DNA from: Candidatus Eiseniibacteriota bacterium | GTDB lineage: Bacteria; Orphanbacterota; Orphanbacteria; Orphanbacterales; Orphanbacteraceae | Assembly (NCBI GenBank): GCA_029262235.1 | Contig: JAJCZU010000004.1 | Coordinates: 1,179,231 to 1,243,230, forward strand | Direction of reading: 5' to 3' | Length of the DNA: 64,000 nt | Shown here: positions 1-64,000 of the stretch, piece after piece | Layout of the letters: the number at the start of each line of letters is the position of its first letter | How positions within the stretch are numbered: position 1 is the first letter of the stretch | Notes under the pieces: generated by a model | Seen by the model: only the letters and a program-made list of their open reading frames with translations | Database searches by the model: none | What the model was told of the DNA's origin: nothing | Position numbers and translations under genes: made by a program

Positions 1-507
1 ATTCGGTCGCGCTCTCTCGAGGCGGGCGGCCTGTTTCTTCGGGCGACCCCGGCGCGCGACGACGGATTCACACTGGATGACGGAACCGTATGGACCGGGG
101 GACTCGCGCCCGCCATTGAACGGGTGCTCGGTCACGCGTCATGCTCGATGGTGCTGGCCGAAACGCGCAGGCCCCGCATGACCGGGGATGCCACGGTCTG
201 GTCGTTCGACGCGGATCCCGCGTCGGTCGAAGCCGTGTATCGCGATTTGAAGCAGCTTTCGCTGAAGGGCGAACTGCGTCTTCCGACCTTGCTCGCATCT
301 TCACGGGACAAACAATGGCTGCGGAAACTGGCCCGCGATCTCGAAGGCGCTGTCCGCCGTTTTCTCGGCTACAAGGTGACCGTGTGGACGGACGAAGACG
401 CACTGGCCGCGAGAATCGTTTCGCTGGCCGGACGCGTTGCCGAGCGGAAGAATTCCGACGATCGCAGAACGCGCATTGCGGCCCTGCTGGATGCGTGCCA
501 TGCCTGA
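1..507 (+). CDS. Unknown protein, 3' part only
   Basis: The frame is open from the first base of the window and stops with TGA at 505-507, so only the C-terminal 168 residues are visible. I do not recognise the family. The visible part is soluble, rich in Arg and acidic residues, with no membrane segment and no cysteine pattern. Its last third looks helical and ends in a charged tail (AERKNSDDRRTR). The stop overlaps the next start in ATGCCTGA, so the two genes are probably translated together. Function cannot be assigned. Confidence 0.6.
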   Translation: MRSRSLEAGGLFLRATPARDDGFTLDDGTVWTGGLAPAIERVLGHASCSMVLAETRRPRMTGDATVWSFDADPASVEAVYRDLKQLSLKGELRLPTLLASSRDKQWLRKLARDLEGAVRRFLGYKVTVWTDEDALAARIVSLAGRVAERKNSDDRRTRIAALLDACHA

Positions 508-1012
508 ACCGACGCCGGCCATTCCCCTCGAAGTTCTCCTTTCGGACCGGATCGTTCCGGGACGGGCGCTGCGTCCGCTCCATCCGGCGCCCTCAGATCG
601 CGTTCATGCCTGCGGGGACGAGCGGGATCGCATTCATCTCATTGCCGAAGTGACCGGAAACAGGGCCCGGCTTTTTTGTGAACTCGGTCGTGTGATTTCC
701 CTGCTTCGCGGGACGCTCGATCCGTCGACGCTTTTTCGCGGAGAGCACGGTCTGCGCGGAAGTCTCGAACCCGCGCTCCACCTCGTGACCCGGCGCGCGT
801 TCCCGCGGGATCCGTTCCTCGGACTCGGCGCCGGTGCGATCCACGTGGTGCTCCTTGGCGGTGATGCGTCGAATCTGCGGGTCCGCAAGCGGGAACAGTG
901 GTTTGATGCAGGGAATCGCACGCCGGAACCGCCGGCGGAATCGGACGGACTCTCACCGGAAGAACAGCTCTTTTTCGACCAGCTCGCGCGGGATTATCGC
1001 GCCGTCGTTTGA
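500..1012 (+). CDS. Small unknown protein coupled to the preceding gene
   Basis: A 170-residue protein starting at ATG 500, with an alternative in-frame ATG at 491. The 8-base overlap with the upstream stop suggests translational coupling. No signal peptide, membrane helix or known motif was recognised. The middle contains a glycine-rich stretch (FLGLGAGAIHVVLLGGD) and the C-terminus is acidic and helical (LSPEEQLFFDQLARDY). It probably acts with the upstream partner, but neither gene can be named. Base composition matches the neighbours. Confidence 0.55.
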   Translation: MPEPTPAIPLEVLLSDRIVPGRALRPLHPAPSDRVHACGDERDRIHLIAEVTGNRARLFCELGRVISLLRGTLDPSTLFRGEHGLRGSLEPALHLVTRRAFPRDPFLGLGAGAIHVVLLGGDASNLRVRKREQWFDAGNRTPEPPAESDGLSPEEQLFFDQLARDYRAVV

Positions 1013-1044
1013 ACTGTCTCGCGCGCGGCCCGGGTTCGCGATTG

Positions 1045-1053
1045 TGATACGAT
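1045..1053 (+). promoter_or_regulatory. Extended -10 promoter, possibly leaderless
   Basis: TG-A-TACGAT at 1045-1053 is an extended -10 element, followed by six bases and then the ATG at 1060. Transcription would start on or next to the A of the start codon. No Shine-Dalgarno sequence lies before this ATG. A -35 box is not evident. Confidence 0.35.
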
Positions 1054-1059
1054 CGCCAT

Positions 1060-2199
1060 ATGTCGAGTGAGATCAAGCAGTCCGTTGCCTATCGCGCGCC
1101 CCGCCTTCCCGATGCGGCCGCGCTCCGCGTTTCGTTCGACTCCCTGCTCGACTCCGGTATCTGGAACCGCGGCCCGCTTGTTTCCCGGTTCGAGCGCGCA
1201 TTCGCGGCGCGCGCGGGGGCCGGGGATGCCGTTCTCTGTTCGTCGGCGACCGCGGCGCTCACGCTTCTTCTACGCGCCGATGCGCCCGATGGAGCGATCG
1301 TGATGCCGGCTTTTCAATTTCCCCCCGTACTGGCCGCCCTTCGCGATTCCGGCCACGCCACGGTTTTTGCCGATGTCGACTCCCGTTTCTGGACGGCGCG
1401 CGCGCAGTCTCTCGCGGGCGCCCCCGAGTCGGGGGGAGCAGGCATGGAGTCCGTAAGCGGGTTCCTGGGTGCGCCCTCGTTCGGGGAAACCGCGTGCTGC
1501 GCCGACGGCGAGAAGTGGAGCGCCGCGCATCGCAAGCCGGTCTGGTTCGATTCCTGTCACGCGTTCGGCAGCAGCGTTGCCGGCCGTGCGTCTGGTTCGT
1601 TCGGGCGCGCGGAGGTCTTCAGTCTTACGCCTTCGAAACTGGTGATCGGGGGCGAAGGAGGAGTCGTTACGACGAGCGATCCGGAGCTCGCGGAACAATT
1701 GCGCGCCCTGCGGGACTACGGGAAGCGTGCCGACGGTACGTTCGATTCGCGCGGCACGAGCGCGCGCGCGAGCGAATGGACGGCCGGTATTGCGCTGGCC
1801 TCGCTGGAACTGTTGACGGACGAAATGGCGAGACGAAACCGCCTGCTTTCCGTTTATCGCGAAGAGCTCGCAGAAACTCGCGGAATCGAGTTCCAGGCGG
1901 CGGACGATGCGCTCGTTCCGAACGCGCAGGAGTGCGTGATCCGTGTCGACGCCGGGAACTTCGGCATGAGTCGCGCCCGGCTGCGAGCCGCGCTGCAGGC
2001 CGAGGGTGTGGAGACGATTCCTACGTACCTCAAGTGTCTGCCCGAACGAGCGGACGCATTTCCCGTTGCCCGCGCGCTGGAATCGGAATTGCTTCACCTG
2101 CCGCTCGGAATCAATATCGACGAAGGCGTCGCGCGTCGGATCGCACGGTGTATCGAAAAGCACGGTGCCGAAGAGCCCCCGGCGGGTCCGCCGTCATGA
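1060..2199 (+). CDS. DegT/DnrJ/EryC1/StrS-family PLP aminotransferase
   Basis: A 379-residue fold-type I PLP enzyme. Members of this family transaminate keto-sugar nucleotides for surface glycans and secondary metabolites. The N-terminal substrate region (GIWNRGPLVSRFERAFAAR), the PLP-binding FDSCHAFGS segment and the Schiff-base lysine in SLTPSKLVIGGEGG (Lys193) are all visible. The middle of the protein is slightly diverged: the usual EDAAQA is replaced by FDSCHA. The gene overlaps the membrane glycosyltransferase-like gene by ATGA, which fits a surface-sugar role. The exact substrate cannot be read from the sequence. The start may be leaderless. Confidence 0.88.
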   Translation: MSSEIKQSVAYRAPRLPDAAALRVSFDSLLDSGIWNRGPLVSRFERAFAARAGAGDAVLCSSATAALTLLLRADAPDGAIVMPAFQFPPVLAALRDSGHATVFADVDSRFWTARAQSLAGAPESGGAGMESVSGFLGAPSFGETACCADGEKWSAAHRKPVWFDSCHAFGSSVAGRASGSFGRAEVFSLTPSKLVIGGEGGVVTTSDPELAEQLRALRDYGKRADGTFDSRGTSARASEWTAGIALASLELLTDEMARRNRLLSVYREELAETRGIEFQAADDALVPNAQECVIRVDAGNFGMSRARLRAALQAEGVETIPTYLKCLPERADAFPVARALESELLHLPLGINIDEGVARRIARCIEKHGAEEPPAGPPS

Positions 2200-4241
2200 C
2201 GACCCGCAGGCGCTGGACTCTCGCGGCCGTGTTGTTTCTGTTCGCGCTCGCGGTACGCCTCTGGCACATCAACTGGGGTCTGCCCGGCGTTTATGAGGAG
2301 GGGTTTGCACTCGAGCGCGCCTGGGGCTTCTGGAACCGGGGTGGCGCCGGCTTCGACTGGAATCCGCACTGGTTCAACTATCCGACGCTCTATTCCTATA
2401 TGCAGTTCGCGGTGCAATGGCTCGTCCGGACCGCCGGCCCCTACACCGACGCCGAAGCTTTTCGCGCGGCGTTCACGGAAAGCCGCGCCGGCCTCGTGCT
2501 GCCCGGCCGGATCCTTACGGCATTTCTCGGCGCCCTGTCGGCACCTCTCGTTTTTCTTGCCGCGTTTCGATTCGGCAGTCCGGCCGGCGCCGTACTCGCG
2601 GGATCGATCGTCGCGGTTCATTCCGTGCATGTGGAGAAGTCGAGGTTTCTGGAAGTGGACGTGCCGACGGCGTTCTTCCTTGCCGTTGCGTTCTATTGTA
2701 TTTCCCGATTTTCGGGCAGCGGGCGTCGTCTCCCGATCCTGCTTGCGGCTGCTGCTGTCGGGCTGGCGGCTTCGACGAAGTATCCCGCCGCGGTTTTTCT
2801 CCTGAACGTTCTGGCCGCTCCGTGGGTCGCGACCGGCGCGGGATCGCGCCATCGCGTTTCTCTCACATTGCTGCTGGGCGTTGTCGCCGCTCTCGCGTTT
2901 CTCGCGGGCACGCCCTATGCGCTGCTCGACTTTCCGACGTTTCTGGAAGGCCTTCAGTTCGAGAGTCGACACGTGCAGGTGGGGCATCTCGGGGGGGAGG
3001 GAGCCGGAATCGCGGGTGCCGCGCGCGCGTTCGCCGACGGGTACGGCCCGCTGCTTTCCGTGCTGCTCGTGGCGGCATGCGCCTGGCTGATCGCACGTAG
3101 AAGGAGGGAGGCGGCGCTGCTTCTGCCCGGTCTGCTGCTCGTGTTTGCGCTGCTCGCCATGAGCAATCTGCAGCCGGCCCACTACGCCCTTCCCGCATTG
3201 CCTGCCGCGGCGATTGCGATCGGGGTTTTTTACGGCGCATTCGTTTCAAGGATTCCGCGGTTCACGGGATACGCTTTATTCGTGATCCTTCTGCTCTGGC
3301 CGGTTTCTGCCGTAAAGGATCGCGCGGCGCTTCTCGCGGAAACCGATTCCCGCACGGCGGCGGCACGGTGGATCGAGGAGAAGATCGCGCCCGGCCGGAT
3401 CGTTCTGACCGAAGCGCACGGGCCTCAGCTTCTGGCGTGGGAGGGAGCGAACGGCACGCGCCCCCGGTTTCGCGTTCTTACGATGCCGCTTTTTCCGGTC
3501 GAACCGAATCGCGCGGACCGCTTCTACGATCCGGCTTTCGTGCGGAGCGCCGAGCTCATGGTGACCGTGAATACGGTGCGGGACCGGTATGAAGCGGAGC
3601 CCGCCCGCTTTCCGCGCCAGCTTGCGATCTATGGTGAGCTCGACGCGGGCTGGATTCCCCTGCATGCGTTTCCCGCGTCGGGACTCGGGAGTACGATTCG
3701 CCTCTATGGGCGGGCCGCCGGCGGGACTGCGGACTCGGCGGCGATCCGATTCGCGCCGGAAGCGCGGACCGATCCCGAGTTCGGGCAGTTCGCGCGCAAT
3801 GTCACGCAGTACCTGCTGGATCGCGGCCGGAACGACGAGGCGCTGCGACTCGCGGAAGCGCTGGCCGCGTTCGCCCCGGAATCTGCGGAGAATCGCGCGC
3901 TGCATGCCACCATTCTCTCGAGCACGGAGCCCGACCGCGCACTCGCGATCCTGCGCCGGTCGCACGATCAGAATCCGAACGACGCGGCTATTGCAATGAA
4001 CCTGGCGGTCGCCCGCTTTCAAACCGGCGACTATGCTGCGGGGATCGCGGTTCTTGAGTCGCTGGTCGGGCGCGGTGTGGAGGACGCCGAAATTCACGGC
4101 AACCTCGCGAACGCTTATCTGATGACGGGAAACGAGGACGCTGCGCTCCGACACTTTCGACGATTTCTGGCGCTCGACCCGACTCATCCGCGAGCCGCCG
4201 AAATCCAGGAGCAGGTGCGCGTCCTCTCTTCCAGTCGCTGA
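2196..4241 (+). CDS. GT39-like multi-pass membrane glycosyltransferase with C-terminal TPRs
   Basis: A 681-residue protein starting at ATG 2196, overlapping the upstream stop as ATGA. An open extension upstream to 1494 is only the other frame of the aminotransferase gene. The first ~410 residues hold many hydrophobic helices, opening with LAAVLFLFALAVRLWHINWG, the N-terminal signature of dolichyl-phosphate-mannose-mannosyltransferase-like (GT39/PMT) proteins. Members transfer sugars from a lipid carrier on the periplasmic side. The last ~130 residues form TPR-like helices (GNLANAYLMTGNEDAALRHF). Linkage to a DegT aminotransferase supports glycan work. Donor and acceptor are unknown. Confidence 0.78.
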   Translation: MTTRRRWTLAAVLFLFALAVRLWHINWGLPGVYEEGFALERAWGFWNRGGAGFDWNPHWFNYPTLYSYMQFAVQWLVRTAGPYTDAEAFRAAFTESRAGLVLPGRILTAFLGALSAPLVFLAAFRFGSPAGAVLAGSIVAVHSVHVEKSRFLEVDVPTAFFLAVAFYCISRFSGSGRRLPILLAAAAVGLAASTKYPAAVFLLNVLAAPWVATGAGSRHRVSLTLLLGVVAALAFLAGTPYALLDFPTFLEGLQFESRHVQVGHLGGEGAGIAGAARAFADGYGPLLSVLLVAACAWLIARRRREAALLLPGLLLVFALLAMSNLQPAHYALPALPAAAIAIGVFYGAFVSRIPRFTGYALFVILLLWPVSAVKDRAALLAETDSRTAAARWIEEKIAPGRIVLTEAHGPQLLAWEGANGTRPRFRVLTMPLFPVEPNRADRFYDPAFVRSAELMVTVNTVRDRYEAEPARFPRQLAIYGELDAGWIPLHAFPASGLGSTIRLYGRAAGGTADSAAIRFAPEARTDPEFGQFARNVTQYLLDRGRNDEALRLAEALAAFAPESAENRALHATILSSTEPDRALAILRRSHDQNPNDAAIAMNLAVARFQTGDYAAGIAVLESLVGRGVEDAEIHGNLANAYLMTGNEDAALRHFRRFLALDPTHPRAAEIQEQVRVLSSSR

Positions 4242-4532
4242 ATCCGAGGGAAATCCCCCGCCCCGCGGCGCCTTACGACCGACCTGCCGTTCTGGTTACT
4301 TTGTAATCAAAGTGGGTATTCCGTTACCACTTGAATCCGCATTTCCGCCTGCAGTGGAAGAGCGCATCTCACCGGACCGGATTCCGTTCAGCCATGAAGT
4401 ACGCGGCTCTGCGCAAATCCGGGAACCTCTGTCCGTAATAATAGAGCGAGGAGACGGAATTGGTACTGTTCCTGCTCTGTAACCTGTTGGGTAGTTTAGG
4501 TCTCTCGATTTGGAAAGGAGTTCCGCGGATGT
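4242..4532 (+). other. Intergenic region with one perfect inverted repeat
   Basis: About 290 bases with no convincing gene. The only clear structure is ACTTTG-TAAT-CAAAGT at 4298-4313, a perfect inverted repeat of 6-base arms that could be an operator or a small hairpin. A short TAATAAT run near 4436 could be a -10 box, but I see no matching -35. AAAGGAG at 4514-4520 is the ribosome binding site of the small ORF that follows. Confidence 0.5.
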
Positions 4533-4721
4533 ATGAAGACTGTCATTATTTTCTTCGTGCTCGGCGGCTATCTCACCATGGCGGTGATGATTGCTAGGTT
4601 GTGTGCGGTAAACGCCGACTGGGAACGGATTGCAAACAAGTTCCCTCGGAACGTACGCGCCCACATCTTCACGCCGGACACGGAGTCCGATGAAGCCCGG
4701 ATCCTTGAGTCTCAAAGCTAG
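4533..4721 (+). CDS. Small single-pass membrane protein, hypothetical
   Basis: A 62-residue ORF with AAAGGAG 12 bases before its ATG at 4533. It opens with a hydrophobic helix (KTVIIFFVLGGYLTMAVMIA) and continues into a polar, acidic tail, so it would be a small inner-membrane protein with a soluble end. A competing ATG at 4529 is better spaced from the Shine-Dalgarno but leads to a 22-residue peptide without sensible composition. The intrinsic terminator 38 bases downstream supports a short transcription unit. No family was recognised. Confidence 0.5.
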   Translation: MKTVIIFFVLGGYLTMAVMIARLCAVNADWERIANKFPRNVRAHIFTPDTESDEARILESQS

Positions 4722-4758
4722 GCTGCCGGTCCGAACACACGCAACACGATTTGAGATA

Positions 4759-4790
4759 CCGAGGCCTTCGGGCCTCGGTTCTCTTTATCT
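4759..4790 (+). terminator. Intrinsic terminator
   Basis: CCGAGGCC-TTCG-GGCCTCGG is an 8-bp stem with a UUCG-type tetraloop at 4759-4778, followed by the T-rich TTCTCTTTAT. It closes the small-membrane-protein transcript and insulates it from the promoter at 4810. Confidence 0.85.
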
Positions 4791-4809
4791 CCTTCGGGTC
4801 GTCGTCCCC

Positions 4810-4837
4810 TTGACACCCCCCGCAACGAGGGTATAAT
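4810..4837 (+). promoter_or_regulatory. Strong sigma-70-type promoter
   Basis: TTGACA at 4810-4815 and TATAAT at 4832-4837 are both perfect consensus hexamers with a 16-bp spacer. Transcription would begin near 4844 and run into the small secreted protein at 4903 and probably the large regulator at 5224. Confidence 0.85.
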
Positions 4838-4902
4838 CGAAGGAGATACTAGTGGATACGTTGTATCCATAATCCCAATTGGTTCGGGAAAGGAGATCCA
4901 AC

Positions 4903-5181
4903 ATGACCCGATACCATCTCAGAGCGCCTTTCTTTGCATCACTCCTGATCCTTCTCCTCTGGGCTCCGCTCACTCTTGCGACAGACGACACCCCCCCGCC
5001 GCAGGAAGTGGAAGAAGTGGACCCGGACGGACTCGAAGGAGTCGAAACGCGTCCCGGCCTCAATGACAAGATCGAAATCGGCTACTCGACGCCGCCCAGG
5101 CTCGATCAGCCTCCGTTCGTCAAAACGTTCGCCGCCCTTCGCATGCTGTGGGCCGTTCGCCAGTTGCCGTTCGGATTCTAG
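4903..5181 (+). CDS. Small secreted proline/acid-rich protein
   Basis: A 92-residue protein. ATG 4903 was chosen because AAAGGAGA lies 6 bases upstream; the open frame runs back to 4879 without a ribosome site. Residues 1-25 form a clear signal peptide with hydrophobic core FFASLLILLLWAPLTLA. The mature part begins TDDTPPPQEVEEVD, is acidic and proline-rich, and ends in a hydrophobic patch (LRMLWAVRQLPFGF). No family was recognised. It lies 42 bases before the TPR/AAA+ regulator and under the same consensus promoter, so the two are likely co-transcribed; an exported signal or sensor partner is a guess. Confidence 0.7.
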   Translation: MTRYHLRAPFFASLLILLLWAPLTLATDDTPPPQEVEEVDPDGLEGVETRPGLNDKIEIGYSTPPRLDQPPFVKTFAALRMLWAVRQLPFGF

Positions 5182-5223
5182 TCCGGCCGCGACAGGGAAA
5201 GGAATCAGACCGGGAGGGGATTC

Positions 5224-8178
5224 ATGGGGAACGATGATCGCGTCATTCGCGCTGAACACGACCTGCGCCGCGCCGAAGCGAGCGGAGACGACCTGAAGCA
5301 GGCCGAGCTCCGTGAAACGCTTGGCGACTGGTACATCGAGTCGGACAACTGCGAAGAAGCCCTCGTCAACCTGGACAAGCTGCGGCAGTCGCCGTTCTGG
5401 CAGAAATCCTTTCTGCCGGCCGACAAAGCCCGCGTGTGGTGCAAGGTCGCAAGCGCTCAGACGGGTTTGAATCAGTACACCGCAGCACTCCAGAGCCTCG
5501 AACGCGCCGAGCGTGAAGTCAAAGGGATCCCGAAGCATCCCATGCTCGGCAAAATCTATTCGCTCACCGGTCAGGCGCAGCGCAACCTCGGAAATCACCG
5601 GGAGGCGCTGCAGTATTCCCTTCAGGCGCTTTATGCGTTAAGAGACTCGCGCGAGAACGAAGAGATCGGGCGCGTCCAGCTCACGATCGGATCGCTGTTT
5701 CTGCGTCAGGGCGACTTCTCCCAGGCGCTCAGCTATTTTCATGATTCGCTCGCGACGTATCGCAGGATCGACGATCGACGCGGGATCGCCAAGGCGTACA
5801 ACAACCTCGGCGTCGCGTACAAAAACAATTGCCAGTGGGACAATGCGACGAGCTGCCTTCGCCAGGCGATGAACCTGGACGAGGGGAGCAACTACGGCGG
5901 CTTCGCGCTTCGCCTTCTCAATCTCTCTCTGATTCAGTACCGGCGGGGAGAGTGGAGGAGCGCGATCGAAGGGACGGACCGCGCGCTTCGCATGTACAGG
6001 AATATCGGCGACGACCTGGGGATCGCGCGCTGCAATCTCGCGCTCGCCCGCATCGCGCGCCATCGGCTGCAGTGGGACGAGGCGAAGTCGTACGCCGTGG
6101 AAGCGCTCGAACTCGCAACGAAGGGCGAGAGCCGGCGCGAAATCGCGGCCGCATTCGAAGAGCTGGGCGCGTGGCAGTTCGACCGCGGCAGCGAAAAGAA
6201 GGCGCGCGAGTTTTTCGAAAAGTCTCTCTCGGTTGCGAAGGAAATTTCCGAGCAGAGCGACCATGTCGCGGAAGTGCATCGCCGTCTCGCCGAATGTGCG
6301 ATCGCCGAAGGTGATCCGGAGCGCGGGATCGAATACGCGAAACACGGCCTTTCGGTTGCGATCGCGATTCGCGACAAGGTGGCCGTCGGAACCGCGCTCC
6401 GCGCGCTGTCGCGTGCCCATCGGGAAGCCGGCGATTCCGTTCGCGCCGTTCGCTTCGCAGGTCGAAGCGCCAAGTTCATGGAGCGCCTCGGTGTTCCGTT
6501 CGAACTCGGCCGCTCGCTGCTCGAACTCGCCACGGCCGCGCTGCTCATGAGCGACTACCGTGCCGCCCGCTCGAGCCTGACCCGCGCCGAAGCCATCTTC
6601 CGGCGCTTCCACACCGACACGCTCTCCTGTCGCGTATTGATCGAGTTCGCGCGACTCAAGATGCATTCGGACCGCCTCGAAGACGCCGTGGTCTGCCTGC
6701 AGAAGGCAGAAGGTTTTCTCGAAGAGGGCCGCATGACGATCGAGCGAGCGGAAGTCGATCACCTGCTCCGCGAAATCGAACATTCTTATGTAGAGGGCGC
6801 GCTGTCGCGCGAATCGAACCGGTTCCTGATCCGTGCCACCACCCGGCGTGCGAACGGTTCTTCGCTGCGTGAAATCGCCGAGTCGCTCGACGCCGACCGC
6901 GTCTTCGTTTTCGAGGGCGTGGCGGGCGAGTGGATGGTGCGCCAGACCTGGAAGATCGAAAGCGAAGAAGCCGCGCGGATTCTCGATCGACGCGAATGGA
7001 ACTGGGTGGACGGTCGCCCGGCACGTCCCATCGTGTCGCTCTCCCGCGAAGGGTCGATTTCGAGCCTCGCCGTTCCGATCAACTTCGAAGGTACCGCGGG
7101 CGTCTACGTCGAGCGCGCGATCGACTCGAGTCGCGGTCACTTCGATCGACGCGACTTGAACTTCGTTGTCGCGCTCGTGCGCGAGTGGGATCTCGGCGCC
7201 CGCAAAAGCGAAAAGTCGTCGTCCTCGGATCACTTCGGACGCATCATTACGAAGAACCCGAAGATGAGGGAGATCCTCGACACGCTCGAGAAGCTGCAGG
7301 GGATGCACCTGACGATCCTCCTGCAGGGAGAGACGGGGACGGGCAAGGGCCTGTTCGCATCGGAGATTTCGAAGGGAAACCCGGGGCCGTTCGTTACGAT
7401 CAACTGTGCCGACCTGTCCGAAAGCGTGCTCGAGAGCGAGCTGTTCGGCCATGTGAAGAGCGCGTTCACGGGCGCCACGGCGGGGAAGAAGGGGCTGTTC
7501 GAAACGGCGGACGGCGGCACGGTCTTTATCGACGAAATCGACAAGACGAGCCGCAAGTTCCAGGAGAAGCTGCTTCGCGTGGTCGATCGCCAGGAATTCA
7601 AACCGGTCGGATCGGTGCGCGTGAAGCGTGTCGACTGTCGCATCGTCTGCGCTTCGAACCGCAATCTGGGCGAGGCCGTGAAAGCGGGCGAGTTCCTTGC
7701 GGATCTTTATTATCGTCTGAAAGTCATTTCTCTTCTGATTCCGCCGCTTCGGGAGCGTCCCGAGGATATCCTGCTTCTCGCCGATCACTTCCTCCGGCGG
7801 TTCGCGGACCAGTTCGAAAAACCGGGAATTCATCTCGCCGAAGAATCGCTTGCCCTGCTCGCGCAGCACAACTGGCCCGGCAACGTGCGCGATCTGCAGA
7901 ACGAAATGGAGCGCGCCGTCGCGCTGGCGTCTCCTGACGAACGGATCGATCCCGAAGATCTCTCCGAAGAGCTGCTCGCGCGTGATACGGAAGCATCCGG
8001 TGCGGTGGAAATGGGAGAGCACACGCTCGCGGAAATGGTCGGCTCGCTCGAGAAGCGCATCATCGACCAGGTGCTGCGCGATTGTGACGGGAACAAGTCC
8101 AAAGCTTCCCGCGTGCTCGGCCTGACGCGCAAAGGGCTTCGCAACAAGATCCAGCGTTACGGAATCCAGGAGCCGTAG
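5224..8178 (+). CDS. TPR-GAF-like-AAA+-Fis regulator of the sigma-54 activator family
   Basis: A 984-residue cytoplasmic regulator with a GGGAGGGG ribosome site. Residues 1-~520 are TPR repeats (AYNNLGVAYKNNCQWDNATSC is typical). A GAF-like segment follows (~530-670). The AAA+ domain has Walker A GETGTGKG (702-709), the loop at 746-751 and Walker B GGTVFIDEID (~765-774). A Fis-type helix-turn-helix ends the protein (NKSKASRVLGLTRKGLRNKI). In bacterial enhancer-binding proteins the AAA+ ring remodels sigma-54 holoenzyme through a GAFTGA loop. Here the loop reads SAFTGA, so sigma-54 contact may be altered. TPRs in place of a receiver domain suggest control by a protein or peptide partner. Confidence 0.88.
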   Translation: MGNDDRVIRAEHDLRRAEASGDDLKQAELRETLGDWYIESDNCEEALVNLDKLRQSPFWQKSFLPADKARVWCKVASAQTGLNQYTAALQSLERAEREVKGIPKHPMLGKIYSLTGQAQRNLGNHREALQYSLQALYALRDSRENEEIGRVQLTIGSLFLRQGDFSQALSYFHDSLATYRRIDDRRGIAKAYNNLGVAYKNNCQWDNATSCLRQAMNLDEGSNYGGFALRLLNLSLIQYRRGEWRSAIEGTDRALRMYRNIGDDLGIARCNLALARIARHRLQWDEAKSYAVEALELATKGESRREIAAAFEELGAWQFDRGSEKKAREFFEKSLSVAKEISEQSDHVAEVHRRLAECAIAEGDPERGIEYAKHGLSVAIAIRDKVAVGTALRALSRAHREAGDSVRAVRFAGRSAKFMERLGVPFELGRSLLELATAALLMSDYRAARSSLTRAEAIFRRFHTDTLSCRVLIEFARLKMHSDRLEDAVVCLQKAEGFLEEGRMTIERAEVDHLLREIEHSYVEGALSRESNRFLIRATTRRANGSSLREIAESLDADRVFVFEGVAGEWMVRQTWKIESEEAARILDRREWNWVDGRPARPIVSLSREGSISSLAVPINFEGTAGVYVERAIDSSRGHFDRRDLNFVVALVREWDLGARKSEKSSSSDHFGRIITKNPKMREILDTLEKLQGMHLTILLQGETGTGKGLFASEISKGNPGPFVTINCADLSESVLESELFGHVKSAFTGATAGKKGLFETADGGTVFIDEIDKTSRKFQEKLLRVVDRQEFKPVGSVRVKRVDCRIVCASNRNLGEAVKAGEFLADLYYRLKVISLLIPPLRERPEDILLLADHFLRRFADQFEKPGIHLAEESLALLAQHNWPGNVRDLQNEMERAVALASPDERIDPEDLSEELLARDTEASGAVEMGEHTLAEMVGSLEKRIIDQVLRDCDGNKSKASRVLGLTRKGLRNKIQRYGIQEP

Positions 8179-8236
8179 GCGCCTCGCCCCTGCCAGACCG
8201 GGTTTAACTCACCACGATCAACGAGTACACTCTCCC

Positions 8237-8255
8237 GTGTTCCCGCTTTGAACAC
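8237..8255 (+). promoter_or_regulatory. Inverted repeat before menG
   Basis: GTGTTC-N7-GAACAC lies directly before the AGGAG ribosome site of the methyltransferase gene. It could be an operator half-site pair or a hairpin that affects translation. There is no further evidence for either. Confidence 0.3.
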
Positions 8256-8264
8256 AGGAGCCGT

Positions 8265-9017
8265 ATGTCGATTCCCGATCCTCATCATGATGACATCGTA
8301 TTGCAGGGCGAAGATGCCGTTCGCCGGCAGCGCGCCGAAGTGCGCGGCATGTTCGACAAGGTCAGTCCCCGCTACGACCTGCTGAATCGCCTGCTCTCGA
8401 TCGGCATGGACGGCGGCTGGCGCCGGGCGGCGATCCGGGCTTCGGGACTCGCGGCGGGCGACTGCCTGCTCGACGTCGCGTGCGGAACCGGCGACATGAT
8501 GCGCGAAGCGACACGCCGCGTGCCGGGGTGTCGCGTGATCGGCGTCGACTTCGCGCGCGAGATGCTGCGTGCGGGCCGCGGGAAGTGGGATCCGTCGGCT
8601 CCGCTCGCGTTCATCCATGGCGACGCGGAGTCGTTGCCCGTTCGCGACGGCACGTGCGCGGCGGCAACCATGTCGTTCGGCATCCGGAACATCCCGCGCA
8701 GGGAAGCGGCGCTTTGCGCCATGGCGCGCGCCGTCAAGCCGGGGGGCCGCATCGCGATCCTCGAACTCAGTACGAAGAAGAACGGATTCCTCGCGTTCGC
8801 CGTGGGTATCTACGTACGCACGGTGCTCCCCCTGGTCGGGGGAGCGTTGTCGCGCGGGGAGGCCTACGGTTATCTTTCCGACTCGATGCACGCATTCCCC
8901 GATCCCGCACGCTTCTGCGAAGAGATGCGGAGCGCGGGGCTCGTCAATGTGAAAGCACGCAGGCTGTTTCTGAGTCCCGCATGGCTGTTCGTCGGGACCG
9001 TCGCCCCGGAGGTGTAG
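8265..9017 (+). CDS. menG: Demethylmenaquinone (UbiE/MenG) methyltransferase
   Basis: A 250-residue SAM-dependent methyltransferase that carries out the last C-methylation of menaquinone (or ubiquinone) synthesis. Family signatures are FDKVSPRYDLLNRLLSIGMD near residue 30, the SAM-binding LDVACGTGDMM, and SFGIRNIPRREAAL near residue 135. Length is normal. The start ATG 8265 has AGGAG 8 bases upstream. No other quinone gene is in the window, so the choice of menaquinone over ubiquinone is inferred from the general context. The downstream lipoprotein genes include a tetrahaem cytochrome that could draw on the quinone pool. Confidence 0.92.
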   Translation: MSIPDPHHDDIVLQGEDAVRRQRAEVRGMFDKVSPRYDLLNRLLSIGMDGGWRRAAIRASGLAAGDCLLDVACGTGDMMREATRRVPGCRVIGVDFAREMLRAGRGKWDPSAPLAFIHGDAESLPVRDGTCAAATMSFGIRNIPRREAALCAMARAVKPGGRIAILELSTKKNGFLAFAVGIYVRTVLPLVGGALSRGEAYGYLSDSMHAFPDPARFCEEMRSAGLVNVKARRLFLSPAWLFVGTVAPEV

Positions 9018-9045
9018 GATCATTCATTCAAGGCATTCGATCGCA

Positions 9046-11013
9046 GTGGCGACGGCGCTATTCATTCTGACTTGCGGGGCGGGATGCGGAAAAGACGCAG
9101 GCCAGAGCGGGAACGAGGACCCGATTGCCGCGGAAAGACTGCGCCTGCAGTCGTGGGAGTACACACGCACTGACCCGGGCGACTCGATCCGCACGTACCT
9201 CGGGGATGAGCGCCCTGCCGTGCGCGCGCGGGCGGCGAAGACGCTCGGGCGCATGCAGAACACGGACCATACCGCCTTTCTCGTGCCTGTCCTGAATGAC
9301 ACGGACGCGACCGTGCGAGGCGCTGTCTGTTTCGCACTCGGACAGATCGGCGATGACCGTGCCGCTCCGTCCCTTGCCGCAAGGCTTCGCAGGGAAACCG
9401 ACCCGAAACTGCTGCGCGAAGGCTTGAAAGCCCTGGGCAAAATGGGTGGCCCCGCGGCGTCTGCGGGTTCGGCCGCCTACCTGAAGAACGAAGATCCTCT
9501 GACCCGCGCGGAAGCGTGCTACGCCCTCGGCCGAATGGAAGATTCGACCCAGACCGTACAGCTCGTTGCGCTGCTGACCGACGAATCCGACGAGGTGCGG
9601 GCGGCGGCCGCTTATGCGATCGAAAAATCGGGTCAGGAGGAGTTCGCCTCGGGGCTCGTGCCACTCTATCAGGACACGTCACCCGTGGTGCGGGAGTTCG
9701 CGATTCGCGCGGCGGGCAAGCTCGGCGATCGTTCCGCCGTGCTCGCGGGCTCGCATCTGCTGCATGACGAGAGCTGGCGGGTTCGCGTGAACAGCGCACG
9801 CGCCCTCGGTGAACTCGGCGGTCCGGATGCGGCGGGCGCGCTGATCGAAGCACTCACGATTCCCACGGATCACATGATCACGCGTGTCACGATCGTGCAT
9901 GCGCTCGGCGCTGCAGGAGACGAGGCGGCGCGTCCGGCTCTCACGCGGATTCTCGACGGCCCGGTCGGCCCGTTCACGCTTCCGGCGATCCGCGCGATTG
10001 CGAGCCTCCCCGGCGCCGACTCGATCGAACCCATTCGGAAGCACCGCGACGCGGAAGACGCGGCCATCCGTGAGGCCGCATGGGAGGAAGGCGCACGGAT
10101 TGCCGAGCGGGAAGAGTATGCGGCGCACCTCGCTGCGTTCTGGAGTACGGATGATCCGCGTGTCAGGAAAGGGATCGTGGCGGGACTCACAGGCCGTGAA
10201 CGCCCGCCGCTCGACTTTCTCGTGAGCGCACTCGACACGAAGGACGCGCCCACGCTGATCCTGGCCGCCGACGCGATCGGCACACACGGCGGCCCGGGTG
10301 AACGCGAGGCTTTACAACGTCTTTACTGGAGTCATCCGGGGGCGACGACCGAAGATGGAGAGGTACGACTCGTAGCGCTCACCGCCCTGATCGCACTCGG
10401 GGGCGATGACAGCGGCGAGTGGGAGGCGCAGGCCATCGAGCGGGACTCGCTGCTGCAGGCGGCTCTGCTGGACACGGACGAACGCGTGCGCCGCGAAGCC
10501 GCGGCGTTCTTTACGGACCACGATGTCGCGTTCGCCCGTTCGCCCGTTGCCGACACGCTGCTGGCGCCGGACTTCCTTGCCGGCATCGAGGGCGGTGTCG
10601 CCACGATCGAGACCGGGCGGGGCACGATCCGCGTGGAACTGTTCGCGGACGAAGCGCCGGTCACGGTGAGGAACTTCACGAAACTGGCACGCGAAGGATT
10701 TTACGACGGCCTCGTATTCCATCGCGTCGTCGCGAACTTCGTGATTCAGGCGGGGTGTCCGCGCGGCGACGGCTGGGGAGATCCGGGGTACTCGATTCGA
10801 TGCGAGTATAATCCGGTTCGTTTCGAGAGTTATGTGATGGGCATGGCGCTCTCGGGCAAAGACACGGGAGGGAGCCAGTGGTTCATCACGCAAACCCCGC
10901 AGCCGCATCTCGACGGGCGGTACACGGTTTTCGGCCGCGTGATCGACGGTTTCGACGTGGTCGATCAAACGCTGCAGGGGGATCCGATCATGGCCATCCG
11001 AGTAGAACCGTAG
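9046..11013 (+). CDS. HEAT-repeat lipoprotein fused to a cyclophilin peptidyl-prolyl isomerase
   Basis: About 655 residues. A lipoprotein signal ends at FILTCGAGC. Residues ~35-500 are HEAT/PBS-type helical repeats (VRAAAAYAIEKSG, WRVRVNSARALGELG). Residues ~505-655 form a cyclophilin domain with FHRVVANFVIQAG, SQWFITQTPQPHLDG and YTVFGRV; the Arg, Phe and Gln catalytic positions are present. The start is uncertain. GTG 9046 has no Shine-Dalgarno and gives a very short signal without positive charge. GGAGG at 9008-9012 sits at normal spacing from in-frame ATC 9019/ATT 9022, which would add basic residues (HSRHS). It lies 37 bases before the selenoprotein gene. A periplasmic folding or scaffold role is inferred. 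Confidence 0.85.
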   Translation: MATALFILTCGAGCGKDAGQSGNEDPIAAERLRLQSWEYTRTDPGDSIRTYLGDERPAVRARAAKTLGRMQNTDHTAFLVPVLNDTDATVRGAVCFALGQIGDDRAAPSLAARLRRETDPKLLREGLKALGKMGGPAASAGSAAYLKNEDPLTRAEACYALGRMEDSTQTVQLVALLTDESDEVRAAAAYAIEKSGQEEFASGLVPLYQDTSPVVREFAIRAAGKLGDRSAVLAGSHLLHDESWRVRVNSARALGELGGPDAAGALIEALTIPTDHMITRVTIVHALGAAGDEAARPALTRILDGPVGPFTLPAIRAIASLPGADSIEPIRKHRDAEDAAIREAAWEEGARIAEREEYAAHLAAFWSTDDPRVRKGIVAGLTGRERPPLDFLVSALDTKDAPTLILAADAIGTHGGPGEREALQRLYWSHPGATTEDGEVRLVALTALIALGGDDSGEWEAQAIERDSLLQAALLDTDERVRREAAAFFTDHDVAFARSPVADTLLAPDFLAGIEGGVATIETGRGTIRVELFADEAPVTVRNFTKLAREGFYDGLVFHRVVANFVIQAGCPRGDGWGDPGYSIRCEYNPVRFESYVMGMALSGKDTGGSQWFITQTPQPHLDGRYTVFGRVIDGFDVVDQTLQGDPIMAIRVEP

Positions 11014-11050
11014 TAAACTTGCAGCATCAGCCCCTGCAATCAGGAAACGA

Positions 11051-12496
11051 ATGACGATGCGAAAACACCTGAATATACTCGGCGCGCTCGGCGCGCTGCT
11101 CCTCTTCCTGACGGGAAGCGGATGCGTCGAGTCGGAGAGCACCGACCTGAGCCGCCTGCGAATCCTCTACTCGAGCGATCTGCTCGGGGAACTGGAGCCG
11201 TGTGGCTGAAAAGTCAGCCAGAAAGGCGGCGTGGCCCGGCGGGCCACCTACATCAATCGACTCGCGATGGCCGACCCCGCTCCCACGATTTCCGTGGATG
11301 CCGGTGACCTGATCGGCGGAACCGGCAACCTCTTCGAAGTGAAGGGGCGTTACCTGTTCGAGACGTACCGCAAGATCGGCGTGGATGCCATGGCGGTCGG
11401 GATTACGGATCTCGATCAGGGGCACGACTATCTGAAACGGTACGCCGCGAAATATGGTATTCCGCTCGTTTCCTGCAATCTGTACAACGCCGAAACGAAC
11501 GAACGCTTCGTCGACCCGTACGTGATCAAGCGCCTGGGCGGCAAGAAGTTTCTGGGTTTCGAATGGGGCGGAAAGACGGTCGGAATCTTCGGCGTATTCA
11601 TGCTGATCGATGACGTGAGTACGATGCTGCCGAAAAAGGGTGACGATCCGGCACTCATCATTCGCGACGCACGGATCTCCTCGCGCGAAGTCATCGAAGA
11701 GCTCAAACAGAAAACCGATTTCATCATCTGTCTCGCGAACACCGGCTGGACGAACGCGACGAATCTCGCACGCGGCGTGACAGGAATCGACGTGATGGTC
11801 GTAGGGAACGGCGCCAACATCAAACCGAAGCCGTTTCTCGTGAACGACATCGCGCTCGTCATGCCGGGGGATCTGGGCAAGCAGCTCGGCATTCTGGAAC
11901 TCACCATGGACGAGTCATTCCGCGTCAAGGAGCGGGAAGGGCGGACCCAGGCATTCGAAGAGAACTTCGCTGACGACCCGGTCGTGGCGGAAATCGTCGA
12001 CCGGTATCGCGTGGAGCTGAACGAGGTCGGTCGGACGTACATGCCCACGACGAGCGAACTCGACCGTATTCGTTTTGTCGGCGCGGAGGCATGCGCGGAA
12101 TGCCACCTCAGTGAATACGAGCAGTGGATGTCGACGCCGCACGCCGATGCGATCACGACGCTGATCGAGGCCGAACAGGCGTTCAATCCCGAGTGCGTGA
12201 AGTGCCATGTGACGGGCTACGGCAAGTTCAACGGGTTTCATTCCTATGAGAAGACATCGAACATGGTGAACGTGCAGTGCGAGGTGTGCCACGGCTCGGG
12301 CATCGATCACATCAACTATGTGCGTGGAGAGGGACTGTCGGATGCGATCCGTACGCGGCAGAAAGCGTTCACGCTTGCGGCGACGGAAGAGCGATGCGTG
12401 GCCTGTCACAATTCGGAGCACGACCAGGAGTTCTTCTTCGACGCCGACGTGAAGCTCGTGGACCACTCACGCATGTTCGACAAAGCAGCGCGCTAG
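11051..12496 (+). CDS. UshA-like tetrahaem c-type cytochrome lipoprotein with in-frame selenocysteine
   Basis: The gene reads ATG 11051 to TAG 12496 (481 residues) only if TGA at 11207-11209 is selenocysteine 53; the same frame is open on both sides. A ribosome site (AGGAAACGA) precedes the start. Residues 1-28 are a lipoprotein signal (FLTGSGC). Residues ~35-300 resemble the metallophosphatase/5'-nucleotidase (UshA) fold: LRILYSSDLLGELEPCG, then Sec, then GGVARRATYINRL and VDAGDLIGG. The DxH and GNH metal motifs are degenerate (SDLLG, GITDLDQG). Four haem-binding motifs follow: CAECH (348), CVKCH (382), CEVCH (410) and CVACH (449), as in cytochrome c554-like domains. Cys-Gly-Sec replaces the Cys-Gly-Cys I expect in relatives. 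A hairpin fitting bacterial SECIS rules follows the UGA. Likely an exported redox enzyme; substrate unknown. Confidence 0.87.
11207..11247 (+). promoter_or_regulatory. Selenocysteine UGA and bSECIS-like hairpin
   Basis: The UGA at 11207-11209 is followed by GTGGCCC (11231-11237), the loop GGC (11238-11240) and GGGCCAC (11241-11247): a perfect 7-bp stem with a G-starting triloop. The loop begins 31 bases after the U of UGA. Known bacterial SECIS elements have the loop within about 16-37 bases and a G among the first loop positions, so this fits. The element lies inside the coding sequence, as expected in bacteria. Confidence 0.75.
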
Positions 12497-12501
12497 CGCC
12501 C

Positions 12502-13521
12502 TCAGTTGCACCCTTTGCCGTAGGCTCCGGCAGTCGGCGCACCCTTCTCGAGGCACGGGGAAGCGGCCTTCAGCATGAAGTTGTCCGCATTCGGGTCGCA
12601 GAACATCGGGTCGGCGTGACGATCCTGCGGCGTTCCGTAAGTTCCCGTGTAATCCCCGCCGTCATTCTCGAACAGAACGTTGTCCCTGATCGTGATCAGG
12701 TTGTCGAGCGTTGCGACTTGAAGCGCGAAGAGATCCTGATTGAAAGCGATGATGTTGCCCGAAATATCGTTCTCGCCCGACTGCGCCAGAACCGCGCCCG
12801 AACCGGCTCCGCCCGCGTTGTAAGCGATCGTATTGTTCCGTATGGATCCTGACAGGCTGACGAGACACCCGATCGGCCCGAAGTCCGTGCATGTATTGTG
12901 AGCGAGCAGGTTGTTGTCGAACTGCGTTCCGGTGAAGGAAAGGTTCACGGTTACGGCGCCTTCGTTTCGAAAGAAGCGGCAACCGGTGACCGAGCCGCGT
13001 CCGCCCAGTATGGTGAGGGCAGCCCCGGCGATGGCCGTATTGCCTTCGAAGACACAATCGCGAATCGTGAAGCTCGTGCACTGGGTCAGGTTGACTCCGC
13101 CGCCTTCGTTGTACGCCTCGTTGCCCGCCATGCGGCACGATTCGATCACCATCTTCGAACCCTCGGCGTAAATGCCCGCCCCACTTCCGGCCTCCCCGCT
13201 CGCAAAGCCGCGCGTGAAGTGAATCCCCGTGATCCGCGTGGTGCCCTCCGGGTTCTGGACGTGGAGGGCGCGATCTTCCTGCCCGGCGTCCACTGTTGTT
13301 TTGTCCATGCCCGCCCCGATCAGGGCGAGATCACCCCTGGCGCCGATACGCAGGGTCTCTTCGTACAGGCCGGCTGCCACCAGTACGGTATCGCCGGTTC
13401 CGGCGGCGTCGATTCCCTGCTGAATCGTCGGGTAGTCGGACGGCACGGAAATCACCGCGGCGGCGGCACGGCATACGATGAGAACGACGGCAAGAGCCGC
13501 CACCACGATCGGTCGGATCAT
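12502..13521 (-). CDS. Secreted right-handed parallel beta-helix protein
   Basis: A 339-residue exported protein. ATG 13521 is preferred because GGGAG lies 8 bases before it; the in-frame GTG at 13530 abuts that ribosome site. The signal peptide is MIRPIVVAALAVVLIVCRAAA. The mature start (ISVPSDYPTIQQGIDAAGTG) is the classic opening of pectate-lyase-like beta-helix proteins. Repeated rungs such as IESCRMAGNEA, IRDCVFEGNTA and IRNNTIAYN follow. There is no recognisable catalytic motif, so it may bind or degrade polysaccharide, or be structural. It converges on the selenocytochrome gene with only 5 bases between the stops. Confidence 0.85.
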   Translation of the reverse strand: MIRPIVVAALAVVLIVCRAAAAVISVPSDYPTIQQGIDAAGTGDTVLVAAGLYEETLRIGARGDLALIGAGMDKTTVDAGQEDRALHVQNPEGTTRITGIHFTRGFASGEAGSGAGIYAEGSKMVIESCRMAGNEAYNEGGGVNLTQCTSFTIRDCVFEGNTAIAGAALTILGGRGSVTGCRFFRNEGAVTVNLSFTGTQFDNNLLAHNTCTDFGPIGCLVSLSGSIRNNTIAYNAGGAGSGAVLAQSGENDISGNIIAFNQDLFALQVATLDNLITIRDNVLFENDGGDYTGTYGTPQDRHADPMFCDPNADNFMLKAASPCLEKGAPTAGAYGKGCN

Positions 13522-13955
13522 TTGATTCACTCCCTGAAGGTCATGGATTTCGGCGTGTACGAGCAGCTTTCATTCATACCAGTGTCGCCGCCTTCCGGTT
13601 CCCGGTCAAGAGAATCGCGGAGCCGGGAGGGGCACGGTGCTCCGGGCGGCGTTTCGGCGACTTATCTGTGATTCGCTTTCTGTGGATTGTGCCGATTTGA
13701 CGTGCCGTGGCACGGGTTTCTGTCTTTATGTGTCAATATGGCAGTGTGTGCGGCTTGCCTCGGCCGCCAGAGTGCGATCTTCTTAACGTCTAAGTAACAA
13801 CAGCACAAGAAGATACGGTAGTTTCGGATGCAAGGGTGCGTTCTGGTACGGGGATTGATATGTACAGGAGTGTCGCGGCGAAGGCTGCGAAAAGAGAGCT
13901 CGGTAAGAGCGTCAGTCAACCCGCAACGGGACCATTCATAAGAAGGAGCTTGAAA
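13522..13955 (+). other. Intergenic region before hsp20
   Basis: About 430 bases without a convincing gene. CGTGCC-GT-GGCACG at 13701-13714 is a perfect short inverted repeat that could be an operator. I do not see a CIRCE element (TTAGCACTC-N9-GAGTGCTAA) or a sigma-32-like promoter, so the control of hsp20 is not visible. AAGGAG at 13943-13948 is the hsp20 ribosome site. Confidence 0.5.
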
Positions 13956-14396
13956 ATGAGACTATTACCTTTAAACCGCAACATGATGATGCAGGATCGA
14001 GCCTGGGACAGCCTCCTGGATGACTTCTTCGGCAAGACTGCCGGCGGGCCGGTCACGGCGCGCACGGAGTGGCATCCGAGCGCTGATATCATGGAACGGG
14101 ACGATCACTACGAAGTGACGGTCGATCTTCCCGGCGTCGACAAGGCGAACGTGCGGATCACGGTCGAGAACGATCAGCTGACCATCAGCGGCGAACGGAA
14201 CGAGGAGCGCAAGACCGAAGAGGGCCAGATGAGGCGCTTCGAGAGGTTCTCCGGCAGTTTCCGGCGCTCGTTCAGCCTTCCGGAAGGGGTCGATCCCGAA
14301 TCCGTGGACGCGAAGTACAAGGACGGTGTCTTGACCGTCACCGTACCGAAGCCGGCGGAAGCCAAACCGAAACTGATCGAAGTCAAAGTGAAGTAA
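13956..14396 (+). CDS. Small heat-shock protein, Hsp20/alpha-crystallin family
   Basis: A 146-residue ATP-independent holdase chaperone. ATG 13956 follows AAGGAG by 7 bases. The alpha-crystallin domain covers residues ~40-135: WHPSADIMERDDHYEVTVDL, PGVDKANVRITVENDQLTI, and the conserved GVLTVTVPK near the C-terminus, followed by KPKLIEVKVK. The short N-terminal arm contains MMQDRAWDSLLDDFF, typical of the family. It is monocistronic, bounded downstream by strong hairpins. It would bind unfolding cytoplasmic proteins as large oligomers. Confidence 0.95.
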   Translation: MRLLPLNRNMMMQDRAWDSLLDDFFGKTAGGPVTARTEWHPSADIMERDDHYEVTVDLPGVDKANVRITVENDQLTISGERNEERKTEEGQMRRFERFSGSFRRSFSLPEGVDPESVDAKYKDGVLTVTVPKPAEAKPKLIEVKVK

Positions 14397-14449
14397 CTCG
14401 ATCGAAACGAGTTGCGGTCTATCCGGAGCGGGGGTTCTTCCCCCTCGAA

Positions 14450-14520
14450 AGAGGGGGCTCACCCCCCTCTGTTTCAGGGGGTTTTTCTCTCTCGCGCGAG
14501 GGGGATCGCCCCCCTTTTTT
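14450..14520 (+). terminator. Tandem intrinsic terminators after hsp20
   Basis: Two G-run/C-run hairpins follow each other. AGAGGGGG-CTCA-CCCCC(C)TCT starts at 14450, and GGGGG-ATCG-CCCCC spans 14500-14513 before TTTTTT at 14515-14520. The second is a textbook rho-independent terminator. Confidence 0.8.
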
Positions 14521-14534
14521 CATGACCCTCCGCC

Positions 14535-14564
14535 TTGACAGGAAGAGTGAACGGTTCCTATAGT
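14535..14564 (+). promoter_or_regulatory. Sigma-70-type promoter of the OM barrel gene
   Basis: TTGACA at 14535-14540 and TATAGT at 14559-14564 with an 18-bp spacer, 34 bases before the start codon at 14598. Confidence 0.75.
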
Positions 14565-14597
14565 TACGTTTGCTTTGCCACACAGGGAGTTGTCGCC

Positions 14598-15581
14598 ATG
14601 AAACGCTTTGCCATCGCAGGATTTGCCGCCGCTTTACTGATGTCGGCCGACCCGGTTCACGCGCAGGCGCCCGCGCCGGACGATCTTTCGATCTCGGCGC
14701 TCGACGACATCGAACTCATTCTGGACCACATGGTTGCGGAATCGGAGCGGCTCTGGTCGTTCTCGATGCAGACCGGATACGGACAGCAGAGCAGCCCCAC
14801 AACGAAGCACAAGGCCGAATCCATCCTTTCGATCAAGGAAGTATTCGAGGCCGTGAGCGCCACTCTGGGGCAGATCTTCGACATCGGCTGGTCCGACAAC
14901 GGTTTTTCCGAACTGGGCCCCGGCTTCAACCTGGTGGCTTCCGGCCGCTACAAATTCCCCGAACGCATTTCGATCAGCGGCGCCAGGCTCGGCCTTGATC
15001 TGTCAGGGTCCCGTGTCGGCAATTCGACGAGAATCGCCGAGAACGGTTTCGGTGCGACTCTTACGAACGAGACCTATCAGTTCCACGCGTCGGGACTCCT
15101 TTTCGTCCCGGGCGAATTCAATAAGAAGAAACTTCCTCTTCTCGGAAACCGTCGCGACGTCTTCCTGTCGGCCGGCGCGGGCTATGCCCGGGGTTCACAG
15201 GTTACAGAGCTCTTCATTCCTCCGCGCGACTTCGGATCGATCAATCCTCCCACCATTCTGAAAGCGGAGAACGGAACAGGCTCCTGGCAGATCGGAATCG
15301 GAGGCGAAGAGTACTACGCGCCGTTTTTCTCGCTCAGCTGGCAGGTTCTCTACCGGAATCTCAAGATCGACGAACTCAAGTACGATGATGCCTCGAGGGC
15401 CGCGCTCGAGCCGTCAGGCGACCTTCCCATTGTCGAGGGCGAGGGTGAAATCGCAACGGCGTGGGACCCCTGGTTCCCGGCAACCTCGCTCCAGGGGAGC
15501 TGGGTGGCTGACCCGAGCGATCCGATCCAGATCGATTTTTCCGGAATCAACTTCGTTCTCGGTGTCCGCTACCACTTCTAG
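14598..15581 (+). CDS. Outer-membrane beta-barrel-like protein
   Basis: A 327-residue exported protein; ATG 14598 follows AGGGAG by 9 bases. The signal peptide is MKRFAIAGFAAALLMSADPV plus HAQA. The body alternates polar and hydrophobic residues in strand-length segments. The last residues, INFVLGVRYHF, form a C-terminal strand ending in Phe, the signal recognised by the BAM machinery. No specific transporter family was recognised. It is a single gene with its own promoter. Possible roles are a porin or a structural barrel. Confidence 0.75.
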   Translation: MKRFAIAGFAAALLMSADPVHAQAPAPDDLSISALDDIELILDHMVAESERLWSFSMQTGYGQQSSPTTKHKAESILSIKEVFEAVSATLGQIFDIGWSDNGFSELGPGFNLVASGRYKFPERISISGARLGLDLSGSRVGNSTRIAENGFGATLTNETYQFHASGLLFVPGEFNKKKLPLLGNRRDVFLSAGAGYARGSQVTELFIPPRDFGSINPPTILKAENGTGSWQIGIGGEEYYAPFFSLSWQVLYRNLKIDELKYDDASRAALEPSGDLPIVEGEGEIATAWDPWFPATSLQGSWVADPSDPIQIDFSGINFVLGVRYHF

Positions 15582-15740
15582 CAGAATTTCCACTTCCCGC
15601 TAAATCCCGACCGGTCTACGGCCGATCAGTTCAGTGATGGGCGCCTCTCGGGGAATGAGGCAGTTCTCACGATGGTTCGCTGGCCTGGACTATCTCTGGG
15701 AATCGTTTGAAAAAGGTTGTAAAGCACCCGCCCATTTCGC

Positions 15741-15752
15741 CGATATATCGGT
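15741..15752 (+). promoter_or_regulatory. 12-bp palindrome upstream of the HTH gene
   Basis: CCGATATATCGG is a perfect 12-bp palindrome 51 bases before the start of the excisionase-type HTH gene. It could be an operator for that protein. Promoter hexamers around it are not convincing. Confidence 0.35.
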
Positions 15753-15803
15753 CATGAGCACGACAGGGCCATCGCAACAATTAACTGCCGAATGAGGTGC
15801 TGA

Positions 15804-16019
15804 ATGGCAAAGGAAATCTTGGACGTAGGGGCTGCAGCGGAATATCTTCACATTACGCGCGCAACGCTTTACAAGCTCGCGAAAGAAAAGAAGATTCCCG
15901 GTCTCAAGATCGGCGGCCAGTGGCGCTTCTCGAAAGATCGACTCGATGAACTCTTCTCGGAGGGTTGGAACGGGGCAGATATCGAGAACGAAGCCAACAG
16001 CGAGAAGTCGAACGTCTAG
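15804..16019 (+). CDS. Excisionase/MerR-type helix-turn-helix DNA-binding protein
   Basis: A 71-residue protein of the excisionase-family winged HTH group. The core EILDVGAAAEYLHITRATLY, then KLAKEKKIPGLKIGGQWRF, is the typical helix-turn-helix plus wing, where Gly-Gly-Gln-Trp-Arg-Phe makes the hairpin. The C-terminal tail is acidic. There is no integrase or phage gene nearby, so it is more likely a small chromosomal regulator than a true excisionase. Targets are unknown; the palindrome 51 bases upstream is a candidate site. Confidence 0.88.
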   Translation: MAKEILDVGAAAEYLHITRATLYKLAKEKKIPGLKIGGQWRFSKDRLDELFSEGWNGADIENEANSEKSNV

Positions 16020-16188
16020 AAGGTCGGAAGTTTTGAGAGCCGCCGGCTGATCCGTCGGGGGAAGCTCGAGCCTCCCGACAGACCTGGTAGGCGACCTTTT
16101 GGCCGCCCACCCGGAATCCGAAGACTTCACACGACCGGTCTGATGCATTGGAGCAGGCGATCCCCCACCGGGGATCGCTTGCTTTTTC
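16020..16188 (+). other. Structured intergenic RNA region ending in a strong terminator
   Basis: Three hairpins lie in a row. The first is GTCGGG(GG)...CC-T-CCCGAC at 16054-16079. The second is GGTAGGCGACC-TTTT-GGCCGCCCACC at 16086-16111, with two mismatches. The third is a long terminator, AGCAG-GCGATCCCC-CACC-GGGGATCGC-TTGCT at 16152-16183 followed by a T run. The region could be the 3' UTR of the HTH gene, a small RNA, or a leader with a terminator for the metallopeptidase at 16295. I could not match it to a known riboswitch. Confidence 0.55.
16152..16188 (+). terminator. Intrinsic terminator
   Basis: A stem of about 14 bp (one G-T pair) with loop CACC and a TTTTT run at its 3' side. It is the strongest hairpin in this part of the window. 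Confidence 0.88.
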
Positions 16189-16294
16189 AGCCCTCCATTG
16201 TTACTCATCAACACAGGAACCAGTGAGTATCCGCCTCCACCGGAACCCCGGCATCGGAGGGGTGTGATCTCTATCAACCAGGGAGGTTCCTGCC

Positions 16295-16975
16295 ATGTTT
16301 TCGATATTCGATCCGACGATGATTCTGCTGATCCCCGCGATCGCTCTCGCGGCATGGGCGCAGTGGAAGGTTCGCGCTACCTATAACAAGTACTCGGAAG
16401 TGCCCACGCGGGCGGCACGGCCCGGGCTTCGCGTGGCGAAGGACATCCTGCGCGCGAACCGGCTCGAGAGTGTCGGCGTCGAACCGGTGGCCGGGATGCT
16501 GAGCGACCACTACGACCCGCGCGCCAAAGCCGTGCGGCTCTCCGAGGGGAACTACCAGTCCAGTTCGATCGCGGCTGTCGCGGTCGCCGCGCACGAGGTC
16601 GGCCATGCGATGCAGGACGGTCTCGGCTACGCGCCGCTCGCTCTGCGTCACAACCTGTTCCCCGTCGTGAACATCACTTCCACAATGGCGATGCCGCTTC
16701 TGCTGATCGGCTTCCTGTCGAACTTTCCGATGCTGATCGACGTGGGCATCGTTTTCTTCTCCGTCGCCGTTTTCTTTCACGTCGTAACGCTGCCGGTCGA
16801 ATTCAACGCCTCGAGCCGCGCGCTGGTACAGCTTCGTCAGGGAAACTACCTCGATGAAGGGGAACTTGCCGGCGCGAAGAAAGTGCTCGACGCCGCCGCA
16901 CTGACGTACGTCGCGGCAACGGCAATGGCTCTTCTGCAACTCCTTCGTTTCATACTGCTCCGACGGCGTGCCTAA
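16295..16975 (+). CDS. YugP-family membrane zinc metallopeptidase
   Basis: A 226-residue inner-membrane protein. The N-terminal helix (FDPTMILLIPAIALAAWAQW) is followed by the YNKYSEVPTRAARPG segment typical of the YugP/COG2738 family. The HExxH motif HEVGHAMQ has its first His at residue 100. Two or three more membrane helices and a basic C-terminus end the protein. His100, Glu101 and His104 would form the zinc site. Ribosome site GGGAGG lies 7 bases upstream. The stop overlaps the next start (GTG 16968) by 8 bases, implying coupling. The substrate is unknown. Confidence 0.9.
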   Translation: MFSIFDPTMILLIPAIALAAWAQWKVRATYNKYSEVPTRAARPGLRVAKDILRANRLESVGVEPVAGMLSDHYDPRAKAVRLSEGNYQSSSIAAVAVAAHEVGHAMQDGLGYAPLALRHNLFPVVNITSTMAMPLLLIGFLSNFPMLIDVGIVFFSVAVFFHVVTLPVEFNASSRALVQLRQGNYLDEGELAGAKKVLDAAALTYVAATAMALLQLLRFILLRRRA

Positions 16976-19388
16976 CCGGCGCGCAGCCCGGGGACGGAAT
17001 CGCCTCCTCTCTCGCAGAGGGGGCTTCGCATTCGCCTGCCTGCTCGTGTCAGTCGTGCTGTCGGGGAACGCGGCTCAGGCCGCCTCCGTGCGTGAGATCC
17101 GAAGCGAGGAAGAACTGATCCGGGGGCCGGCGGCGATGGGCCAGGTAGGCGATCTGCTGCTCGAGAACGGATGGCTCCGTGTCATCGTGTCCAACATCGA
17201 GCATCCCGCAGGGCGGGCGCTTTCGGGGGGGCAGCTCCTCGACGTGGCGATGCACGGAGGCGAGGACGAATGGGGACAGAGCCTCGTTGCGCTCACGGAC
17301 GAATTTCCGCGCCAGGTCAGATATCAGACGATGGAGATCATGGGTACGGGCACGCGCGCTTCCGTACGATTTCAGGGCAGGGACAGCCGGAACGACAACA
17401 TCGCGATCACGACCACGTACTCACTCTCCGACGGCAGCGATCATCTCGAAATTACGACCGAATACAGAAACGGGATGCGCGGCATGCTCGACAGCGTGAT
17501 CGTCGGCGACCGGATCGCGCTCGGCACGACCTGGGCGTTCGTACCGGGTTACGGAAGGCTCTCCGCCGGACTCCCGAAGGCGGAAGAATTCGTGTCGACT
17601 CCATCACGTATTCTGCTGATCGGTGAAGGCGTTACGTACGGGTGGGAATCGCCCTTCGCCGGTTCGATCGAGCCCCAGAACGAAAACGCGATCCGTGTCA
17701 CGTTCTCGCCGTTTCGGATCGGCGCGAAAGAAACGGAAACATTCGTGCGGCGTCTCTTCGTAGGCGGCCCGGATCCCGGCTCGCTGCTTACGACGATGTC
17801 TCCGGACCATGCGATTCCCGTCCCCGGGCGGATCTACCATGACGATTTTGACGACCTGCTCCAGGACACGTGGGTCGAGGTTCGAAGAGACGGGGTGCCT
17901 TACTCTCTGATTCGCCCCGGCCCCGACGGGCGTTTTCTGGCGCGGCTTCCCGCCGGTGTTTACGACGCGCGAGCGGTGACGAACAACGGCACGGTAGGGC
18001 CGTACCGGCACTTCAACCCCGCGTTCGAACAGTCCGGGGAACTTCGCCTGCAGATGGACGACGAAGCGAAGGTGACGATCGAAGTCCGAGACGAACGGGG
18101 GGATCTGATTCCCGCCAAGGTCTCCCACGTGCGCCCGGGCACCGACGAACTTTCCGTGCCGCATCGCGCGCAGCGTTACCTCGGCACGGGTACGGGTTTC
18201 ATGCGCCTCCCCGCGGGTACGAACCGTCTCTACTTTTCGCACGGCCCTCTTTACGATCGTGTGGTACGCGAGGTCCGTCTCGGGCGGAGCGAACGCGTTG
18301 AAATCTCCGTGACGCTCGAGCGTCAGGTCGACGTGCGCGGACTGCACGCGGTGGACGGAAACGTGCGAAGCGCGCGCAGCCTGAACTCGAGCATTCCGCT
18401 GCGTGATCTGCGCGAGGCCGCCCGCGTCGAGGATCTCGACATGCTTCTGCTGCTCGACCGCGGTCCGAACCCGCCCGCGAATCTCCGGCACGAGACGCCT
18501 TTCATATTGGAAGGGCAGGAGGTGCTCGTACCGCGCATGGGAAGCTTCGGGCTCTTTCCGATCGCGCAGAGTGAGCTCGTGATTTCTGTCGGTTCGAAGG
18601 GGATGGAGGGGAAGGCGCCCACCGAGTTTCTGAGCAAGTTCCGGCGTGTCGGTTCGAAACCGCTGGTGCAGGTCCAGCTCCCGCGTGATCCGGCGAACGG
18701 ATACTTCCAGGCCATCGGGCTCGACCCGCGTACGGGGCTCTCCACGAATATCGAAGTCAGTTACGACTTCGATCTCATCGAAGTGGCCAACGCGACGGAC
18801 CTGCGCAGTGCCCCAGGCGTTTTGAACGATTGGTTTCATTTGCTGAACCTGGGCCACCGCGTCTTCGCCACGGGCAATTCGGACTCCAGAAACCTCGACC
18901 CGGGCGCGCTGGGCTATCCCAGGAATTACGTGGATACGGGAGGGGAGCCGCTGAACGAATCGTCTCTTATAGATGCGCTGCGATCCGGCCGATCAATCGT
19001 AACGACGGGGCCGCTGCTCGACGTGACCGTGAACGGGCGTGCGAAGCCCGGGGAGACGATCGTCGTTCGCGACGGACTCGCGGACGTGGCGATCGAGATT
19101 CAGGCCGCCGAGTGGATCCATCTCGATAAGATGCGTGTCTTCGCAAATGCGCAGCAGATCGGCGAGCAGACGATCCGGAGGCGGCCGGGCGAAACGTCGG
19201 TGCGCCTCAACGAATCGCTCCCGATTCATCGCGATACGTGGGTGGTGGTCGTCGTCACCGGGAAGCAGGATCTCGCCCCCGTGGCAATCGGACCGCGGGG
19301 AGAGCCGATCCGGCCGGTCGCCTTCTCGAATCCGATCTGGATCGACGAGGACGGAAACGGGCGCTTCGACGAACCGGGCGTTCGGTAG
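16968..19388 (+). CDS. CehA/McbA-like exported protein with degenerate PHP metal site
   Basis: An 806-residue protein with a long twin-basic N-terminus and hydrophobic core (FAFACLLVSVVLSGNAAQA). Residues ~40-300 are a beta-rich domain, ~300-440 carboxypeptidase-regulatory-like repeats, and ~450-700 resemble the PHP metallohydrolase fold of CehA/McbA proteins. Recognisable relics are RGLHAVDGNVRSARSLNS, FATGNSDSRNLDPGALGYPR and SIVTTGPLLDVTVNGR. The usual D-H-x-H, D-H and N-S-D-x-H metal motifs are not intact: only one His in LHAV, Arg in GNSDSR. Catalysis is therefore doubtful. It starts at GTG, overlapping the metallopeptidase gene. A binding or structural role is possible. Confidence 0.7.
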   Translation: MPNRRAARGRNRLLSRRGGFAFACLLVSVVLSGNAAQAASVREIRSEEELIRGPAAMGQVGDLLLENGWLRVIVSNIEHPAGRALSGGQLLDVAMHGGEDEWGQSLVALTDEFPRQVRYQTMEIMGTGTRASVRFQGRDSRNDNIAITTTYSLSDGSDHLEITTEYRNGMRGMLDSVIVGDRIALGTTWAFVPGYGRLSAGLPKAEEFVSTPSRILLIGEGVTYGWESPFAGSIEPQNENAIRVTFSPFRIGAKETETFVRRLFVGGPDPGSLLTTMSPDHAIPVPGRIYHDDFDDLLQDTWVEVRRDGVPYSLIRPGPDGRFLARLPAGVYDARAVTNNGTVGPYRHFNPAFEQSGELRLQMDDEAKVTIEVRDERGDLIPAKVSHVRPGTDELSVPHRAQRYLGTGTGFMRLPAGTNRLYFSHGPLYDRVVREVRLGRSERVEISVTLERQVDVRGLHAVDGNVRSARSLNSSIPLRDLREAARVEDLDMLLLLDRGPNPPANLRHETPFILEGQEVLVPRMGSFGLFPIAQSELVISVGSKGMEGKAPTEFLSKFRRVGSKPLVQVQLPRDPANGYFQAIGLDPRTGLSTNIEVSYDFDLIEVANATDLRSAPGVLNDWFHLLNLGHRVFATGNSDSRNLDPGALGYPRNYVDTGGEPLNESSLIDALRSGRSIVTTGPLLDVTVNGRAKPGETIVVRDGLADVAIEIQAAEWIHLDKMRVFANAQQIGEQTIRRRPGETSVRLNESLPIHRDTWVVVVVTGKQDLAPVAIGPRGEPIRPVAFSNPIWIDEDGNGRFDEPGVR

Positions 19389-19394
19389 CGCGGA

Positions 19395-19424
19395 TTGACA
19401 CAACGGAGAAACCCCTGGAATAGT
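19395..19424 (+). promoter_or_regulatory. Promoter placing transcription start at the ATG
   Basis: TTGACA at 19395-19400, an 18-bp spacer and AATAGT at 19419-19424 preceded by TG-G (extended -10). The ATG at 19431 begins 7 bases after the -10 hexamer, so the mRNA would have no leader. No Shine-Dalgarno sequence is visible before the ATG. Confidence 0.5.
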
Positions 19425-19430
19425 GGAAAC

Positions 19431-21155
19431 ATGATGAAACGAATCTTACCGGCAACAGCGCTGCTCTTCGCACTCTTCGGCCCCGCGCGGGCGGAGGAGT
19501 TCTTCCCGCTCGATGATGTCCACAGGGGCATGATCGGCTATGCGCTGACCGTGATCGAAGGGACGCGTATCGACACGATGACGGTCGAAGTGATCGACGT
19601 CATCCGCGCGCGCAGCAGTTCCGGCAGCAGCATTCTCGTCGAAGTGCGCGGTCTCGGCACCGACATCTCCGGGATCGCAGGCGGCATGAGCGGCTCGCCC
19701 GTGTACCTCGAAGGTAAACTGGCCGGTGCACTGGCGTTCACGTACTCGGGCGCGCGGATCGCGATCGGCGGTGTTACCCCGATCGGGGAAATGGTCGAAG
19801 TGCTCGAACGCCGCGACAAAGAAGTCGCGAACCACACGCTGCAGGGACGTCCTGCATCGGGAAGCACCGGGCGCCCGGACCGCATTGCGACGCCGATCGC
19901 GATCAGCGGTTTCGCGGGGCCGGTTTCCGACGACATCGATCGCTTCTTCGCGGACCTGGGCATGGTGACGACGCTCGGTGGCGCGGGAGGGGGCGACTCG
20001 AAGGCGAAAGGCTGGGAGATGCGTCCCGGCGCGGCGGTCGGTGTGCGGCTATTGTCGGGAGACGCGAATCTCACGGCGATCGGTACCGTGACCTGGGTCG
20101 ACGGCGACCGGATGGTCGCATTCGGACATCCCCTCTTCCAATCGGGGAACGCGGTGTTCCCGCTCGTGTCGGCCGAGATTCACGCGGTCATGCCGAGCCG
20201 CGGCCTGTCGTTCAAAATCGGCTCGCCGATCGAGACCGTAGGCGCGATGACGCAGGACAGACGCACCGCGATCGCGGGCGAACTCGGCATGACCGCGCCC
20301 ACGATTCCGATTCGCGTCGGCGTTACGGTGCCGGGCATTCGCAAAGATGAGTTTACCTATGAAGCGATCGATCATCGCGCGCTTACGGCTGCGCTGGCGG
20401 CGTGGGCGACGACGAATTCGATCATGCACAACGAGAAAAGCTGGGGCGACGGGACCGCGCGTGTCAAGACGCGCATCGCGCTTCACGGCACCGACCAGGT
20501 CCTCGAGACCGACAACGTGTACACAGCGTCTACATTCATACGCGCGGCGGCGGCCGATGTCGCGCTTCCGATTCAGGTCTTCGCGAACACGAGCATCGAA
20601 GACGTGGCCGTGAAGAGTATCGATGTCGAGGTGGAAGTGCGCGACGGCCGCGACCTCGTGCGCATCGAGGAAGTGCTCGTCGAGAAGGGCTCGTACCGCC
20701 CGGGTCAGGAAGTGAAGGGCAAGGTTCTCGTGCGGCGATACCAGGGGGGCGTGACGGAACACCCGTTCTCGCTTCCGGTGCCCGCGGATCAGCCGGCGGG
20801 GGAACTGATTCTTCGCGTCTGCGACGCGGAGGGTTCGGAGGACTTCGACGACAAGCGCGCGCCGAACCGCACGCGCGTCACGACCCTGGACGGCTTGATT
20901 TCGCTTCTGAAAGATCGCCGCGGGAACGACCGCGTGTACTGCACGCTCTACGACCGTTCGATCGGGGCGACGATCGAGGGGCGCGCATTCCCGAATCTTC
21001 CCGCATCCGTACTTTCGATTTATGCCGAGCCCCGTCATGCCGATGACGCGGCCTACCGAACCGGCCGCGTGATCGCTGCGACCGACCTGCCGTTTTCCGG
21101 AGTCGTATCCGGCTGCTGGTCGCTCCCCGTGAACATCGACCCGAACGCGCCCTGA
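19431..21155 (+). CDS. SpoIVB-type S55 peptidase domain protein, exported
   Basis: A 574-residue protein with a signal peptide (MMKRILPATALLFALFGPAR). The mature start EEFFPLDDVHRGMIGYALTV is the hallmark of S55-domain proteins. The putative nucleophile lies in GIAGGMSGSPVYLEGKLAGA (Ser89). Further family motifs are MRPGAAVGVRLLSGDANLTA and MVAFGHPLFQSG. The C-terminal third is a beta-rich region of unknown role. SpoIVB of Bacillus cleaves an anti-sigma-pathway partner; this bacterium shows no sporulation genes, so the substrate is open. The gene overlaps the following start by one base (TGATG), although the preferred start of that gene is further in. Confidence 0.88.
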   Translation: MMKRILPATALLFALFGPARAEEFFPLDDVHRGMIGYALTVIEGTRIDTMTVEVIDVIRARSSSGSSILVEVRGLGTDISGIAGGMSGSPVYLEGKLAGALAFTYSGARIAIGGVTPIGEMVEVLERRDKEVANHTLQGRPASGSTGRPDRIATPIAISGFAGPVSDDIDRFFADLGMVTTLGGAGGGDSKAKGWEMRPGAAVGVRLLSGDANLTAIGTVTWVDGDRMVAFGHPLFQSGNAVFPLVSAEIHAVMPSRGLSFKIGSPIETVGAMTQDRRTAIAGELGMTAPTIPIRVGVTVPGIRKDEFTYEAIDHRALTAALAAWATTNSIMHNEKSWGDGTARVKTRIALHGTDQVLETDNVYTASTFIRAAAADVALPIQVFANTSIEDVAVKSIDVEVEVRDGRDLVRIEEVLVEKGSYRPGQEVKGKVLVRRYQGGVTEHPFSLPVPADQPAGELILRVCDAEGSEDFDDKRAPNRTRVTTLDGLISLLKDRRGNDRVYCTLYDRSIGATIEGRAFPNLPASVLSIYAEPRHADDAAYRTGRVIAATDLPFSGVVSGCWSLPVNIDPNAP

Positions 21156-21190
21156 TGGTGCGAGACCAATCCATGAGGAGATTGTTTTTC

Positions 21191-23305
21191 ATGAAATCGT
21201 CGTTCCTACGAACCACCGCTTGCGCGGCAATTACAGCAGGCGCGTTATTCGGATTTTCCGATCGCGCTCTCTCCGTCACGACGAGTTACTGGGACGTCGC
21301 CGGGCGCCAGGCGATCCTGGAAGGGAATGCCGAGAACGTGACCGTGGGTCCGCTCGGTTCGCTCGGGCTTTCCCCTATGCTCGTACAGGTCGGCGACATC
21401 GGCGAGTACTACGTGTGGTCGTTCGCGAAGGACCGCCGCGGAAACCTGTATGTGGGGACCGGGGACCAGGGGCGTATCTACAAAATCGACTCGAGCGGCC
21501 AGTCCTCCCTTTTCTTCGATACGGTCGAACTCGACGTCGTATCGCTCGCGGTCGACAAGGACGGCAACGTGTTCGCGGGCACATCCCCCGACGGCATGAT
21601 TTACAAAATCGCGCCCTCGGGCGAAGGGAAGCCGTTCACGGACACGCCGGAGAGTTACATCTGGTCGATGGTCTTCGACGACCGCGGCGATCTCTATGCG
21701 GGAACGGGTGAAAAAGGACGTGTTTACAAGTTCGACCGTTCGGGGAATGCCGAGATCGTATATGACTCACAGGAAACGAACATTCTCGGGCTCGTCTGGG
21801 ACGATGAGAACGACCGGCTGATTCTCGGAGGCGACGGGAACGGTCTTCTGATCGCGCTCGACCGCGACGGGAAAGCCCAGGTCATTTACGATTCGCCACG
21901 CGACGAAGTGGGCGCCGTATTTCTCGCGCCCGACGGCGCGATCTACTTTTCGTCTGCCGGCGACAGGGATTCGAAAGACCCCGACACCAAAGGCAAGAAG
22001 GACAAGAAGAACGCGCTTCTCTATCGTGTCGATCCCGGCGGCGCCGTCGAGCTCTTCTGGGCATCGGATGCGGAGTTCATCTTCTCGGTCGCGATGCGTG
22101 AAAACGGGAACCTGCTGGTCGGCACCGGCTCGCCCGGCACCCTTGTCGAGTTGAATCCGGATGGCGAAGCCACGATCTGGAAGGAGCTCGCCGAGTCCCA
22201 GCTTCTGAAGTTCCATGCATGGGCGGGTGACTTCGTGTTCGGCACGGGAAATCAGGGGCACGTGTACCGCGTGGGCCCGGACCGCGCGAGCGAAGGGGAG
22301 TACACGTCGGAAACCATGGATGCCGCGAACGTGGCACGCTGGGGGAATCTGCGCTGGTGGGGCGAGACCGAAGGAAGTTCGGATGTCGTGTTCGAAACGC
22401 GGAGCGGCAACACCGAAGAGCCGGACGACACGTGGAGCGACTGGCAGAAGATCCGCGATGAAGACCGCGGCGGAAAGGTGCAGTCGCCCGCCGCGCGCTT
22501 CCTGCAGTGGAAGGCCAGGCTTGTCGGAGACGATGAGAGCGGGCCGCAGGTCGAGCGCGTACGCGTGGCCTACAAAGAGCATAACCTCGCGCCCAAAGTG
22601 CACTCCGTGACGGTGTCGGGCGCGGACGAAACGTATTACGAAGGCCCGTCGGACCAGCGCCCCGAAACGCTGCACCAGGTGCTCGCGGACGGTACGCGCG
22701 TCGAGTATTACCCCGGGCGCTATCGGAACGGCGGTCCGTCCGAGGCCGACGACCTCTGGACGAACTCGATTCGAACCGCGCGCTGGGAAGCGACCGACGC
22801 GAACGGCGATCTGCTTCTCTTCGATGTGTACTGCCGCGGGGCCGGCGAGAATTCGTGGCTCCTTCTGGACGAAGATATTGATCTGCCGTATTTCTCGTGG
22901 GATTCGCGCAAGCTGACCGACGGCGAGTACAGGCTGCGCATCGTGGCGAAAGATCAGCCGCACAATCCCGAAGGGACCGCGCTGACCGCGGAGCGCATCG
23001 GCGAGCCGTTCACGGTGGATAACACGCCCCCCGTGATCGACGGCCTCTCCGCGAGCCGTGACGGCGACCGCATTCGCGTCAAAGCCGGTGCCGAAGACCG
23101 CACGAGTCCGCTCCGGCGCGCCGCGTATTCCTTCGACGCCCAGACATGGCGCGCCGTGGAACCCATTGACGCCATCTTCGATTCGTGGGAAGAAGAGTTT
23201 GCGTTCGAAGCGCCCGAGACGGGTTCGATGAAATCGTCCGTGCTCTTCTTCCGCGTATCCGATGAAGCAGGCAATGTAGCGAGAGGAAAAGTCTCCATTC
23301 GATGA
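21191..23305 (+). CDS. Exported beta-propeller protein with C-terminal Ig-like region
   Basis: A 704-residue protein. ATG 21191 is preferred because GAGGAG lies 10 bases upstream and it starts a good signal peptide (MKSSFLRTTACAAITAGALF); an in-frame ATG at 21155 is less likely. Residues ~50-370 contain propeller blades with repeated WSFAKDRRGNLYVGTGDQGR and MVFDDRGDLYAGTGEKGRV motifs. Beta-sandwich modules follow, ending with VDNTPPVIDGL and FFRVSDEAGNVA, typical of Ig-like repeats. No enzymatic motif was seen. It is probably an envelope or extracellular binding protein, co-transcribed with the S55 protein and overlapping the M16 gene by 4 bases. Confidence 0.8.
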   Translation: MKSSFLRTTACAAITAGALFGFSDRALSVTTSYWDVAGRQAILEGNAENVTVGPLGSLGLSPMLVQVGDIGEYYVWSFAKDRRGNLYVGTGDQGRIYKIDSSGQSSLFFDTVELDVVSLAVDKDGNVFAGTSPDGMIYKIAPSGEGKPFTDTPESYIWSMVFDDRGDLYAGTGEKGRVYKFDRSGNAEIVYDSQETNILGLVWDDENDRLILGGDGNGLLIALDRDGKAQVIYDSPRDEVGAVFLAPDGAIYFSSAGDRDSKDPDTKGKKDKKNALLYRVDPGGAVELFWASDAEFIFSVAMRENGNLLVGTGSPGTLVELNPDGEATIWKELAESQLLKFHAWAGDFVFGTGNQGHVYRVGPDRASEGEYTSETMDAANVARWGNLRWWGETEGSSDVVFETRSGNTEEPDDTWSDWQKIRDEDRGGKVQSPAARFLQWKARLVGDDESGPQVERVRVAYKEHNLAPKVHSVTVSGADETYYEGPSDQRPETLHQVLADGTRVEYYPGRYRNGGPSEADDLWTNSIRTARWEATDANGDLLLFDVYCRGAGENSWLLLDEDIDLPYFSWDSRKLTDGEYRLRIVAKDQPHNPEGTALTAERIGEPFTVDNTPPVIDGLSASRDGDRIRVKAGAEDRTSPLRRAAYSFDAQTWRAVEPIDAIFDSWEEEFAFEAPETGSMKSSVLFFRVSDEAGNVARGKVSIR

Positions 23306-24603
23306 ATCGAAAAAAACCGATCGTTCACGAGCTGCGGAACGGGCTCAAAGTTCTCATGAAGCCCACCCACTCGGCGCCGCTCGTTTCGGTCTGGTGCTGG
23401 TACAAGGTCGGCTCGTCCGACGAGCGCCCCGGAATCACGGGTGTTTCCCACTGGCTCGAACACATGCTCTTCAAGGGGACGAAGAAGTACTCGAAAGAGG
23501 AGATGAAGAGCCTCGTCGAAAAACGCGGCGGGTACTGGAACGGCTACACGTGGATCGACCAGACCACTTACTTCGAAACGCTTCCGAAAGACCATCTCGA
23601 TTTCGCGCTCGAACTCGAATCCGAACGGATGGCGTACAGCCTGATTGATCGCAAGGAGTTTGATTCGGAGCGCACGGTGATTCTGGCCGAACTGCGCGGC
23701 GGCGAGAACAATCCTGAATCGCTGCTTGATCGCGAAGTGACGGCCGCCACGTTTCAGGCGCACGGCTATCACTGGCCCACGATCGGCTGGGAAGAAGACG
23801 TGAAGCGCATCACGCACGACGACATGCTTTCGCATTACGAGCGCTGGTATAACCCGTCGAACGCGACTCTGGTGGTTGCCGGCGACTTCGAACCGGCGGC
23901 GGCGCTGCGTAAAGTGCGCAAACACTTCGGGCGCATCCCGAAGGGGATGAAGCGCCCGCAGGAGCGCACGGTCGAGGCGCCGCAGCTCGGCGAGAAGCGC
24001 GTTACGGTCGAGGGAAGCGGCTCCACTTCGTACTATCATGCGGCGTTTCGCGCGCCGGCCGTTTCCGATCCGCAGTTTTACGCGCTCGTTGTGCTCGACG
24101 CCGTGATCGGCGGCGCGAAAGGCATCAGCCTCTGGAGTTCCGGCTCGGAAGCTTCGAAGAGCTCGCCCCTGAACCAGGAGCTCGTGGAGAAGCGCCTGGC
24201 GACGGCCGCCCGTTCTTTCACGGTGCCGACACGCGACCCGTATCTCTACTATTTTACGGTAACGCTGGCGCACGGCGTCACGACCGACCGCGTGGAAAAG
24301 AGCCTGTTCCGGCTTCTGAACCGGGCGGCTGCCAAAGCACCGACGAAACGCGAACTCGAAAAGGCCAAGAACCAGATCCGGGCCGCGCACGTTTTTCAAA
24401 GCGACTCTGTAACGGAAGTCGCGCACAACCTCGGTTACTTCGAAACGATCGATACGCACGCGTTCCTCGACACGTTCCTCGACCGCGTACAGGCGGTGAC
24501 GGGCGAGCAGGTACGCGCGCTGGCCGAGACGCTCTTCGTCAGCAAAAACAGAACAGTGGGCATTTACGCGCCGGCAAAAGTGCGCAGAGGGAGTCGCGCG
24601 TGA
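23302..24603 (+). CDS. M16 zinc peptidase, catalytic subunit
   Basis: A 433-residue pitrilysin/processing-peptidase-type protein. The inverted zinc motif HxxEH is present as HWLEHMLFKG (His50, Glu53, His54), and the downstream acidic ligand region is ERTVILAELRGGENNPESLL. No signal peptide is obvious, so it may be cytoplasmic or exported by another route. The gene overlaps its neighbours on both sides (ATGA before, GTGA after), so the two M16 subunits are made together. In the M16B subfamily an active HxxEH subunit pairs with an inactive one to form a clamshell that degrades short peptides. Confidence 0.93.
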   Translation: MNRKKPIVHELRNGLKVLMKPTHSAPLVSVWCWYKVGSSDERPGITGVSHWLEHMLFKGTKKYSKEEMKSLVEKRGGYWNGYTWIDQTTYFETLPKDHLDFALELESERMAYSLIDRKEFDSERTVILAELRGGENNPESLLDREVTAATFQAHGYHWPTIGWEEDVKRITHDDMLSHYERWYNPSNATLVVAGDFEPAAALRKVRKHFGRIPKGMKRPQERTVEAPQLGEKRVTVEGSGSTSYYHAAFRAPAVSDPQFYALVVLDAVIGGAKGISLWSSGSEASKSSPLNQELVEKRLATAARSFTVPTRDPYLYYFTVTLAHGVTTDRVEKSLFRLLNRAAAKAPTKRELEKAKNQIRAAHVFQSDSVTEVAHNLGYFETIDTHAFLDTFLDRVQAVTGEQVRALAETLFVSKNRTVGIYAPAKVRRGSRA

Positions 24604-25877
24604 TCCGGACCGTGTTACCCAGCGGCCTTCGCGTGATCGTGAAGACGAACCGGCTGAGCCCGTCCGTCGCCGTTCGGCTCGTGCTGCACTCCGGCACGAT
24701 TGCGGACCCCGCCGGCAAAGAGGGCCTCGCGAACCTCACTTCGTCACTGCTCGAAGACGGCACGAAAAAATGGACCGGCGACACCATCGCCGAAAAGACC
24801 GACTTCATCGGCGCCGATTTCGGTGTGTCCGTGGATCGCCATGCCACCGTTTTTGTTGCGTCGTTCCTGCGCGAGCATCTGGCGTTCATGCTCGGCCTCG
24901 GCCGCGAACTACTGGCGAATCCCGTGTTTCCGGCGAAAGAGATCCGCAAGGTGCAGGGCCAGATATTGTCGGACCTGCGTGAAGACGAGCACGACACCGG
25001 CGCCGTCGCGATGAAGAACCTGCGCCGTTTTCTCTACCCGCGCACTCATCCGTACGGCCGGCCCGGGAGCGGCACGAAGAAAACGATCCCGGCGCTCAAG
25101 CGGAGCGACCTCGTCCGTTTTCATCGCGAGGAGTATCGCCCGAGCGGCGGCATCCTGATGATCGTGGGCGACGTAAAAGAAACAGAAGCCGTGAGCGCCG
25201 CCAAACGTGCTTTCGGTTCCTGGCGCGGCAACGGGCGCCCCGGACCGCCGGAAGTGCCGGACGCGCGCGGACCGCAGCGCATTCGCACGAAAGCCCACGT
25301 CATTCCCCAGAAATCGCAGTGCGACATCGCGCTGGGCATGGTGGGGATCCGGCGCCTCGACCCCGATTTCTTCGCCGCCATCGTCCTGAACCAGATTCTG
25401 GGCGCGTTCGGTCTCGGCGGGCGGCTCGGGAACCGGATTCGCGAACAGGAAGGGCTGGCGTACTACGTCTACAGCGCCCTCTCACCGACCGTGGGCCCCG
25501 GCCCCTTCGTGATCCGCGCCGGCGTCCATCCGAGCCATGTCGGCCGCGCTGTGGCTCTCATGACCGAGGAGATCGATCGGATCCGCCAGAAGAAGGTGAC
25601 CGACCGCGAAATCGAAGAAACCAGGCGATTTATGATCGACAGCATGCCTCTCAGGCTCGAAACGAACGAGGGAATCGCCGCCTTTCACCTGAACGAGGAG
25701 TACTACGGGCTCGGTCCGCACTACCTCGAAAAGTACCGCGAATCCGTGCAAGGCGTTACAAAGGAAGAGGTTCTCGCTGTTGCCCAGCGCCTGCTGCGTC
25801 CGGACGCCTTCGGGCTCTCTGTCGCAGGTCCGGCGCTCCCGGCGCCGCTCGAGGATCTCGTCGGTCCGCTCTCCTGA
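24600..25877 (+). CDS. M16 peptidase-like, non-catalytic subunit
   Basis: A 425-residue partner of the preceding gene, starting at GTG 24600. The N-terminal half follows the M16 fold, but the HxxEH position reads ANLTSSLLEDG, so zinc is not bound. The C-terminal half keeps the R/Y substrate-binding motif (LGGRLGNRIREQEGLAYYVY). This is the usual split of M16B heterodimers. A promoter for the next operon begins 13 bases after the stop, which ends this transcription unit. Confidence 0.92.
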   Translation: MIRTVLPSGLRVIVKTNRLSPSVAVRLVLHSGTIADPAGKEGLANLTSSLLEDGTKKWTGDTIAEKTDFIGADFGVSVDRHATVFVASFLREHLAFMLGLGRELLANPVFPAKEIRKVQGQILSDLREDEHDTGAVAMKNLRRFLYPRTHPYGRPGSGTKKTIPALKRSDLVRFHREEYRPSGGILMIVGDVKETEAVSAAKRAFGSWRGNGRPGPPEVPDARGPQRIRTKAHVIPQKSQCDIALGMVGIRRLDPDFFAAIVLNQILGAFGLGGRLGNRIREQEGLAYYVYSALSPTVGPGPFVIRAGVHPSHVGRAVALMTEEIDRIRQKKVTDREIEETRRFMIDSMPLRLETNEGIAAFHLNEEYYGLGPHYLEKYRESVQGVTKEEVLAVAQRLLRPDAFGLSVAGPALPAPLEDLVGPLS

Positions 25878-25890
25878 CGCCACCGGGTGC

Positions 25891-25920
25891 TTGACACCCA
25901 TTTCCTGCGCCCTATATATT
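25891..25920 (+). promoter_or_regulatory. Promoter of the yceD-rpmF-plsX-fab operon
   Basis: TTGACA at 25891-25896 and TATATT at 25915-25920 with an 18-bp spacer (or TATATA at 25913 with 16 bp). It lies 73 bases before the yceD start and is the only clear promoter before the nine-gene run that follows. Confidence 0.8.
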
Positions 25921-25992
25921 GTTTGATTCTGAGGTCCGGTCGGGCACGTCCCGGGATTCCTCCTCCCTTTATGCGAAAGTGGGGTTCCGCTG

Positions 25993-26526
25993 ATGCCTCC
26001 GATGGATATCGAGATCTCCGTACTTGAAGACGGGATCAACGAGTTCGATTTTCTGGCGAAGCCGGAAGAGCTGGATCTGGAAATGGAGGATACGGTCTTT
26101 GCAGAAGACGTATCGGTCGAGCTTCGCATCACGCGTTCCTCGGATACACTGACACTGGCTGCCCGTTGCGTAACCCGCGCGGACCGAACGTGCGCGCGTT
26201 GTCTTGGTACGTTCAAAGACGGCGTCGATTCCGAGTTTTACGAGGTTGCCGAGCTCGACGGAGAAAAGCTGCGTTTGCTGGACGATCAGTACGATGGCGA
26301 TCCGGGTTTCCTGAATCGGGCCCCGGGTATTTTCGCGATTGATCCGCTCGTCCGGGAAGCCGTTCTCGTATCCTCGCCCATGAAGCCGGTCTGCAGGAAA
26401 GACTGCAAGGGACTTTGCCCGCAGTGCGGTGTGGATCGGAACGAACAGGAATGCAACTGCGAGGAGAGCCACGGACATTCCGTCTGGGAGGCTCTCAAAG
26501 ATCTCGCTCAAAATGAAAAGGATTGA
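25993..26526 (+). CDS. yceD: YceD/DUF177 family protein
   Basis: A 177-residue protein of the family that precedes rpmF in most bacteria and is linked to 23S rRNA/large-subunit maturation. The C-terminal cysteine cluster CRKDCKGLCPQCG, then CNC, is the family hallmark. An internal CARC pair (residues ~74-77) adds a possible metal site. The start ATG 25993 has GTGGGG 8 bases upstream; ATG 26002 is possible. It is first gene of the rpmF-plsX-fab operon, with rpmF 3 bases downstream, which supports the assignment. Confidence 0.92.
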   Translation: MPPMDIEISVLEDGINEFDFLAKPEELDLEMEDTVFAEDVSVELRITRSSDTLTLAARCVTRADRTCARCLGTFKDGVDSEFYEVAELDGEKLRLLDDQYDGDPGFLNRAPGIFAIDPLVREAVLVSSPMKPVCRKDCKGLCPQCGVDRNEQECNCEESHGHSVWEALKDLAQNEKD

Positions 26527-26529
26527 GAC

Positions 26530-26706
26530 ATGGCTGTCCCGCAGAGGAGAACCTCGAAAATGCGCAAGAACAAACGGCGTGCACATGACGCGATGACGCC
26601 CAAGAGCCCGTCGGTCTGCACGCACTGCAGTCAGCGCAAGGTTCCGCATCGCATCTGCTCGCATTGCGGGTACTACAATGGTCGGCGCATCATCGTAACC
26701 GCCTAG
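26530..26706 (+). CDS. rpmF: 50S ribosomal protein L32
   Basis: A 58-residue ribosomal protein. It begins MAVPQRRTSKMRKNKRRAHD, the canonical L32 start, and carries two zinc-ribbon pairs, CTHC and CSHC, followed by GYYNGRRII. AAGGA lies 9 bases upstream, inside the end of yceD. It is 3 bases from yceD and 1 base from plsX, the classic arrangement that ties ribosome synthesis to membrane-lipid synthesis. The gene is short enough to be missed by length cut-offs. Confidence 0.97.
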   Translation: MAVPQRRTSKMRKNKRRAHDAMTPKSPSVCTHCSQRKVPHRICSHCGYYNGRRIIVTA

Positions 26707-26707
26707 T

Positions 26708-27742
26708 ATGGCCGATAAAAACGCTCCCATCGGAATCGCCATCGATGCAATGGGTGGCGACGCGGGGCCCCAGGTCGTCGTGGAGGGCGTGGTACGTGCC
26801 ATGCGCGCCTCCGAAGAGAACCTGGACATCTATCTCGTAGGTGATACGCATCGCATCGAGCTGGAACTCGGCCGTCACGGCGATCTGCCGAAACGCCCTC
26901 AGATCGAGCATACGACCCAGGAAATCCAGATGGAGGACAAGGCGGCGTCCTCGCTCCGGCGAAAGAAGGACTCTTCGATCGCCCGCGGCCTCCAGCTCCA
27001 GAAGGACGGCAAGGTGCAGGCGTTCGTGAGTGCCGGGAATACCGGCGCCGTGGTCGCCTCCAGCCTGCTCGCTCTCGGTCGTCTGCCCGGCGTGCGCCGA
27101 CCCGGGATCGCGACCTACGTGCCCGGGCGCCGGGGCGGATACGTCCTGCTCGACGTGGGCGCCACGAAGGACTGCAAGCCCGTCGACCTCGTTACATTCG
27201 GCCAGATGGGCTCGGTCTACGCCGAGCGGATTCTGAAGCGACCGAACCCGCGCATCGGACTCCTCAATATCGGCGAGGAAGAAGGAAAGGGAAACGAGCT
27301 CACGCGTGAGGCGTTCGAGCTGTTCCAGTCCGCGGAGGTCAACTTCATCGGCAACGTCGAATCGAACGCCCTGTTTCAGGGAGCCGCCGACGTCGCGGTC
27401 TGCGACGGCTTCGTCGGCAACGTGATTCTGAAGTTCGCCGAGAGCATGGTCGAATGGCTCGGCGACCTGGTGCGCGAAGAGATTCAGCCGCGCCCGATGG
27501 CCAAAATCGGCGCCCTGTTTCTGAAACCCGTGATCGGCGCCCTGAAGCAGACATTGAGTTATGAAGAATACGGGGGAGCGCCCCTGCTCGGTGTCGACGG
27601 GATCACGATCATCTGTCACGGCCGGTCGTCGGCCCGGGCGATCGAAAACGCCGTGCATACGGCCGCACGGTTCGTGCGCCACGACATCAACGACGAAATC
27701 AAGTCCAAGCTCAAAAACGCGAGCGAGGTGACGGTTGACTAA
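26708..27742 (+). CDS. plsX: Phosphate acyltransferase PlsX
   Basis: A 344-residue enzyme that converts acyl-ACP and phosphate to acyl-phosphate, the donor for PlsY in phospholipid synthesis. Signatures are IAIDAMGGDAGP at the N-terminus, SAGNTGAVVASS in the middle and VCDGFVGNVILK in the last third. Length is normal. The start ATG lies one base after the rpmF stop, and the stop overlaps the TTG start of fabH, so the genes are translationally linked. Confidence 0.97.
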   Translation: MADKNAPIGIAIDAMGGDAGPQVVVEGVVRAMRASEENLDIYLVGDTHRIELELGRHGDLPKRPQIEHTTQEIQMEDKAASSLRRKKDSSIARGLQLQKDGKVQAFVSAGNTGAVVASSLLALGRLPGVRRPGIATYVPGRRGGYVLLDVGATKDCKPVDLVTFGQMGSVYAERILKRPNPRIGLLNIGEEEGKGNELTREAFELFQSAEVNFIGNVESNALFQGAADVAVCDGFVGNVILKFAESMVEWLGDLVREEIQPRPMAKIGALFLKPVIGALKQTLSYEEYGGAPLLGVDGITIICHGRSSARAIENAVHTAARFVRHDINDEIKSKLKNASEVTVD

Positions 27743-28733
27743 ACCGAACGTTCATATTCTGGGTACGGGTTCGTATGCTCCCGAGAAAGTACTGAGCAAT
27801 GCCGACCTGATGCGCATGGTCGACACGACGGACGAGTGGATCACGACACGCACGGGAATCAAAGAGCGCCGCGTGGCGGGGCCGGGCGTTGCCACGTCTG
27901 ATCTTGCGACGCCGGCGGCGAAGTCCGCGCTCGAAGCCGCGGGTCTCGACGCGATGGACGTCGACCTCATTCTGCTCGGTACCGCCACACCCGACATGCT
28001 CTTTCCGTCGACCGCGTGCGTGGTGCAGTCGAATCTCGGCGCGCGCAATGCCGCGGCCTTCGACCTGAGCGCCGCCTGCTCGGGGTTTCTCTATGCGGTC
28101 TCGGTCGGGAAAGCGTTTATCGAGGCCGGCACGTACAAGAACGCGCTCGTGATCGGCGCCGAGGCGCTGACGAATATCCTGAACTGGGAAGATCGCACGA
28201 CGTGCGTACTCTTTGGAGACGGCGCGGGGGCGGTCGTGCTCGGCCGCGCCGACGAGAAGGACCCGGCAGGAACCGGAATTCATGCGATTCATCTTCATTC
28301 CGACGGCGACCTCACGAAACTCCTCTACATGCCGGCCGGCGGGTCGCGTATTCCGACCAGCGCCGACTCGATCGAAAAGAAACTGCACTTCGTGAAGATG
28401 GAAGGGCGCGAGGTCTTCAAGCACGCGGTGAAACTCATGAGTCAGGCGATGGAAGAAACGCTGGCCGACGCGGGCTTCACGCCGGCCGATCTCGACCTGC
28501 TGGTGCCGCATCAGGCGAATCTCCGCATCATGGAAGCGGTGGCGAAGCGACTCGAGATCCCGAACGAGAAAATATTCGTGAACGTGGATCGCTACGGCAA
28601 CACATCGGCGGCATCGGTGCCGCTCGCGCTCGACGAGGCGGTACGAACGGGGCGCATCAAACGTGGTGACCTCGTAGGCACGGTCGTTTTCGGCGGCGGC
28701 TTTACATGGGCCGCGGCGGTGGTGCAGTTCTGA
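27735..28733 (+). CDS. fabH: Beta-ketoacyl-ACP synthase III
   Basis: A 332-residue condensing enzyme that starts fatty-acid synthesis from acyl-CoA and malonyl-ACP. The catalytic Cys lies in AACSGFLYA, the His in LVPHQANLRI and the Asn in RYGNTSAASVPLALDE. It starts at TTG 27735, overlapping plsX by 8 bases, with GCGAGG as ribosome site. The length and the C-terminal GGGFTWAAAVVQF are typical. Confidence 0.97.
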   Translation: MTKPNVHILGTGSYAPEKVLSNADLMRMVDTTDEWITTRTGIKERRVAGPGVATSDLATPAAKSALEAAGLDAMDVDLILLGTATPDMLFPSTACVVQSNLGARNAAAFDLSAACSGFLYAVSVGKAFIEAGTYKNALVIGAEALTNILNWEDRTTCVLFGDGAGAVVLGRADEKDPAGTGIHAIHLHSDGDLTKLLYMPAGGSRIPTSADSIEKKLHFVKMEGREVFKHAVKLMSQAMEETLADAGFTPADLDLLVPHQANLRIMEAVAKRLEIPNEKIFVNVDRYGNTSAASVPLALDEAVRTGRIKRGDLVGTVVFGGGFTWAAAVVQF

Positions 28734-29668
28734 TGGGCATGACGGCTTTTCTCTTTCCGGGGCAGGGATCGCAGTTCGTCGGCATGGGGAAGACCCTGCG
28801 CGAAGAGTATCCCGTGACCGCCGAAGTGTTCGATCTCGCGGACGAAGTCATGGAAATGCCTCTCTCGCAGCTCGCGTTCGACGGGCCCGAGGAGACGTTG
28901 CGCGAAACGCGTTATACGCAGCCCGCCATCATGATGGTGAGTCTCGCCCTTCTGAAACTGCTTGACGGACGCAACATGACACCCGAGATTGTGGCGGGCC
29001 ACAGCCTCGGCGAATACACGGCGCTTGTTTCTGCGGGCGTATTGAGCCCGCGCGACGCGTTTCGCGCCGTGCGCCGGCGCGCGGAACTCATGTTCGAGGC
29101 CGGGGTGGAGAATCCGGGCAGCATGGCGGCCGTACTCGGTCTTCCGACCGACGAGGTCCTGCAGGTCTGCAGGGAGGCCGAAGAGATCGGGATCGTGCAG
29201 CCCGCGAATCTGAACGCGCCGGGCCAGATCGTGATCTCGGGCGAAGTCGCGGCCGTGGAGAAGGCGATGGAACTCGCCGGAGAGCGCGGCGCGAAGCGTG
29301 TGGTCGCTCTCCCCGTAAGCGGGGCGTTTCATTCGGAGCTCATGGGGTATGCTTCCGAGGGGCTCGAAGCGATCCTGAACGAGATCGAGTTCCGCGACGC
29401 CGAAGTCCCCGTTGTGGTGAACGTCGACGCGGTGCCGGTGTCGTCGGGCGACGCGCTCAGGAAGGCCCTCGTGCGACAGCTCCGCGGCGCGGTTCGCTGG
29501 GAGGAGTCGATCCGCCGCATGGCGGAAGAAGGCGTGACCGACGCCCTCGAAATCGGGCCCGGCCGTGTGCTGAAGGGCCTCGTCCGCAAGATTGACCGTG
29601 AGATCGCGGTTCGCAATGTGGAAGACGGCGAATCGTTCCGGAACCTGATCGAAGGAGCGGCAGAATGA
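28733..29668 (+). CDS. fabD: Malonyl-CoA:ACP transacylase
   Basis: A 311-residue enzyme that loads malonyl groups onto ACP. FLFPGQGSQFVGMGK opens the protein, and the nucleophile Ser lies in GHSLGEYTALVSAG. The active-site His lies near GAFHSELM. ATG 28733 overlaps the fabH stop (TGATG); ATG 28739 is an alternative. The stop overlaps fabG by four bases. Cytoplasmic, part of the dissociated type II system. Confidence 0.97.
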   Translation: MGMTAFLFPGQGSQFVGMGKTLREEYPVTAEVFDLADEVMEMPLSQLAFDGPEETLRETRYTQPAIMMVSLALLKLLDGRNMTPEIVAGHSLGEYTALVSAGVLSPRDAFRAVRRRAELMFEAGVENPGSMAAVLGLPTDEVLQVCREAEEIGIVQPANLNAPGQIVISGEVAAVEKAMELAGERGAKRVVALPVSGAFHSELMGYASEGLEAILNEIEFRDAEVPVVVNVDAVPVSSGDALRKALVRQLRGAVRWEESIRRMAEEGVTDALEIGPGRVLKGLVRKIDREIAVRNVEDGESFRNLIEGAAE

Positions 29669-30438
29669 GTGAACAGGTAAAGCTTCCCTGGCTGCCCGAC
29701 TGCATCGCGGGCCAGGTGGCGATCGTGACTGGCGGAGCCCAGGGGATCGGGCGTACGATTGCGCTGACGATCGCCAGAATGGGCGCTGACGTGGCCGTGG
29801 TCGACGTCGACCAGGACAAAGCCGAAGCGACCGCGGGCGAGATCCGCGAACTCGGGCGTGGCGCCCTGGCCTTCAAGGCGGACGTCACGAATCTCGAAGA
29901 CGCCGAAGCGTGTGTCCAGAAAGTTGTGGAAAAGCTCGGCCGCGTTGATATTCTCGTCAACAACGCGGGAATCACGCGCGACAACATCCTGCTCCGCATG
30001 AAGGAACAGGAATGGGACAGCGTGATCGCCGTCAATTTAAAAGGTACTTTCAATTTTACGAAAGCGGTCGCCCGGCCCATGATCAAGAATCGGAGCGGGC
30101 GCATCGTGAATATCGCATCCGTGATCGGAGTCATGGGGAATGCGGGGCAGGGCAATTACGCCGCTTCCAAAGCGGGGATCATCGGCTTCAGCAAGTCGAT
30201 TGCCAAGGAACTCGCTTCGCGGGGAGTGACGGTCAACGCCATTGCGCCCGGGTTCATCGATACCGCCATGACGAAGGTCCTTTCGGAGGACGTGCGAAAC
30301 CAACTGCGAGAGCAGATTCCATTGAAGCGCCTCGGCGCGAGCCAGGACGTGGCGGATGTCGTCGCGTTCCTCGTTTCGCCGGCGGCCAACTACGTAACCG
30401 GCCAGGTCCTGCATGTGGACGGCGGCATGGTGATGTGA
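29665..30438 (+). CDS. fabG: 3-oxoacyl-ACP reductase
   Basis: A 257-residue NADPH-dependent short-chain dehydrogenase, the first reduction step of each elongation cycle. The cofactor motif is [14 protein letters not shown]. The catalytic residues are in the N-A-G of NNAGITRD, the Ser of NIASVIG and the pair YAASKAG. The protein has about 10 extra residues before the Rossmann fold ([16 protein letters not shown]). Ribosome site GGAGCGG lies inside fabD. Confidence 0.96.
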
Positions 30439-30455
30439 AGAAGGAGACAAGAACG

Positions 30456-30692
30456 ATGTCTTATGAAGCTCGCGTAAAGGAACTCATTGTAGAACAGCTC
30501 GGAGTCGGGGCGGATCAGGTGACGATGGAAGCATCGTTCATCGACGATCTGGGTGCCGATTCCCTGGACACCGTGGAACTGGTGATGGCTCTCGAAGAAG
30601 AGTTCAACATCGAAATTCCCGACGAAGATGCCGAGAAGATTCTGACGGTCAAAGATGCCGTGCATTATCTGAACGAGCACGTAACCGCGTAA
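30456..30692 (+). CDS. acpP: Acyl carrier protein
   Basis: A 78-residue acidic helical protein that carries growing acyl chains on 4'-phosphopantetheine. The attachment serine lies in the DSL motif of [23 protein letters not shown] 30456 follows AAGGAGA by 8 bases. It lies between fabG and fabF, the usual order. The strong ribosome site fits the high protein demand. Confidence 0.97.
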
Positions 30693-30719
30693 CTTTTCGA
30701 ACCGGATGATGAGAGTTTC

Positions 30720-31967
30720 ATGAGCGACAGACACCGCGTTGTGATTACAGGGCTCGGAGTCGTTTCCCCGATCGGGCTGAATGCCGAAGAGACATGGGAT
30801 TCCATGATCAACGGCAGGCACGGTTTCGGGCCGATCCAGCAGTTCGATACGGAAGGGTTCGAAGTGCGTTTTGCCGCCGAGGTGAAGGGCTTCGATCCCA
30901 CGAACTGGCTGCATCCGAAAGATGCGCGCAAGTTCGATCCGTACGTGCAGTTCGCGGTCGCGGCCGCGGACATGGCCGTAGTCGACTCGGGGCTCGACCT
31001 CGAGGCGGTCGATCACGATCGCTTCGGTGTAATCATCGGGACCGGAATCGGCGGCATGCAGATCTGGGAGGAGCAGCACAGCCAGCTCCTGAACAAGGGA
31101 CCACGACGCGTGTCTCCGTTCTTCATCCCGATGATGATCGCGAACATGGCATCCGGTCAGGTATCGATCCGGTTCGGGGCGCGCGGCCCGAACTTCGCGC
31201 CGGTCTCGGCCTGTTCGAGCGGCGCGCACGCGATCGGCGAAGCCTTTCGCGTGATCCAGCGCGGCGATGTCGACGTGATGATCTGCGGCGGGTCTGAAGC
31301 GGCGATCACGCCGCTCTCGATCGGCGGATTCGCTTCGATGAAGGCGCTTTCCACGAGGAACGACAGTCCGGAAACGGCCAGTCGCCCGTTCGACGCGGAA
31401 CGGGACGGATTCGTGATGGGCGAAGGCGCCGGCATCACGGTCCTCGAAAGCTACGAGCACGCGAAGAAGCGTGGCGCCACGATCTACGGCGAGATGGCCG
31501 GGTACGGCATGACGGCCGACGCGCATCACATCACGGCGCCGGCTCCCGAAGGGCGCTGCGGGGCGCGGGCCATGTCACTCGCGATGCAGGACGGCGCGGC
31601 CGATGCGACCGACGTCGACCACATCAACGCACACGGAACGTCGACCCCGATGAACGACCGGCTCGAGACGATGGCCATCAAGACGGCCTTCGGCGAGCAC
31701 GCGAAGAAGCTGCTCGTGAATTCGACGAAGTCGATGACGGGGCACCTGCTCGGCGGGGCTGCGGGCGTCGAGTTCTTCGCCACGGCGAAGGCGGTGCAGA
31801 CGGGGATCGTTCCGCCCACTATCAACTATCAGACCAGCGACCCGGATTGCGATCTCGACTATGTGCCGAACACGGCGCGCGAAGTCCCGATCCGTGCCGC
31901 GCTGAGCAACTCTCTCGGCTTCGGCGGGCACAATGTCTGCCTGCTCGTGAAGAAGTTCGAGGGGTAG
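30720..31967 (+). CDS. fabF: Beta-ketoacyl-ACP synthase II
   Basis: A 415-residue elongating condensing enzyme. The Cys-His-His triad is visible: Cys in SACSSGAHAIGEA, His in INAHGTSTPMND and His in KSMTGHLLGGAAG. The C-terminus NSLGFGGHNVCLL is typical. It lies 27 bases after acpP and 23 before rnc. Cytoplasmic; it extends acyl-ACP with malonyl-ACP. Confidence 0.97.
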   Translation: MSDRHRVVITGLGVVSPIGLNAEETWDSMINGRHGFGPIQQFDTEGFEVRFAAEVKGFDPTNWLHPKDARKFDPYVQFAVAAADMAVVDSGLDLEAVDHDRFGVIIGTGIGGMQIWEEQHSQLLNKGPRRVSPFFIPMMIANMASGQVSIRFGARGPNFAPVSACSSGAHAIGEAFRVIQRGDVDVMICGGSEAAITPLSIGGFASMKALSTRNDSPETASRPFDAERDGFVMGEGAGITVLESYEHAKKRGATIYGEMAGYGMTADAHHITAPAPEGRCGARAMSLAMQDGAADATDVDHINAHGTSTPMNDRLETMAIKTAFGEHAKKLLVNSTKSMTGHLLGGAAGVEFFATAKAVQTGIVPPTINYQTSDPDCDLDYVPNTAREVPIRAALSNSLGFGGHNVCLLVKKFEG

Positions 31968-31990
31968 GACATCCAAGAGAGATATTTCGC

Positions 31991-32968
31991 ATGATAGAAG
32001 TGATCAGGCGGCTGTTTCGCTCGCGTAAAGTGACTTCGGTCGGCGGCAAGACAATGCCCGTCAAGCGGCGCAAGCTGTTGGAGCAGCTCGAGGAAAGGCT
32101 CGGGATGCGTTTCAACGATCTTTCCCTCCTGAACCAGGCCCTCGTTCACCGCTCCTATCTGAATGGCAAATCCGCGACACGCAACGAATCGAACGAACGC
32201 ATGGAGTTTCTCGGCGATTCGGTGCTCGGCCTCGTCGTGAACGAGCATCTGTACAAGCGCCATCCGGGCGAGAACGAAGGCAACCTGACGAAGATCAAGT
32301 CGCTCATCGTGAGTCGCCAGGTTCTCGCGGAGCTCGCGGAAGATCTCGATCTCGGGAAGTATCTGCTGCTGTCGAGCGGAGAGATCGAGTCGGGCGGCCG
32401 CAACCGGACGTCGATCATCGCCGACGCGCTCGAAGGCGTGATCGGCGCGATCTATCTCGACCGCGGCCTCGACACGAGCCGGCGGTTCATTCGCCAGCTT
32501 CTCCTCCATAATGTCGAAGGGTTCACGGAAAGCGAAGAGCACATCAATTACAAGAGCCTGCTCCAGGAGCGCGTGCAGAGCGAACGGAAGGTGCATCCCC
32601 AGTACAAGATCCGGCGCGAAGCCGGTCCCGACCACGAGAAGACTTTCCATGTCGACGTGATGGTCTCGGGCAAACTCTGGGGGAGCGGCGAGGGAAAGAC
32701 GAAGAAGGACGCGGAGCAGGTCGCGGCCCGGGATGCGCTCGATCGATGGACGAAGAGGAAGAAGGAGCGAACGGCCCGGAAACCGGCCGCTCCCGGTCCC
32801 TCACAGGGCCCCGCAGCGGCCGCCGGACAGCCGGGACAGCCCGAAGGGCGGGGAAGACGGCGCCGGCGGCGCGGTGGCGCAGGACGGCGCGGAGGGGGCC
32901 CCCCGAGGGGCGATTCGGGCGGCGACAGAAGGCCGTCGCGCGGCCGACGGCCTCCCAAGAAGGATTAA
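31991..32968 (+). CDS. rnc: Ribonuclease III with long basic C-terminal tail
   Basis: A 325-residue double-strand-specific endoribonuclease. Catalytic signature ERMEFLGDSVLGLVVNEHLY, then a second acidic cluster around ALEGVIGAIYLD. The dsRNA-binding domain starts near NYKSLLQERVQ and ends AEQVAARDALDRW. Beyond it lies a ~70-residue tail rich in Ala, Pro, Gly and Arg, containing runs such as RGRRRRRRGGAGRRGGG. The ordinary enzyme ends near residue 250. Two ATG-compatible starts exist; 31991 is taken, with another at 32054 (MPVKRRK). The fabF-rnc order is conserved in many bacteria. Confidence 0.95.
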   Translation: MIEVIRRLFRSRKVTSVGGKTMPVKRRKLLEQLEERLGMRFNDLSLLNQALVHRSYLNGKSATRNESNERMEFLGDSVLGLVVNEHLYKRHPGENEGNLTKIKSLIVSRQVLAELAEDLDLGKYLLLSSGEIESGGRNRTSIIADALEGVIGAIYLDRGLDTSRRFIRQLLLHNVEGFTESEEHINYKSLLQERVQSERKVHPQYKIRREAGPDHEKTFHVDVMVSGKLWGSGEGKTKKDAEQVAARDALDRWTKRKKERTARKPAAPGPSQGPAAAAGQPGQPEGRGRRRRRRGGAGRRGGGPPRGDSGGDRRPSRGRRPPKKD

Positions 32969-33167
32969 GACCGGTCGTCTGCCGACATCGCCCCTTTTTG
33001 ATCAAGATCCACACGATTCTCTTCGCATTGCCCAGCCTCGATTTCGCCCCCGTCCCGATTCCTCCCTGCGCGGCATTTTGAATGCCCCCATTCTATTAAG
33101 CCACGGCTCGTACGGCCGATCCTTGATGGTAGACCGTTCATGTCACCACGCTGGAGCCGTACAACGA
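32969..33167 (+). other. Intergenic region, nothing recognised
   Basis: About 200 bases after rnc. I see no convincing promoter, terminator or small gene. GGAG at 33153-33156 may be the ribosome site of the kinase-like gene. Confidence 0.4.
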
Positions 33168-34043
33168 ATGTCTCTGCCCGAAGTTGAAAAGACGAGATCG
33201 CTGATTCACTCCATTCAAAGTGTGGTGGAGAGCGAGGGCCAGGTTCCGACCGTGCAGGAAGTGCGCGAGAAAGAACGCCTTCTCGCCCTTACGAGCGAAC
33301 TTTCGGAGAGCCTTGCCCGGATCGAGGCGACGCTCGAAAAGAGCTCGCCGCCGCACGATGAAGCGCATCGTCTCGCGGCGCTCGGTCGCGCGGCAGCCGA
33401 AGTCGGCCTGCAGATGCAGAACCTCCTCTCGCAGACGGGCGCCCGCCTGGAAGTGGCGGAACTCTGCTTTCAGGGAGGCGACACGGCGAAGGGCCTCCAG
33501 AATCTCCAGCACGCGCGGGAGCAGTTCCACAAGGTAACGCAGCTCTCGGTCGCCATGGTCGATGTTGCGGGCAAGGAGTCGCATCGTCTCCGCAGCGACC
33601 TGAACGAACTCGTCCGAAGCACCGTCGCGTTCGCGCAGCTTCTGAGTCAGTACGAAAACATCGATTTCTCGCTGACGCTGGCTACCGACCTGAAGCGCGT
33701 TCGCGTGGATCCCGCGAAATGGCAGCACATGCTTCTGTGCCTGTTCTCGAACGCGGCGGACGCAATCGGAAGGCGCAAAGGCGAGGGCGGCAGCATCCAG
33801 ATCACGACGAAGAATGACGGCGCCGGCCTCGTGCACCTGCTTCTGCAGGACGCCGGCCGCGGCATCAACGCGCAGGATCTGCCTCATGTGTTCGACCCCG
33901 GCTTCACCACGAAGGAGTCGCGCGAAGGGATCGGCCTTTCCACATGCCGGTCGATCGTGGAACAGGTCAGCGGCCTCATCCGTGTCGAGAGCGTGCAGGG
34001 GAACGGGACGACCGTCTCGATCACGATTCCGAGCGTCGCCTGA
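33168..34043 (+). CDS. Soluble histidine-kinase-like protein without the phosphoacceptor His
   Basis: A 291-residue protein with no membrane segment. ATG 33168 was chosen for its upstream GGAG; an in-frame ATG at 33126 would add 14 residues. Residues ~1-70 are predicted coiled helix. The dimerisation region reads AALGRAAAEVGLQMQNLL, where typical kinases have AGVAHEINNPL, so the His is replaced. The HATPase domain is intact: NAADAIGRR (N box, ~residue 196), DAGRGINAQDLPHVFDPGF (G1/F box) and GIGLSTCRSIVEQ (G2). It may bind ATP without autophosphorylating, or act as a dimer partner. There is no response regulator next to it. Confidence 0.8.
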   Translation: MSLPEVEKTRSLIHSIQSVVESEGQVPTVQEVREKERLLALTSELSESLARIEATLEKSSPPHDEAHRLAALGRAAAEVGLQMQNLLSQTGARLEVAELCFQGGDTAKGLQNLQHAREQFHKVTQLSVAMVDVAGKESHRLRSDLNELVRSTVAFAQLLSQYENIDFSLTLATDLKRVRVDPAKWQHMLLCLFSNAADAIGRRKGEGGSIQITTKNDGAGLVHLLLQDAGRGINAQDLPHVFDPGFTTKESREGIGLSTCRSIVEQVSGLIRVESVQGNGTTVSITIPSVA

Positions 34044-34093
34044 CGCGAACTTCCGCGCACGCCTTCCGAATGTGTGCGCACTCACCCCGTCCG

Positions 34094-34102
34094 TGCTAAC
34101 AT
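34094..34102 (+). promoter_or_regulatory. Extended -10 promoter, possibly leaderless pgk
   Basis: TG-C-TAACAT at 34094-34102, then six bases and ATG 34109. No Shine-Dalgarno sequence is present. A -35 box is not clear. Confidence 0.35.
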
Positions 34103-34108
34103 TCCCGC

Positions 34109-35305
34109 ATGAAAAAGATGACGATTCGCGATGCGTCCCTGCAGGGGAAACGCGTACTGGTTCGCGTTGATTTCAACGTACCACTGTCCGACGCGGGCAC
34201 GGTTGCCGACGACAAACGCATCCGCGCAGCCCTCCCCACGATCCGCTATATCTGTGAAGCCGGGGCTACGTGCGTTCTGATGACGCACCTCGGCCGTCCG
34301 GACGGCAGGATCGTGCCCGAACTTTCGCTGGCGCCGGTCGCCGAGCATCTGCGTAATCTTCTCGGCGGGCAGACGGTGCATTTCATCGACGCCTGTGTGG
34401 GCGAGCGCGTGGAAAAGCGCATCTCCGGACTCGGCCCGGGCGAAGTGATCCTGCTCGAAAACCTCCGCTTCCACGAAGAGGAAACGGCAAACGATCCCGC
34501 GTTTGCGAAACAGCTGGCGCGGCTCGGCGACATTTTCGTGAACGACGCGTTCGGCACGGCCCACCGCGCCCACGCATCCACGGCCGGCGTCACCCGGTAT
34601 TTCGATCTCAATCTCGCGGGTTTCCTGATGGAGAAAGAGATCGACTATCTGAGCAATCTTCTCGAAGCGCCGATGAGTCCGTTCGTGGCGCTTCTGGGCG
34701 GCGCGAAAATCAGCGGGAAGATCGACGTGATACGCAGCCTTTCGGAACGCGTGGACCGGCTCCTGCTCGGCGGCGGCATGGTCGGCACGTTCTACGCGGC
34801 GCAGGGAAAAGAGATCGGCGATTCGCTTGTGGAAGAGGAGCGATTCGACGTGGCCCGCGCCATTCTTGCCGAAGTCGGCGCCGACCGCCTGCTGCTTCCG
34901 ACCGACGCCGTGATCGCTTCGGCCTTCGAAGTCAACGCGGAGCGTCGCATCGTATCGATCGACGAAATCGAACCGGGCTGGCGCATGCTCGATATCGGGC
35001 CGGAAACGGTGAAGCGCTATGCGGCCGAGATCCGGAGCGCCCGCACGGTGTTCTGGAACGGGCCGATGGGGGTCTTCGAGATGGAGCCGTTCGCCAAGGG
35101 AACGCGCGCGCTTGCGGAAGCCGCGGCGGAAGCGACCGACGGGGGCGCCGTGACCGTGATCGGCGGCGGCGACACCGCCCGCGCCATCGGCGAGCAGGGT
35201 CTCGAAGAGCGGATCACCCATGTTTCGACCGGCGGGGGGGCCTCTCTCGAATTCGTAGAGGGGCGCGCACTTCCCGGGGTCGTTTCCCTGACGGACCGGA
35301 GCTGA
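34109..35305 (+). CDS. pgk: Phosphoglycerate kinase
   Basis: A 398-residue glycolytic enzyme that converts 1,3-bisphosphoglycerate and ADP to 3-phosphoglycerate and ATP. Signatures are [16 protein letters not shown] at the N-terminus, [21 protein letters not shown], the nucleotide-binding [14 protein letters not shown] and the C-terminal [12 protein letters not shown] with [13 protein letters not shown]. Length is normal. It is followed by tpiA after 2 bases, a common glycolytic operon. Gap is not here; a gapdh-like gene lies at 50.7 kb. Confidence 0.97.
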
Positions 35306-35307
35306 CC

Positions 35308-36081
35308 ATGTCACGACGCCTTCTGATCGCCGGCAACTGGAAGATGAACCTCGATTCGCGCGGAGCGGCCGCTCTGGCCCGCTCGGTACGGCACGAGGTC
35401 GTGCAGCGAAAGCTCGACCGGGACGTGCTGCTGGCGCCCCCTTATCCGTATCTGGAAACGGTGGCCCGGGTGCTCGAAGGGACCCCGATCCGGCTGGCCG
35501 GCCAGGATCTTTCCCGGCATGAATCGGGGGCCTTTACGGGTGAAGTCTCGGCTGGTATGCTGATCGATCTGGGTTGCCACGGCGTGATCGTCGGGCACTC
35601 GGAGCGCCGCGAGCACGGAGGCGATTCCGACGATACGGTACGCGCCAAACTCGAGCGCGCGATCCGAAGCGGACTGGACGCCATTCTCTGTGTCGGGGAA
35701 AGCGAATCCGTGCGCGAATCGGGCGCCCGCGAAAGCATGGCGTTCGTCGAGGGCCAGCTGAAGGCGGCTCTCGCGAACCTGTCCGAAGAGGAATGCGCGG
35801 GCGCACTCACCGTTGCCTACGAACCGGTCTGGGCGATCGGCACGGGCAGGACGGCAAGTACGTCGGACGCCGCGGCGATGCACGCGCACCTGCGCGCCGT
35901 TGTCGCGAACCGGTACTCGGAACAACTCGCGTCCCGCCTGCGCATCCTGTATGGAGGAAGCGTGAACGCGGACAACGCTGTCGACATTCTCGGCGCGTCT
36001 GAGATCGACGGAGTTCTCGTCGGCGGGGCGAGCCTGAACATGGAATCATTCGGAACGATCTATCGGGCCGGCGCGGCCTGA
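35308..36081 (+). CDS. tpiA: Triosephosphate isomerase
   Basis: A 257-residue TIM-barrel enzyme interconverting dihydroxyacetone phosphate and glyceraldehyde 3-phosphate. The catalytic Lys is in AGNWKMN, His in IVGHSERRE, and Glu in [16 protein letters not shown] with the flexible loop 6. The phosphate-binding end [13 protein letters not shown] is present. Ribosome site CCGGAG lies 7 bases before the ATG. It lies between pgk and secG, an order seen in many bacteria. Confidence 0.97.
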
Positions 36082-36111
36082 ACTGACTGAGCTACTCTAG
36101 AAAGGGTCATA

Positions 36112-36603
36112 ATGATTGCGGTTTTGACTGGGATTCACATCATCAACTGCCTGCTCTTGATCGTGGCAGTGCTCCTTCAGTCGAGCAAAGGCGGCGGCCT
36201 CGCCGGCGCGTTCGGCGGAGCGGGCGGCCAGCAGGCTGTATTCGGCGGACGCGGGGCGGCGACATTCCTGTCGAAGGCGACCACAGCGCTCGCCGTGATC
36301 TTCATGCTTACTTCACTTACGCTGACGGTTCTCGGCCGCCAGGGCGGAGGAGGCGGGGACAGCGCCGTCCGGCGTGTTCTCGAGGCGGAGCAGCGCGCGG
36401 TCCCGACCCAGGGGCTCCCGGTTCCGTCGAACCCGCTTCCGGCAACGGGCGACGGTGGCACGGGCACGGCACCCGCTGGTACGGCACCCGCGGCTGGTAC
36501 GGCACCCGCGGCGGGCACGGCACCGGCTGGTACGGCACCCGCGGCCGGTTCACCGGCACCCGACGCCGGCGCGCAAGGCGCGGGCGAAGGCGGCGGAAAC
36601 TAG
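36112..36603 (+). CDS. secG: Protein translocase subunit SecG with repeat-bearing tail
   Basis: A 163-residue inner-membrane protein. Residues 1-~75 are standard SecG: two helices around the LLQSSKGGGLAGAFGGAGG motif, then LSKATTALAVIFMLTSLTLT. SecG assists SecYE during export. The extra ~85 residues form a low-complexity tail with repeated GTAPAA units, more than twice the family length. Ribosome site AAAGGG lies 6 bases upstream. It follows tpiA by 30 bases. Confidence 0.93.
   Translation: MIAVLTGIHIINCLLLIVAVLLQSSKGGGLAGAFGGAGGQQAVFGGRGAATFLSKATTALAVIFMLTSLTLTVLGRQGGGGGDSAVRRVLEAEQRAVPTQGLPVPSNPLPATGDGGTGTAPAGTAPAAGTAPAAGTAPAGTAPAAGSPAPDAGAQGAGEGGGN
36465..36549 (+). repeat. Tandem repeat inside secG
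   Basis: Five to six imperfect copies of a GGTACGGCACCCGC-type unit, 15-18 bases long. It encodes GTAPAG/GTAPAA blocks in the SecG tail. The repeat stays in frame and could vary in copy number between strains. Confidence 0.8.
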
Positions 36604-36617
36604 GCTCCGCATTCGGG

Positions 36618-36646
36618 TTGACTGCGCAGCACGGCTCGGATTAAAT
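36618..36646 (+). promoter_or_regulatory. Promoter of tRNA-Leu
   Basis: TTGACT at 36618-36623 and TTAAAT at 36641-36646 with a 17-bp spacer, ending 16 bases before the mature tRNA 5' end. Confidence 0.75.
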
Positions 36647-36662
36647 TCCATGTCCCTTAGGG

Positions 36663-36749
36663 GCCGAGGTGGTGGAACTGGTAGACACGCTGTCTTGAGG
36701 GGGCAGTGGGCTTTTGCTCGTGCGAGTTCGAATCTCGCCCTCGGCACCA
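36663..36749 (+). tRNA. tRNA-Leu (anticodon GAG)
   Basis: An 87-base class II tRNA with encoded CCA. The acceptor GCCGAGG pairs with CCTCGGC. The D-arm GTGGAACTGGTAGACAC is leucine-type. The anticodon stem-loop CTGTC-TTGAGGG-GGCAG gives anticodon GAG, which reads CUC/CUU. The long variable arm (TGGGCTTTTGCTCGT) and the T-arm GCGAG-TTCGAAT-CTCGC are present. It has its own promoter and a strong terminator. Confidence 0.97.
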
Positions 36750-36765
36750 CTTGATCGATTATCAG

Positions 36766-36790
36766 AGCCGCTCGCAAGAGCGGCTTTTTT
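36766..36790 (+). terminator. Intrinsic terminator of tRNA-Leu
   Basis: AGCCGCTC-GCAA-GAGCGGCT, an 8-bp stem with a GNRA tetraloop, followed by five or more T. Confidence 0.92.
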
Positions 36791-36792
36791 GT

Positions 36793-36821
36793 TTGTCCAC
36801 GGTGGCGCTGAATGCTATGCA
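36793..36821 (+). promoter_or_regulatory. Probable promoter of the aquaporin gene
   Basis: TTGTCC at 36793-36798 and TATGCA at 36816-36821 with 17 bp between and TG-C before the -10. It lies 77 bases upstream of the GTG start. Confidence 0.5.
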
Positions 36822-36897
36822 TCGGGGCATGCCGAAACCGGTTCGTACACACTCTATCCGCCCCATGATTGTGATTTGACCTTGCAAGGAGGCCTGC

Positions 36898-37518
36898 GTG
36901 CAGAAATATCTCGTGGAGTTCGTCGGTACGTTCTTTCTCGTTCTCACGATCGGGCTGGCCGTGATCGAACCGGGCGCGGGCGCGCTGGCGCCTCTTGCGA
37001 TCGGCGCGGTGCTCATGGTGATGGTGTACGCGGGGGGGCATATCTCCGGCGCGCACTACAATCCCGCGGTCACGCTGGCCGTGTTCATGCGCGGCAAATG
37101 CGACGCGAAAGACGTGGTCCCTTACTGGGTTTCGCAGGTGGCCGGGGCACTTGCTGCGGCCCTGATCGTGAAGTACCTGAAAGCGGGGGCCGTTGTCGTG
37201 GCCGGATCGCCGGAAGTGGGCCCTGCCCTCGTCGCCGAGGTCCTGTTCACGTTCGCACTCGTCTACGTCGTTCTGAACGTCGCGGCCTCGCCGGACAACG
37301 AAGGCAACAGCTTCTACGGACTCGCGATCGGATTCACGCTCATGGTCGGTGCGTTCGCCGTGGGCGGAATCTCCGGTGGCGTGTTCAACCCGGCGGTAGC
37401 GGTCGGGGTCTCCTCGATGGGTCTCAGTTCCTGGGGCAACATCTGGATCTTTCTGGTAGCGAACCTGGGTGGCGGCGCCGCTGCGGCAATTCTCTACAAA
37501 TACGTCGACGGACAGTAA
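36898..37518 (+). CDS. MIP/aquaporin-family channel
   Basis: A 206-residue six-helix channel protein starting at GTG 36898, with AAGGAGG 7 bases upstream. Two NPA half-helices are present: GGHISGAHYNPAVTLAV near residue 50 and GGISGGVFNPAVAVGV near residue 165. The residue after the second NPA, normally the selectivity-filter Arg, is Val, so the pore may pass solutes other than water. It lies next to an arsenic operon but has its own promoter; aquaglyceroporins can carry arsenite in some ars loci (AqpS). That link is only contextual. Confidence 0.9.
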   Translation: MQKYLVEFVGTFFLVLTIGLAVIEPGAGALAPLAIGAVLMVMVYAGGHISGAHYNPAVTLAVFMRGKCDAKDVVPYWVSQVAGALAAALIVKYLKAGAVVVAGSPEVGPALVAEVLFTFALVYVVLNVAASPDNEGNSFYGLAIGFTLMVGAFAVGGISGGVFNPAVAVGVSSMGLSSWGNIWIFLVANLGGGAAAAILYKYVDGQ

Positions 37519-37553
37519 CAGCGCAAAGGTAGATCGGGACCGGCGGTGATCCC

Positions 37554-37582
37554 TTGACCGTCGTTTCCTCTTCTACTATATT
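37554..37582 (+). promoter_or_regulatory. Promoter of the arsR-arsC-acr3 operon
   Basis: TTGACC at 37554-37559 and TATATT at 37577-37582 with a 17-bp spacer, 37 bases before the arsR start at GTG 37620. ArsR proteins usually bind across such promoters; I did not find a clear dyad. Confidence 0.75.
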
Positions 37583-37619
37583 TCGTCATGTGGCGAACTG
37601 GCAACATGGAGAGGGTACA

Positions 37620-37979
37620 GTGCGTGAACTTGTAGATGTCGCGAAGGCATTGTCGGACCCGGGCCGCATCCGGATCCTGCTTGCGCTCAAGGAGCGCGAA
37701 CTCTGCGTCTGTCAGCTCACCGAGTTGCTCGGACTCGCCCCCTCGACTGTTTCGAAGCACATGGCCGTTCTTCGGCAGGCGCGTCTCGTCGACAGTCGCA
37801 GGGACGGGCGCTGGGCCCACTACAGAAGATCCGGGCCGGATGCGCCTCTGCCTTCCCGGAATGCGCTGGAGTGGCTCGACGGCTCCGTGGAAGGGACGGC
37901 AGCGGGGCGCAGAGACGGGGACCGCATGAGGCAGATTCTCACGATTCCGGTGGAGGAGCTATGCCAGAGAAGAAGCTGA
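37620..37979 (+). CDS. arsR: ArsR-family arsenic-responsive repressor
   Basis: A 119-residue winged-HTH repressor. GTG 37620 was chosen because GGAGA lies 7 bases upstream; the open frame extends back into the promoter. The metal-sensing ELCVCQL pair and the recognition helix [19 protein letters not shown] are typical. Arsenite binding to the cysteines releases it from DNA. The C-terminal tail after residue ~90 is longer and charged. The stop overlaps the arsC start by 19 bases, so the proteins are co-translated from one message. Confidence 0.93.
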
Positions 37980-39595
37980 AGGTGCTGTTTCTCTGCACCG
38001 GCAATTCGTGTCGAAGCCAGATGGCCGAAGGATGGGCCCGTGCCCTGAAGAGTGATGTGATCGAGGCGCATTCAGCCGGCATCGACACTCATGGGCTGAA
38101 CCCGAACGCAGTTGCCGTCATGGCCGAAGCGGGCATCGACATTTCGTCGCAGCATTCGAAGCACCTCGACGAACTGGACGGTGTCCCGTTCGACTGCGTG
38201 ATCACGGTTTGCGACAACGCCCGTGAGAGCTGCCCCGTCTTCCCCGGCCGGGCAATGACCATTCATCAAAGCTTCGATGATCCGCCTTCGCTCGCGAAGG
38301 GCGCCGCTTCCGAAGAAGAGGCGCTGGGCCACTACCGCCGGGTCCGCGATGAAATTCGTGCATTCGTCGAAACACTTCCGGGGGCGCTTTCAGGAGTTAA
38401 GGAGACAGCGATGGGAAATGATGCGCACGCGACCGACGACGGCCAGGGGCTCGGCTTTTTCGAACGCTACCTGACTGTCTGGGTCGTGCTCAGTATCGTC
38501 GGGGGCATCCTGCTCGGGAAGGTCGCCCCCGGTATTGCGCGAACGCTCGACGGTATGGCGATCATGGTGAACGGAGCTCCGGTCGTCTCGATCCCGATCG
38601 CGATCTGCCTCTTCTTCATGATGTACCCGATCATGGTGAAGATCGATTTCGGAGGCGTTGTCAGGGCGGGACGCAACGTGAAACCCGTCTCGCTGACACT
38701 GTTTGTGAACTGGGCGATCAAACCGTTCACGATGTACGCCATTTCTTTTCTCTTCCTCGGCGTGCTGTTTCGCGGATTCATCGGTGCCGACGCCATCGAT
38801 CTCGTCAAGATGCCTTTCGGCCTCGATCTGCCGGTGGGAGCCGTGTACGGCGCGGGAACCGTGGTACTCGAGGGCGGCATCAAGATGCTCGCGGTACCTC
38901 TCTGGAGAAGCTATCTGGCCGGCTGCATTCTTCTCGGGATCGCGCCCTGCACCGCGATGGTTCTCGTGTGGGGGTATCTCGCACGCGGGAGCGACGAGCA
39001 TACGCTCGTGATGGTCGCGATCAATTCACTTACCATGCTTCTGCTGTTCGGTGTTCTCGGCGGGTTCCTGCTCGGTGTCGGTCAACTCCCGGTTCCCTGG
39101 CAGGCGCTGCTTCTCTCGATCGCAGTCTATGTTGCTCTTCCGCTCGTGGCGGGCTTTTTTTCACGCCGCTGGATCGTTTCTGCGAAGGGGGAGACGTGGT
39201 TCCGGGAGAAGTTTCTGCACCTGCTGACGCCCGTTACGATCGGCGCGCTTCTTCTGACGCTCGTACTGCTGTTCTCTTTCAAGGGTGAGGTCATCCTCGC
39301 GAACCCGCTGACCATTCTCTACATCGCCGTTCCGCTTTTCATACAAACGGTGTTCATCTTTGCCCTCACGTATGCGCTTGCGCGCTGGTTGCGACTTTCG
39401 TACCGTGACGCCGCCCCTTCCGCCATGATCGGCGCATCGAACCACTTCGAAGTGGCGATTGCCACTTCGGTGATGCTCTTCGGGCTTTCATCGGGAGCCG
39501 CGCTTGCGACGGTCGTGGGCGTGCTGATCGAAGTCCCGGTCATGCTCATGCTGGTCCGGGTGTGCCGGCGTACTCAGGGCTGGTTCGCCGCTTAA
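37961..39595 (+). CDS. Fused arsenate reductase (ArsC) and arsenite efflux permease (ACR3)
   Basis: A 544-residue continuous frame. Residues 1-~145 are a thioredoxin-coupled, LMW-phosphatase-type ArsC: the P-loop [16 protein letters not shown] and the redox pair in [14 protein letters not shown] (7 apart). Residues ~165-544 are the ten-helix ACR3 permease with the conserved Cys in [12 protein letters not shown]. The joint ([22 protein letters not shown]) contains a Shine-Dalgarno-like TAAGGAGA followed by ATG 38411, and TAA lies one frame away, as if separate genes had merged. Arsenate would be reduced and passed directly to the pump. Mycobacterial fusions I know of have the opposite order. 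Internal initiation at 38411 is possible. GGAGG precedes the start. Confidence 0.9.
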
Positions 39596-39639
39596 GACGT
39601 GTGCGCCGGCGCCACGTACACTCAGTACTCGCGCGCGAA

Positions 39640-39706
39640 GATCGGTTCGCCGAGACATGAGCCCCATTGGCCGTCAGCCAGGGCGAGTGCCTCGGCGAAT
39701 CCGATC
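39640..39706 (+). repeat. Long inverted repeat between convergent genes
   Basis: The arm at 39640-39654 (GATCGGTTCGCCGAG) is the reverse complement of 39691-39706 except for one extra base. The loop is 36 bases. It lies between the ends of acr3 and the choice-of-anchor gene and may stop transcription from both sides, though there is no T run. Confidence 0.65.
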
Positions 39707-39712
39707 GAGCGC

Positions 39713-41077
39713 TTATCGAATCAGCATCATCTTCTGCGTTTCGGATACGCCCTGTCCCACGAGCCGCGAGATATAGCGTCCACTGGCAACGGGGCGCCCC
39801 GCGGTGTCCGTGCCGTTCCACACGATCCGCTGCACGCCGCGATCGGCACGATCCCGGTACAGTGTCGTCACGACCCGCCCCGCCATGTCGAATACTTCGA
39901 GGCTGTACGGCCCCGGGCTCTCGATCGAGAACGTGATCGTAGTCGTCGGGTTGAACGGATTGGGCGCGTTCGGAAGGAGCGCTGCGGGGCTGCCCGGCAC
40001 GAGCGTGATCGGAACGTCGGTCGGGATGTTCAGTGAGAAGACGAAGAGTCCGCCCTGCATGTCGGAAGCGATGATCACTCCCGAGTCGAAGTACGGGTAG
40101 ACGCCCCAGTTCCCCGCATAAAGGCCGGTTCCCGGATACGTGTCGTAGAACGCGGTTTCGATCGGGTTCGTCGGGTCGCTCACATCGACGACGCGCACGC
40201 CTTCCGTGTAGTACGACATGATCGCAAAATCGCCCTTCACATACACGTTGTGCACGCTCGTGCCCGTGCCCACCTGGTAGGCGCCGACCTGCGTCACGTT
40301 CGTTTTGTCCTGCACATCCCAGATGCGCAGTCTTCCGTCGGCTCTTTCGTCGGTCGACAGGAAGTACCGGTGATCGGAATGCCACCATCCGGCATGCGTG
40401 CTCGCGTTCGGATAGCTCCACGACGCGGCTTCGACCAGTGTGGAATCGTCGGGGTTGGCGAGCACATGCATCTCGCCGTTATTGATGGCACCCGCCCACA
40501 CCGTATCGTCTTCCACCGTCAGGTCGTGAATGTAGTAGTGGCCGAGCGCGCGCCAGAGCTTCGTCTGCACCGGATTCACGGGATCGGTGTGCAGGTCGAA
40601 GAGGTGCATTCCCTTGTCCGTGCCGCACGCATATCCGATGCCGCGTGTCGTGTCGATGAAGAGGTTGTGGGCTGAAGTGAACTTGTCGGCCCACGTGTTG
40701 ACGAGGTTCGGATTCTCGGGATCGGCCATGTCGACGATCTGGAGGCCGGTTCCGATTCCCGTTCCTTCGGTCACGATGTAGACGTATTCGCCATAGGTCT
40801 TGATGTCGCGCCAGCCCGATGTCGGCCCGGAAATATAGCCCACCTCAACCGGATTCGACGGATCGGAAAGATTGTAGAAGATCGTACCGTCCCGGTGACC
40901 GATCACGGCGTACTCGACGCCTCCGGGACTGGTGTATCCCCAGATGTCCGAGTAAGAGCCCACATAGTCGTCCTTCTGGGAAAGGAGGGACATGTTCAGC
41001 GACTGCGCGGCGGCAGGTCCTGTGACGAGCATCGCGGCCAGACAGACGGCGGCCATGCAGAATCCGGTTCGATTCAT
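39713..41077 (-). CDS. Secreted choice-of-anchor B (LVIVD-repeat) protein with sorting domain
   Basis: A 454-residue protein. ATG 41077 is preferred: AAGGAAG lies 9 bases upstream, and the signal peptide MNRTGFCMAAVCLAAMLVTG starts there. Residues ~25-370 form a propeller with LVIVD-like repeats (LQIVDMADPENPNLVNTWAD, VRVVDVSDPTNPIE). Residues ~375-454 are the FlgD-like Ig sorting domain: PNAPNPFNPTTTITF, then VFDMAGRVVTTLY, VWNGTDTAGRPVASGRYI and the terminal MMLIR. Such domains direct secretion or surface attachment in FCB bacteria. The ligand is unknown. Confidence 0.9.
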   Translation of the reverse strand: MNRTGFCMAAVCLAAMLVTGPAAAQSLNMSLLSQKDDYVGSYSDIWGYTSPGGVEYAVIGHRDGTIFYNLSDPSNPVEVGYISGPTSGWRDIKTYGEYVYIVTEGTGIGTGLQIVDMADPENPNLVNTWADKFTSAHNLFIDTTRGIGYACGTDKGMHLFDLHTDPVNPVQTKLWRALGHYYIHDLTVEDDTVWAGAINNGEMHVLANPDDSTLVEAASWSYPNASTHAGWWHSDHRYFLSTDERADGRLRIWDVQDKTNVTQVGAYQVGTGTSVHNVYVKGDFAIMSYYTEGVRVVDVSDPTNPIETAFYDTYPGTGLYAGNWGVYPYFDSGVIIASDMQGGLFVFSLNIPTDVPITLVPGSPAALLPNAPNPFNPTTTITFSIESPGPYSLEVFDMAGRVVTTLYRDRADRGVQRIVWNGTDTAGRPVASGRYISRLVGQGVSETQKMMLIR

Positions 41078-41162
41078 CGTGGGTAACTTCCTTTCGGTAT
41101 CGTTCAATCAGTCGAGGGATTTCGCTTGTCGGACAGGGGGAGTGCCCGCACACAATCTTTAC

Positions 41163-41168
41163 ATTATA
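41163..41168 (-). promoter_or_regulatory. -10 box upstream of the choice-of-anchor gene
   Basis: Read on the minus strand this is a perfect TATAAT, 85 bases upstream of the start. A matching -35 is not clear. Confidence 0.4.
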
Positions 41169-41202
41169 GCAGAGGGGGCGGATGGGAAGAAGCGAAGTTC
41201 GG

Positions 41203-44200
41203 TCAGGTTTCCAGAAGCCGGCCCGCCAGAAGCGCCGCCTCTTCTTCGCCGAGTTCGGTTCCCTCCCGGCGCCAGCGACCGGCTTCTTCCTGAGTCGCCT
41301 GTCCCTCGAATTCTCTTCGAAACCTCTGTGCGAGGGCCGAATCGGTATGGGTGCGGGCATCACGGCGGCGGTCCCGTATTGCTTCGCCTGCCCCGGCGAG
41401 CACGTGATACTCGCGAATCTTCCCGCGGCGGGCCGCATACCAGGCGGCCGACAGGAATGACTCCGCCATCGACCACGGGTCGTTCAGGTTCTTACGAATC
41501 GCGAGGCTCTCGAGAAACCGCACGCGTGCTTCGTCGTGGTTTTCTTCGAGCAGATCGCAGATGCCGGTCTGATTGAGGCAGTTGGAGATGCCCCATTTGT
41601 TCCCCGTTTTTTCGTAAAGGCGCATGCTCTGCTGAAACCGGTTGCGCGCTTCGGCCACGTTTTCCTCGAGCAGTTCGATCGCGCCGATCATGCTGTGGAG
41701 TACGCTGATGTAATGCAGGTCTTCGTGTTCCTGGTGAATCGCCATGCTCTTGGTGAGCGCCTCTCTCGCGGCCGCGTAGCGTTCGAGGCGCCGGTAAGTA
41801 TTCCCGAGAAACAGAAGCGCGCTCGCCACGCCGCGCCGGTCGTTCAGTTCCTCGCGCAGCGAGAGTTGCTTTTCGTAGCACGCGATCGCGCCTTCGGTAT
41901 CTCCCGTACCGTTCATGAGATGGCCGGCATTGCCGTAGCAGGCCGCGATCCCCTTGCGATCGCCCAGTTCCTCGAAGATCGCGAGCGCTTCGTCGAACAG
42001 GCTCTTCGCGCGGTCGTATTCACCGATCCAGTAGAGCGCGTTTCCCGACCAGTTAAGCGCGCGCGCCCGTTCGCTCGTCGGTCTCTGATTGCCCGCCGCG
42101 CCGAGAACGCGCTCGTAGAGCGACGTATTCTCGTGCCACGCGCTGCGTACGGCCCAGTACCGTCCGAGGTCCGCCACGATCGCGAGCGCGTTCTCGGCAC
42201 TGCCGTGCGATCCGAGCGAGAAGTCGATCGCATTCCGGATGTTCCCCTTCTCGAAGTCCATGCGGTGGAACCAGAGGTCCTGCTTGTTTCCGAGGAACTC
42301 GGGCGCGGCTTCGGCGGCGAGAGCCCGCACGTATCGCGCATGCGCACCGCGGATCGGGATTTCTTCGCCCCGCTCCCGCAGCTTCTCGAGCGAATACTGA
42401 CGCATGGTTTCGAGCATGCGATAGCGCATGCGGCCGCTGATGCGCGCGCCCTTCTCGTCGAGTTCGACAAGAGACTTGTCCACGAGGTTCGAGAGGAGTT
42501 CGAGCACTTCCCAGTCTTCGATCGCGGCGTCGGAAACGACGGCTTCCGCGGCGTCCATCGTCCAGCCCCCCGAGAAAACGGAGAGGCGTTCGAGCGTGTG
42601 CCTTTCGGCTTCCGTCAGGAGTTCGTAGCTCCAGTCGATCAGCTTGCGAAGCGTTTGGTGTCGCGGGAGCGCCGTCCTGGTACCGCCTGTGAGGAGCCGG
42701 AAGCTCTCGTCGAGTCGATCGGCGATCTCACGAACCGGCAGAATCTTGACGCGCGCCGCCGCGAGCTCGAGAGCCAGGGGGATGCCGCCGAGATAGTTGC
42801 AGATGCGGGCTACGCACGGGCTGTTTTCGCTCGTGAGTTCGAACGAGGGAGAGACGGATTGCGCGCGATCGAGGAAGAGCTGCACGGCTTCGGACTGGCC
42901 GAGCGCGGCCGGATCGTTGCCGTTGTCGGGGAGCCCGAGCGGAGGGACGTGATAGATCGTTTCACCCGGGACGCCGAGCCCTTCGCGGCTGGTCGCCAGA
43001 AAACGGATGTCGGGGGAGACGCGGAGCACGTCGGCGGTCAGTTCCGCGGCCGCCCTCACCACGTGTTCGCAGTTATCGAGAATGATGAGCGCGTTCTTCT
43101 TCGCGAGAAAGGAGCGGAGGGCGTCGACCGGCGAATCGTGGCCGTCTTCCGAAACGCCGAGCGCGGAATTGACCGCATCCACCACGAGGCCCGGTTCCGC
43201 GAGAGGCGCGAGTTCGACGAGCCAGACGCCGTCCGGAAAATCAGCGGCACTCGTACGGCCGCGTTCGATTCCGAGTCGCGTTTTCCCGCTTCCGCCCGCT
43301 CCGGTCAGCGTCACGAGCCGGCTTTTCGTGAGCAGCGTTCCGATCTCGTCCAGGTTCGTCCGGCGGCCGACGAAACTCGCGAGTTGAACGGGAAGATTCC
43401 CCGCGCCTTCTTTCTGCGCCTCGCGCCTGGCTGTCGTGATGCCTGACGGGAGGGCCCGATGCGCCACCATCTCTTCGACTTCGCGGCGGGCGAGCGAGAT
43501 CATGCCCATTCTGTGCGTGGGATCCGTGTGAAGAAGGTGGCGAATGAGGTCGTACGCGACATCGTTCGCGTGCGCGCGCAGGAGGTCCCAGTCGGGCTCG
43601 CCCCGCAGGGTCGCCGCGATCTTGTCCGACGGTGTATTCCCCGCAAACGCCTGCTTCCCGGTGAGGCATTCGTACAGAATGCAGCCGTAAGCCCAGTTGT
43701 CCGCGCGCTGGTCCACTTCCTCGCCGCGCAGCTGCTCCGGACTCATATAGCCCGGCGTGCCGCGCACGACTTCCTGCGCGATCGAAATGTTGTCCGGGAT
43801 CAGGTTCGATTTCGCGAGCCCGAAGTCGAGTATCTTGGCGAGCCCCTCGGCCGTGACCATGATATTGAACGGCTTCAGGTCGCGATGAATGAGACCCTTC
43901 TTGTGCGCGGCTTCCAGGCCCTTCGCGATCTGCTGAAAATACGGGAGCGCCTCTTCGAGCGGCATCGGTTCGCCGCGCACGATTTCGGCAAGCGTCTCCC
44001 CGCGGATATACTCCATCGTCAGGAAATGGACGCCTCTATCTTCTTCCAGTGAGTGAATGGTCGCGATGTTCGGGTGATTGATCGTCGCCAGCATCTGGGC
44101 CTCGCGCCGGAACCGGGCGAGCGCTTCAGGATCCGTGGCGAGATGAGGCGGAAGCACCTTGAGTGCGATTTCGCGGCCGAGGTTCGGGTCGCGGGCGAGA

Positions 44201-44298
44201 TAAACGACGCCCATGCCGCCCCGTCCGAGTGTCCCTTCGATGCCGTAGGGCCCGATCCGCTTCGGTTCGGCCTCTTGTTTGCCGTGCTGCCAGGTCAT
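41203..44298 (-). CDS. Ser/Thr protein kinase fused to STAND ATPase and TPR domain
   Basis: A 1031-residue cytoplasmic signalling protein with GGGAGC as ribosome site. Residues ~15-280 are a complete Hanks-type kinase: GTLGRGGMGVVYLA (P-loop), ALK, IHRDLKPFNIMV and LDFGLAKS. Residues ~310-640 are an NB-ARC/STAND ATPase with Walker A TGAGGSGKTRLG (~333), Walker B NALIILDNCEHV and GGIPLALELAAARVK. Residues ~650-960 are TPRs (YGNAGHLMNGTGDTEGAIAC). The combination resembles large Pkinase-AAA-TPR regulators of soil bacteria. Ligand binding to TPRs would open the STAND switch and modulate the kinase. Substrates are unknown. There is no obvious partner operon. Confidence 0.92.
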   Translation of the reverse strand: MTWQHGKQEAEPKRIGPYGIEGTLGRGGMGVVYLARDPNLGREIALKVLPPHLATDPEALARFRREAQMLATINHPNIATIHSLEEDRGVHFLTMEYIRGETLAEIVRGEPMPLEEALPYFQQIAKGLEAAHKKGLIHRDLKPFNIMVTAEGLAKILDFGLAKSNLIPDNISIAQEVVRGTPGYMSPEQLRGEEVDQRADNWAYGCILYECLTGKQAFAGNTPSDKIAATLRGEPDWDLLRAHANDVAYDLIRHLLHTDPTHRMGMISLARREVEEMVAHRALPSGITTARREAQKEGAGNLPVQLASFVGRRTNLDEIGTLLTKSRLVTLTGAGGSGKTRLGIERGRTSAADFPDGVWLVELAPLAEPGLVVDAVNSALGVSEDGHDSPVDALRSFLAKKNALIILDNCEHVVRAAAELTADVLRVSPDIRFLATSREGLGVPGETIYHVPPLGLPDNGNDPAALGQSEAVQLFLDRAQSVSPSFELTSENSPCVARICNYLGGIPLALELAAARVKILPVREIADRLDESFRLLTGGTRTALPRHQTLRKLIDWSYELLTEAERHTLERLSVFSGGWTMDAAEAVVSDAAIEDWEVLELLSNLVDKSLVELDEKGARISGRMRYRMLETMRQYSLEKLRERGEEIPIRGAHARYVRALAAEAAPEFLGNKQDLWFHRMDFEKGNIRNAIDFSLGSHGSAENALAIVADLGRYWAVRSAWHENTSLYERVLGAAGNQRPTSERARALNWSGNALYWIGEYDRAKSLFDEALAIFEELGDRKGIAACYGNAGHLMNGTGDTEGAIACYEKQLSLREELNDRRGVASALLFLGNTYRRLERYAAAREALTKSMAIHQEHEDLHYISVLHSMIGAIELLEENVAEARNRFQQSMRLYEKTGNKWGISNCLNQTGICDLLEENHDEARVRFLESLAIRKNLNDPWSMAESFLSAAWYAARRGKIREYHVLAGAGEAIRDRRRDARTHTDSALAQRFRREFEGQATQEEAGRWRREGTELGEEEAALLAGRLLET

Positions 44299-44476
44299 GC
44301 CGCTCCCGCAATGCGAATCGTGAAGAAAAGACTAAAGAAGAATGATACGAGTTGTATTGTAACCGTCATGCCCTGGTTCCGCCAGAGGACGTCGGAAATC
44401 AGCGAATCGATCCGGCGACCCGTCGGGCCCATTTGAAATTGCAGCAGGATCAACGCATTGCAGCTGTGAAGATCGC

Positions 44477-44505
44477 TTGCGAACATGCCCTCCGTTTGGT
44501 ACAAT
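44477..44505 (+). promoter_or_regulatory. Promoter of the matrixin-like gene
   Basis: TTGCGA at 44477-44482 and TACAAT at 44500-44505 with a 17-bp spacer. It gives a leader of about 88 bases. The rest of the 44299-44599 interval holds no gene. Confidence 0.6.
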
Positions 44506-44527
44506 TGCTCAGTATCTCTAGGTAGAC

Positions 44528-44557
44528 ACCGGCTCTTTCTCCCACCCCCCAGCCGGT
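44528..44557 (+). promoter_or_regulatory. 5' UTR hairpin
   Basis: ACCGGCT at 44528-44534 pairs with AGCCGGT at 44551-44557 across a pyrimidine-rich loop in the leader of the protease mRNA. It may stabilise the message or be regulatory. Confidence 0.4.
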
Positions 44558-44599
44558 CATCAGCAGCTTCAAACATTCCTGTAGGAGGGGACTATCTTG

Positions 44600-46282
44600 A
44601 TGCACCGCAACGTCTTCCGCAATTCGGTCGCGCTTGCAGCCGGAATTGCGGCCATGGCTTTCCTGATCTCATCCGTGATTCAGTCCACAGAAGTTGCCCA
44701 GCCAACGGAAGCCGAGCAGCAGGTGAACGAAATCCGCCAGCTCGCCTTTTCGTCCGATCCCTTCGAACGGGTTACGGGCCAGGCAACGTTCCGTGTCCTC
44801 GAAGGCAAGTATCTCGAAGAAGGGATCGAGCTTCCGGCGTGCATGGATCTCGACCTTTTCTCGGTCATCATCGACCCGAATACGCCGGCCGAACGCATGG
44901 AAGAGGTCGTGCGCTGGGTCGAGAACTTCTATCAGTCGCAGCTCGAAGCGCAGAAGGTCTCGTATAACGACGCCAGCCGCTGGTCGACCACGGCCACGGA
45001 CGGCGCTACCGGCTCCGAAGGCGATCCGATCAACCTGACCTGGACCGTGGTTGCGGACGGAGTCATCACGCCGCAGGGCCCGAGCGACATGAACGCCGAG
45101 TTCGACATCGCGTTCCCGAGCCACGCCACGTGGGTCAATAAACTGGACAACGCGTTCCAGCGATGGGACAACGTTCTCGGCACGGACTACACGAAGGTCG
45201 CGTATGACGACGGTACGAATCTCGGTACCGGCGGTAACAACGGTATTCTCGGTGTGCGCGCCGACGTTCGTATCGGTGGGGGCTCGATCGACGGATCGAG
45301 TGGCGTTCTCGCATACAACTACTATCCGAACAATGGCGACATGGTCATGGATACGGATGACAATTTCACTTACGCGAATCCGAGCGGCAACTACACATTC
45401 TTCAAGAACGTCGTGATGCATGAACACGGCCACGGCATGGGCCTCGGCCACGTGCAGCCCACCGATCAGACGAAGCTCATGGAGCCGTTCGCCTCTTCGG
45501 CGTTTCTCGGCTGGCAGGATGATGATATTCGCGGTGGCCAGCGCTTCTACGGCGATCACCTCGAGAACAACGATGACTCGGGCACGGCGACGGACTTCGG
45601 CGCCCTTTCCGATACGCTTGACGTGACGGAGCTTTCGATCGATCGCGGCGGCGATGTCGACTGGTACAAAGTCACGCTGAACGCGGGACCGTTCGAAGTG
45701 ACGGTGACGCCGATCGGTTCGACCTATCTGCTCGGTGACGACGGTGGTCCGCCCCCGGTTTCGATTTCGACGCACATGATCAGCGATCCCGACTTCGAAG
45801 TACTGGACAGCGGGCTCTCGAGCCTCGGTACGTTCGACGTCAACGGCGAAGGCGTTGCGGAAACCGGTACCGTGGCGATTCCGTCCTCGGGCGACTACTA
45901 CGTGCGCGTCTTTCGCAAGGCCGGCACCGGCAACAATATCCAGCGCTACGAAATGCAGCTCATCGGCAGCGATGTTTCGACCGACGTTGCAGTGGGCGTT
46001 CCGTCGACCGGGATGAACCTCACGGTCGCGCCGAACCCGTTCAACCCGCTCACGAAGGTGCGCTTCAACGCGCCGGCGGCGGGTGCGTACAGCGTCGAAA
46101 TCTATGACGTGTCCGGACGCCTCGTCCGCACGCTCCGCGGACAGGCCACGCAGGCCGGTACCGTGGAAACGGAATGGAACGGCCGCGACGATGCGGGCAA
46201 CTCCGTTTCGAGTGGCGTTTATCTGCTCCGCGGCACGATTGCCGGCCAGGAGGAGATCCGCCGCGCCACGCTGATCCGCTAG
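44600..46282 (+). CDS. Secreted matrixin-like metalloprotease with FlgD-like sorting domain
   Basis: A 560-residue protein. AGGAGGGG lies 9 bases before ATG 44600; TTG 44597 is also possible. The signal peptide has core SVALAAGIAAMAFLISSVI. The catalytic region carries the metzincin zinc motif HEHGHGMGLGH (His274-His284) followed by a Met-turn-like KLMEPFASS. A pre-peptidase-like beta domain follows (~340-470). The end is the sorting domain: TVAPNPFNPLTKVRF, IYDVSGRLVRTL, WNGRDDAGNSVSSGVYL, ATLIR. It would digest protein outside the cell. It has its own promoter and terminator. Confidence 0.92.
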   Translation: MHRNVFRNSVALAAGIAAMAFLISSVIQSTEVAQPTEAEQQVNEIRQLAFSSDPFERVTGQATFRVLEGKYLEEGIELPACMDLDLFSVIIDPNTPAERMEEVVRWVENFYQSQLEAQKVSYNDASRWSTTATDGATGSEGDPINLTWTVVADGVITPQGPSDMNAEFDIAFPSHATWVNKLDNAFQRWDNVLGTDYTKVAYDDGTNLGTGGNNGILGVRADVRIGGGSIDGSSGVLAYNYYPNNGDMVMDTDDNFTYANPSGNYTFFKNVVMHEHGHGMGLGHVQPTDQTKLMEPFASSAFLGWQDDDIRGGQRFYGDHLENNDDSGTATDFGALSDTLDVTELSIDRGGDVDWYKVTLNAGPFEVTVTPIGSTYLLGDDGGPPPVSISTHMISDPDFEVLDSGLSSLGTFDVNGEGVAETGTVAIPSSGDYYVRVFRKAGTGNNIQRYEMQLIGSDVSTDVAVGVPSTGMNLTVAPNPFNPLTKVRFNAPAAGAYSVEIYDVSGRLVRTLRGQATQAGTVETEWNGRDDAGNSVSSGVYLLRGTIAGQEEIRRATLIR

Positions 46283-46305
46283 TCTCACTTCTGTTCGATA
46301 CGAGG

Positions 46306-46331
46306 GGCCCCGGTTCGCCGGGGCCTCTTTT
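46306..46331 (+). terminator. Intrinsic terminator
   Basis: GGCCCCGG-TTCG-CCGGGGCC followed by TCTTTT, 24 bases after the protease stop. An 8-bp all-GC stem with a UUCG-type loop. Confidence 0.9.
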
Positions 46332-46415
46332 GCTTCTGCCCCTTTCCATGCTCCCCGGGTCACGGACCCCGGCGCACGGACAGGGACGCGGCCGACCACT
46401 CTCATTCAGTAGGAG

Positions 46416-46444
46416 TTCGGGAACTCAATTCGTTCCTGTATAGT
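46416..46444 (+). promoter_or_regulatory. Possible promoter with an inverted repeat in the spacer
   Basis: TTCGGG at 46416-46421 and TATAGT at 46439-46444 with 17 bp between. GGAAC-TCAATTC-GTTCC at 46420-46436 is a perfect inverted repeat lying exactly between them, where a repressor would block polymerase. The -35 is weak, so an activator is also possible. Confidence 0.45.
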
Positions 46445-46494
46445 CTCAAGGAACGCACGCGGGGGAAGTCACACTCCACCTCACGAGGAATGAG

Positions 46495-49400
46495 ATGTCG
46501 AACGCGGATCCGGGTCGCTCGGCCCTGGAAATCAACCTGCAGAGAACCGCCGCCAAGGTGGAGATTCCCGAATCGCAACGGGTTCTGCTCGACGTGACCG
46601 CGAAATCCGCCGGCATTCGCCAGCGCACGCAGGCCCTCCTCGAAGAAGTCAATCATCCGTATGCCAACTGGGGAGAAGTGCTGCAGGATCTCCGCACGTA
46701 CGCGATGGAGAATCTCTATTATATCGACGCTCATGAGCGGGGCGTCGAGGGTCTGCAGGTCCTGATCGACATCTTCTTCCGGATCGAAAAGGAGTCGGAC
46801 AATCAGCTCGACCATTTCGAAGCCATCCGTTCCCTGTCCCGCTTCCTCGAGAAACTCGTGCGCGAGTCAGGCGAACTGCTCGAGCGGAACCGGCCGCTGA
46901 TCGACGCGACCCTGCGCGAAATCGATTACAGAATTCCACGCAACGATTACGGCTCGCTCCTTTCTGGCTCGCTGCGGCGTCTCTTCGAGACCATGCACGA
47001 AGCGGGCGGTTGGAACGAAGATACGATGCGAAACCTGCTGGCCGACGCGCTGCGTCTCACATACGACGCATGGCTCCGGCGCACGGATCCGTCGGAGTGG
47101 ATCGATCCGCCCGCGGACGAAAACACCCCTTCGCTCCGGCGCGTCTCGCATGAAGCGATCTGGGAGTACCGCAAGGCGCTCGATCAGAAAACGCCGCCGA
47201 GCCTTCGGGAACTCATCGAAGACAAAGAGCGCTTTCCCGATCAGTCCACCATCGAAGGTCTCTATCTGTACGCGGCGGAAGAGATCGGTCGCCGCCAGGA
47301 TGGCTGGTCCGGCTACACCGCGAAAGTGCTCTTCCTGCTGCGCGTTCTCGATACGAAGCGTCTGAAGCCGATCCACGACACCGCGCTCCGGGCGATCAAC
47401 CGCGCCGTTTCGCGCGCGCTGCTGCTCGACGAGCGCCCGCAGGCCGCCCCGTTCCTCGACCGCATCTTCGACAGCTTTCAGGTGGGCTGGATGCAGCACG
47501 ACAAGACCGTGCTCGACTGCATTCACGCAATCGCACAGGACGTTCTGCGAAGCGGCGACGAAGACCTCATTCGCAAGCTGATCGACCGTATGATCGAACA
47601 CGGTTTCGAAAGCCCCGACATTCGCGGCGTCGACGAACTGTGGCGCTACAAGGTGAACCCGGCGCACGTGCCGAACATCCGCTCGTGGATCGAGCTCATC
47701 AGCCTGGACCCGCCGCGCATGAAGCGGCTGCTCGCGGCGCTCATCGTGCACATGCGCATGGGCGGCGTATTCGTGAGCGATACCGATCTGCTGCAGAAGG
47801 AGATGGCGCTGCTCCTGAACGCCGACGTGCGGCCCGTTTACAACCTCGTGAAGCAGCTCGGCAAGCTCATGCCGATTTATTTCAATGAAATCGGGGCCGA
47901 AGGACGCATTCGGGAGGTGTCGACGCGGCTCGACGAACTCTGCGCGCGGAAGGACGAACTCGCGCATTTTCTGCGCAAGCAGTGCCATGTCGAAAGTTCT
48001 ACGAGGCTTGTGCCCTTTCTCGAAGCCACGTTCCAGTACTGGGCGTCGGGCGATCGCGGCCCGCTTCGCTCGTTCCTGCCGGACGAAGTGTTTGCGCGTC
48101 TCAGTACCGACACCGATCACTTTCGCGACATGCATAAAGTGTTCTCGGTAGTCGGTCGCGAGAAAGGCGTCTTTCCCGACGTCGTGATCAACTCGACGGC
48201 AGAGACGGCAACGGGACTCATCGACGAAGTGACGGACGCGTCGGAAGTGGCGCTTCAAAAGGCGAAGCTCTCGGTCGAACTCTATTATCTGATGGATCAG
48301 AAGTACCGCCTGACCGGGCGCGGCGCGCTCGACGCCATGGAGCAGAGCGCTCTGATCAGCAGAACTTCCCGCGTCATGCTTCGGCAGGCGCTCGAGGGGA
48401 AGGAAGTGCTGCGCGCGCTCGAACATCTCATTCCGATACTGGAAGAGCTCCGCGACATCATTCTCGACCCCGAACCCGCGAAATCGAGCGAGGACATTTA
48501 CAAGAAGCGGCACCTCGCCGCCGGCATCCCTTCGATGTACGGCCGTTTCGTGAACCGCAAGGTGGAAGCGCTCGGCCTTACCTATCGACTGGAAGCGCTC
48601 GGAACGGCGCTCTTCGACGAGCTGCTCGAGAAAGAGAACCTGCGTTACATGACGCGGCGCGGGATCAAACGCATTCTGCACTGGATTCTGCTGTTCGAAC
48701 GGTCGCTGCGCGCCGACGGCATTCACGCGCGCGAGCTGGCAGGCCGTCGCGACATGCTCGAGTCGGGCCTCGGTCTCGGCCATCTTTCGATCGACCAGTT
48801 CATCAACATCTTTCAGTTCACGTCGCGCACGCTGCGCGAGATCATTCGCGACCAGTTTACGTCGGTGTATGAAATCGACGCCGACCGTATCGCGGTTCAT
48901 TATGTGCCGACCGACGAGAAGGGGACTTCCGCCGGGCGCGACCGCGCGTACAAGTTCTTCGAGACGTTTCTGCGCGAGCAGATCAGCACGTGCTTCGGGC
49001 TCCAGCAGCTCGACAATCTGATCGCGCGTATTTTACAGACGCTGCAGTACGAAGCCCGGACGCTGAGTCGCCCCGTGCGCAACCTGCTCATGAGCTACGA
49101 TATCGACAAGTGTTTCGCCCCGATCTTCGGGCAGGACGTGCCGCACAACGACCCCATCTTTTTCGGTCATAAGGGATTCGGGCTGCGCAAAATGGCGGAC
49201 TACGGTTTTCCCGTTCCCGCCGGGTTCATTCTAACGACCGAAATCTACCGCTGTTACGACGTGCTGCGCGAGTTCGAAGAGCTCACCGAACACAGTCTCG
49301 ACGTGCTCAGGCTGCACATTCGCGATGTCGAATACCGCACGGGGAAACGCTTCGGAGATCCCGAGAATCCGCTGCTGCTTTCCGTGCGCAGCGGGTCCGC

Positions 49401-50640
49401 GATTTCGATGCCGGGGATTCTCGACACGTTCCTGAACGCCGGGATCAACGAAGAGATTGCCGAAGCGCAGTCGAAGCAGCCGCGTTTCGCGTGGGCCGCG
49501 TGGGACAATTACCGGCGGTTCCTGCAGTGCTGGGGAATCTCGTACGGAATTCAGCAGGACGTGTTCGACAAACTGTTCGAAGGTTACAAGAGCCGGTATT
49601 CGATTACAAAGAAGCGGTTCTTTACGGTCGAACAGATCCGCGAGATCGCGCTGGCCTGTAAGAAGGCGATTCTCGAAGAGGGCGTGCGAATCATCGAAGA
49701 TCCGTTCGAGCAGCTTCGCTACAGCATCGATCGCGTACTCGACTCGTGGAACGGCGACCGCGCGAAGGTGTACAGGCGCGAGATGAACATTTCGAACGAC
49801 TGGGGCACGGCCGTTGTCGTGCAGGCGATGGTGTACGGGAATCTCGACGAGCGCTCCGGCACGGGCGTGATCTTTACGCGAAACCCTCGCAAGACCACCG
49901 ACGGCGTCTCTCTCTACGGCGACTTCGTGCTGCGAAGCCAGGGCGAAGACGTAGTGCGTGGTCTCGTCGAAACGTTCCCGATCAGCGAGGAGCAGCGCCA
50001 CCTCGACGGCGGCACCGTGCAGAAGTCGCTCGAAGCGTCGTTCCCCGAGATCTACGGCAGCCTGCTGCACATGGCAACCGAGCTCGTGGAGCAGCGCGGA
50101 TACAATCATCAGGAGATGGAGTTTACGTTCGAAGACGAGCATGCGGATTCTCTCTACGTGCTGCAGACGCGCGAAATCATCACGGCCGAGTCGAGCGAAG
50201 TGACGGCGTTTGCGAGAACGGAGGAACTCGAGCAGAGCTATCTTTCGTCGGGTATCGGCGTAGGCGGCGGCGCTCTCTGCGGCATCGCCGCGCACAGTGA
50301 AGACGAGATTCGCAGCTATCGTGAGAAACACCCCGACCGCAAGATCATCCTGATCCGGCCGAATACGGTGCCGGACGACATGTCGATGATTTTTCTCGCG
50401 GACGGGCTTTTGACCTCGCGCGGGGGCTGCACGTCGCATGCGGCCGTGGCGGCGCAGCGGATCGGACGCACCTGTGTGGTCGGCTGCCGCTCGCTGATCG
50501 TCGACGAACACGCGAAGCAGTCGCGCATCGGCGAAAACGTGATTCGCAGCGGCGACATGCTCGGCATCAGCGGGTACGATGGATCGGTCTATTATGGAGA
50601 GCACGAAATCAAACTCACCAGGAAACTTTCGGGACTATAG
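46495..50640 (+). CDS. Giant PEP/pyruvate-dikinase-like protein with unknown N-terminal region
   Basis: A 1381-residue cytoplasmic protein; GAGGA lies 6 bases before the ATG. Residues 1-~880 are helical, charged and unrecognised. Residues ~890-1270 form the ATP-grasp nucleotide-binding module of pyruvate phosphate dikinase (FGHKGFGLRKMADYGFPVPA, VRSGSAISMPGILDTFLNAG, VVVQAMVYGNLDERSGTGV, LQTREI). Residues ~1280-1381 are the swivelling phosphohistidine domain with GGCTSHAAVAAQRIGRTCVV (His1315). The PEP/pyruvate TIM barrel of true PPDK/PEP synthase is absent. The protein could phosphorylate its own His with ATP and hand the phosphate to something held by the N-terminal region. An atypical GAPDH gene follows 17 bases downstream. 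Confidence 0.85.
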   Translation: MSNADPGRSALEINLQRTAAKVEIPESQRVLLDVTAKSAGIRQRTQALLEEVNHPYANWGEVLQDLRTYAMENLYYIDAHERGVEGLQVLIDIFFRIEKESDNQLDHFEAIRSLSRFLEKLVRESGELLERNRPLIDATLREIDYRIPRNDYGSLLSGSLRRLFETMHEAGGWNEDTMRNLLADALRLTYDAWLRRTDPSEWIDPPADENTPSLRRVSHEAIWEYRKALDQKTPPSLRELIEDKERFPDQSTIEGLYLYAAEEIGRRQDGWSGYTAKVLFLLRVLDTKRLKPIHDTALRAINRAVSRALLLDERPQAAPFLDRIFDSFQVGWMQHDKTVLDCIHAIAQDVLRSGDEDLIRKLIDRMIEHGFESPDIRGVDELWRYKVNPAHVPNIRSWIELISLDPPRMKRLLAALIVHMRMGGVFVSDTDLLQKEMALLLNADVRPVYNLVKQLGKLMPIYFNEIGAEGRIREVSTRLDELCARKDELAHFLRKQCHVESSTRLVPFLEATFQYWASGDRGPLRSFLPDEVFARLSTDTDHFRDMHKVFSVVGREKGVFPDVVINSTAETATGLIDEVTDASEVALQKAKLSVELYYLMDQKYRLTGRGALDAMEQSALISRTSRVMLRQALEGKEVLRALEHLIPILEELRDIILDPEPAKSSEDIYKKRHLAAGIPSMYGRFVNRKVEALGLTYRLEALGTALFDELLEKENLRYMTRRGIKRILHWILLFERSLRADGIHARELAGRRDMLESGLGLGHLSIDQFINIFQFTSRTLREIIRDQFTSVYEIDADRIAVHYVPTDEKGTSAGRDRAYKFFETFLREQISTCFGLQQLDNLIARILQTLQYEARTLSRPVRNLLMSYDIDKCFAPIFGQDVPHNDPIFFGHKGFGLRKMADYGFPVPAGFILTTEIYRCYDVLREFEELTEHSLDVLRLHIRDVEYRTGKRFGDPENPLLLSVRSGSAISMPGILDTFLNAGINEEIAEAQSKQPRFAWAAWDNYRRFLQCWGISYGIQQDVFDKLFEGYKSRYSITKKRFFTVEQIREIALACKKAILEEGVRIIEDPFEQLRYSIDRVLDSWNGDRAKVYRREMNISNDWGTAVVVQAMVYGNLDERSGTGVIFTRNPRKTTDGVSLYGDFVLRSQGEDVVRGLVETFPISEEQRHLDGGTVQKSLEASFPEIYGSLLHMATELVEQRGYNHQEMEFTFEDEHADSLYVLQTREIITAESSEVTAFARTEELEQSYLSSGIGVGGGALCGIAAHSEDEIRSYREKHPDRKIILIRPNTVPDDMSMIFLADGLLTSRGGCTSHAAVAAQRIGRTCVVGCRSLIVDEHAKQSRIGENVIRSGDMLGISGYDGSVYYGEHEIKLTRKLSGL

Positions 50641-50657
50641 CGCAGGAGGAATCACCT

Positions 50658-51908
50658 TTGGCGGTCAAGACGCTGGGGATCAATTCCCTCGGACGTATCG
50701 GAAAACTGACACTCTGGCATCATGTCGGGCGCAAGCACTTCGACCGGATCGTCGTGAACACGGGGCGCGAAGTCGGGCTCGATCTCGACGCCGTCTGCCA
50801 GACGATCGAAAAGGACTCGACGTACGGGCGGCTGCATCACTTTTTGAAGGGGCGGCACGCGGATCCCTGCATCCGGATCGAGAACGCCGACACCGGCGAG
50901 CTGCGAATCGACGGCGTGCCGGTCAAACTGCTGCGGAAGGACAGGAACCCCGCGGAAATCGGCTGGGGTGACGAGAACGCGCGCATCGTCGTCGACTGCA
51001 CGGGCGCATTCAACGATCCTACCGTGCCGCACGGAAGTGACCGCGGTTCGCTCCGCGGGCATCTCGCGAGCGGCGCGCAGAAGGTCATGAACAGCGCCGA
51101 CTTCAAGCCGAAGGAGAAGGGTTCGGACATGCCGGATGACGCCGTCGTTCTGATTTACGGCGTCAATCACGAAGCGTACGATCCCGCGAAGCATCATCTG
51201 ATTTCGGCTGCTTCGTGCACGACGACGGCCCTCGCGCATACCATGAAAGCGCTGATCGACGCATACTCCGTCGACTCGATCATGACGGCGTCGATGTCGA
51301 CGATTCATGCCACGACGAATACACAGAGCGTTCTCGACAGCGTGCCGGCAGCGGGCGCGAAGGATCTTCGCAAGACGCGAAGCATTCTGAACAACATCAT
51401 TCTGACATCGACGAATGCGGCGAGCGCGCTGGAAAAGGTGATCCCGTCGATACGCCAGATCGGTTTCATGGCCGACTCCGTGCGCGTTCCGCTGAACTCC
51501 GGGTCGCTCATCATCTTGAATCTCACGTTCCGGTCGCACCTCGACGAGAACGGTGAACCCACGATGAACCGGGAGGCGCTGCTGAACGTCTTCGAAGAAG
51601 CGGGGAATGGGCCGCAGAACAAACTGCTGATTCTGGACCGCGAGCAGAATGTTTCCTCGGACATGATCGGCCAGAACGCGGCCGTGGTGATCGAAGGATT
51701 CGAGACGCACACGCGCACGGGTTTCGTGACGATCGATCTCGAAACGGTGGCGGGGCTCGATCGGGCCGTTCTCGGCGACATGAAGGACCGGGTGCTTCGG
51801 ATTCCCGTGACGCACGCGAAGATCTTCGGCTGGTACGACAACGAATACGGAAGCTACACGAATCGGCTCGCGGATCTGACGGTTCATGTTGATTCGCATA
51901 TGGATTAG
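50658..51908 (+). CDS. Atypical glyceraldehyde-3-phosphate dehydrogenase-like protein
   Basis: A 416-residue protein starting at TTG 50658, with CAGGAGGA 8 bases upstream. The NAD-binding start reads INSLGRIGKLTL in place of INGFGRIGR. The catalytic Cys is kept in ISAASCTTTALAHTMKAL, where the usual Asn after the Thr pair is Thr, and the His motif is STIHATTNTQ. The C-terminal WYDNEYGSYTNRLADL is conserved. It is about 80 residues longer than ordinary Gap. It is probably an active dehydrogenase but perhaps with a different aldehyde or cofactor preference. Co-transcription with the dikinase-like gene is likely. No ordinary gap gene is in the window. Confidence 0.85.
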   Translation: MAVKTLGINSLGRIGKLTLWHHVGRKHFDRIVVNTGREVGLDLDAVCQTIEKDSTYGRLHHFLKGRHADPCIRIENADTGELRIDGVPVKLLRKDRNPAEIGWGDENARIVVDCTGAFNDPTVPHGSDRGSLRGHLASGAQKVMNSADFKPKEKGSDMPDDAVVLIYGVNHEAYDPAKHHLISAASCTTTALAHTMKALIDAYSVDSIMTASMSTIHATTNTQSVLDSVPAAGAKDLRKTRSILNNIILTSTNAASALEKVIPSIRQIGFMADSVRVPLNSGSLIILNLTFRSHLDENGEPTMNREALLNVFEEAGNGPQNKLLILDREQNVSSDMIGQNAAVVIEGFETHTRTGFVTIDLETVAGLDRAVLGDMKDRVLRIPVTHAKIFGWYDNEYGSYTNRLADLTVHVDSHMD

Positions 51909-51930
51909 GGGGGGGCGTCGCCCGCTCGCC

Positions 51931-52111
51931 GTGGAGGGCGTGACGGATGCGCGGCTTCGCGATCCCTGGCCGGTTCGCCCTTGATGCTTCCGGGTGGCTG
52001 GTTGCGTGGTTGCTCACTTCTGTTGCGGGAAGCGGCAGAGGAAGTCGGTGCGCCGAAGGGCTACCCGGCTCAAGTTGGTCTCGCTCGCCGCGCATCCGGC
52101 ACGCCCTCCAC
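51931..52111 (+). repeat. 181-bp element bounded by 25-bp inverted repeats
   Basis: Bases 51931-51955 and 52087-52111 are reverse complements with one mismatch in 25. The interior has another near-complementary pair (CCGGGTGGC and GCTACCCGG). No ORF of note is inside. It could be a MITE-like element (GCC flanks both ends, too short to be a firm target duplication) or a long hairpin acting as terminator after the GAPDH gene. Confidence 0.7.
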
Positions 52112-52140
52112 GCCCGGACAAGCGGTGGGCGGTGGCGTGA

Positions 52141-52226
52141 GGAAAAGAGGAAGAAGCCGGAGTCCGGAAGAAGAGGAAGGCCGGAATCCGGAGAAGACCG
52201 GAGTCAGGTAGAAACCGGAGCCGGGT
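52141..52226 (+). repeat. Purine-rich imperfect tandem repeat
   Basis: Four loose copies of a GAAG-N-CCGGAGTCCGG-type unit, about 17-24 bases each, almost all A and G on this strand. They end two bases before the stop of the SelW gene. No coding role is evident. Confidence 0.65.
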
Positions 52227-52227
52227 C

Positions 52228-52455
52228 TTAGGTGGCCAGGGCTTTCAGTTCCTTGATGATGGCGTTTTCGGTCGGGAACTCACCGGTTTCTGACTTGAGA
52301 TACACGGCTTTTCCGTCGGCGTGGATGTCGTAAATGCCGCCGGCGCCTTTGATAAGCTCGGGCTTTACGCCGATTTCCTTCTCGATGAGCGCCGCCAGAC
52401 CGGAGGCGCGGGGAAGGTAGTTTCAAGCACCGCAATATTTGATGGTGATATGCAT
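52228..52455 (-). CDS. SelW/Rdx-family selenoprotein with in-frame UGA
   Basis: A 75-residue protein read from ATG 52455 to TAA 52228, with UGA at 52425-52423 as selenocysteine 11. AAGGAG lies 7 bases upstream of the start. The sequence begins MHITIKYCGA-Sec-NYLPRASGLA, the C-x-x-U redox motif of the Rdx (SelW, SelT, SelH) thioredoxin-like fold, and continues LIKGAGGIYDIHADGKAVYL and GEFPTENAIIKEL, all typical of SelW. It would be a small cytoplasmic thiol/selenol oxidoreductase. A SECIS-like hairpin follows the UGA. The start codon abuts that of the divergent gene (ATGCAT). A normal gene finder would miss it. Confidence 0.9.
52389..52425 (-). promoter_or_regulatory. Selenocysteine UGA and bSECIS-like hairpin of the SelW gene
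   Basis: On the minus strand, UGA (52425-52423) is followed by GCGCC-T-CC-GGTCT-GG-C-GGCGC (52409-52389): five pairs, one mismatch, two pairs and a five-base loop GGTCT. The loop starts 24 bases after the U. As I remember it, the E. coli fdhF SECIS has the same apical GGUCU, about 21 bases from its U. Confidence 0.78.
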
Positions 52456-53310
52456 CGATTTCTCCTTCATTTCGTAGCTCGACCCGCCCTTGTTCTGTTA
52501 ACAACGTTACTGATTTTTGCCGGGAGTGCAACGTCTGCTTCGGCTTCTCGTGTCTATGGCCCCGTCGCCTGGTCGCCGGACGGCTCGATCTACGCTCATT
52601 ATATGGGGAAGCTGCAGCGGCTGACGCCTGAGCCGAAGGGTGTGCGCGCGCTCTCCGACTCGATCCCTGTGCCGGGCGTCATCGAATCGAGCGGCGACGG
52701 GGCATTCGTCGCTGCCTCGTTCAGCGCCGGCGGTGCCTCCGCAGTGGAACGGACGCACATCACGGTTTACGACGCCGTACGTCGCCGGCCGCTCTACAGC
52801 ATTCTGGTGGAGGGCGCAGGAACCGTGCCCGAGATCGCGTTCGCCGGGGAGGAGATCTTCGTGCGATGCGGTACGGATGTCTCGATCTGGGATCTGTCTG
52901 AACTCCGCATGCGTGCCTGGAAAGAGGAAGAGCGATTGGTCGATATGTCGATTTTCAATGCGAAGCGCGGGGGGAGTGCGCTCCCGCCAGAGTTTGAGGT
53001 CGCGCCGGCAGAACGTCTCGAGCGATGGGCCGGTATCGAACCACGCAAGTGGGCGGTGCTCGTATTCTTCTCCACTGTCGATCCCGACACGGTGGGTGCG
53101 ACCCGCGTCGAGATTCGATCGAACGTTACAGGCGAAGTCATCAAGAGCTTCCGCACGGCGAAGCGCGGCACGATTTCGGAGCGCGAGTATATCGCGCCGC
53201 TCTCCGTCGCGCTCGATCCCAACTTCGAGCACATCTTCATCCAGTGGCCGCGGGCGGGGTGCCAGCTGTTCCGCTTCAGCGACTGGAAGTTGGTCGCCCA
53301 CTGGCGATAG
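52450..53310 (+). CDS. Secreted protein of unknown function
   Basis: A 286-residue protein. The start at ATG 52450 gives a good signal peptide (MHRFLLHFVARPALVLLTTL, then LIFAGSATSASA). The mature part begins RVYGPVAWSPDGSIYAHYMG and looks beta-rich, with one WD-like blade at the front and further strands (TVPEIAFAGEEIFVRCGTDV). No enzyme motif was seen. Its start codon touches that of the divergent SelW gene, so its 5' region lies inside that gene. No clear Shine-Dalgarno precedes the ATG, which leaves the start less certain. Function unknown. Confidence 0.65.
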   Translation: MHRFLLHFVARPALVLLTTLLIFAGSATSASASRVYGPVAWSPDGSIYAHYMGKLQRLTPEPKGVRALSDSIPVPGVIESSGDGAFVAASFSAGGASAVERTHITVYDAVRRRPLYSILVEGAGTVPEIAFAGEEIFVRCGTDVSIWDLSELRMRAWKEEERLVDMSIFNAKRGGSALPPEFEVAPAERLERWAGIEPRKWAVLVFFSTVDPDTVGATRVEIRSNVTGEVIKSFRTAKRGTISEREYIAPLSVALDPNFEHIFIQWPRAGCQLFRFSDWKLVAHWR

Positions 53311-53375
53311 CGGTTCGCATTCTCGCCATAGGCCCCGGAAACGGCATTTTCGGATACTTCGTGCCCATCTATCGA

Positions 53376-53404
53376 TTGGCCCGCGTGGCCCGATCTGCTA
53401 TAAT
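53376..53404 (+). promoter_or_regulatory. Sigma-70 promoter of the protease-cohesin pair
   Basis: TTGGCC at 53376-53381, 17 bp, then TG-C-TATAAT ending at 53404: a perfect extended -10. The leader would be about 180 bases (53411-53590), which holds no other clear element. Confidence 0.75.
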
Positions 53405-53590
53405 TACAACGATTCAGCGCATTATTGCCGAACGCGCGGGATCTCACATTCTTTTTAGATGTCGCATGCACCTGATCCCCCCGGGTGTGACTCCGTTTCA
53501 GAACGATCGAATTTTCATGTGCAGAAATGGGGCCCCTTTCGCTTGCGGCCGGGCCACCCCGAATCAATGACGATGAGGAAAGGAGGCTCA

Positions 53591-56500
53591 ATGGGTACGA
53601 AGCGCTCACTATGGGCGGCGATTGGATCCGCGGCCGGCATTCTCGCAATGACCGGGCCCGCGTTTGCTTTTGTCCCCGTCCCGGAAGTCAGGAGCTTGGA
53701 GATCCGACTTCCCGAGGAAGAACGCGCTCCACTTTGGGAATCGAGAGACATGCAGGCCGAACGGTCGAAAGCGCCGGGGGCCGAAGGCTTCCTGACGCGC
53801 TACGGCGGCTCGTGGCAGGTTCAGAAGAACGAGATCACGGGCACGGCTCACATGGTATTCGGCAGCGGCGTGGCCTTCACGGCCGGCATCGCGTCGGAAG
53901 CGGCCGTGGAATCCGAAGCGCGCCGTTTCTTCCTCGACAACACCGACCTCTTCATGACACAGGATCAGGATCTGGTACTGGCGAGCACGCACAACGCGCT
54001 CGGCAAATGGTCCGCGGTCTTCAATCAGGAACACGAGGGGATTCCGGTTTACGGGGGACGCGCGCACGCGGTCTTCACGGAAACGGGACGACTCTTCGTC
54101 GCGGGCTCGGACTTCTATCCCGGGATCGACATCAGCACGACGCCGCAACTGACGGCGGCGCAGGCGGAACTCATCGCGGGGAACGCGATCGGGTTCAATA
54201 ACACGATCGACACGAACGAAGGCGCGAGCCTCCGGATTCTGCCGATCGAAGCGAACGGTACGATGACGTATCACCTCGTCTGGGATGTGCGTCAGAGAGT
54301 CGACACGCCGCTCGGCATCTGGTCGACGATGATCGACGCGCAGGACGGCACGATTCTGCGACGCGAGAACCTGATGCGTTTCCTGACAGACGTGCATGTG
54401 CACGGGGAAGCGTTCGACCCGCACTACTGCGGCAACTCGCTCGTCGATCGCAACCTCCAGCTGCACGAAGTCGACTTCGGCGGCACGGTCGTTACGACCG
54501 ATGGGAACGGCGACGCGCAGATCACGGTCGGCTCGCCGACTCCGTGGACGGCGGCGCTCGAAGGTCCGTGGGCGGACATCATTCACTTCAGCCAGCCGGA
54601 TCCGGAACTGACGGGGACGCTGCAGCCGACGGATCCGACTCTCGATATCAACTGGGACAACGCGAACGCGCAGGCGGACGAAGTGACGACGTTCTACTTC
54701 ACGAACATCGTGCACGAGTACATCCGCAGCATCGATCCGGGCCCGAGCCTCGACGATATCGACTACCAGTACCCCGTGACGATCTCGCGAACCGACGGCT
54801 TCTGCCCGGGGAACGCGTGGTACGACTACACGGGCATCAACTTCTGCACGGCATCGGCTACGTACGGCAACACGGGCGAGATTTCCGACGTCATTCATCA
54901 CGAATACGGCCACGGGATTACGCACCGTGTGTACAACTCGCAGAGCAGCCCGCCGGGCGATCTTCACGAAGGGAACTCGGACATCGTCGCGAATCTGCTG
55001 ACGAACGAGTCGATCATCGGGCTCGGCTTCTTCCTGAACAACTGCACGAGCGGGATTCGCGACAGCGACAACACGCTGCAGTACCCGGGCGACTGGACGG
55101 GCACGAACCATTTCAGCGGCCAGATCATCGCGGGCGTCGTCTGGGATGCGTGGCAGGAGCTGCAGCTCACGAACACGGCGCAGGACGCGCTCGACATCAT
55201 CGGCAACGTCTGGCATCACGGACGCTCGATGACGCTGCCGACGAACCAGCCGGACCAGGTGCTTTCGATGCTGATCGCCGACGATGACGACGGCAACCTT
55301 ACGAACGGCACGCCGAACTGGACCGAGATCTGCATCGGCGCGTCGAATCACGGGCACGACTGCTCGGCGCTGGTGGGACTCTCGCCCGAGATTTCCGCTG
55401 CTCCGGCTTCGTACACGGTGAACACGGGTGTCGGCGGCGTGGAGCTGCGCGACCTCTACATTTCGAACATCGGAACCGGTCCTCTTACGTACGATCTGGC
55501 CGGTGTTGCAACGCCGTTCACGATCATCGATCCGTCGGTTTACGCCGGCATCGAACGTGGCACCACTGGCCCGAACGCGAACGTGTACGCAAACGTGGAC
55601 GCCACGCGCGCGATGTGGGAAAGCCGGAACGGCTTCTCGAAAACGGCGGCGGCCCTCTTCACGGACGACATGGAGTCGGGCGCGAACGGTTGGACGACCG
55701 CACTTCTCGACGGCAGTTCGGATGACCTCTGGCATCAGCAGACGACGAACAGCAATTCACCGAGCACCGCCTGGTGGTGCGGAATCCCTGCGGGCGTCGA
55801 TTACGCGACGGGGAATCGGATTTCGAACACGCTCGAGTCCCCCTCGGTGCTGCTTACGGGCTCTGCTCCGTTCACGCTCTCATTCTATGAGTCGTACACG
55901 ACGGAGTCGGGCTGGGATTTCGTGAACGTCGACATCCAGGATTCGTCCGGATCGTGGAACGCTCTTCGAAGCGGCGCGAGCGGATCGAGCGGCGGATGGC
56001 AGCAGACGGCGTTCGACATTTCGAGCTATGCAGGACAGACGGTGAAATTCCGGTTCCACTTCGATACGACGGACGGTTCGTTCAATAACTTCGCGGGATG
56101 GTTCCTCGATGACGTCACGGTATCGGCCGACGGCGTCGACTGGCTCTCGCTGGCGCCGGTATCGGGAACGGTGGCACCTGCGGAAACGGACACGGTCACG
56201 GTTACGTTCGACGCAACCGGGCTCGCTCCGGGAGCGTACAACGCGAACGTGCGGATCATTTCGAACGATGCGACCGACCCCATGGTTCTCGTACCGGCCA
56301 CGCTGAACGTCACGGGCGTTTCGGTTTCGGCCGACTCGTCGTTCGTTACGGCAACCGACAGCGCGTTCATGACGCCGGACGGTACCGCCGACACGATCAC
56401 GATCACCGTCACGGTGCGTGATGCCTCGGGCGCCCCGATCCAGGGGATCGCCGCCGGGGACATCAGCTTCTCGATCGCGGGTGCGTCGCTCACGGGCGGC

Positions 56501-56854
56501 AACATGCAGTTCTGCGCCCTCGGTGTGAACAACGCCGTGATTGCGGGAACCGACTCGACCGACTCGAACGGACAGTCGTCCGTTACGCTCGTGAATGTCG
56601 GCGGCTGCGGCACGCTTTCGATCAGCGCCACCGTGTCGAGCACGGCCATTCCTGCTGACGTGATTCTCGTCAGGAGCGCGGATCTCAACGGTGACGGGGA
56701 AGTGAACTTCTACGACACCTTCCAGTACCTGCCCGAACTGAATGTCGGGACGGGGAACTGTGGCAACTTCAACAACGACGCGGCATCGGACGTGAACTTC
56801 TTCGACACGCTCATGTACCTGCCGCATCTTTCGTCCGGCGCGAAATGCCCGTAG
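53591..56854 (+). CDS. Secreted M36-like metalloprotease with C-terminal dockerin-like module
   Basis: A 1087-residue protein; AGGAGG lies 4 bases before ATG 53591. The signal peptide is MGTKRSLWAAIGSAAGILAM plus TGPAFA. Residues ~60-290 form an FTP-type propeptide (GKWSAVFNQEHEGIPVYGG). The zinc motif HHEYGHGI has its HExxH at His437-His441, and the downstream Glu lies in HEGNSDIVANLL. After residue ~620 come Ig-like and jelly-roll modules. The last ~58 residues (SADLNGDGEVNFYDTFQYL ... NNDAASDVNFFDTLMYL) are two calcium-loop repeats of dockerin type. The next gene encodes a cohesin-like domain, so the protease may dock onto it outside the cell. Confidence 0.9.
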   Translation: MGTKRSLWAAIGSAAGILAMTGPAFAFVPVPEVRSLEIRLPEEERAPLWESRDMQAERSKAPGAEGFLTRYGGSWQVQKNEITGTAHMVFGSGVAFTAGIASEAAVESEARRFFLDNTDLFMTQDQDLVLASTHNALGKWSAVFNQEHEGIPVYGGRAHAVFTETGRLFVAGSDFYPGIDISTTPQLTAAQAELIAGNAIGFNNTIDTNEGASLRILPIEANGTMTYHLVWDVRQRVDTPLGIWSTMIDAQDGTILRRENLMRFLTDVHVHGEAFDPHYCGNSLVDRNLQLHEVDFGGTVVTTDGNGDAQITVGSPTPWTAALEGPWADIIHFSQPDPELTGTLQPTDPTLDINWDNANAQADEVTTFYFTNIVHEYIRSIDPGPSLDDIDYQYPVTISRTDGFCPGNAWYDYTGINFCTASATYGNTGEISDVIHHEYGHGITHRVYNSQSSPPGDLHEGNSDIVANLLTNESIIGLGFFLNNCTSGIRDSDNTLQYPGDWTGTNHFSGQIIAGVVWDAWQELQLTNTAQDALDIIGNVWHHGRSMTLPTNQPDQVLSMLIADDDDGNLTNGTPNWTEICIGASNHGHDCSALVGLSPEISAAPASYTVNTGVGGVELRDLYISNIGTGPLTYDLAGVATPFTIIDPSVYAGIERGTTGPNANVYANVDATRAMWESRNGFSKTAAALFTDDMESGANGWTTALLDGSSDDLWHQQTTNSNSPSTAWWCGIPAGVDYATGNRISNTLESPSVLLTGSAPFTLSFYESYTTESGWDFVNVDIQDSSGSWNALRSGASGSSGGWQQTAFDISSYAGQTVKFRFHFDTTDGSFNNFAGWFLDDVTVSADGVDWLSLAPVSGTVAPAETDTVTVTFDATGLAPGAYNANVRIISNDATDPMVLVPATLNVTGVSVSADSSFVTATDSAFMTPDGTADTITITVTVRDASGAPIQGIAAGDISFSIAGASLTGGNMQFCALGVNNAVIAGTDSTDSNGQSSVTLVNVGGCGTLSISATVSSTAIPADVILVRSADLNGDGEVNFYDTFQYLPELNVGTGNCGNFNNDAASDVNFFDTLMYLPHLSSGAKCP

Positions 56855-56868
56855 AAAGGAAGGGACTC

Positions 56869-57624
56869 ATGAAACGTACTCTTGTAATCCTGAGCGCCCT
56901 GGCTTTCGCCGTTCCCGCTCTGGCGGGGCAGAATGCCGGCGCACGGCCGACGCTCGATGTTCCGGGAACGGAATCGGGGCGGCTCAAAAACGATGTGATG
57001 GAAGTGCGCGTCGATATCTCGCAGCTCAATGCGGGCAACGCGGTGCACTTCGATCTCGAATACGACACGCAGGGCCTTGCGTTCGTCGACTGGGAGGCGG
57101 GCGATCTGTTTGCGGATCCGCTCGTGTTCGGGCCGTTCGACCGCACGGAGCAGGGCGTGGTGGACGTTACCGTGGCGACGCTGCATGGCGCCGTTACGCG
57201 TGAAAAAGCGAACGTCGGCGTCGTGCGTTTCCGGGTCATCGACCCCGAACGCAGCGATGTTCGCCTGCGCACGTTCCATACCGGTGACGCGAACTGGGAG
57301 CCCGACACGATCATCGATCTCGGCAAGGGTGTCGGCGTGCTGCCGGCTTCCGCGGGACTGATCGGGAACGCTCCGAATCCGTTTAATCCGACCACGAAGA
57401 TCCGGTACGCGCTTTCGAACGCCGCACCGGTTTCGCTTCAGATCATCGACGTCTCCGGACGCGTCGTCCGCACGCTCGTAAACGGCGTGCAGTCGGCCGG
57501 TGAGAAGGAAGTCACGTGGAACGGCAAGACCGACGGCGGCAAAGACGTGTCGTCGGGCGTTTACTTCATGTTCTTCGAAGCCGACGGCAGGAAAGAGCAG
57601 AAGAAGATGACGCTGATTCGTTAG
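56869..57624 (+). CDS. Cohesin-like secreted protein with FlgD-like sorting domain
   Basis: A 251-residue protein; AAAGGAAGGGA lies just before ATG 56869. The signal peptide is MKRTLVILSALAFAVPALAG. Residues ~35-140 look like a cohesin fold: VEVRVDISQLNAGNAVHFDL, EYDTQGLAFVDWEAGDLF, VVDVTVATLHGA and VGVVRFRVID follow the cohesin strand order. Residues ~165-251 are the sorting domain (GNAPNPFNPTTKIRY, IIDVSGRVVRTLVNG, KKMTLIR). It lies 14 bases after the dockerin-bearing protease gene. Surface anchoring of the protease by this scaffold is a reasonable inference. A terminator follows. Confidence 0.8.
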   Translation: MKRTLVILSALAFAVPALAGQNAGARPTLDVPGTESGRLKNDVMEVRVDISQLNAGNAVHFDLEYDTQGLAFVDWEAGDLFADPLVFGPFDRTEQGVVDVTVATLHGAVTREKANVGVVRFRVIDPERSDVRLRTFHTGDANWEPDTIIDLGKGVGVLPASAGLIGNAPNPFNPTTKIRYALSNAAPVSLQIIDVSGRVVRTLVNGVQSAGEKEVTWNGKTDGGKDVSSGVYFMFFEADGRKEQKKMTLIR

Positions 57625-57651
57625 CGTTTGAAGATTGAGCAGTCAATCATG

Positions 57652-57683
57652 GGCGGCGGGGCTTCGGCTTCGCCGCCTTTTTT
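57652..57683 (+). terminator. Intrinsic terminator
   Basis: GGCGGCG-N12-CGCCGCC at 57652-57677 followed by TTTTTT at 57678-57683, after the cohesin-like gene. Confidence 0.82.
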
Positions 57684-57727
57684 CATTTTTCGAGATTCCG
57701 CCGGTCCGCCGCGAAGCAGCTGTTTCG

Positions 57728-58762
57728 CTAAGCCTCCGCCTGCGGGCCTCTCCGCTTGCGCCGTGCACGCCCGCGCGCGCGGAGGCCCTCCGCGTTCACG
57801 ACGTAAACCCCGAGAAAGATCAGGGCCGCGCTGAGCACGAATCGCATCGTCAGGCTTTCCTGGCCGAGGCCGATCGAAAGCGCGGTGGCGAGAATCGGCT
57901 GCAGATAGATGAAGAGCGCGACGGTCGACGACTCGACGCGCGAGAGCGCGAAGTAGTTCAGCAGGTACGCGATCACGGTCGCGAACACGATCACGAACGC
58001 GCCGGCGAGCGCGATGCTCGTATCCTGGAACAGCGCCCAGTCCATGTTGCGCAGGGCACCGAAGCCGTAGAAGTCGATCATCAGCGCGCCCCAGAACATC
58101 GTCCACGCGGTGGTCACGAGCGGCGGGTAGCGCCGGGCGATGTTGCGCGAGAGTACGAGAAAAAGGCCGAACGAACTCGCGTTGCAGACGGTCAGGACGT
58201 CGCCGAGCACAGTCTCCTGCGAGAGGGTGAAGTTCTCGACGCGCAGCAGTACGAGAACCCCGATCATCGCGACAACGAGGCCGCCGACGCGCAGCTTCGT
58301 AATGGATTCGCGCCCGAGCACGAACGCGAAGAAAAACGTCGAAACGGGAATGGTCGTATTCAGCAGTGCGGAATGCGCGGGTGTTGTGCGGGCGAGACCT
58401 TCGGTGAACAGGATCTGATTCACGGCGACGCCGAAGAGCGCGAAGAGCGCGAGCCGCGCGAGGTCGCGCTTCGGGACACGAAGGCCGTGCGACGTGATCG
58501 CGAGGAAAAGCAGAATCACCGCGGCACAGGTTACGCGAATCCCGGCCCACGCGAGCGGCGGCACGGCGGTGAGCACGTGCTTCGAGGCGACGTAGTTAAT
58601 CGCGAAGATGACCTGGACGGCAATGAGGGCGAGTGTGGCGGCTATGGCGCGTCCCCGGGGGAGTGGGGCGTGTCTTCGGGCACTCTTTGCCCGTCTTCCG
58701 GGACTATGTCGTATTCCTTCAGGAACGCGTCGATCTTCTCTTCCTGGTCTTCCTCTTTCCAT
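57728..58762 (-). CDS. EamA/DMT-superfamily transporter
   Basis: Up to 344 residues, of which the first ~38 are doubtful because no good start exists near the first helix. The coordinates use ATG 58762, which overlaps the next gene on this strand by about 120 bases; the real start may be a rare codon nearer 58650. Ten hydrophobic helices follow, beginning IAATLALIAVQVIFAINYVA, with the repeated EamA pattern and VALFIYLQPILATALSIGLG near the end. Members export small metabolites such as amino acids. The C-terminus is basic (RGRARRKRRG). Substrate unknown. Confidence 0.85.
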   Translation of the reverse strand: MERGRPGREDRRVPEGIRHSPGRRAKSARRHAPLPRGRAIAATLALIAVQVIFAINYVASKHVLTAVPPLAWAGIRVTCAAVILLFLAITSHGLRVPKRDLARLALFALFGVAVNQILFTEGLARTTPAHSALLNTTIPVSTFFFAFVLGRESITKLRVGGLVVAMIGVLVLLRVENFTLSQETVLGDVLTVCNASSFGLFLVLSRNIARRYPPLVTTAWTMFWGALMIDFYGFGALRNMDWALFQDTSIALAGAFVIVFATVIAYLLNYFALSRVESSTVALFIYLQPILATALSIGLGQESLTMRFVLSAALIFLGVYVVNAEGLRARGRARRKRRGPQAEA

Positions 58763-59127
58763 TTGAACCAGCGCTCTTCATCGGGTGGAAAGAGCGCCAG
58801 GATCTGGCGGAACTTCTTGAACGCGCCGTCGCCCTCGATCGCGTTCGTGAGCATTTCGCGCGTTTTGGCTTCGTCCACCGAGTCGATGAAATTCTCCATC
58901 TCCTCGTACCCTTCGCCCGTGCTCTTGAACGGCAGCAGAAAGTAGCGCGTACCGACGCCGGCCGCGATGCGCTTTGCGTCTTCGGTGTTGGCGCCGCGTT
59001 CGATCATGTCGACGAAGATCGGGTGCAGTTCGCCCGTGTCGATGTCGAGGAAGTATCGTTTCTCTCTCGTGCCGTTTTCGTATCCGTGCACGAGTTCGTC
59101 GTATCGAATCGGGACATGGTGCGCCAA
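58642..59127 (-). CDS. UPF0158-family protein
   Basis: A 161-residue soluble, acidic protein starting at TTG 59127, with AGGAG about 8 bases upstream. The segment MENFIDSVDEAKTREMLTNA and the motif IEGDGAFKKFRQIL, then ERWFKWKEED, are the family hallmark. Function is unknown; members occur in many soil and marine bacteria. It overlaps the downstream transporter frame, so both may be translated from one message. Confidence 0.85.
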   Translation of the reverse strand: MAHHVPIRYDELVHGYENGTREKRYFLDIDTGELHPIFVDMIERGANTEDAKRIAAGVGTRYFLLPFKSTGEGYEEMENFIDSVDEAKTREMLTNAIEGDGAFKKFRQILALFPPDEERWFKWKEEDQEEKIDAFLKEYDIVPEDGQRVPEDTPHSPGDAP

Positions 59128-59212
59128 GGTGCCAGCTCCTGCGTGGGGGATTGCTTACGCGAGAACTATACCAGAAGGGCGGGGAGGGACAAAGCGGGGC
59201 GGCGCGTGCTCT

Positions 59213-60202
59213 CTACAGAAACCCGTTGTCCGCGTACCAGCGGGCGGTGCGGGCGAGGCCCTCTTCCAGCCCGATTCCGGGCTCGTAGCCGAGTTCCTGC
59301 TTTGCGCGCGCGATCGAAAATGCGCGGTCGGACCGGTACCATGACATGCGCCGCGGGAAGAGGGGGGGCGGAACCCGGAACGGGCGGCACATCCCTTCGA
59401 CGATCGCCGAGAGCCCGTACATCGGGGCGTACGGCAGTTTCACCACGCGCACGGTGCGTCCCATCGATCGGGCGACCGCATGCACGAGTTCCTCGAGCGT
59501 CAGGTACTTCTCGTCGCCCACGAGATACGCGCGGCTGCCGTTTCCGGACGGCTCCTTGTCGAGCGCCAGGAGAAAACTGTCGACCAGATTGTCGATATAG
59601 ACCGGGTGGTACAGCGTTCTGCCGTCACCGAACATCGGAAACACGCCGCGCTTCACAGTGCGAAAGAGCATCAGAAAGCGACCGGGATCGCCGGGGCCGT
59701 AGATGCCGAGCGGCCGGATCGTCAGCGTGTTCAGCCCGCGCGCGTGGAATTCCGGCAACACCTCTTCGCCCAGATGCTTCGTCTGCTGATAGTAGTCGTT
59801 CGGCCGGATCGGGGCGTCCTCGTCCGCGGGAACGGGATCGACGTCACCGTGCACGCCGCATGTCGAGCAGTTGATGAAGCGCGAAACGCCGGCTGCCAGC
59901 GATGCCTCGGCGAGCTGGCGCGTGCCGTTCACGTTCACGTCGTAGTAGTGGGCGTCGGGACGGTTCACGGCGCGAAACGCGGCGGCCAGATGAAAGACGG
60001 CGTCGCATCCGGCCACGCAGTCTTCGACCAGCTCCTGTTTGCGCAGGTCGCCGAGCCTGATGTCCGCGCCCTTCGCCTGCAGCTGGTCGAACTGAATGCC
60101 GCGCCCGTTGTCGAGCACGACGACTTCATGCCCTTCTTTCAGAAGGCGCATGGTGAGCGCGGCGCCGGTAAATCCCGCGCCGCCTGTAACCAGTATGCGC
60201 AT
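59213..60202 (-). CDS. NAD-dependent sugar-nucleotide epimerase/dehydratase
   Basis: A 329-residue extended short-chain dehydrogenase. The Rossmann motif is ILVTGGAGFTGAALTMRLL; the catalytic pair is YYQQTKHLGEE; FHLAAAFRAVNRPD and TIRPLGIYGPGDPGRF are also typical. GGGAG lies 9 bases upstream of the ATG. It probably alters a nucleotide sugar or a related substrate for surface glycans; the actual substrate is not visible. It is part of a minus-strand run with the UPF0158 protein and the sulfatase. Confidence 0.92.
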   Translation of the reverse strand: MRILVTGGAGFTGAALTMRLLKEGHEVVVLDNGRGIQFDQLQAKGADIRLGDLRKQELVEDCVAGCDAVFHLAAAFRAVNRPDAHYYDVNVNGTRQLAEASLAAGVSRFINCSTCGVHGDVDPVPADEDAPIRPNDYYQQTKHLGEEVLPEFHARGLNTLTIRPLGIYGPGDPGRFLMLFRTVKRGVFPMFGDGRTLYHPVYIDNLVDSFLLALDKEPSGNGSRAYLVGDEKYLTLEELVHAVARSMGRTVRVVKLPYAPMYGLSAIVEGMCRPFRVPPPLFPRRMSWYRSDRAFSIARAKQELGYEPGIGLEEGLARTARWYADNGFL

Positions 60203-60252
60203 GCGTCTTCTCTCCCTTCTCTGTATATCGGCTGCCCGGGGTCCGCGCTCGA

Positions 60253-61722
60253 TCAGTCGGCCGTTTCCGGGAGCGAGGCATGCCAGCCCTGCAGGAGCAT
60301 CGTCAGGCGTGCCGCGATCGCCGGTTCCCGGTCGATTCTGTTGGCCGTTTCGGAAGGGTCGGACTCGAGATCGTAGAGTTCGGTCGGCACGCCCTCGAGA
60401 TCCGCGTGCAGTTTCCAGCGGCCGTCACGCACCGCCATTCCCGGCGACTGGTCACGGAGCGCTCCGTAGTGCGGGCCCGGCCACATCCAGAAAAGGGGAG
60501 GGCGCTCGTTCGCGGGCGTTCCGAGAAGCACGCCGGCGCGGTCGACTCCGTCTCCCGGGAATGAAACGTGATCGCGGCCGCTCGCGATCCGCAGGAACGT
60601 GGCAGGGAGATCGATGCCGGTCAGCACGGACGTGCCGTCGGCATGCCCCGCCGGTACGTGCCCGGGCCACCGCGCGAGCAGCGGCATCCGGATGCCGCCT
60701 TCGTAGAGGCTTCGCTTGCGGCCGCGAAACGGGCCGGTCGAACCGGCGCCGGCGTGATTCGATCGCGGAACCTGATAGTCGTCGGGGCCGTTGTCGCTCG
60801 TGAACAGGAAGAGCGTGCGCTTTGCAAGGCCGGCGTCGTCGAGATAGTCGAGCAGCCGTCCCATCTCGCGGTCGAGCCCCGAAACGGCGGCGCAGTACGT
60901 GCGCATCTGGGCCGTCAGTCGCGGCGCGCTCGCGAGGTACGATCGCGTGGGTTCGGGAAACGTGATCGGCGTCACGTCAGTGTCGGCGTAGAGCGCGTAT
61001 TCGTCGTCCGTCGGCGCGAGGCTGTCGTGCGGGATCAGTGTCCAGCAGTTGACGAAGCCGGGTACGCCGTCGCGTTCGCACTCTTCGAGAAATCGGATCG
61101 CCTCGTCGACGATGAGCCCGGTGGAGCGCGCGCGGAACAAATCCGTGCCGCGGTCGTCCCAGCCGGGGCCGGCGCTGTTCACGGTGCGATGCGCGTCGAA
61201 CCCGTACTCGCCGGGATCGGGCGCGCCGGGAAGCCGACCCAGGTGCCACTTCCCGAAGACCGCCGTTCGATACCCGCACGCGCGGAGCGAGTCGGCAATC
61301 GTCGCAGCCCCCGGGTCCATCCAGTGCGGGATGCCGGCGTTCTCGTTGCCGGACGCGGTCGCGAGGGCGACGGAGATCGAGAGCCGCGCCGGATACTGTC
61401 CCGTCAGAATGCCCGCGCGGGTCGGCGAGCAGATCGGTGCCTGCACGTAGAACTGATCGAACCGGGAGCCTTCCTGCGCGACTCTGTCGAGATGCGGAGT
61501 CTTCACGATCGGATGCCCGAAGCAGGCCAGGTCCCCCCACCCGAGGTCGTCCGCGAGGATCAGCACGATGTGGGGCGGCCTGTCGGAGGACGTTCGATCC
61601 GCGCACGACAGGCCGAGCAGACAGAAAGCGGCTGCAACAACAGTCACTGGGAAACGGATTGCGAGAAAGCGGAAGTGACGGAAGGAACGGAAGGAACGGA
61701 AAATGAACGCGCGCCAGCTCAT
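60253..61722 (-). CDS. Sulfatase lipoprotein
   Basis: A 489-residue sulfatase of the alkaline-phosphatase superfamily. ATG 61722 starts a long signal with basic residues and lipobox LLGLSC, so it is probably an outer-membrane or periplasmic lipoprotein. The formylglycine-bearing Cys98 lies in ICSPTRAGILTGQYPARLS, the consensus C-x-P-x-R. Metal-binding motifs are LILADDLGWGDLACFGHP and FLFTSDNGPDDYQ. An anaerobic or FGE-type modifying enzyme is needed but not in the window. Sulfated polysaccharide or lipid are possible substrates. The N-terminus has a GGAAC-rich repeat encoding FRSFRSFRHF. Confidence 0.9.
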   Translation of the reverse strand: MSWRAFIFRSFRSFRHFRFLAIRFPVTVVAAAFCLLGLSCADRTSSDRPPHIVLILADDLGWGDLACFGHPIVKTPHLDRVAQEGSRFDQFYVQAPICSPTRAGILTGQYPARLSISVALATASGNENAGIPHWMDPGAATIADSLRACGYRTAVFGKWHLGRLPGAPDPGEYGFDAHRTVNSAGPGWDDRGTDLFRARSTGLIVDEAIRFLEECERDGVPGFVNCWTLIPHDSLAPTDDEYALYADTDVTPITFPEPTRSYLASAPRLTAQMRTYCAAVSGLDREMGRLLDYLDDAGLAKRTLFLFTSDNGPDDYQVPRSNHAGAGSTGPFRGRKRSLYEGGIRMPLLARWPGHVPAGHADGTSVLTGIDLPATFLRIASGRDHVSFPGDGVDRAGVLLGTPANERPPLFWMWPGPHYGALRDQSPGMAVRDGRWKLHADLEGVPTELYDLESDPSETANRIDREPAIAARLTMLLQGWHASLPETAD

Positions 61723-61873
61723 GACGATAGTGTAACGCACGGGATCGAGACCGTGAACGATCGATTCCAGGTATGATGGATTTCCCTGGAATGAACCGAG
61801 GGTCATCGTCTAAGATAGCGGAGGCTCAAGGAGGACGCTTCAGCCATATCTCAACATGGTTTAGGGGGGATCG

Positions 61874-62446
61874 ATGAAGAAATTGCTAGCAGGTCTTGTC
61901 GTTGTCGGATTCGCAGCAACGGCGGCATTGGCAGGAAACACGATCGAGCTCGACCTTGACGCCACGACGGGCAACGGCCCGGATGACGTCGCGGTCGCGA
62001 ACGGCGGAACGGTCACGTGCGACGTCTGGATCATGGGCGTGGAAGATATCGTCGATGCTGACGTGACCGTATGCAATCCGGGTGGCGCGCTTGCGTATTC
62101 TTCGACGTCATACGCCGGTCTGCCGGGGGGATGGCTCAGCAAGAGCCCGATCCCGAGCGGAAACTGCGTGAAGGTCGGCGCGTTCGACGGCGGCGAGAAC
62201 CCGGGGTTCGCTCCGGCGGCGCCCCCGATCCTGCTCGCGACCATCAGCTGGACGGCGACGACCGACGACACTTGCGAAGACCTCGTGGCCGACATCAGCA
62301 GCACGAGCCAGTCGAACTACACCCGCGCGGATTTCCAGTTCTTCGGATACTCGTCCGCGGTCGACGGTTCCGCCGCGATCGGCGCCGGTTGCCTGACCGG
62401 TACGGAAGAAGCGACCTGGTCGGCGATCAAGAACCTGTTCCGGTAG
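61874..62446 (+). CDS. Small secreted beta-sandwich protein with WSAIKNLFR end
   Basis: A 190-residue protein with a good ribosome site (GGGGGGA). The signal peptide is MKKLLAGLVVVGFAATAALA. The mature part contains beta strands reminiscent of a cohesin-type fold (VTCDVWIMGVEDIVDADVTV, LLATISWTATTDDTCEDLVA) and four cysteines that could form disulfides. It ends in TWSAIKNLFR, a short conserved-looking tail that may be a sorting signal different from the PNPFNP domain. It is monocistronic, with a terminator 51 bases downstream. Family unknown. Confidence 0.75.
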   Translation: MKKLLAGLVVVGFAATAALAGNTIELDLDATTGNGPDDVAVANGGTVTCDVWIMGVEDIVDADVTVCNPGGALAYSSTSYAGLPGGWLSKSPIPSGNCVKVGAFDGGENPGFAPAAPPILLATISWTATTDDTCEDLVADISSTSQSNYTRADFQFFGYSSAVDGSAAIGAGCLTGTEEATWSAIKNLFR

Positions 62447-62496
62447 GCGGTTCGATTCTCGATCGCGCAGGCGATTTTCGACAAGGTTTCTATAGA

Positions 62497-62524
62497 AGAG
62501 CCCCTCACGCAGGGGCTCTTTTTT
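62497..62524 (+). terminator. Intrinsic terminator
   Basis: AGAGCCCCT-CACGC-AGGGGCTCT, a 9-bp stem with a 5-base loop, followed by TTTTTT. Confidence 0.92.
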
Positions 62525-62548
62525 ATGCACCGCGCTGCGCCCCGCCTT

Positions 62549-62554
62549 TACTAT
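62549..62554 (+). promoter_or_regulatory. -10 box placing transcription start at the ATG
   Basis: TACTAT at 62549-62554, seven bases, then ATG 62562. No Shine-Dalgarno is present, so a leaderless message is possible. The preceding terminator shows that this gene needs its own promoter. Confidence 0.4.
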
Positions 62555-62561
62555 GGAATGC

Positions 62562-63851
62562 ATGACCGACGACACACGCCGCTATCCGTTCTTTCCGAAA
62601 GCCGTTTTGTGGGCGCTGGTCCTCGCGGCAGCGGTTCGTCTTCTCTACTGCTTCATGATCTATCCCCAGATCGCCGACACGCTGCACTGGAAGGGTGTTG
62701 ACGACGGCTATGATGAAATCGCGCGCCATCTTCACGCGGGCGAGGGGTACGTCAACAAGCCCGGCCAGGTGCCGAATCTGCTGACGCCCCCGGGCTACGT
62801 CTTCTTCCTGTACGGCCTGTACGGAGTCGCGGGCTCAGAGATCGACGAAGGGCCCCGTGTTCAGGTCGCGCACATTCTGCTCGACTGTCTCACGCTCATT
62901 CTGATCACGCGTCTCGCTCTGCTGCTTTTCGCGAGCCCGCTGCTGGCCGGCGCGTCCGCGTTCGCGTGGGCGCTCTACCCGCAGATCGTGGTCTACAACG
63001 CGCGCGTGGCCCCCGAGATTCTGTTCACGCTCATGACGACCGCCACGGTGTTCTGGTGGGTCCGCACAGTGCGCAGGGGAACGGCGCGCGACGCGATTCT
63101 GCTCGGGCTCTTCTGGGGGCTCGCGGTGCTGACGAAGGAAAAGCTCGTTCTGCTCCCGGCCGTGATCGCGCTGTCTGTCATGCTGCAGAGCCCGGGCACG
63201 ATTGCTGTCCGCGCGAAACGTACGGTGCTTGTCGTTGCCGTCATGATCATCACGATCTCGCCGTGGCTCGCGCGCGGCTATGCCGTAACGGGCGCGTTCG
63301 TGCCGATTACGATGCGGTCCGGGCGCGCGATCGATCAGGGGCTCGACGAAAACTTCGCCGGCGCGGACGACCACACGGTTCAGTTTCATACGGAGCAGAA
63401 GTTCCTGCCGCGGAACGAGCAGGAGGCGGGGCTGTCGGACGAAGAGCGTGCCGTCCGTGCGGCCGAAGGCGCCCGTCGCGAGAAGGCGCTCGTCGGCGAG
63501 TCGATCGCGCGGATTCTGGACGATCCCGTTTCTTTCGTGAAGGCGTTCTTCGTCAAGCTCGCGGCGTTCTGGTATTTCGGGCAGCCGCGCGTCATCGTGG
63601 GCAACATGCTCGTGCAGCTCCCGATTCTGCTGCTCGCGATTCCGGGATACGCGCTCGCGTTTCGCCGTTACTCCGTATCGCCCTTATTGTGGATGACTTT
63701 GTATTTTCTCTTCATCCATGCCGTCACGATCGTCAGAATGCGCTACTCCATACCGATCATGCCCGAAACGATACTGCTCGCTCTCTTCTTCCTACTGCGT
63801 TACGTCTATCCCCGCCGTCCGCTTCAGCGGGCCGTACCCGGAGCCGAATAA
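62562..63851 (+). CDS. GT39-like multi-pass membrane glycosyltransferase
   Basis: A 429-residue protein (432 if ATG 62553 is used). About nine to ten hydrophobic helices. The N-terminal region (LAAAVRLLYCFMIYPQIADT, then GVDDGYDEIARHLHAGEGYV) with an acidic motif in the first loop follows the GT39/ArnT-like pattern of lipid-linked sugar transferases. A short soluble loop (~residues 250-310) lies before the last helices. The C-terminus is basic. Donor and acceptor are unknown. It probably modifies an envelope glycan or lipid. Confidence 0.75.
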   Translation: MTDDTRRYPFFPKAVLWALVLAAAVRLLYCFMIYPQIADTLHWKGVDDGYDEIARHLHAGEGYVNKPGQVPNLLTPPGYVFFLYGLYGVAGSEIDEGPRVQVAHILLDCLTLILITRLALLLFASPLLAGASAFAWALYPQIVVYNARVAPEILFTLMTTATVFWWVRTVRRGTARDAILLGLFWGLAVLTKEKLVLLPAVIALSVMLQSPGTIAVRAKRTVLVVAVMIITISPWLARGYAVTGAFVPITMRSGRAIDQGLDENFAGADDHTVQFHTEQKFLPRNEQEAGLSDEERAVRAAEGARREKALVGESIARILDDPVSFVKAFFVKLAAFWYFGQPRVIVGNMLVQLPILLLAIPGYALAFRRYSVSPLLWMTLYFLFIHAVTIVRMRYSIPIMPETILLALFFLLRYVYPRRPLQRAVPGAE

Positions 63852-63898
63852 TAACATAGCTCTTTCCTTACGCGGATTTCCGCGCCTGGAGAAAGAGC

Positions 63899-64000
63899 AT
63901 GCCGCTCCGAAGAGCCATTCTTGCCGTTCTGATCGCATCCGGCCCGATTCTCGCGAACTCTCCCGACTGGAACGCGCGGGGGATCGAGTACTTCCAGACC
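63899..64000 (+). CDS. Start of an exported protein, 5' part only
   Basis: GGAGAAAGAG lies just before ATG 63899. The visible 34 residues include a signal peptide (MPLRRAILAVLIASGPILAN) and the mature start SPDWNARGIEYFQT. The frame runs off the window. The mature start (a Gly-Ile-Glu-Tyr-Phe pattern) could begin a TPR-like helix, but this is not certain. Confidence 0.6.
   Translation, partial: MPLRRAILAVLIASGPILANSPDWNARGIEYFQT

Follow-up and report, generated by a model that had tools for sequence, protein, structure and literature searches.

A UshA-like tetrahaem selenoprotein from Candidatus Eiseniibacteriota with a putative single-chalcogen redox site

Comparative analysis showed that a gene within a 64,000-nucleotide stretch of a Candidatus Eiseniibacteriota genome (contig JAJCZU010000004.1; the whole stretch is referred to as the window) encodes a genuine selenoprotein, as judged by a Cys/Sec alignment, a bSECIS-type hairpin and a full set of selenocysteine (Sec) machinery. 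It is a well-supported addition to a catalogued, uncharacterised bacterial selenoprotein family. On balance we lean towards explaining the whole protein as a periplasmic oxidoreductase that works with a single chalcogen and is wired to a cytochrome c554-type tetrahaem domain. The locus is laid out as follows.

8265-9017, plus strand: MenG/UbiE methyltransferase, upstream neighbour in 7/7 phylum genomes
9046-11013, plus strand: HEAT-repeat and cyclophilin lipoprotein, which in 3/7 genomes separates MenG from the selenoprotein gene
11042-11045, plus strand: Shine-Dalgarno-like AGGA in the sequence, 5 nt 5' of ATG 11051
11051-12496, plus strand: coding sequence (481 aa, a single UGA) for the UshA-like tetrahaem selenoprotein, matching NCBIfam NF041198
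11051-11125, plus strand: lipoprotein-type signal peptide, to Cys25, predicted from the sequence
11153-12040, plus strand: metallophosphoesterase (5'-nucleotidase)-like domain, metal and catalytic motifs lost
11201-11209, plus strand: Cys-Gly-Sec codons TGT GGC TGA, residues 51-53
11231-11247, plus strand: bSECIS-type hairpin GUGGCCC-GGC-GGGCCAC, 7 bp, loop 28 nt after the UGA
12074-12460, plus strand: cytochrome c554-type tetrahaem domain (Pfam PF13435 plus flanks)
12092-12106, plus strand: CxxCH 1, CAECH, residue 348, invariant in alignment A2
12194-12208, plus strand: CxxCH 2, CVKCH, residue 382, invariant in alignment A2
12278-12292, plus strand: CxxCH 3, CEVCH, residue 410, invariant in alignment A2
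12395-12409, plus strand: CxxCH 4, CVACH, residue 449, invariant in alignment A2

The frame runs from ATG 11051 to the stop codon TAG at 12494-12496, and its sole in-frame TGA (11207-11209) falls on residue 53, in the context LEPCG-U-KVSQKGGVARRATYINRL. An orthologue was found in all seven genomes of the phylum, with TGA at the identical codon in each; the six relatives of the window protein are 49-94% identical to it. Since six other genomes, one of them an independent genome from the same genus, share this codon, the TGA at 11207 is not a sequencing error. Across 36 full-length relatives from several phyla, a set chosen partly by the Cys/Sec motif, position 53 was occupied by Sec in 19 and by Cys in 17, and by nothing else. 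The seven orthologues were collected by whole-protein similarity and so give the stronger form of the argument. On the tree, the most likely number of changes between Sec and Cys is five, with at least three forced by well-supported branches.

The same assembly carries selA (1e-161), selB (1e-110), two selD genes, and selC, the last detected as a tRNA-Sec at 70.7 bits with ARAGORN concurring. One of the two SelD proteins (L018, G000:C3:455857-456780) itself contains a UGA, within the motif TCGU (LSRTCGU-AAKLSP); the second (L019) has Cys at the Sec site (AGCGSK). An earlier sequence-only reading of this DNA had called the gene a selenoprotein with an internal TGA at 11207, and had proposed looking for selA, selB, selC and selD in the genome and for homologues that have Cys where the UGA stands; both searches came out in its favour. 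Mechanical calling of open reading frames begins at 11231, as it would if the TGA truly ended translation or arose from a sequencing error, leaving the gene broken or with its start downstream at GTG 11231. Such a reading is hardly credible given the identical TGA codon in seven genomes, Cys elsewhere, a conserved hairpin and the complete Sec machinery.

The hairpin at SECIS distance, also picked out by the sequence-only reading, falls within every limit of the published bSECIS model, which allows a loop of 3-9 nt with G in the first two positions, a stem of 4-16 bp, a spacing of 16-37 nt and a minimum free energy of at most -7.5 (PMC13188914). Its loop is GGC, its stem 7 bp, its spacing 28 nt and its computed energy -12.2 kcal/mol. 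Taken as a single gene this is unexceptional, since ARRA codons predispose to pairing, and 482 of 5000 synonymous recodings of the window gene gave an equally good hairpin. The SECIS claim therefore rests on the family comparison. A hairpin lies at exactly 28 nt in 20 Sec genes; among the 17 distinct Sec sequences the outer pair is swapped between G-C and C-G, one further exchange replaces G-C by A-U, and 99.2% of cells in the alignment are paired. The covariation score was 0.300 against 0.164 in shuffled alignments (0/500). When we looked for this hairpin in the Cys forms it was absent. In the G010 phylum, the Sec forms (L113-L116, L124, L126) have a weaker and different hairpin. A second candidate, a hairpin enclosing the UGA (11202-11220, UGGCUGA/UCAGCCA), is stable in the window, but we rejected it because its pairing, judged by eye, is not kept in most relatives. 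Rfam gave no match, either over the whole window or around the UGA.

At its N terminus the protein carries a lipoprotein signal, in line with the export proposed earlier. The +1 Cys (C25) is common to all orthologues; the lipobox of the window protein is weak (GSGC), and those of the orthologues L031 (LTGC) and L034 (LSGC) are canonical.

The existing family name 'UshA-like (seleno)protein', given in the sequence-only reading, was correct. NCBIfam NF041198 of that name (UshA_like_PCGU) matched at 289.3 bits, only a small margin above its cut-off of 275, and at 281.6 bits in a six-frame search. The nucleotidase-like and haem halves of this 519-position model both match the window protein (model positions 356-518, the haem part, at C4:1191181-1191669), and the family motif, PCG followed by Sec or Cys, is present as EPCGU at residues 49-53. 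The combination that had been called unusual is the standard architecture of NF041198. The relatives compared from outside the genus are 23-58% identical to the window protein. NF049981, UshA-like (seleno)protein family 2, is likewise UshA-like and Sec-containing, but a review gives its motif as CxxU and the window protein scores 40.1 bits against its cut-off of 140. UshA-like selenoproteins of COG0737 with the motif CxU were described in the Global Ocean Sampling survey in 2008 (PMC2398784) and are also listed in PMC9312934 and PMC13188914; the passages of these three sources that treat the family give it no function. The window protein belongs to the same family and shares the CxU motif, whereas the haem domain and the loss of the first Cys go unmentioned in those passages. 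We found no biochemical data on any family member in the literature. No relatives were found on viral contigs; on plasmids, the 20 best matches listed were nucleotidase-like, partial and less than 30% identical.

The AF2 model of the window protein (pLDDT 84.8, pTM 0.81) had its best PDB fold matches among 5'-nucleotidases, over about 320 aligned columns. The likeness to 5'-nucleotidase/UshA/CD73 and to SoxB is one of fold and of distant profile similarity; SoxB is the best-scoring characterised relative, and its profile TIGR04486 gave 66.7 bits against a cut-off of 550. Unlike these enzymes, the window protein has lost the catalytic and metal motifs and has its C-terminal domain replaced. At the nucleotidase motif sites it reads DLL and GITD, and DxH and the Asn-His of GNH(D/E) are gone in 36/36 family members, which bears out the earlier description of a UshA-like fold with degraded metal motifs. 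True nucleotidases in the same or related genomes retain ND-x-H and GNH(D/E). The part that stands in for the lost C-terminal domain matches Pfam Cytochrome_C554 and cytochrome c554 in the PDB. With its four CxxCH sites, which confirm the four c-type haem sites first read from the sequence, the protein qualifies as a c-type multihaem cytochrome, and no further multihaem frame besides 11051-12496 lies within the window. The C-terminal domain resembles tetrahaem cytochrome c554 (1bvb; PF13435) but differs from it in being fused to a nucleotidase-like domain and in its partners. By the domain limits, it stands in place of the nucleotidase C-terminal substrate-binding domain, and the haems would thereby face the old active-site cleft.

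Because DxH and Asn-His are lost in 36/36, phosphoester hydrolysis is very unlikely. A phosphoesterase or nucleotidase that persists with an altered metal site could draw on the fold and profile similarity to 5'-nucleotidases and on the near-invariance of D83. We nevertheless regard it as very improbable: not only are DxH and GNH(D/E) missing throughout, but haems replace the nucleotidase C-terminal domain and the use of Sec implies redox chemistry.

Beyond the four CxxCH motifs, the invariant residues are P50, G52, Sec/Cys53, G59, G60, G85, H364, G395, E411 and H420. The first Cys of Cys-Gly-Sec is not among them: it is Val in L034 (PVGU; L034:1471-2892) and Thr in L069 and L071 (PTGU; L069:2337-3656 and L071:4910-6244), and in all three Sec is kept. 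The sequence-only reading had proposed a redox enzyme built around a selenol/thiol pair, and this part of it is weakened, as position 53 is invariantly Sec or Cys and its partner can be replaced. An obligatory selenenylsulphide pair is therefore not supported, and a single chalcogen suffices. Some PCG(U/C) homologues (L044, L046, L073 and L077) lack fused haems, which counts against a strict need for coupling in cis in the reading that we favour. Two of these, L044 and L046, represent a short third form in two further genomes of the phylum, with Sec present and no CxxCH at all.

In the explanation that we lean towards, Sec53 (Cys in relatives) would sit in a loop beside the former metal site and would serve as the catalytic atom in an oxidoreductase of the periplasm, attacking a sulphur- or oxygen-containing group on a substrate or an envelope protein. 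Electrons would pass directly between Sec53 and the haems, which in turn may exchange them with periplasmic cytochromes or the quinone pool. Given that the adjacent Cys is dispensable, the selenium would be reset by the haems and not by a resolving thiol. Two candidate roles are sulphur chemistry, suggested by SoxB being the best-scoring characterised relative, and the repair or thiol control of envelope proteins.

The same residues can be read in another way, with Sec/Cys53 ligating either a haem iron or a metal ion that is still present, and so tuning that centre rather than reacting with the substrate itself, like Cys in SoxAX- or TsdA-type haems. Besides the proximal haem His, just H364 and H420 are invariant for four haems, no further potential ligand except residue 53 is invariant, and the first Cys is dispensable, all of which would suit such a role. 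However, haem-free PCG(U/C) homologues exist, the variable and poorly modelled region 417-441 may supply further His ligands, and Sec is not known to be a common haem ligand. We consider this role unlikely, though worth keeping in view.

The host genome encodes a second family member with a UGA, about 30% identical to the first (L038; G000:C2:546727). The group to which this paralogue belongs lies directly downstream of LptD at nine loci (L084 (G000:C2, ~546727-548106), L085, L086, L089, L061-L063, L069 and L071), LptD being identified by Pfam for one of the cluster and by BLAST clustering for the others; in some, an HU-like gene lies between. Upstream of the gene in the G010 phylum there are mostly Pal (OmpA domain), a DUF4398 protein and a CpoB/YfiO-like TPR protein, and downstream TsaD and RsmA. 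The cell envelope is the common thread of these neighbourhoods, a pattern that housekeeping gene order may explain.

These contexts speak for a thiol/selenol oxidoreductase of envelope biogenesis that acts on LptD, Tol-Pal or similar envelope proteins: the host-genome paralogue group just after LptD, the G010-phylum relatives after Pal and the TPR protein, and the window copy preceded by MenG and the cyclophilin lipoprotein. Yet the same gene runs include TsaD, RsmA, SmpB, HU and a FolC-like gene and may reflect a static housekeeping order, so we think such a function improbable. We likewise rejected the neighbourhood as proof of any function, as there are three differing conserved contexts, all partly housekeeping. 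This also counts against the tetrahaem-wired oxidoreductase that we favour, whose conserved neighbours (MenG, LptD, Pal/CpoB, TsaD and RsmA) are mostly housekeeping and may be little informative. The earlier suggestion that the quinone pool feeds the protein derives from its adjacency to MenG; the adjacency itself held in every phylum genome, and the feeding is a conjecture drawn from it. That the HEAT/cyclophilin lipoprotein is a folding partner is doubtful, given how few of the genomes place it next to the gene.

New in this analysis are the loss of the DxH and GNH(D/E) motifs in all 36 members, the dispensability of the first Cys of Cys-Gly-Sec, and the finding that the neighbours (MenG, LptD, Pal/CpoB) belong to the envelope or to quinone metabolism. 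For a family on record since 2008, the comparison narrows the question to a non-phosphoesterase with one invariant chalcogen (Sec/Cys53) and a dispensable first Cys, and the four invariant haem sites and two invariant extra His narrow it further. Narrowed to the level of residues, the question of function therefore becomes open to direct tests. A tentative possibility is that the family represents a new enzyme type, in which a metal-free metallophosphoesterase fold would hold a single Sec/Cys with no obligatory resolving thiol, either wired directly to a covalent tetrahaem chain or ligating one of the haems, for periplasmic redox chemistry.

Elsewhere in the window, we noted that the protein encoded at 19395-21155 contains a SpoIVB peptidase S55 domain. 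In front of MenG, at 5224-8178, lies a large sigma-54 activator with TPR repeats, which several relatives (L078, L079, L080 and L083) keep close to the locus.
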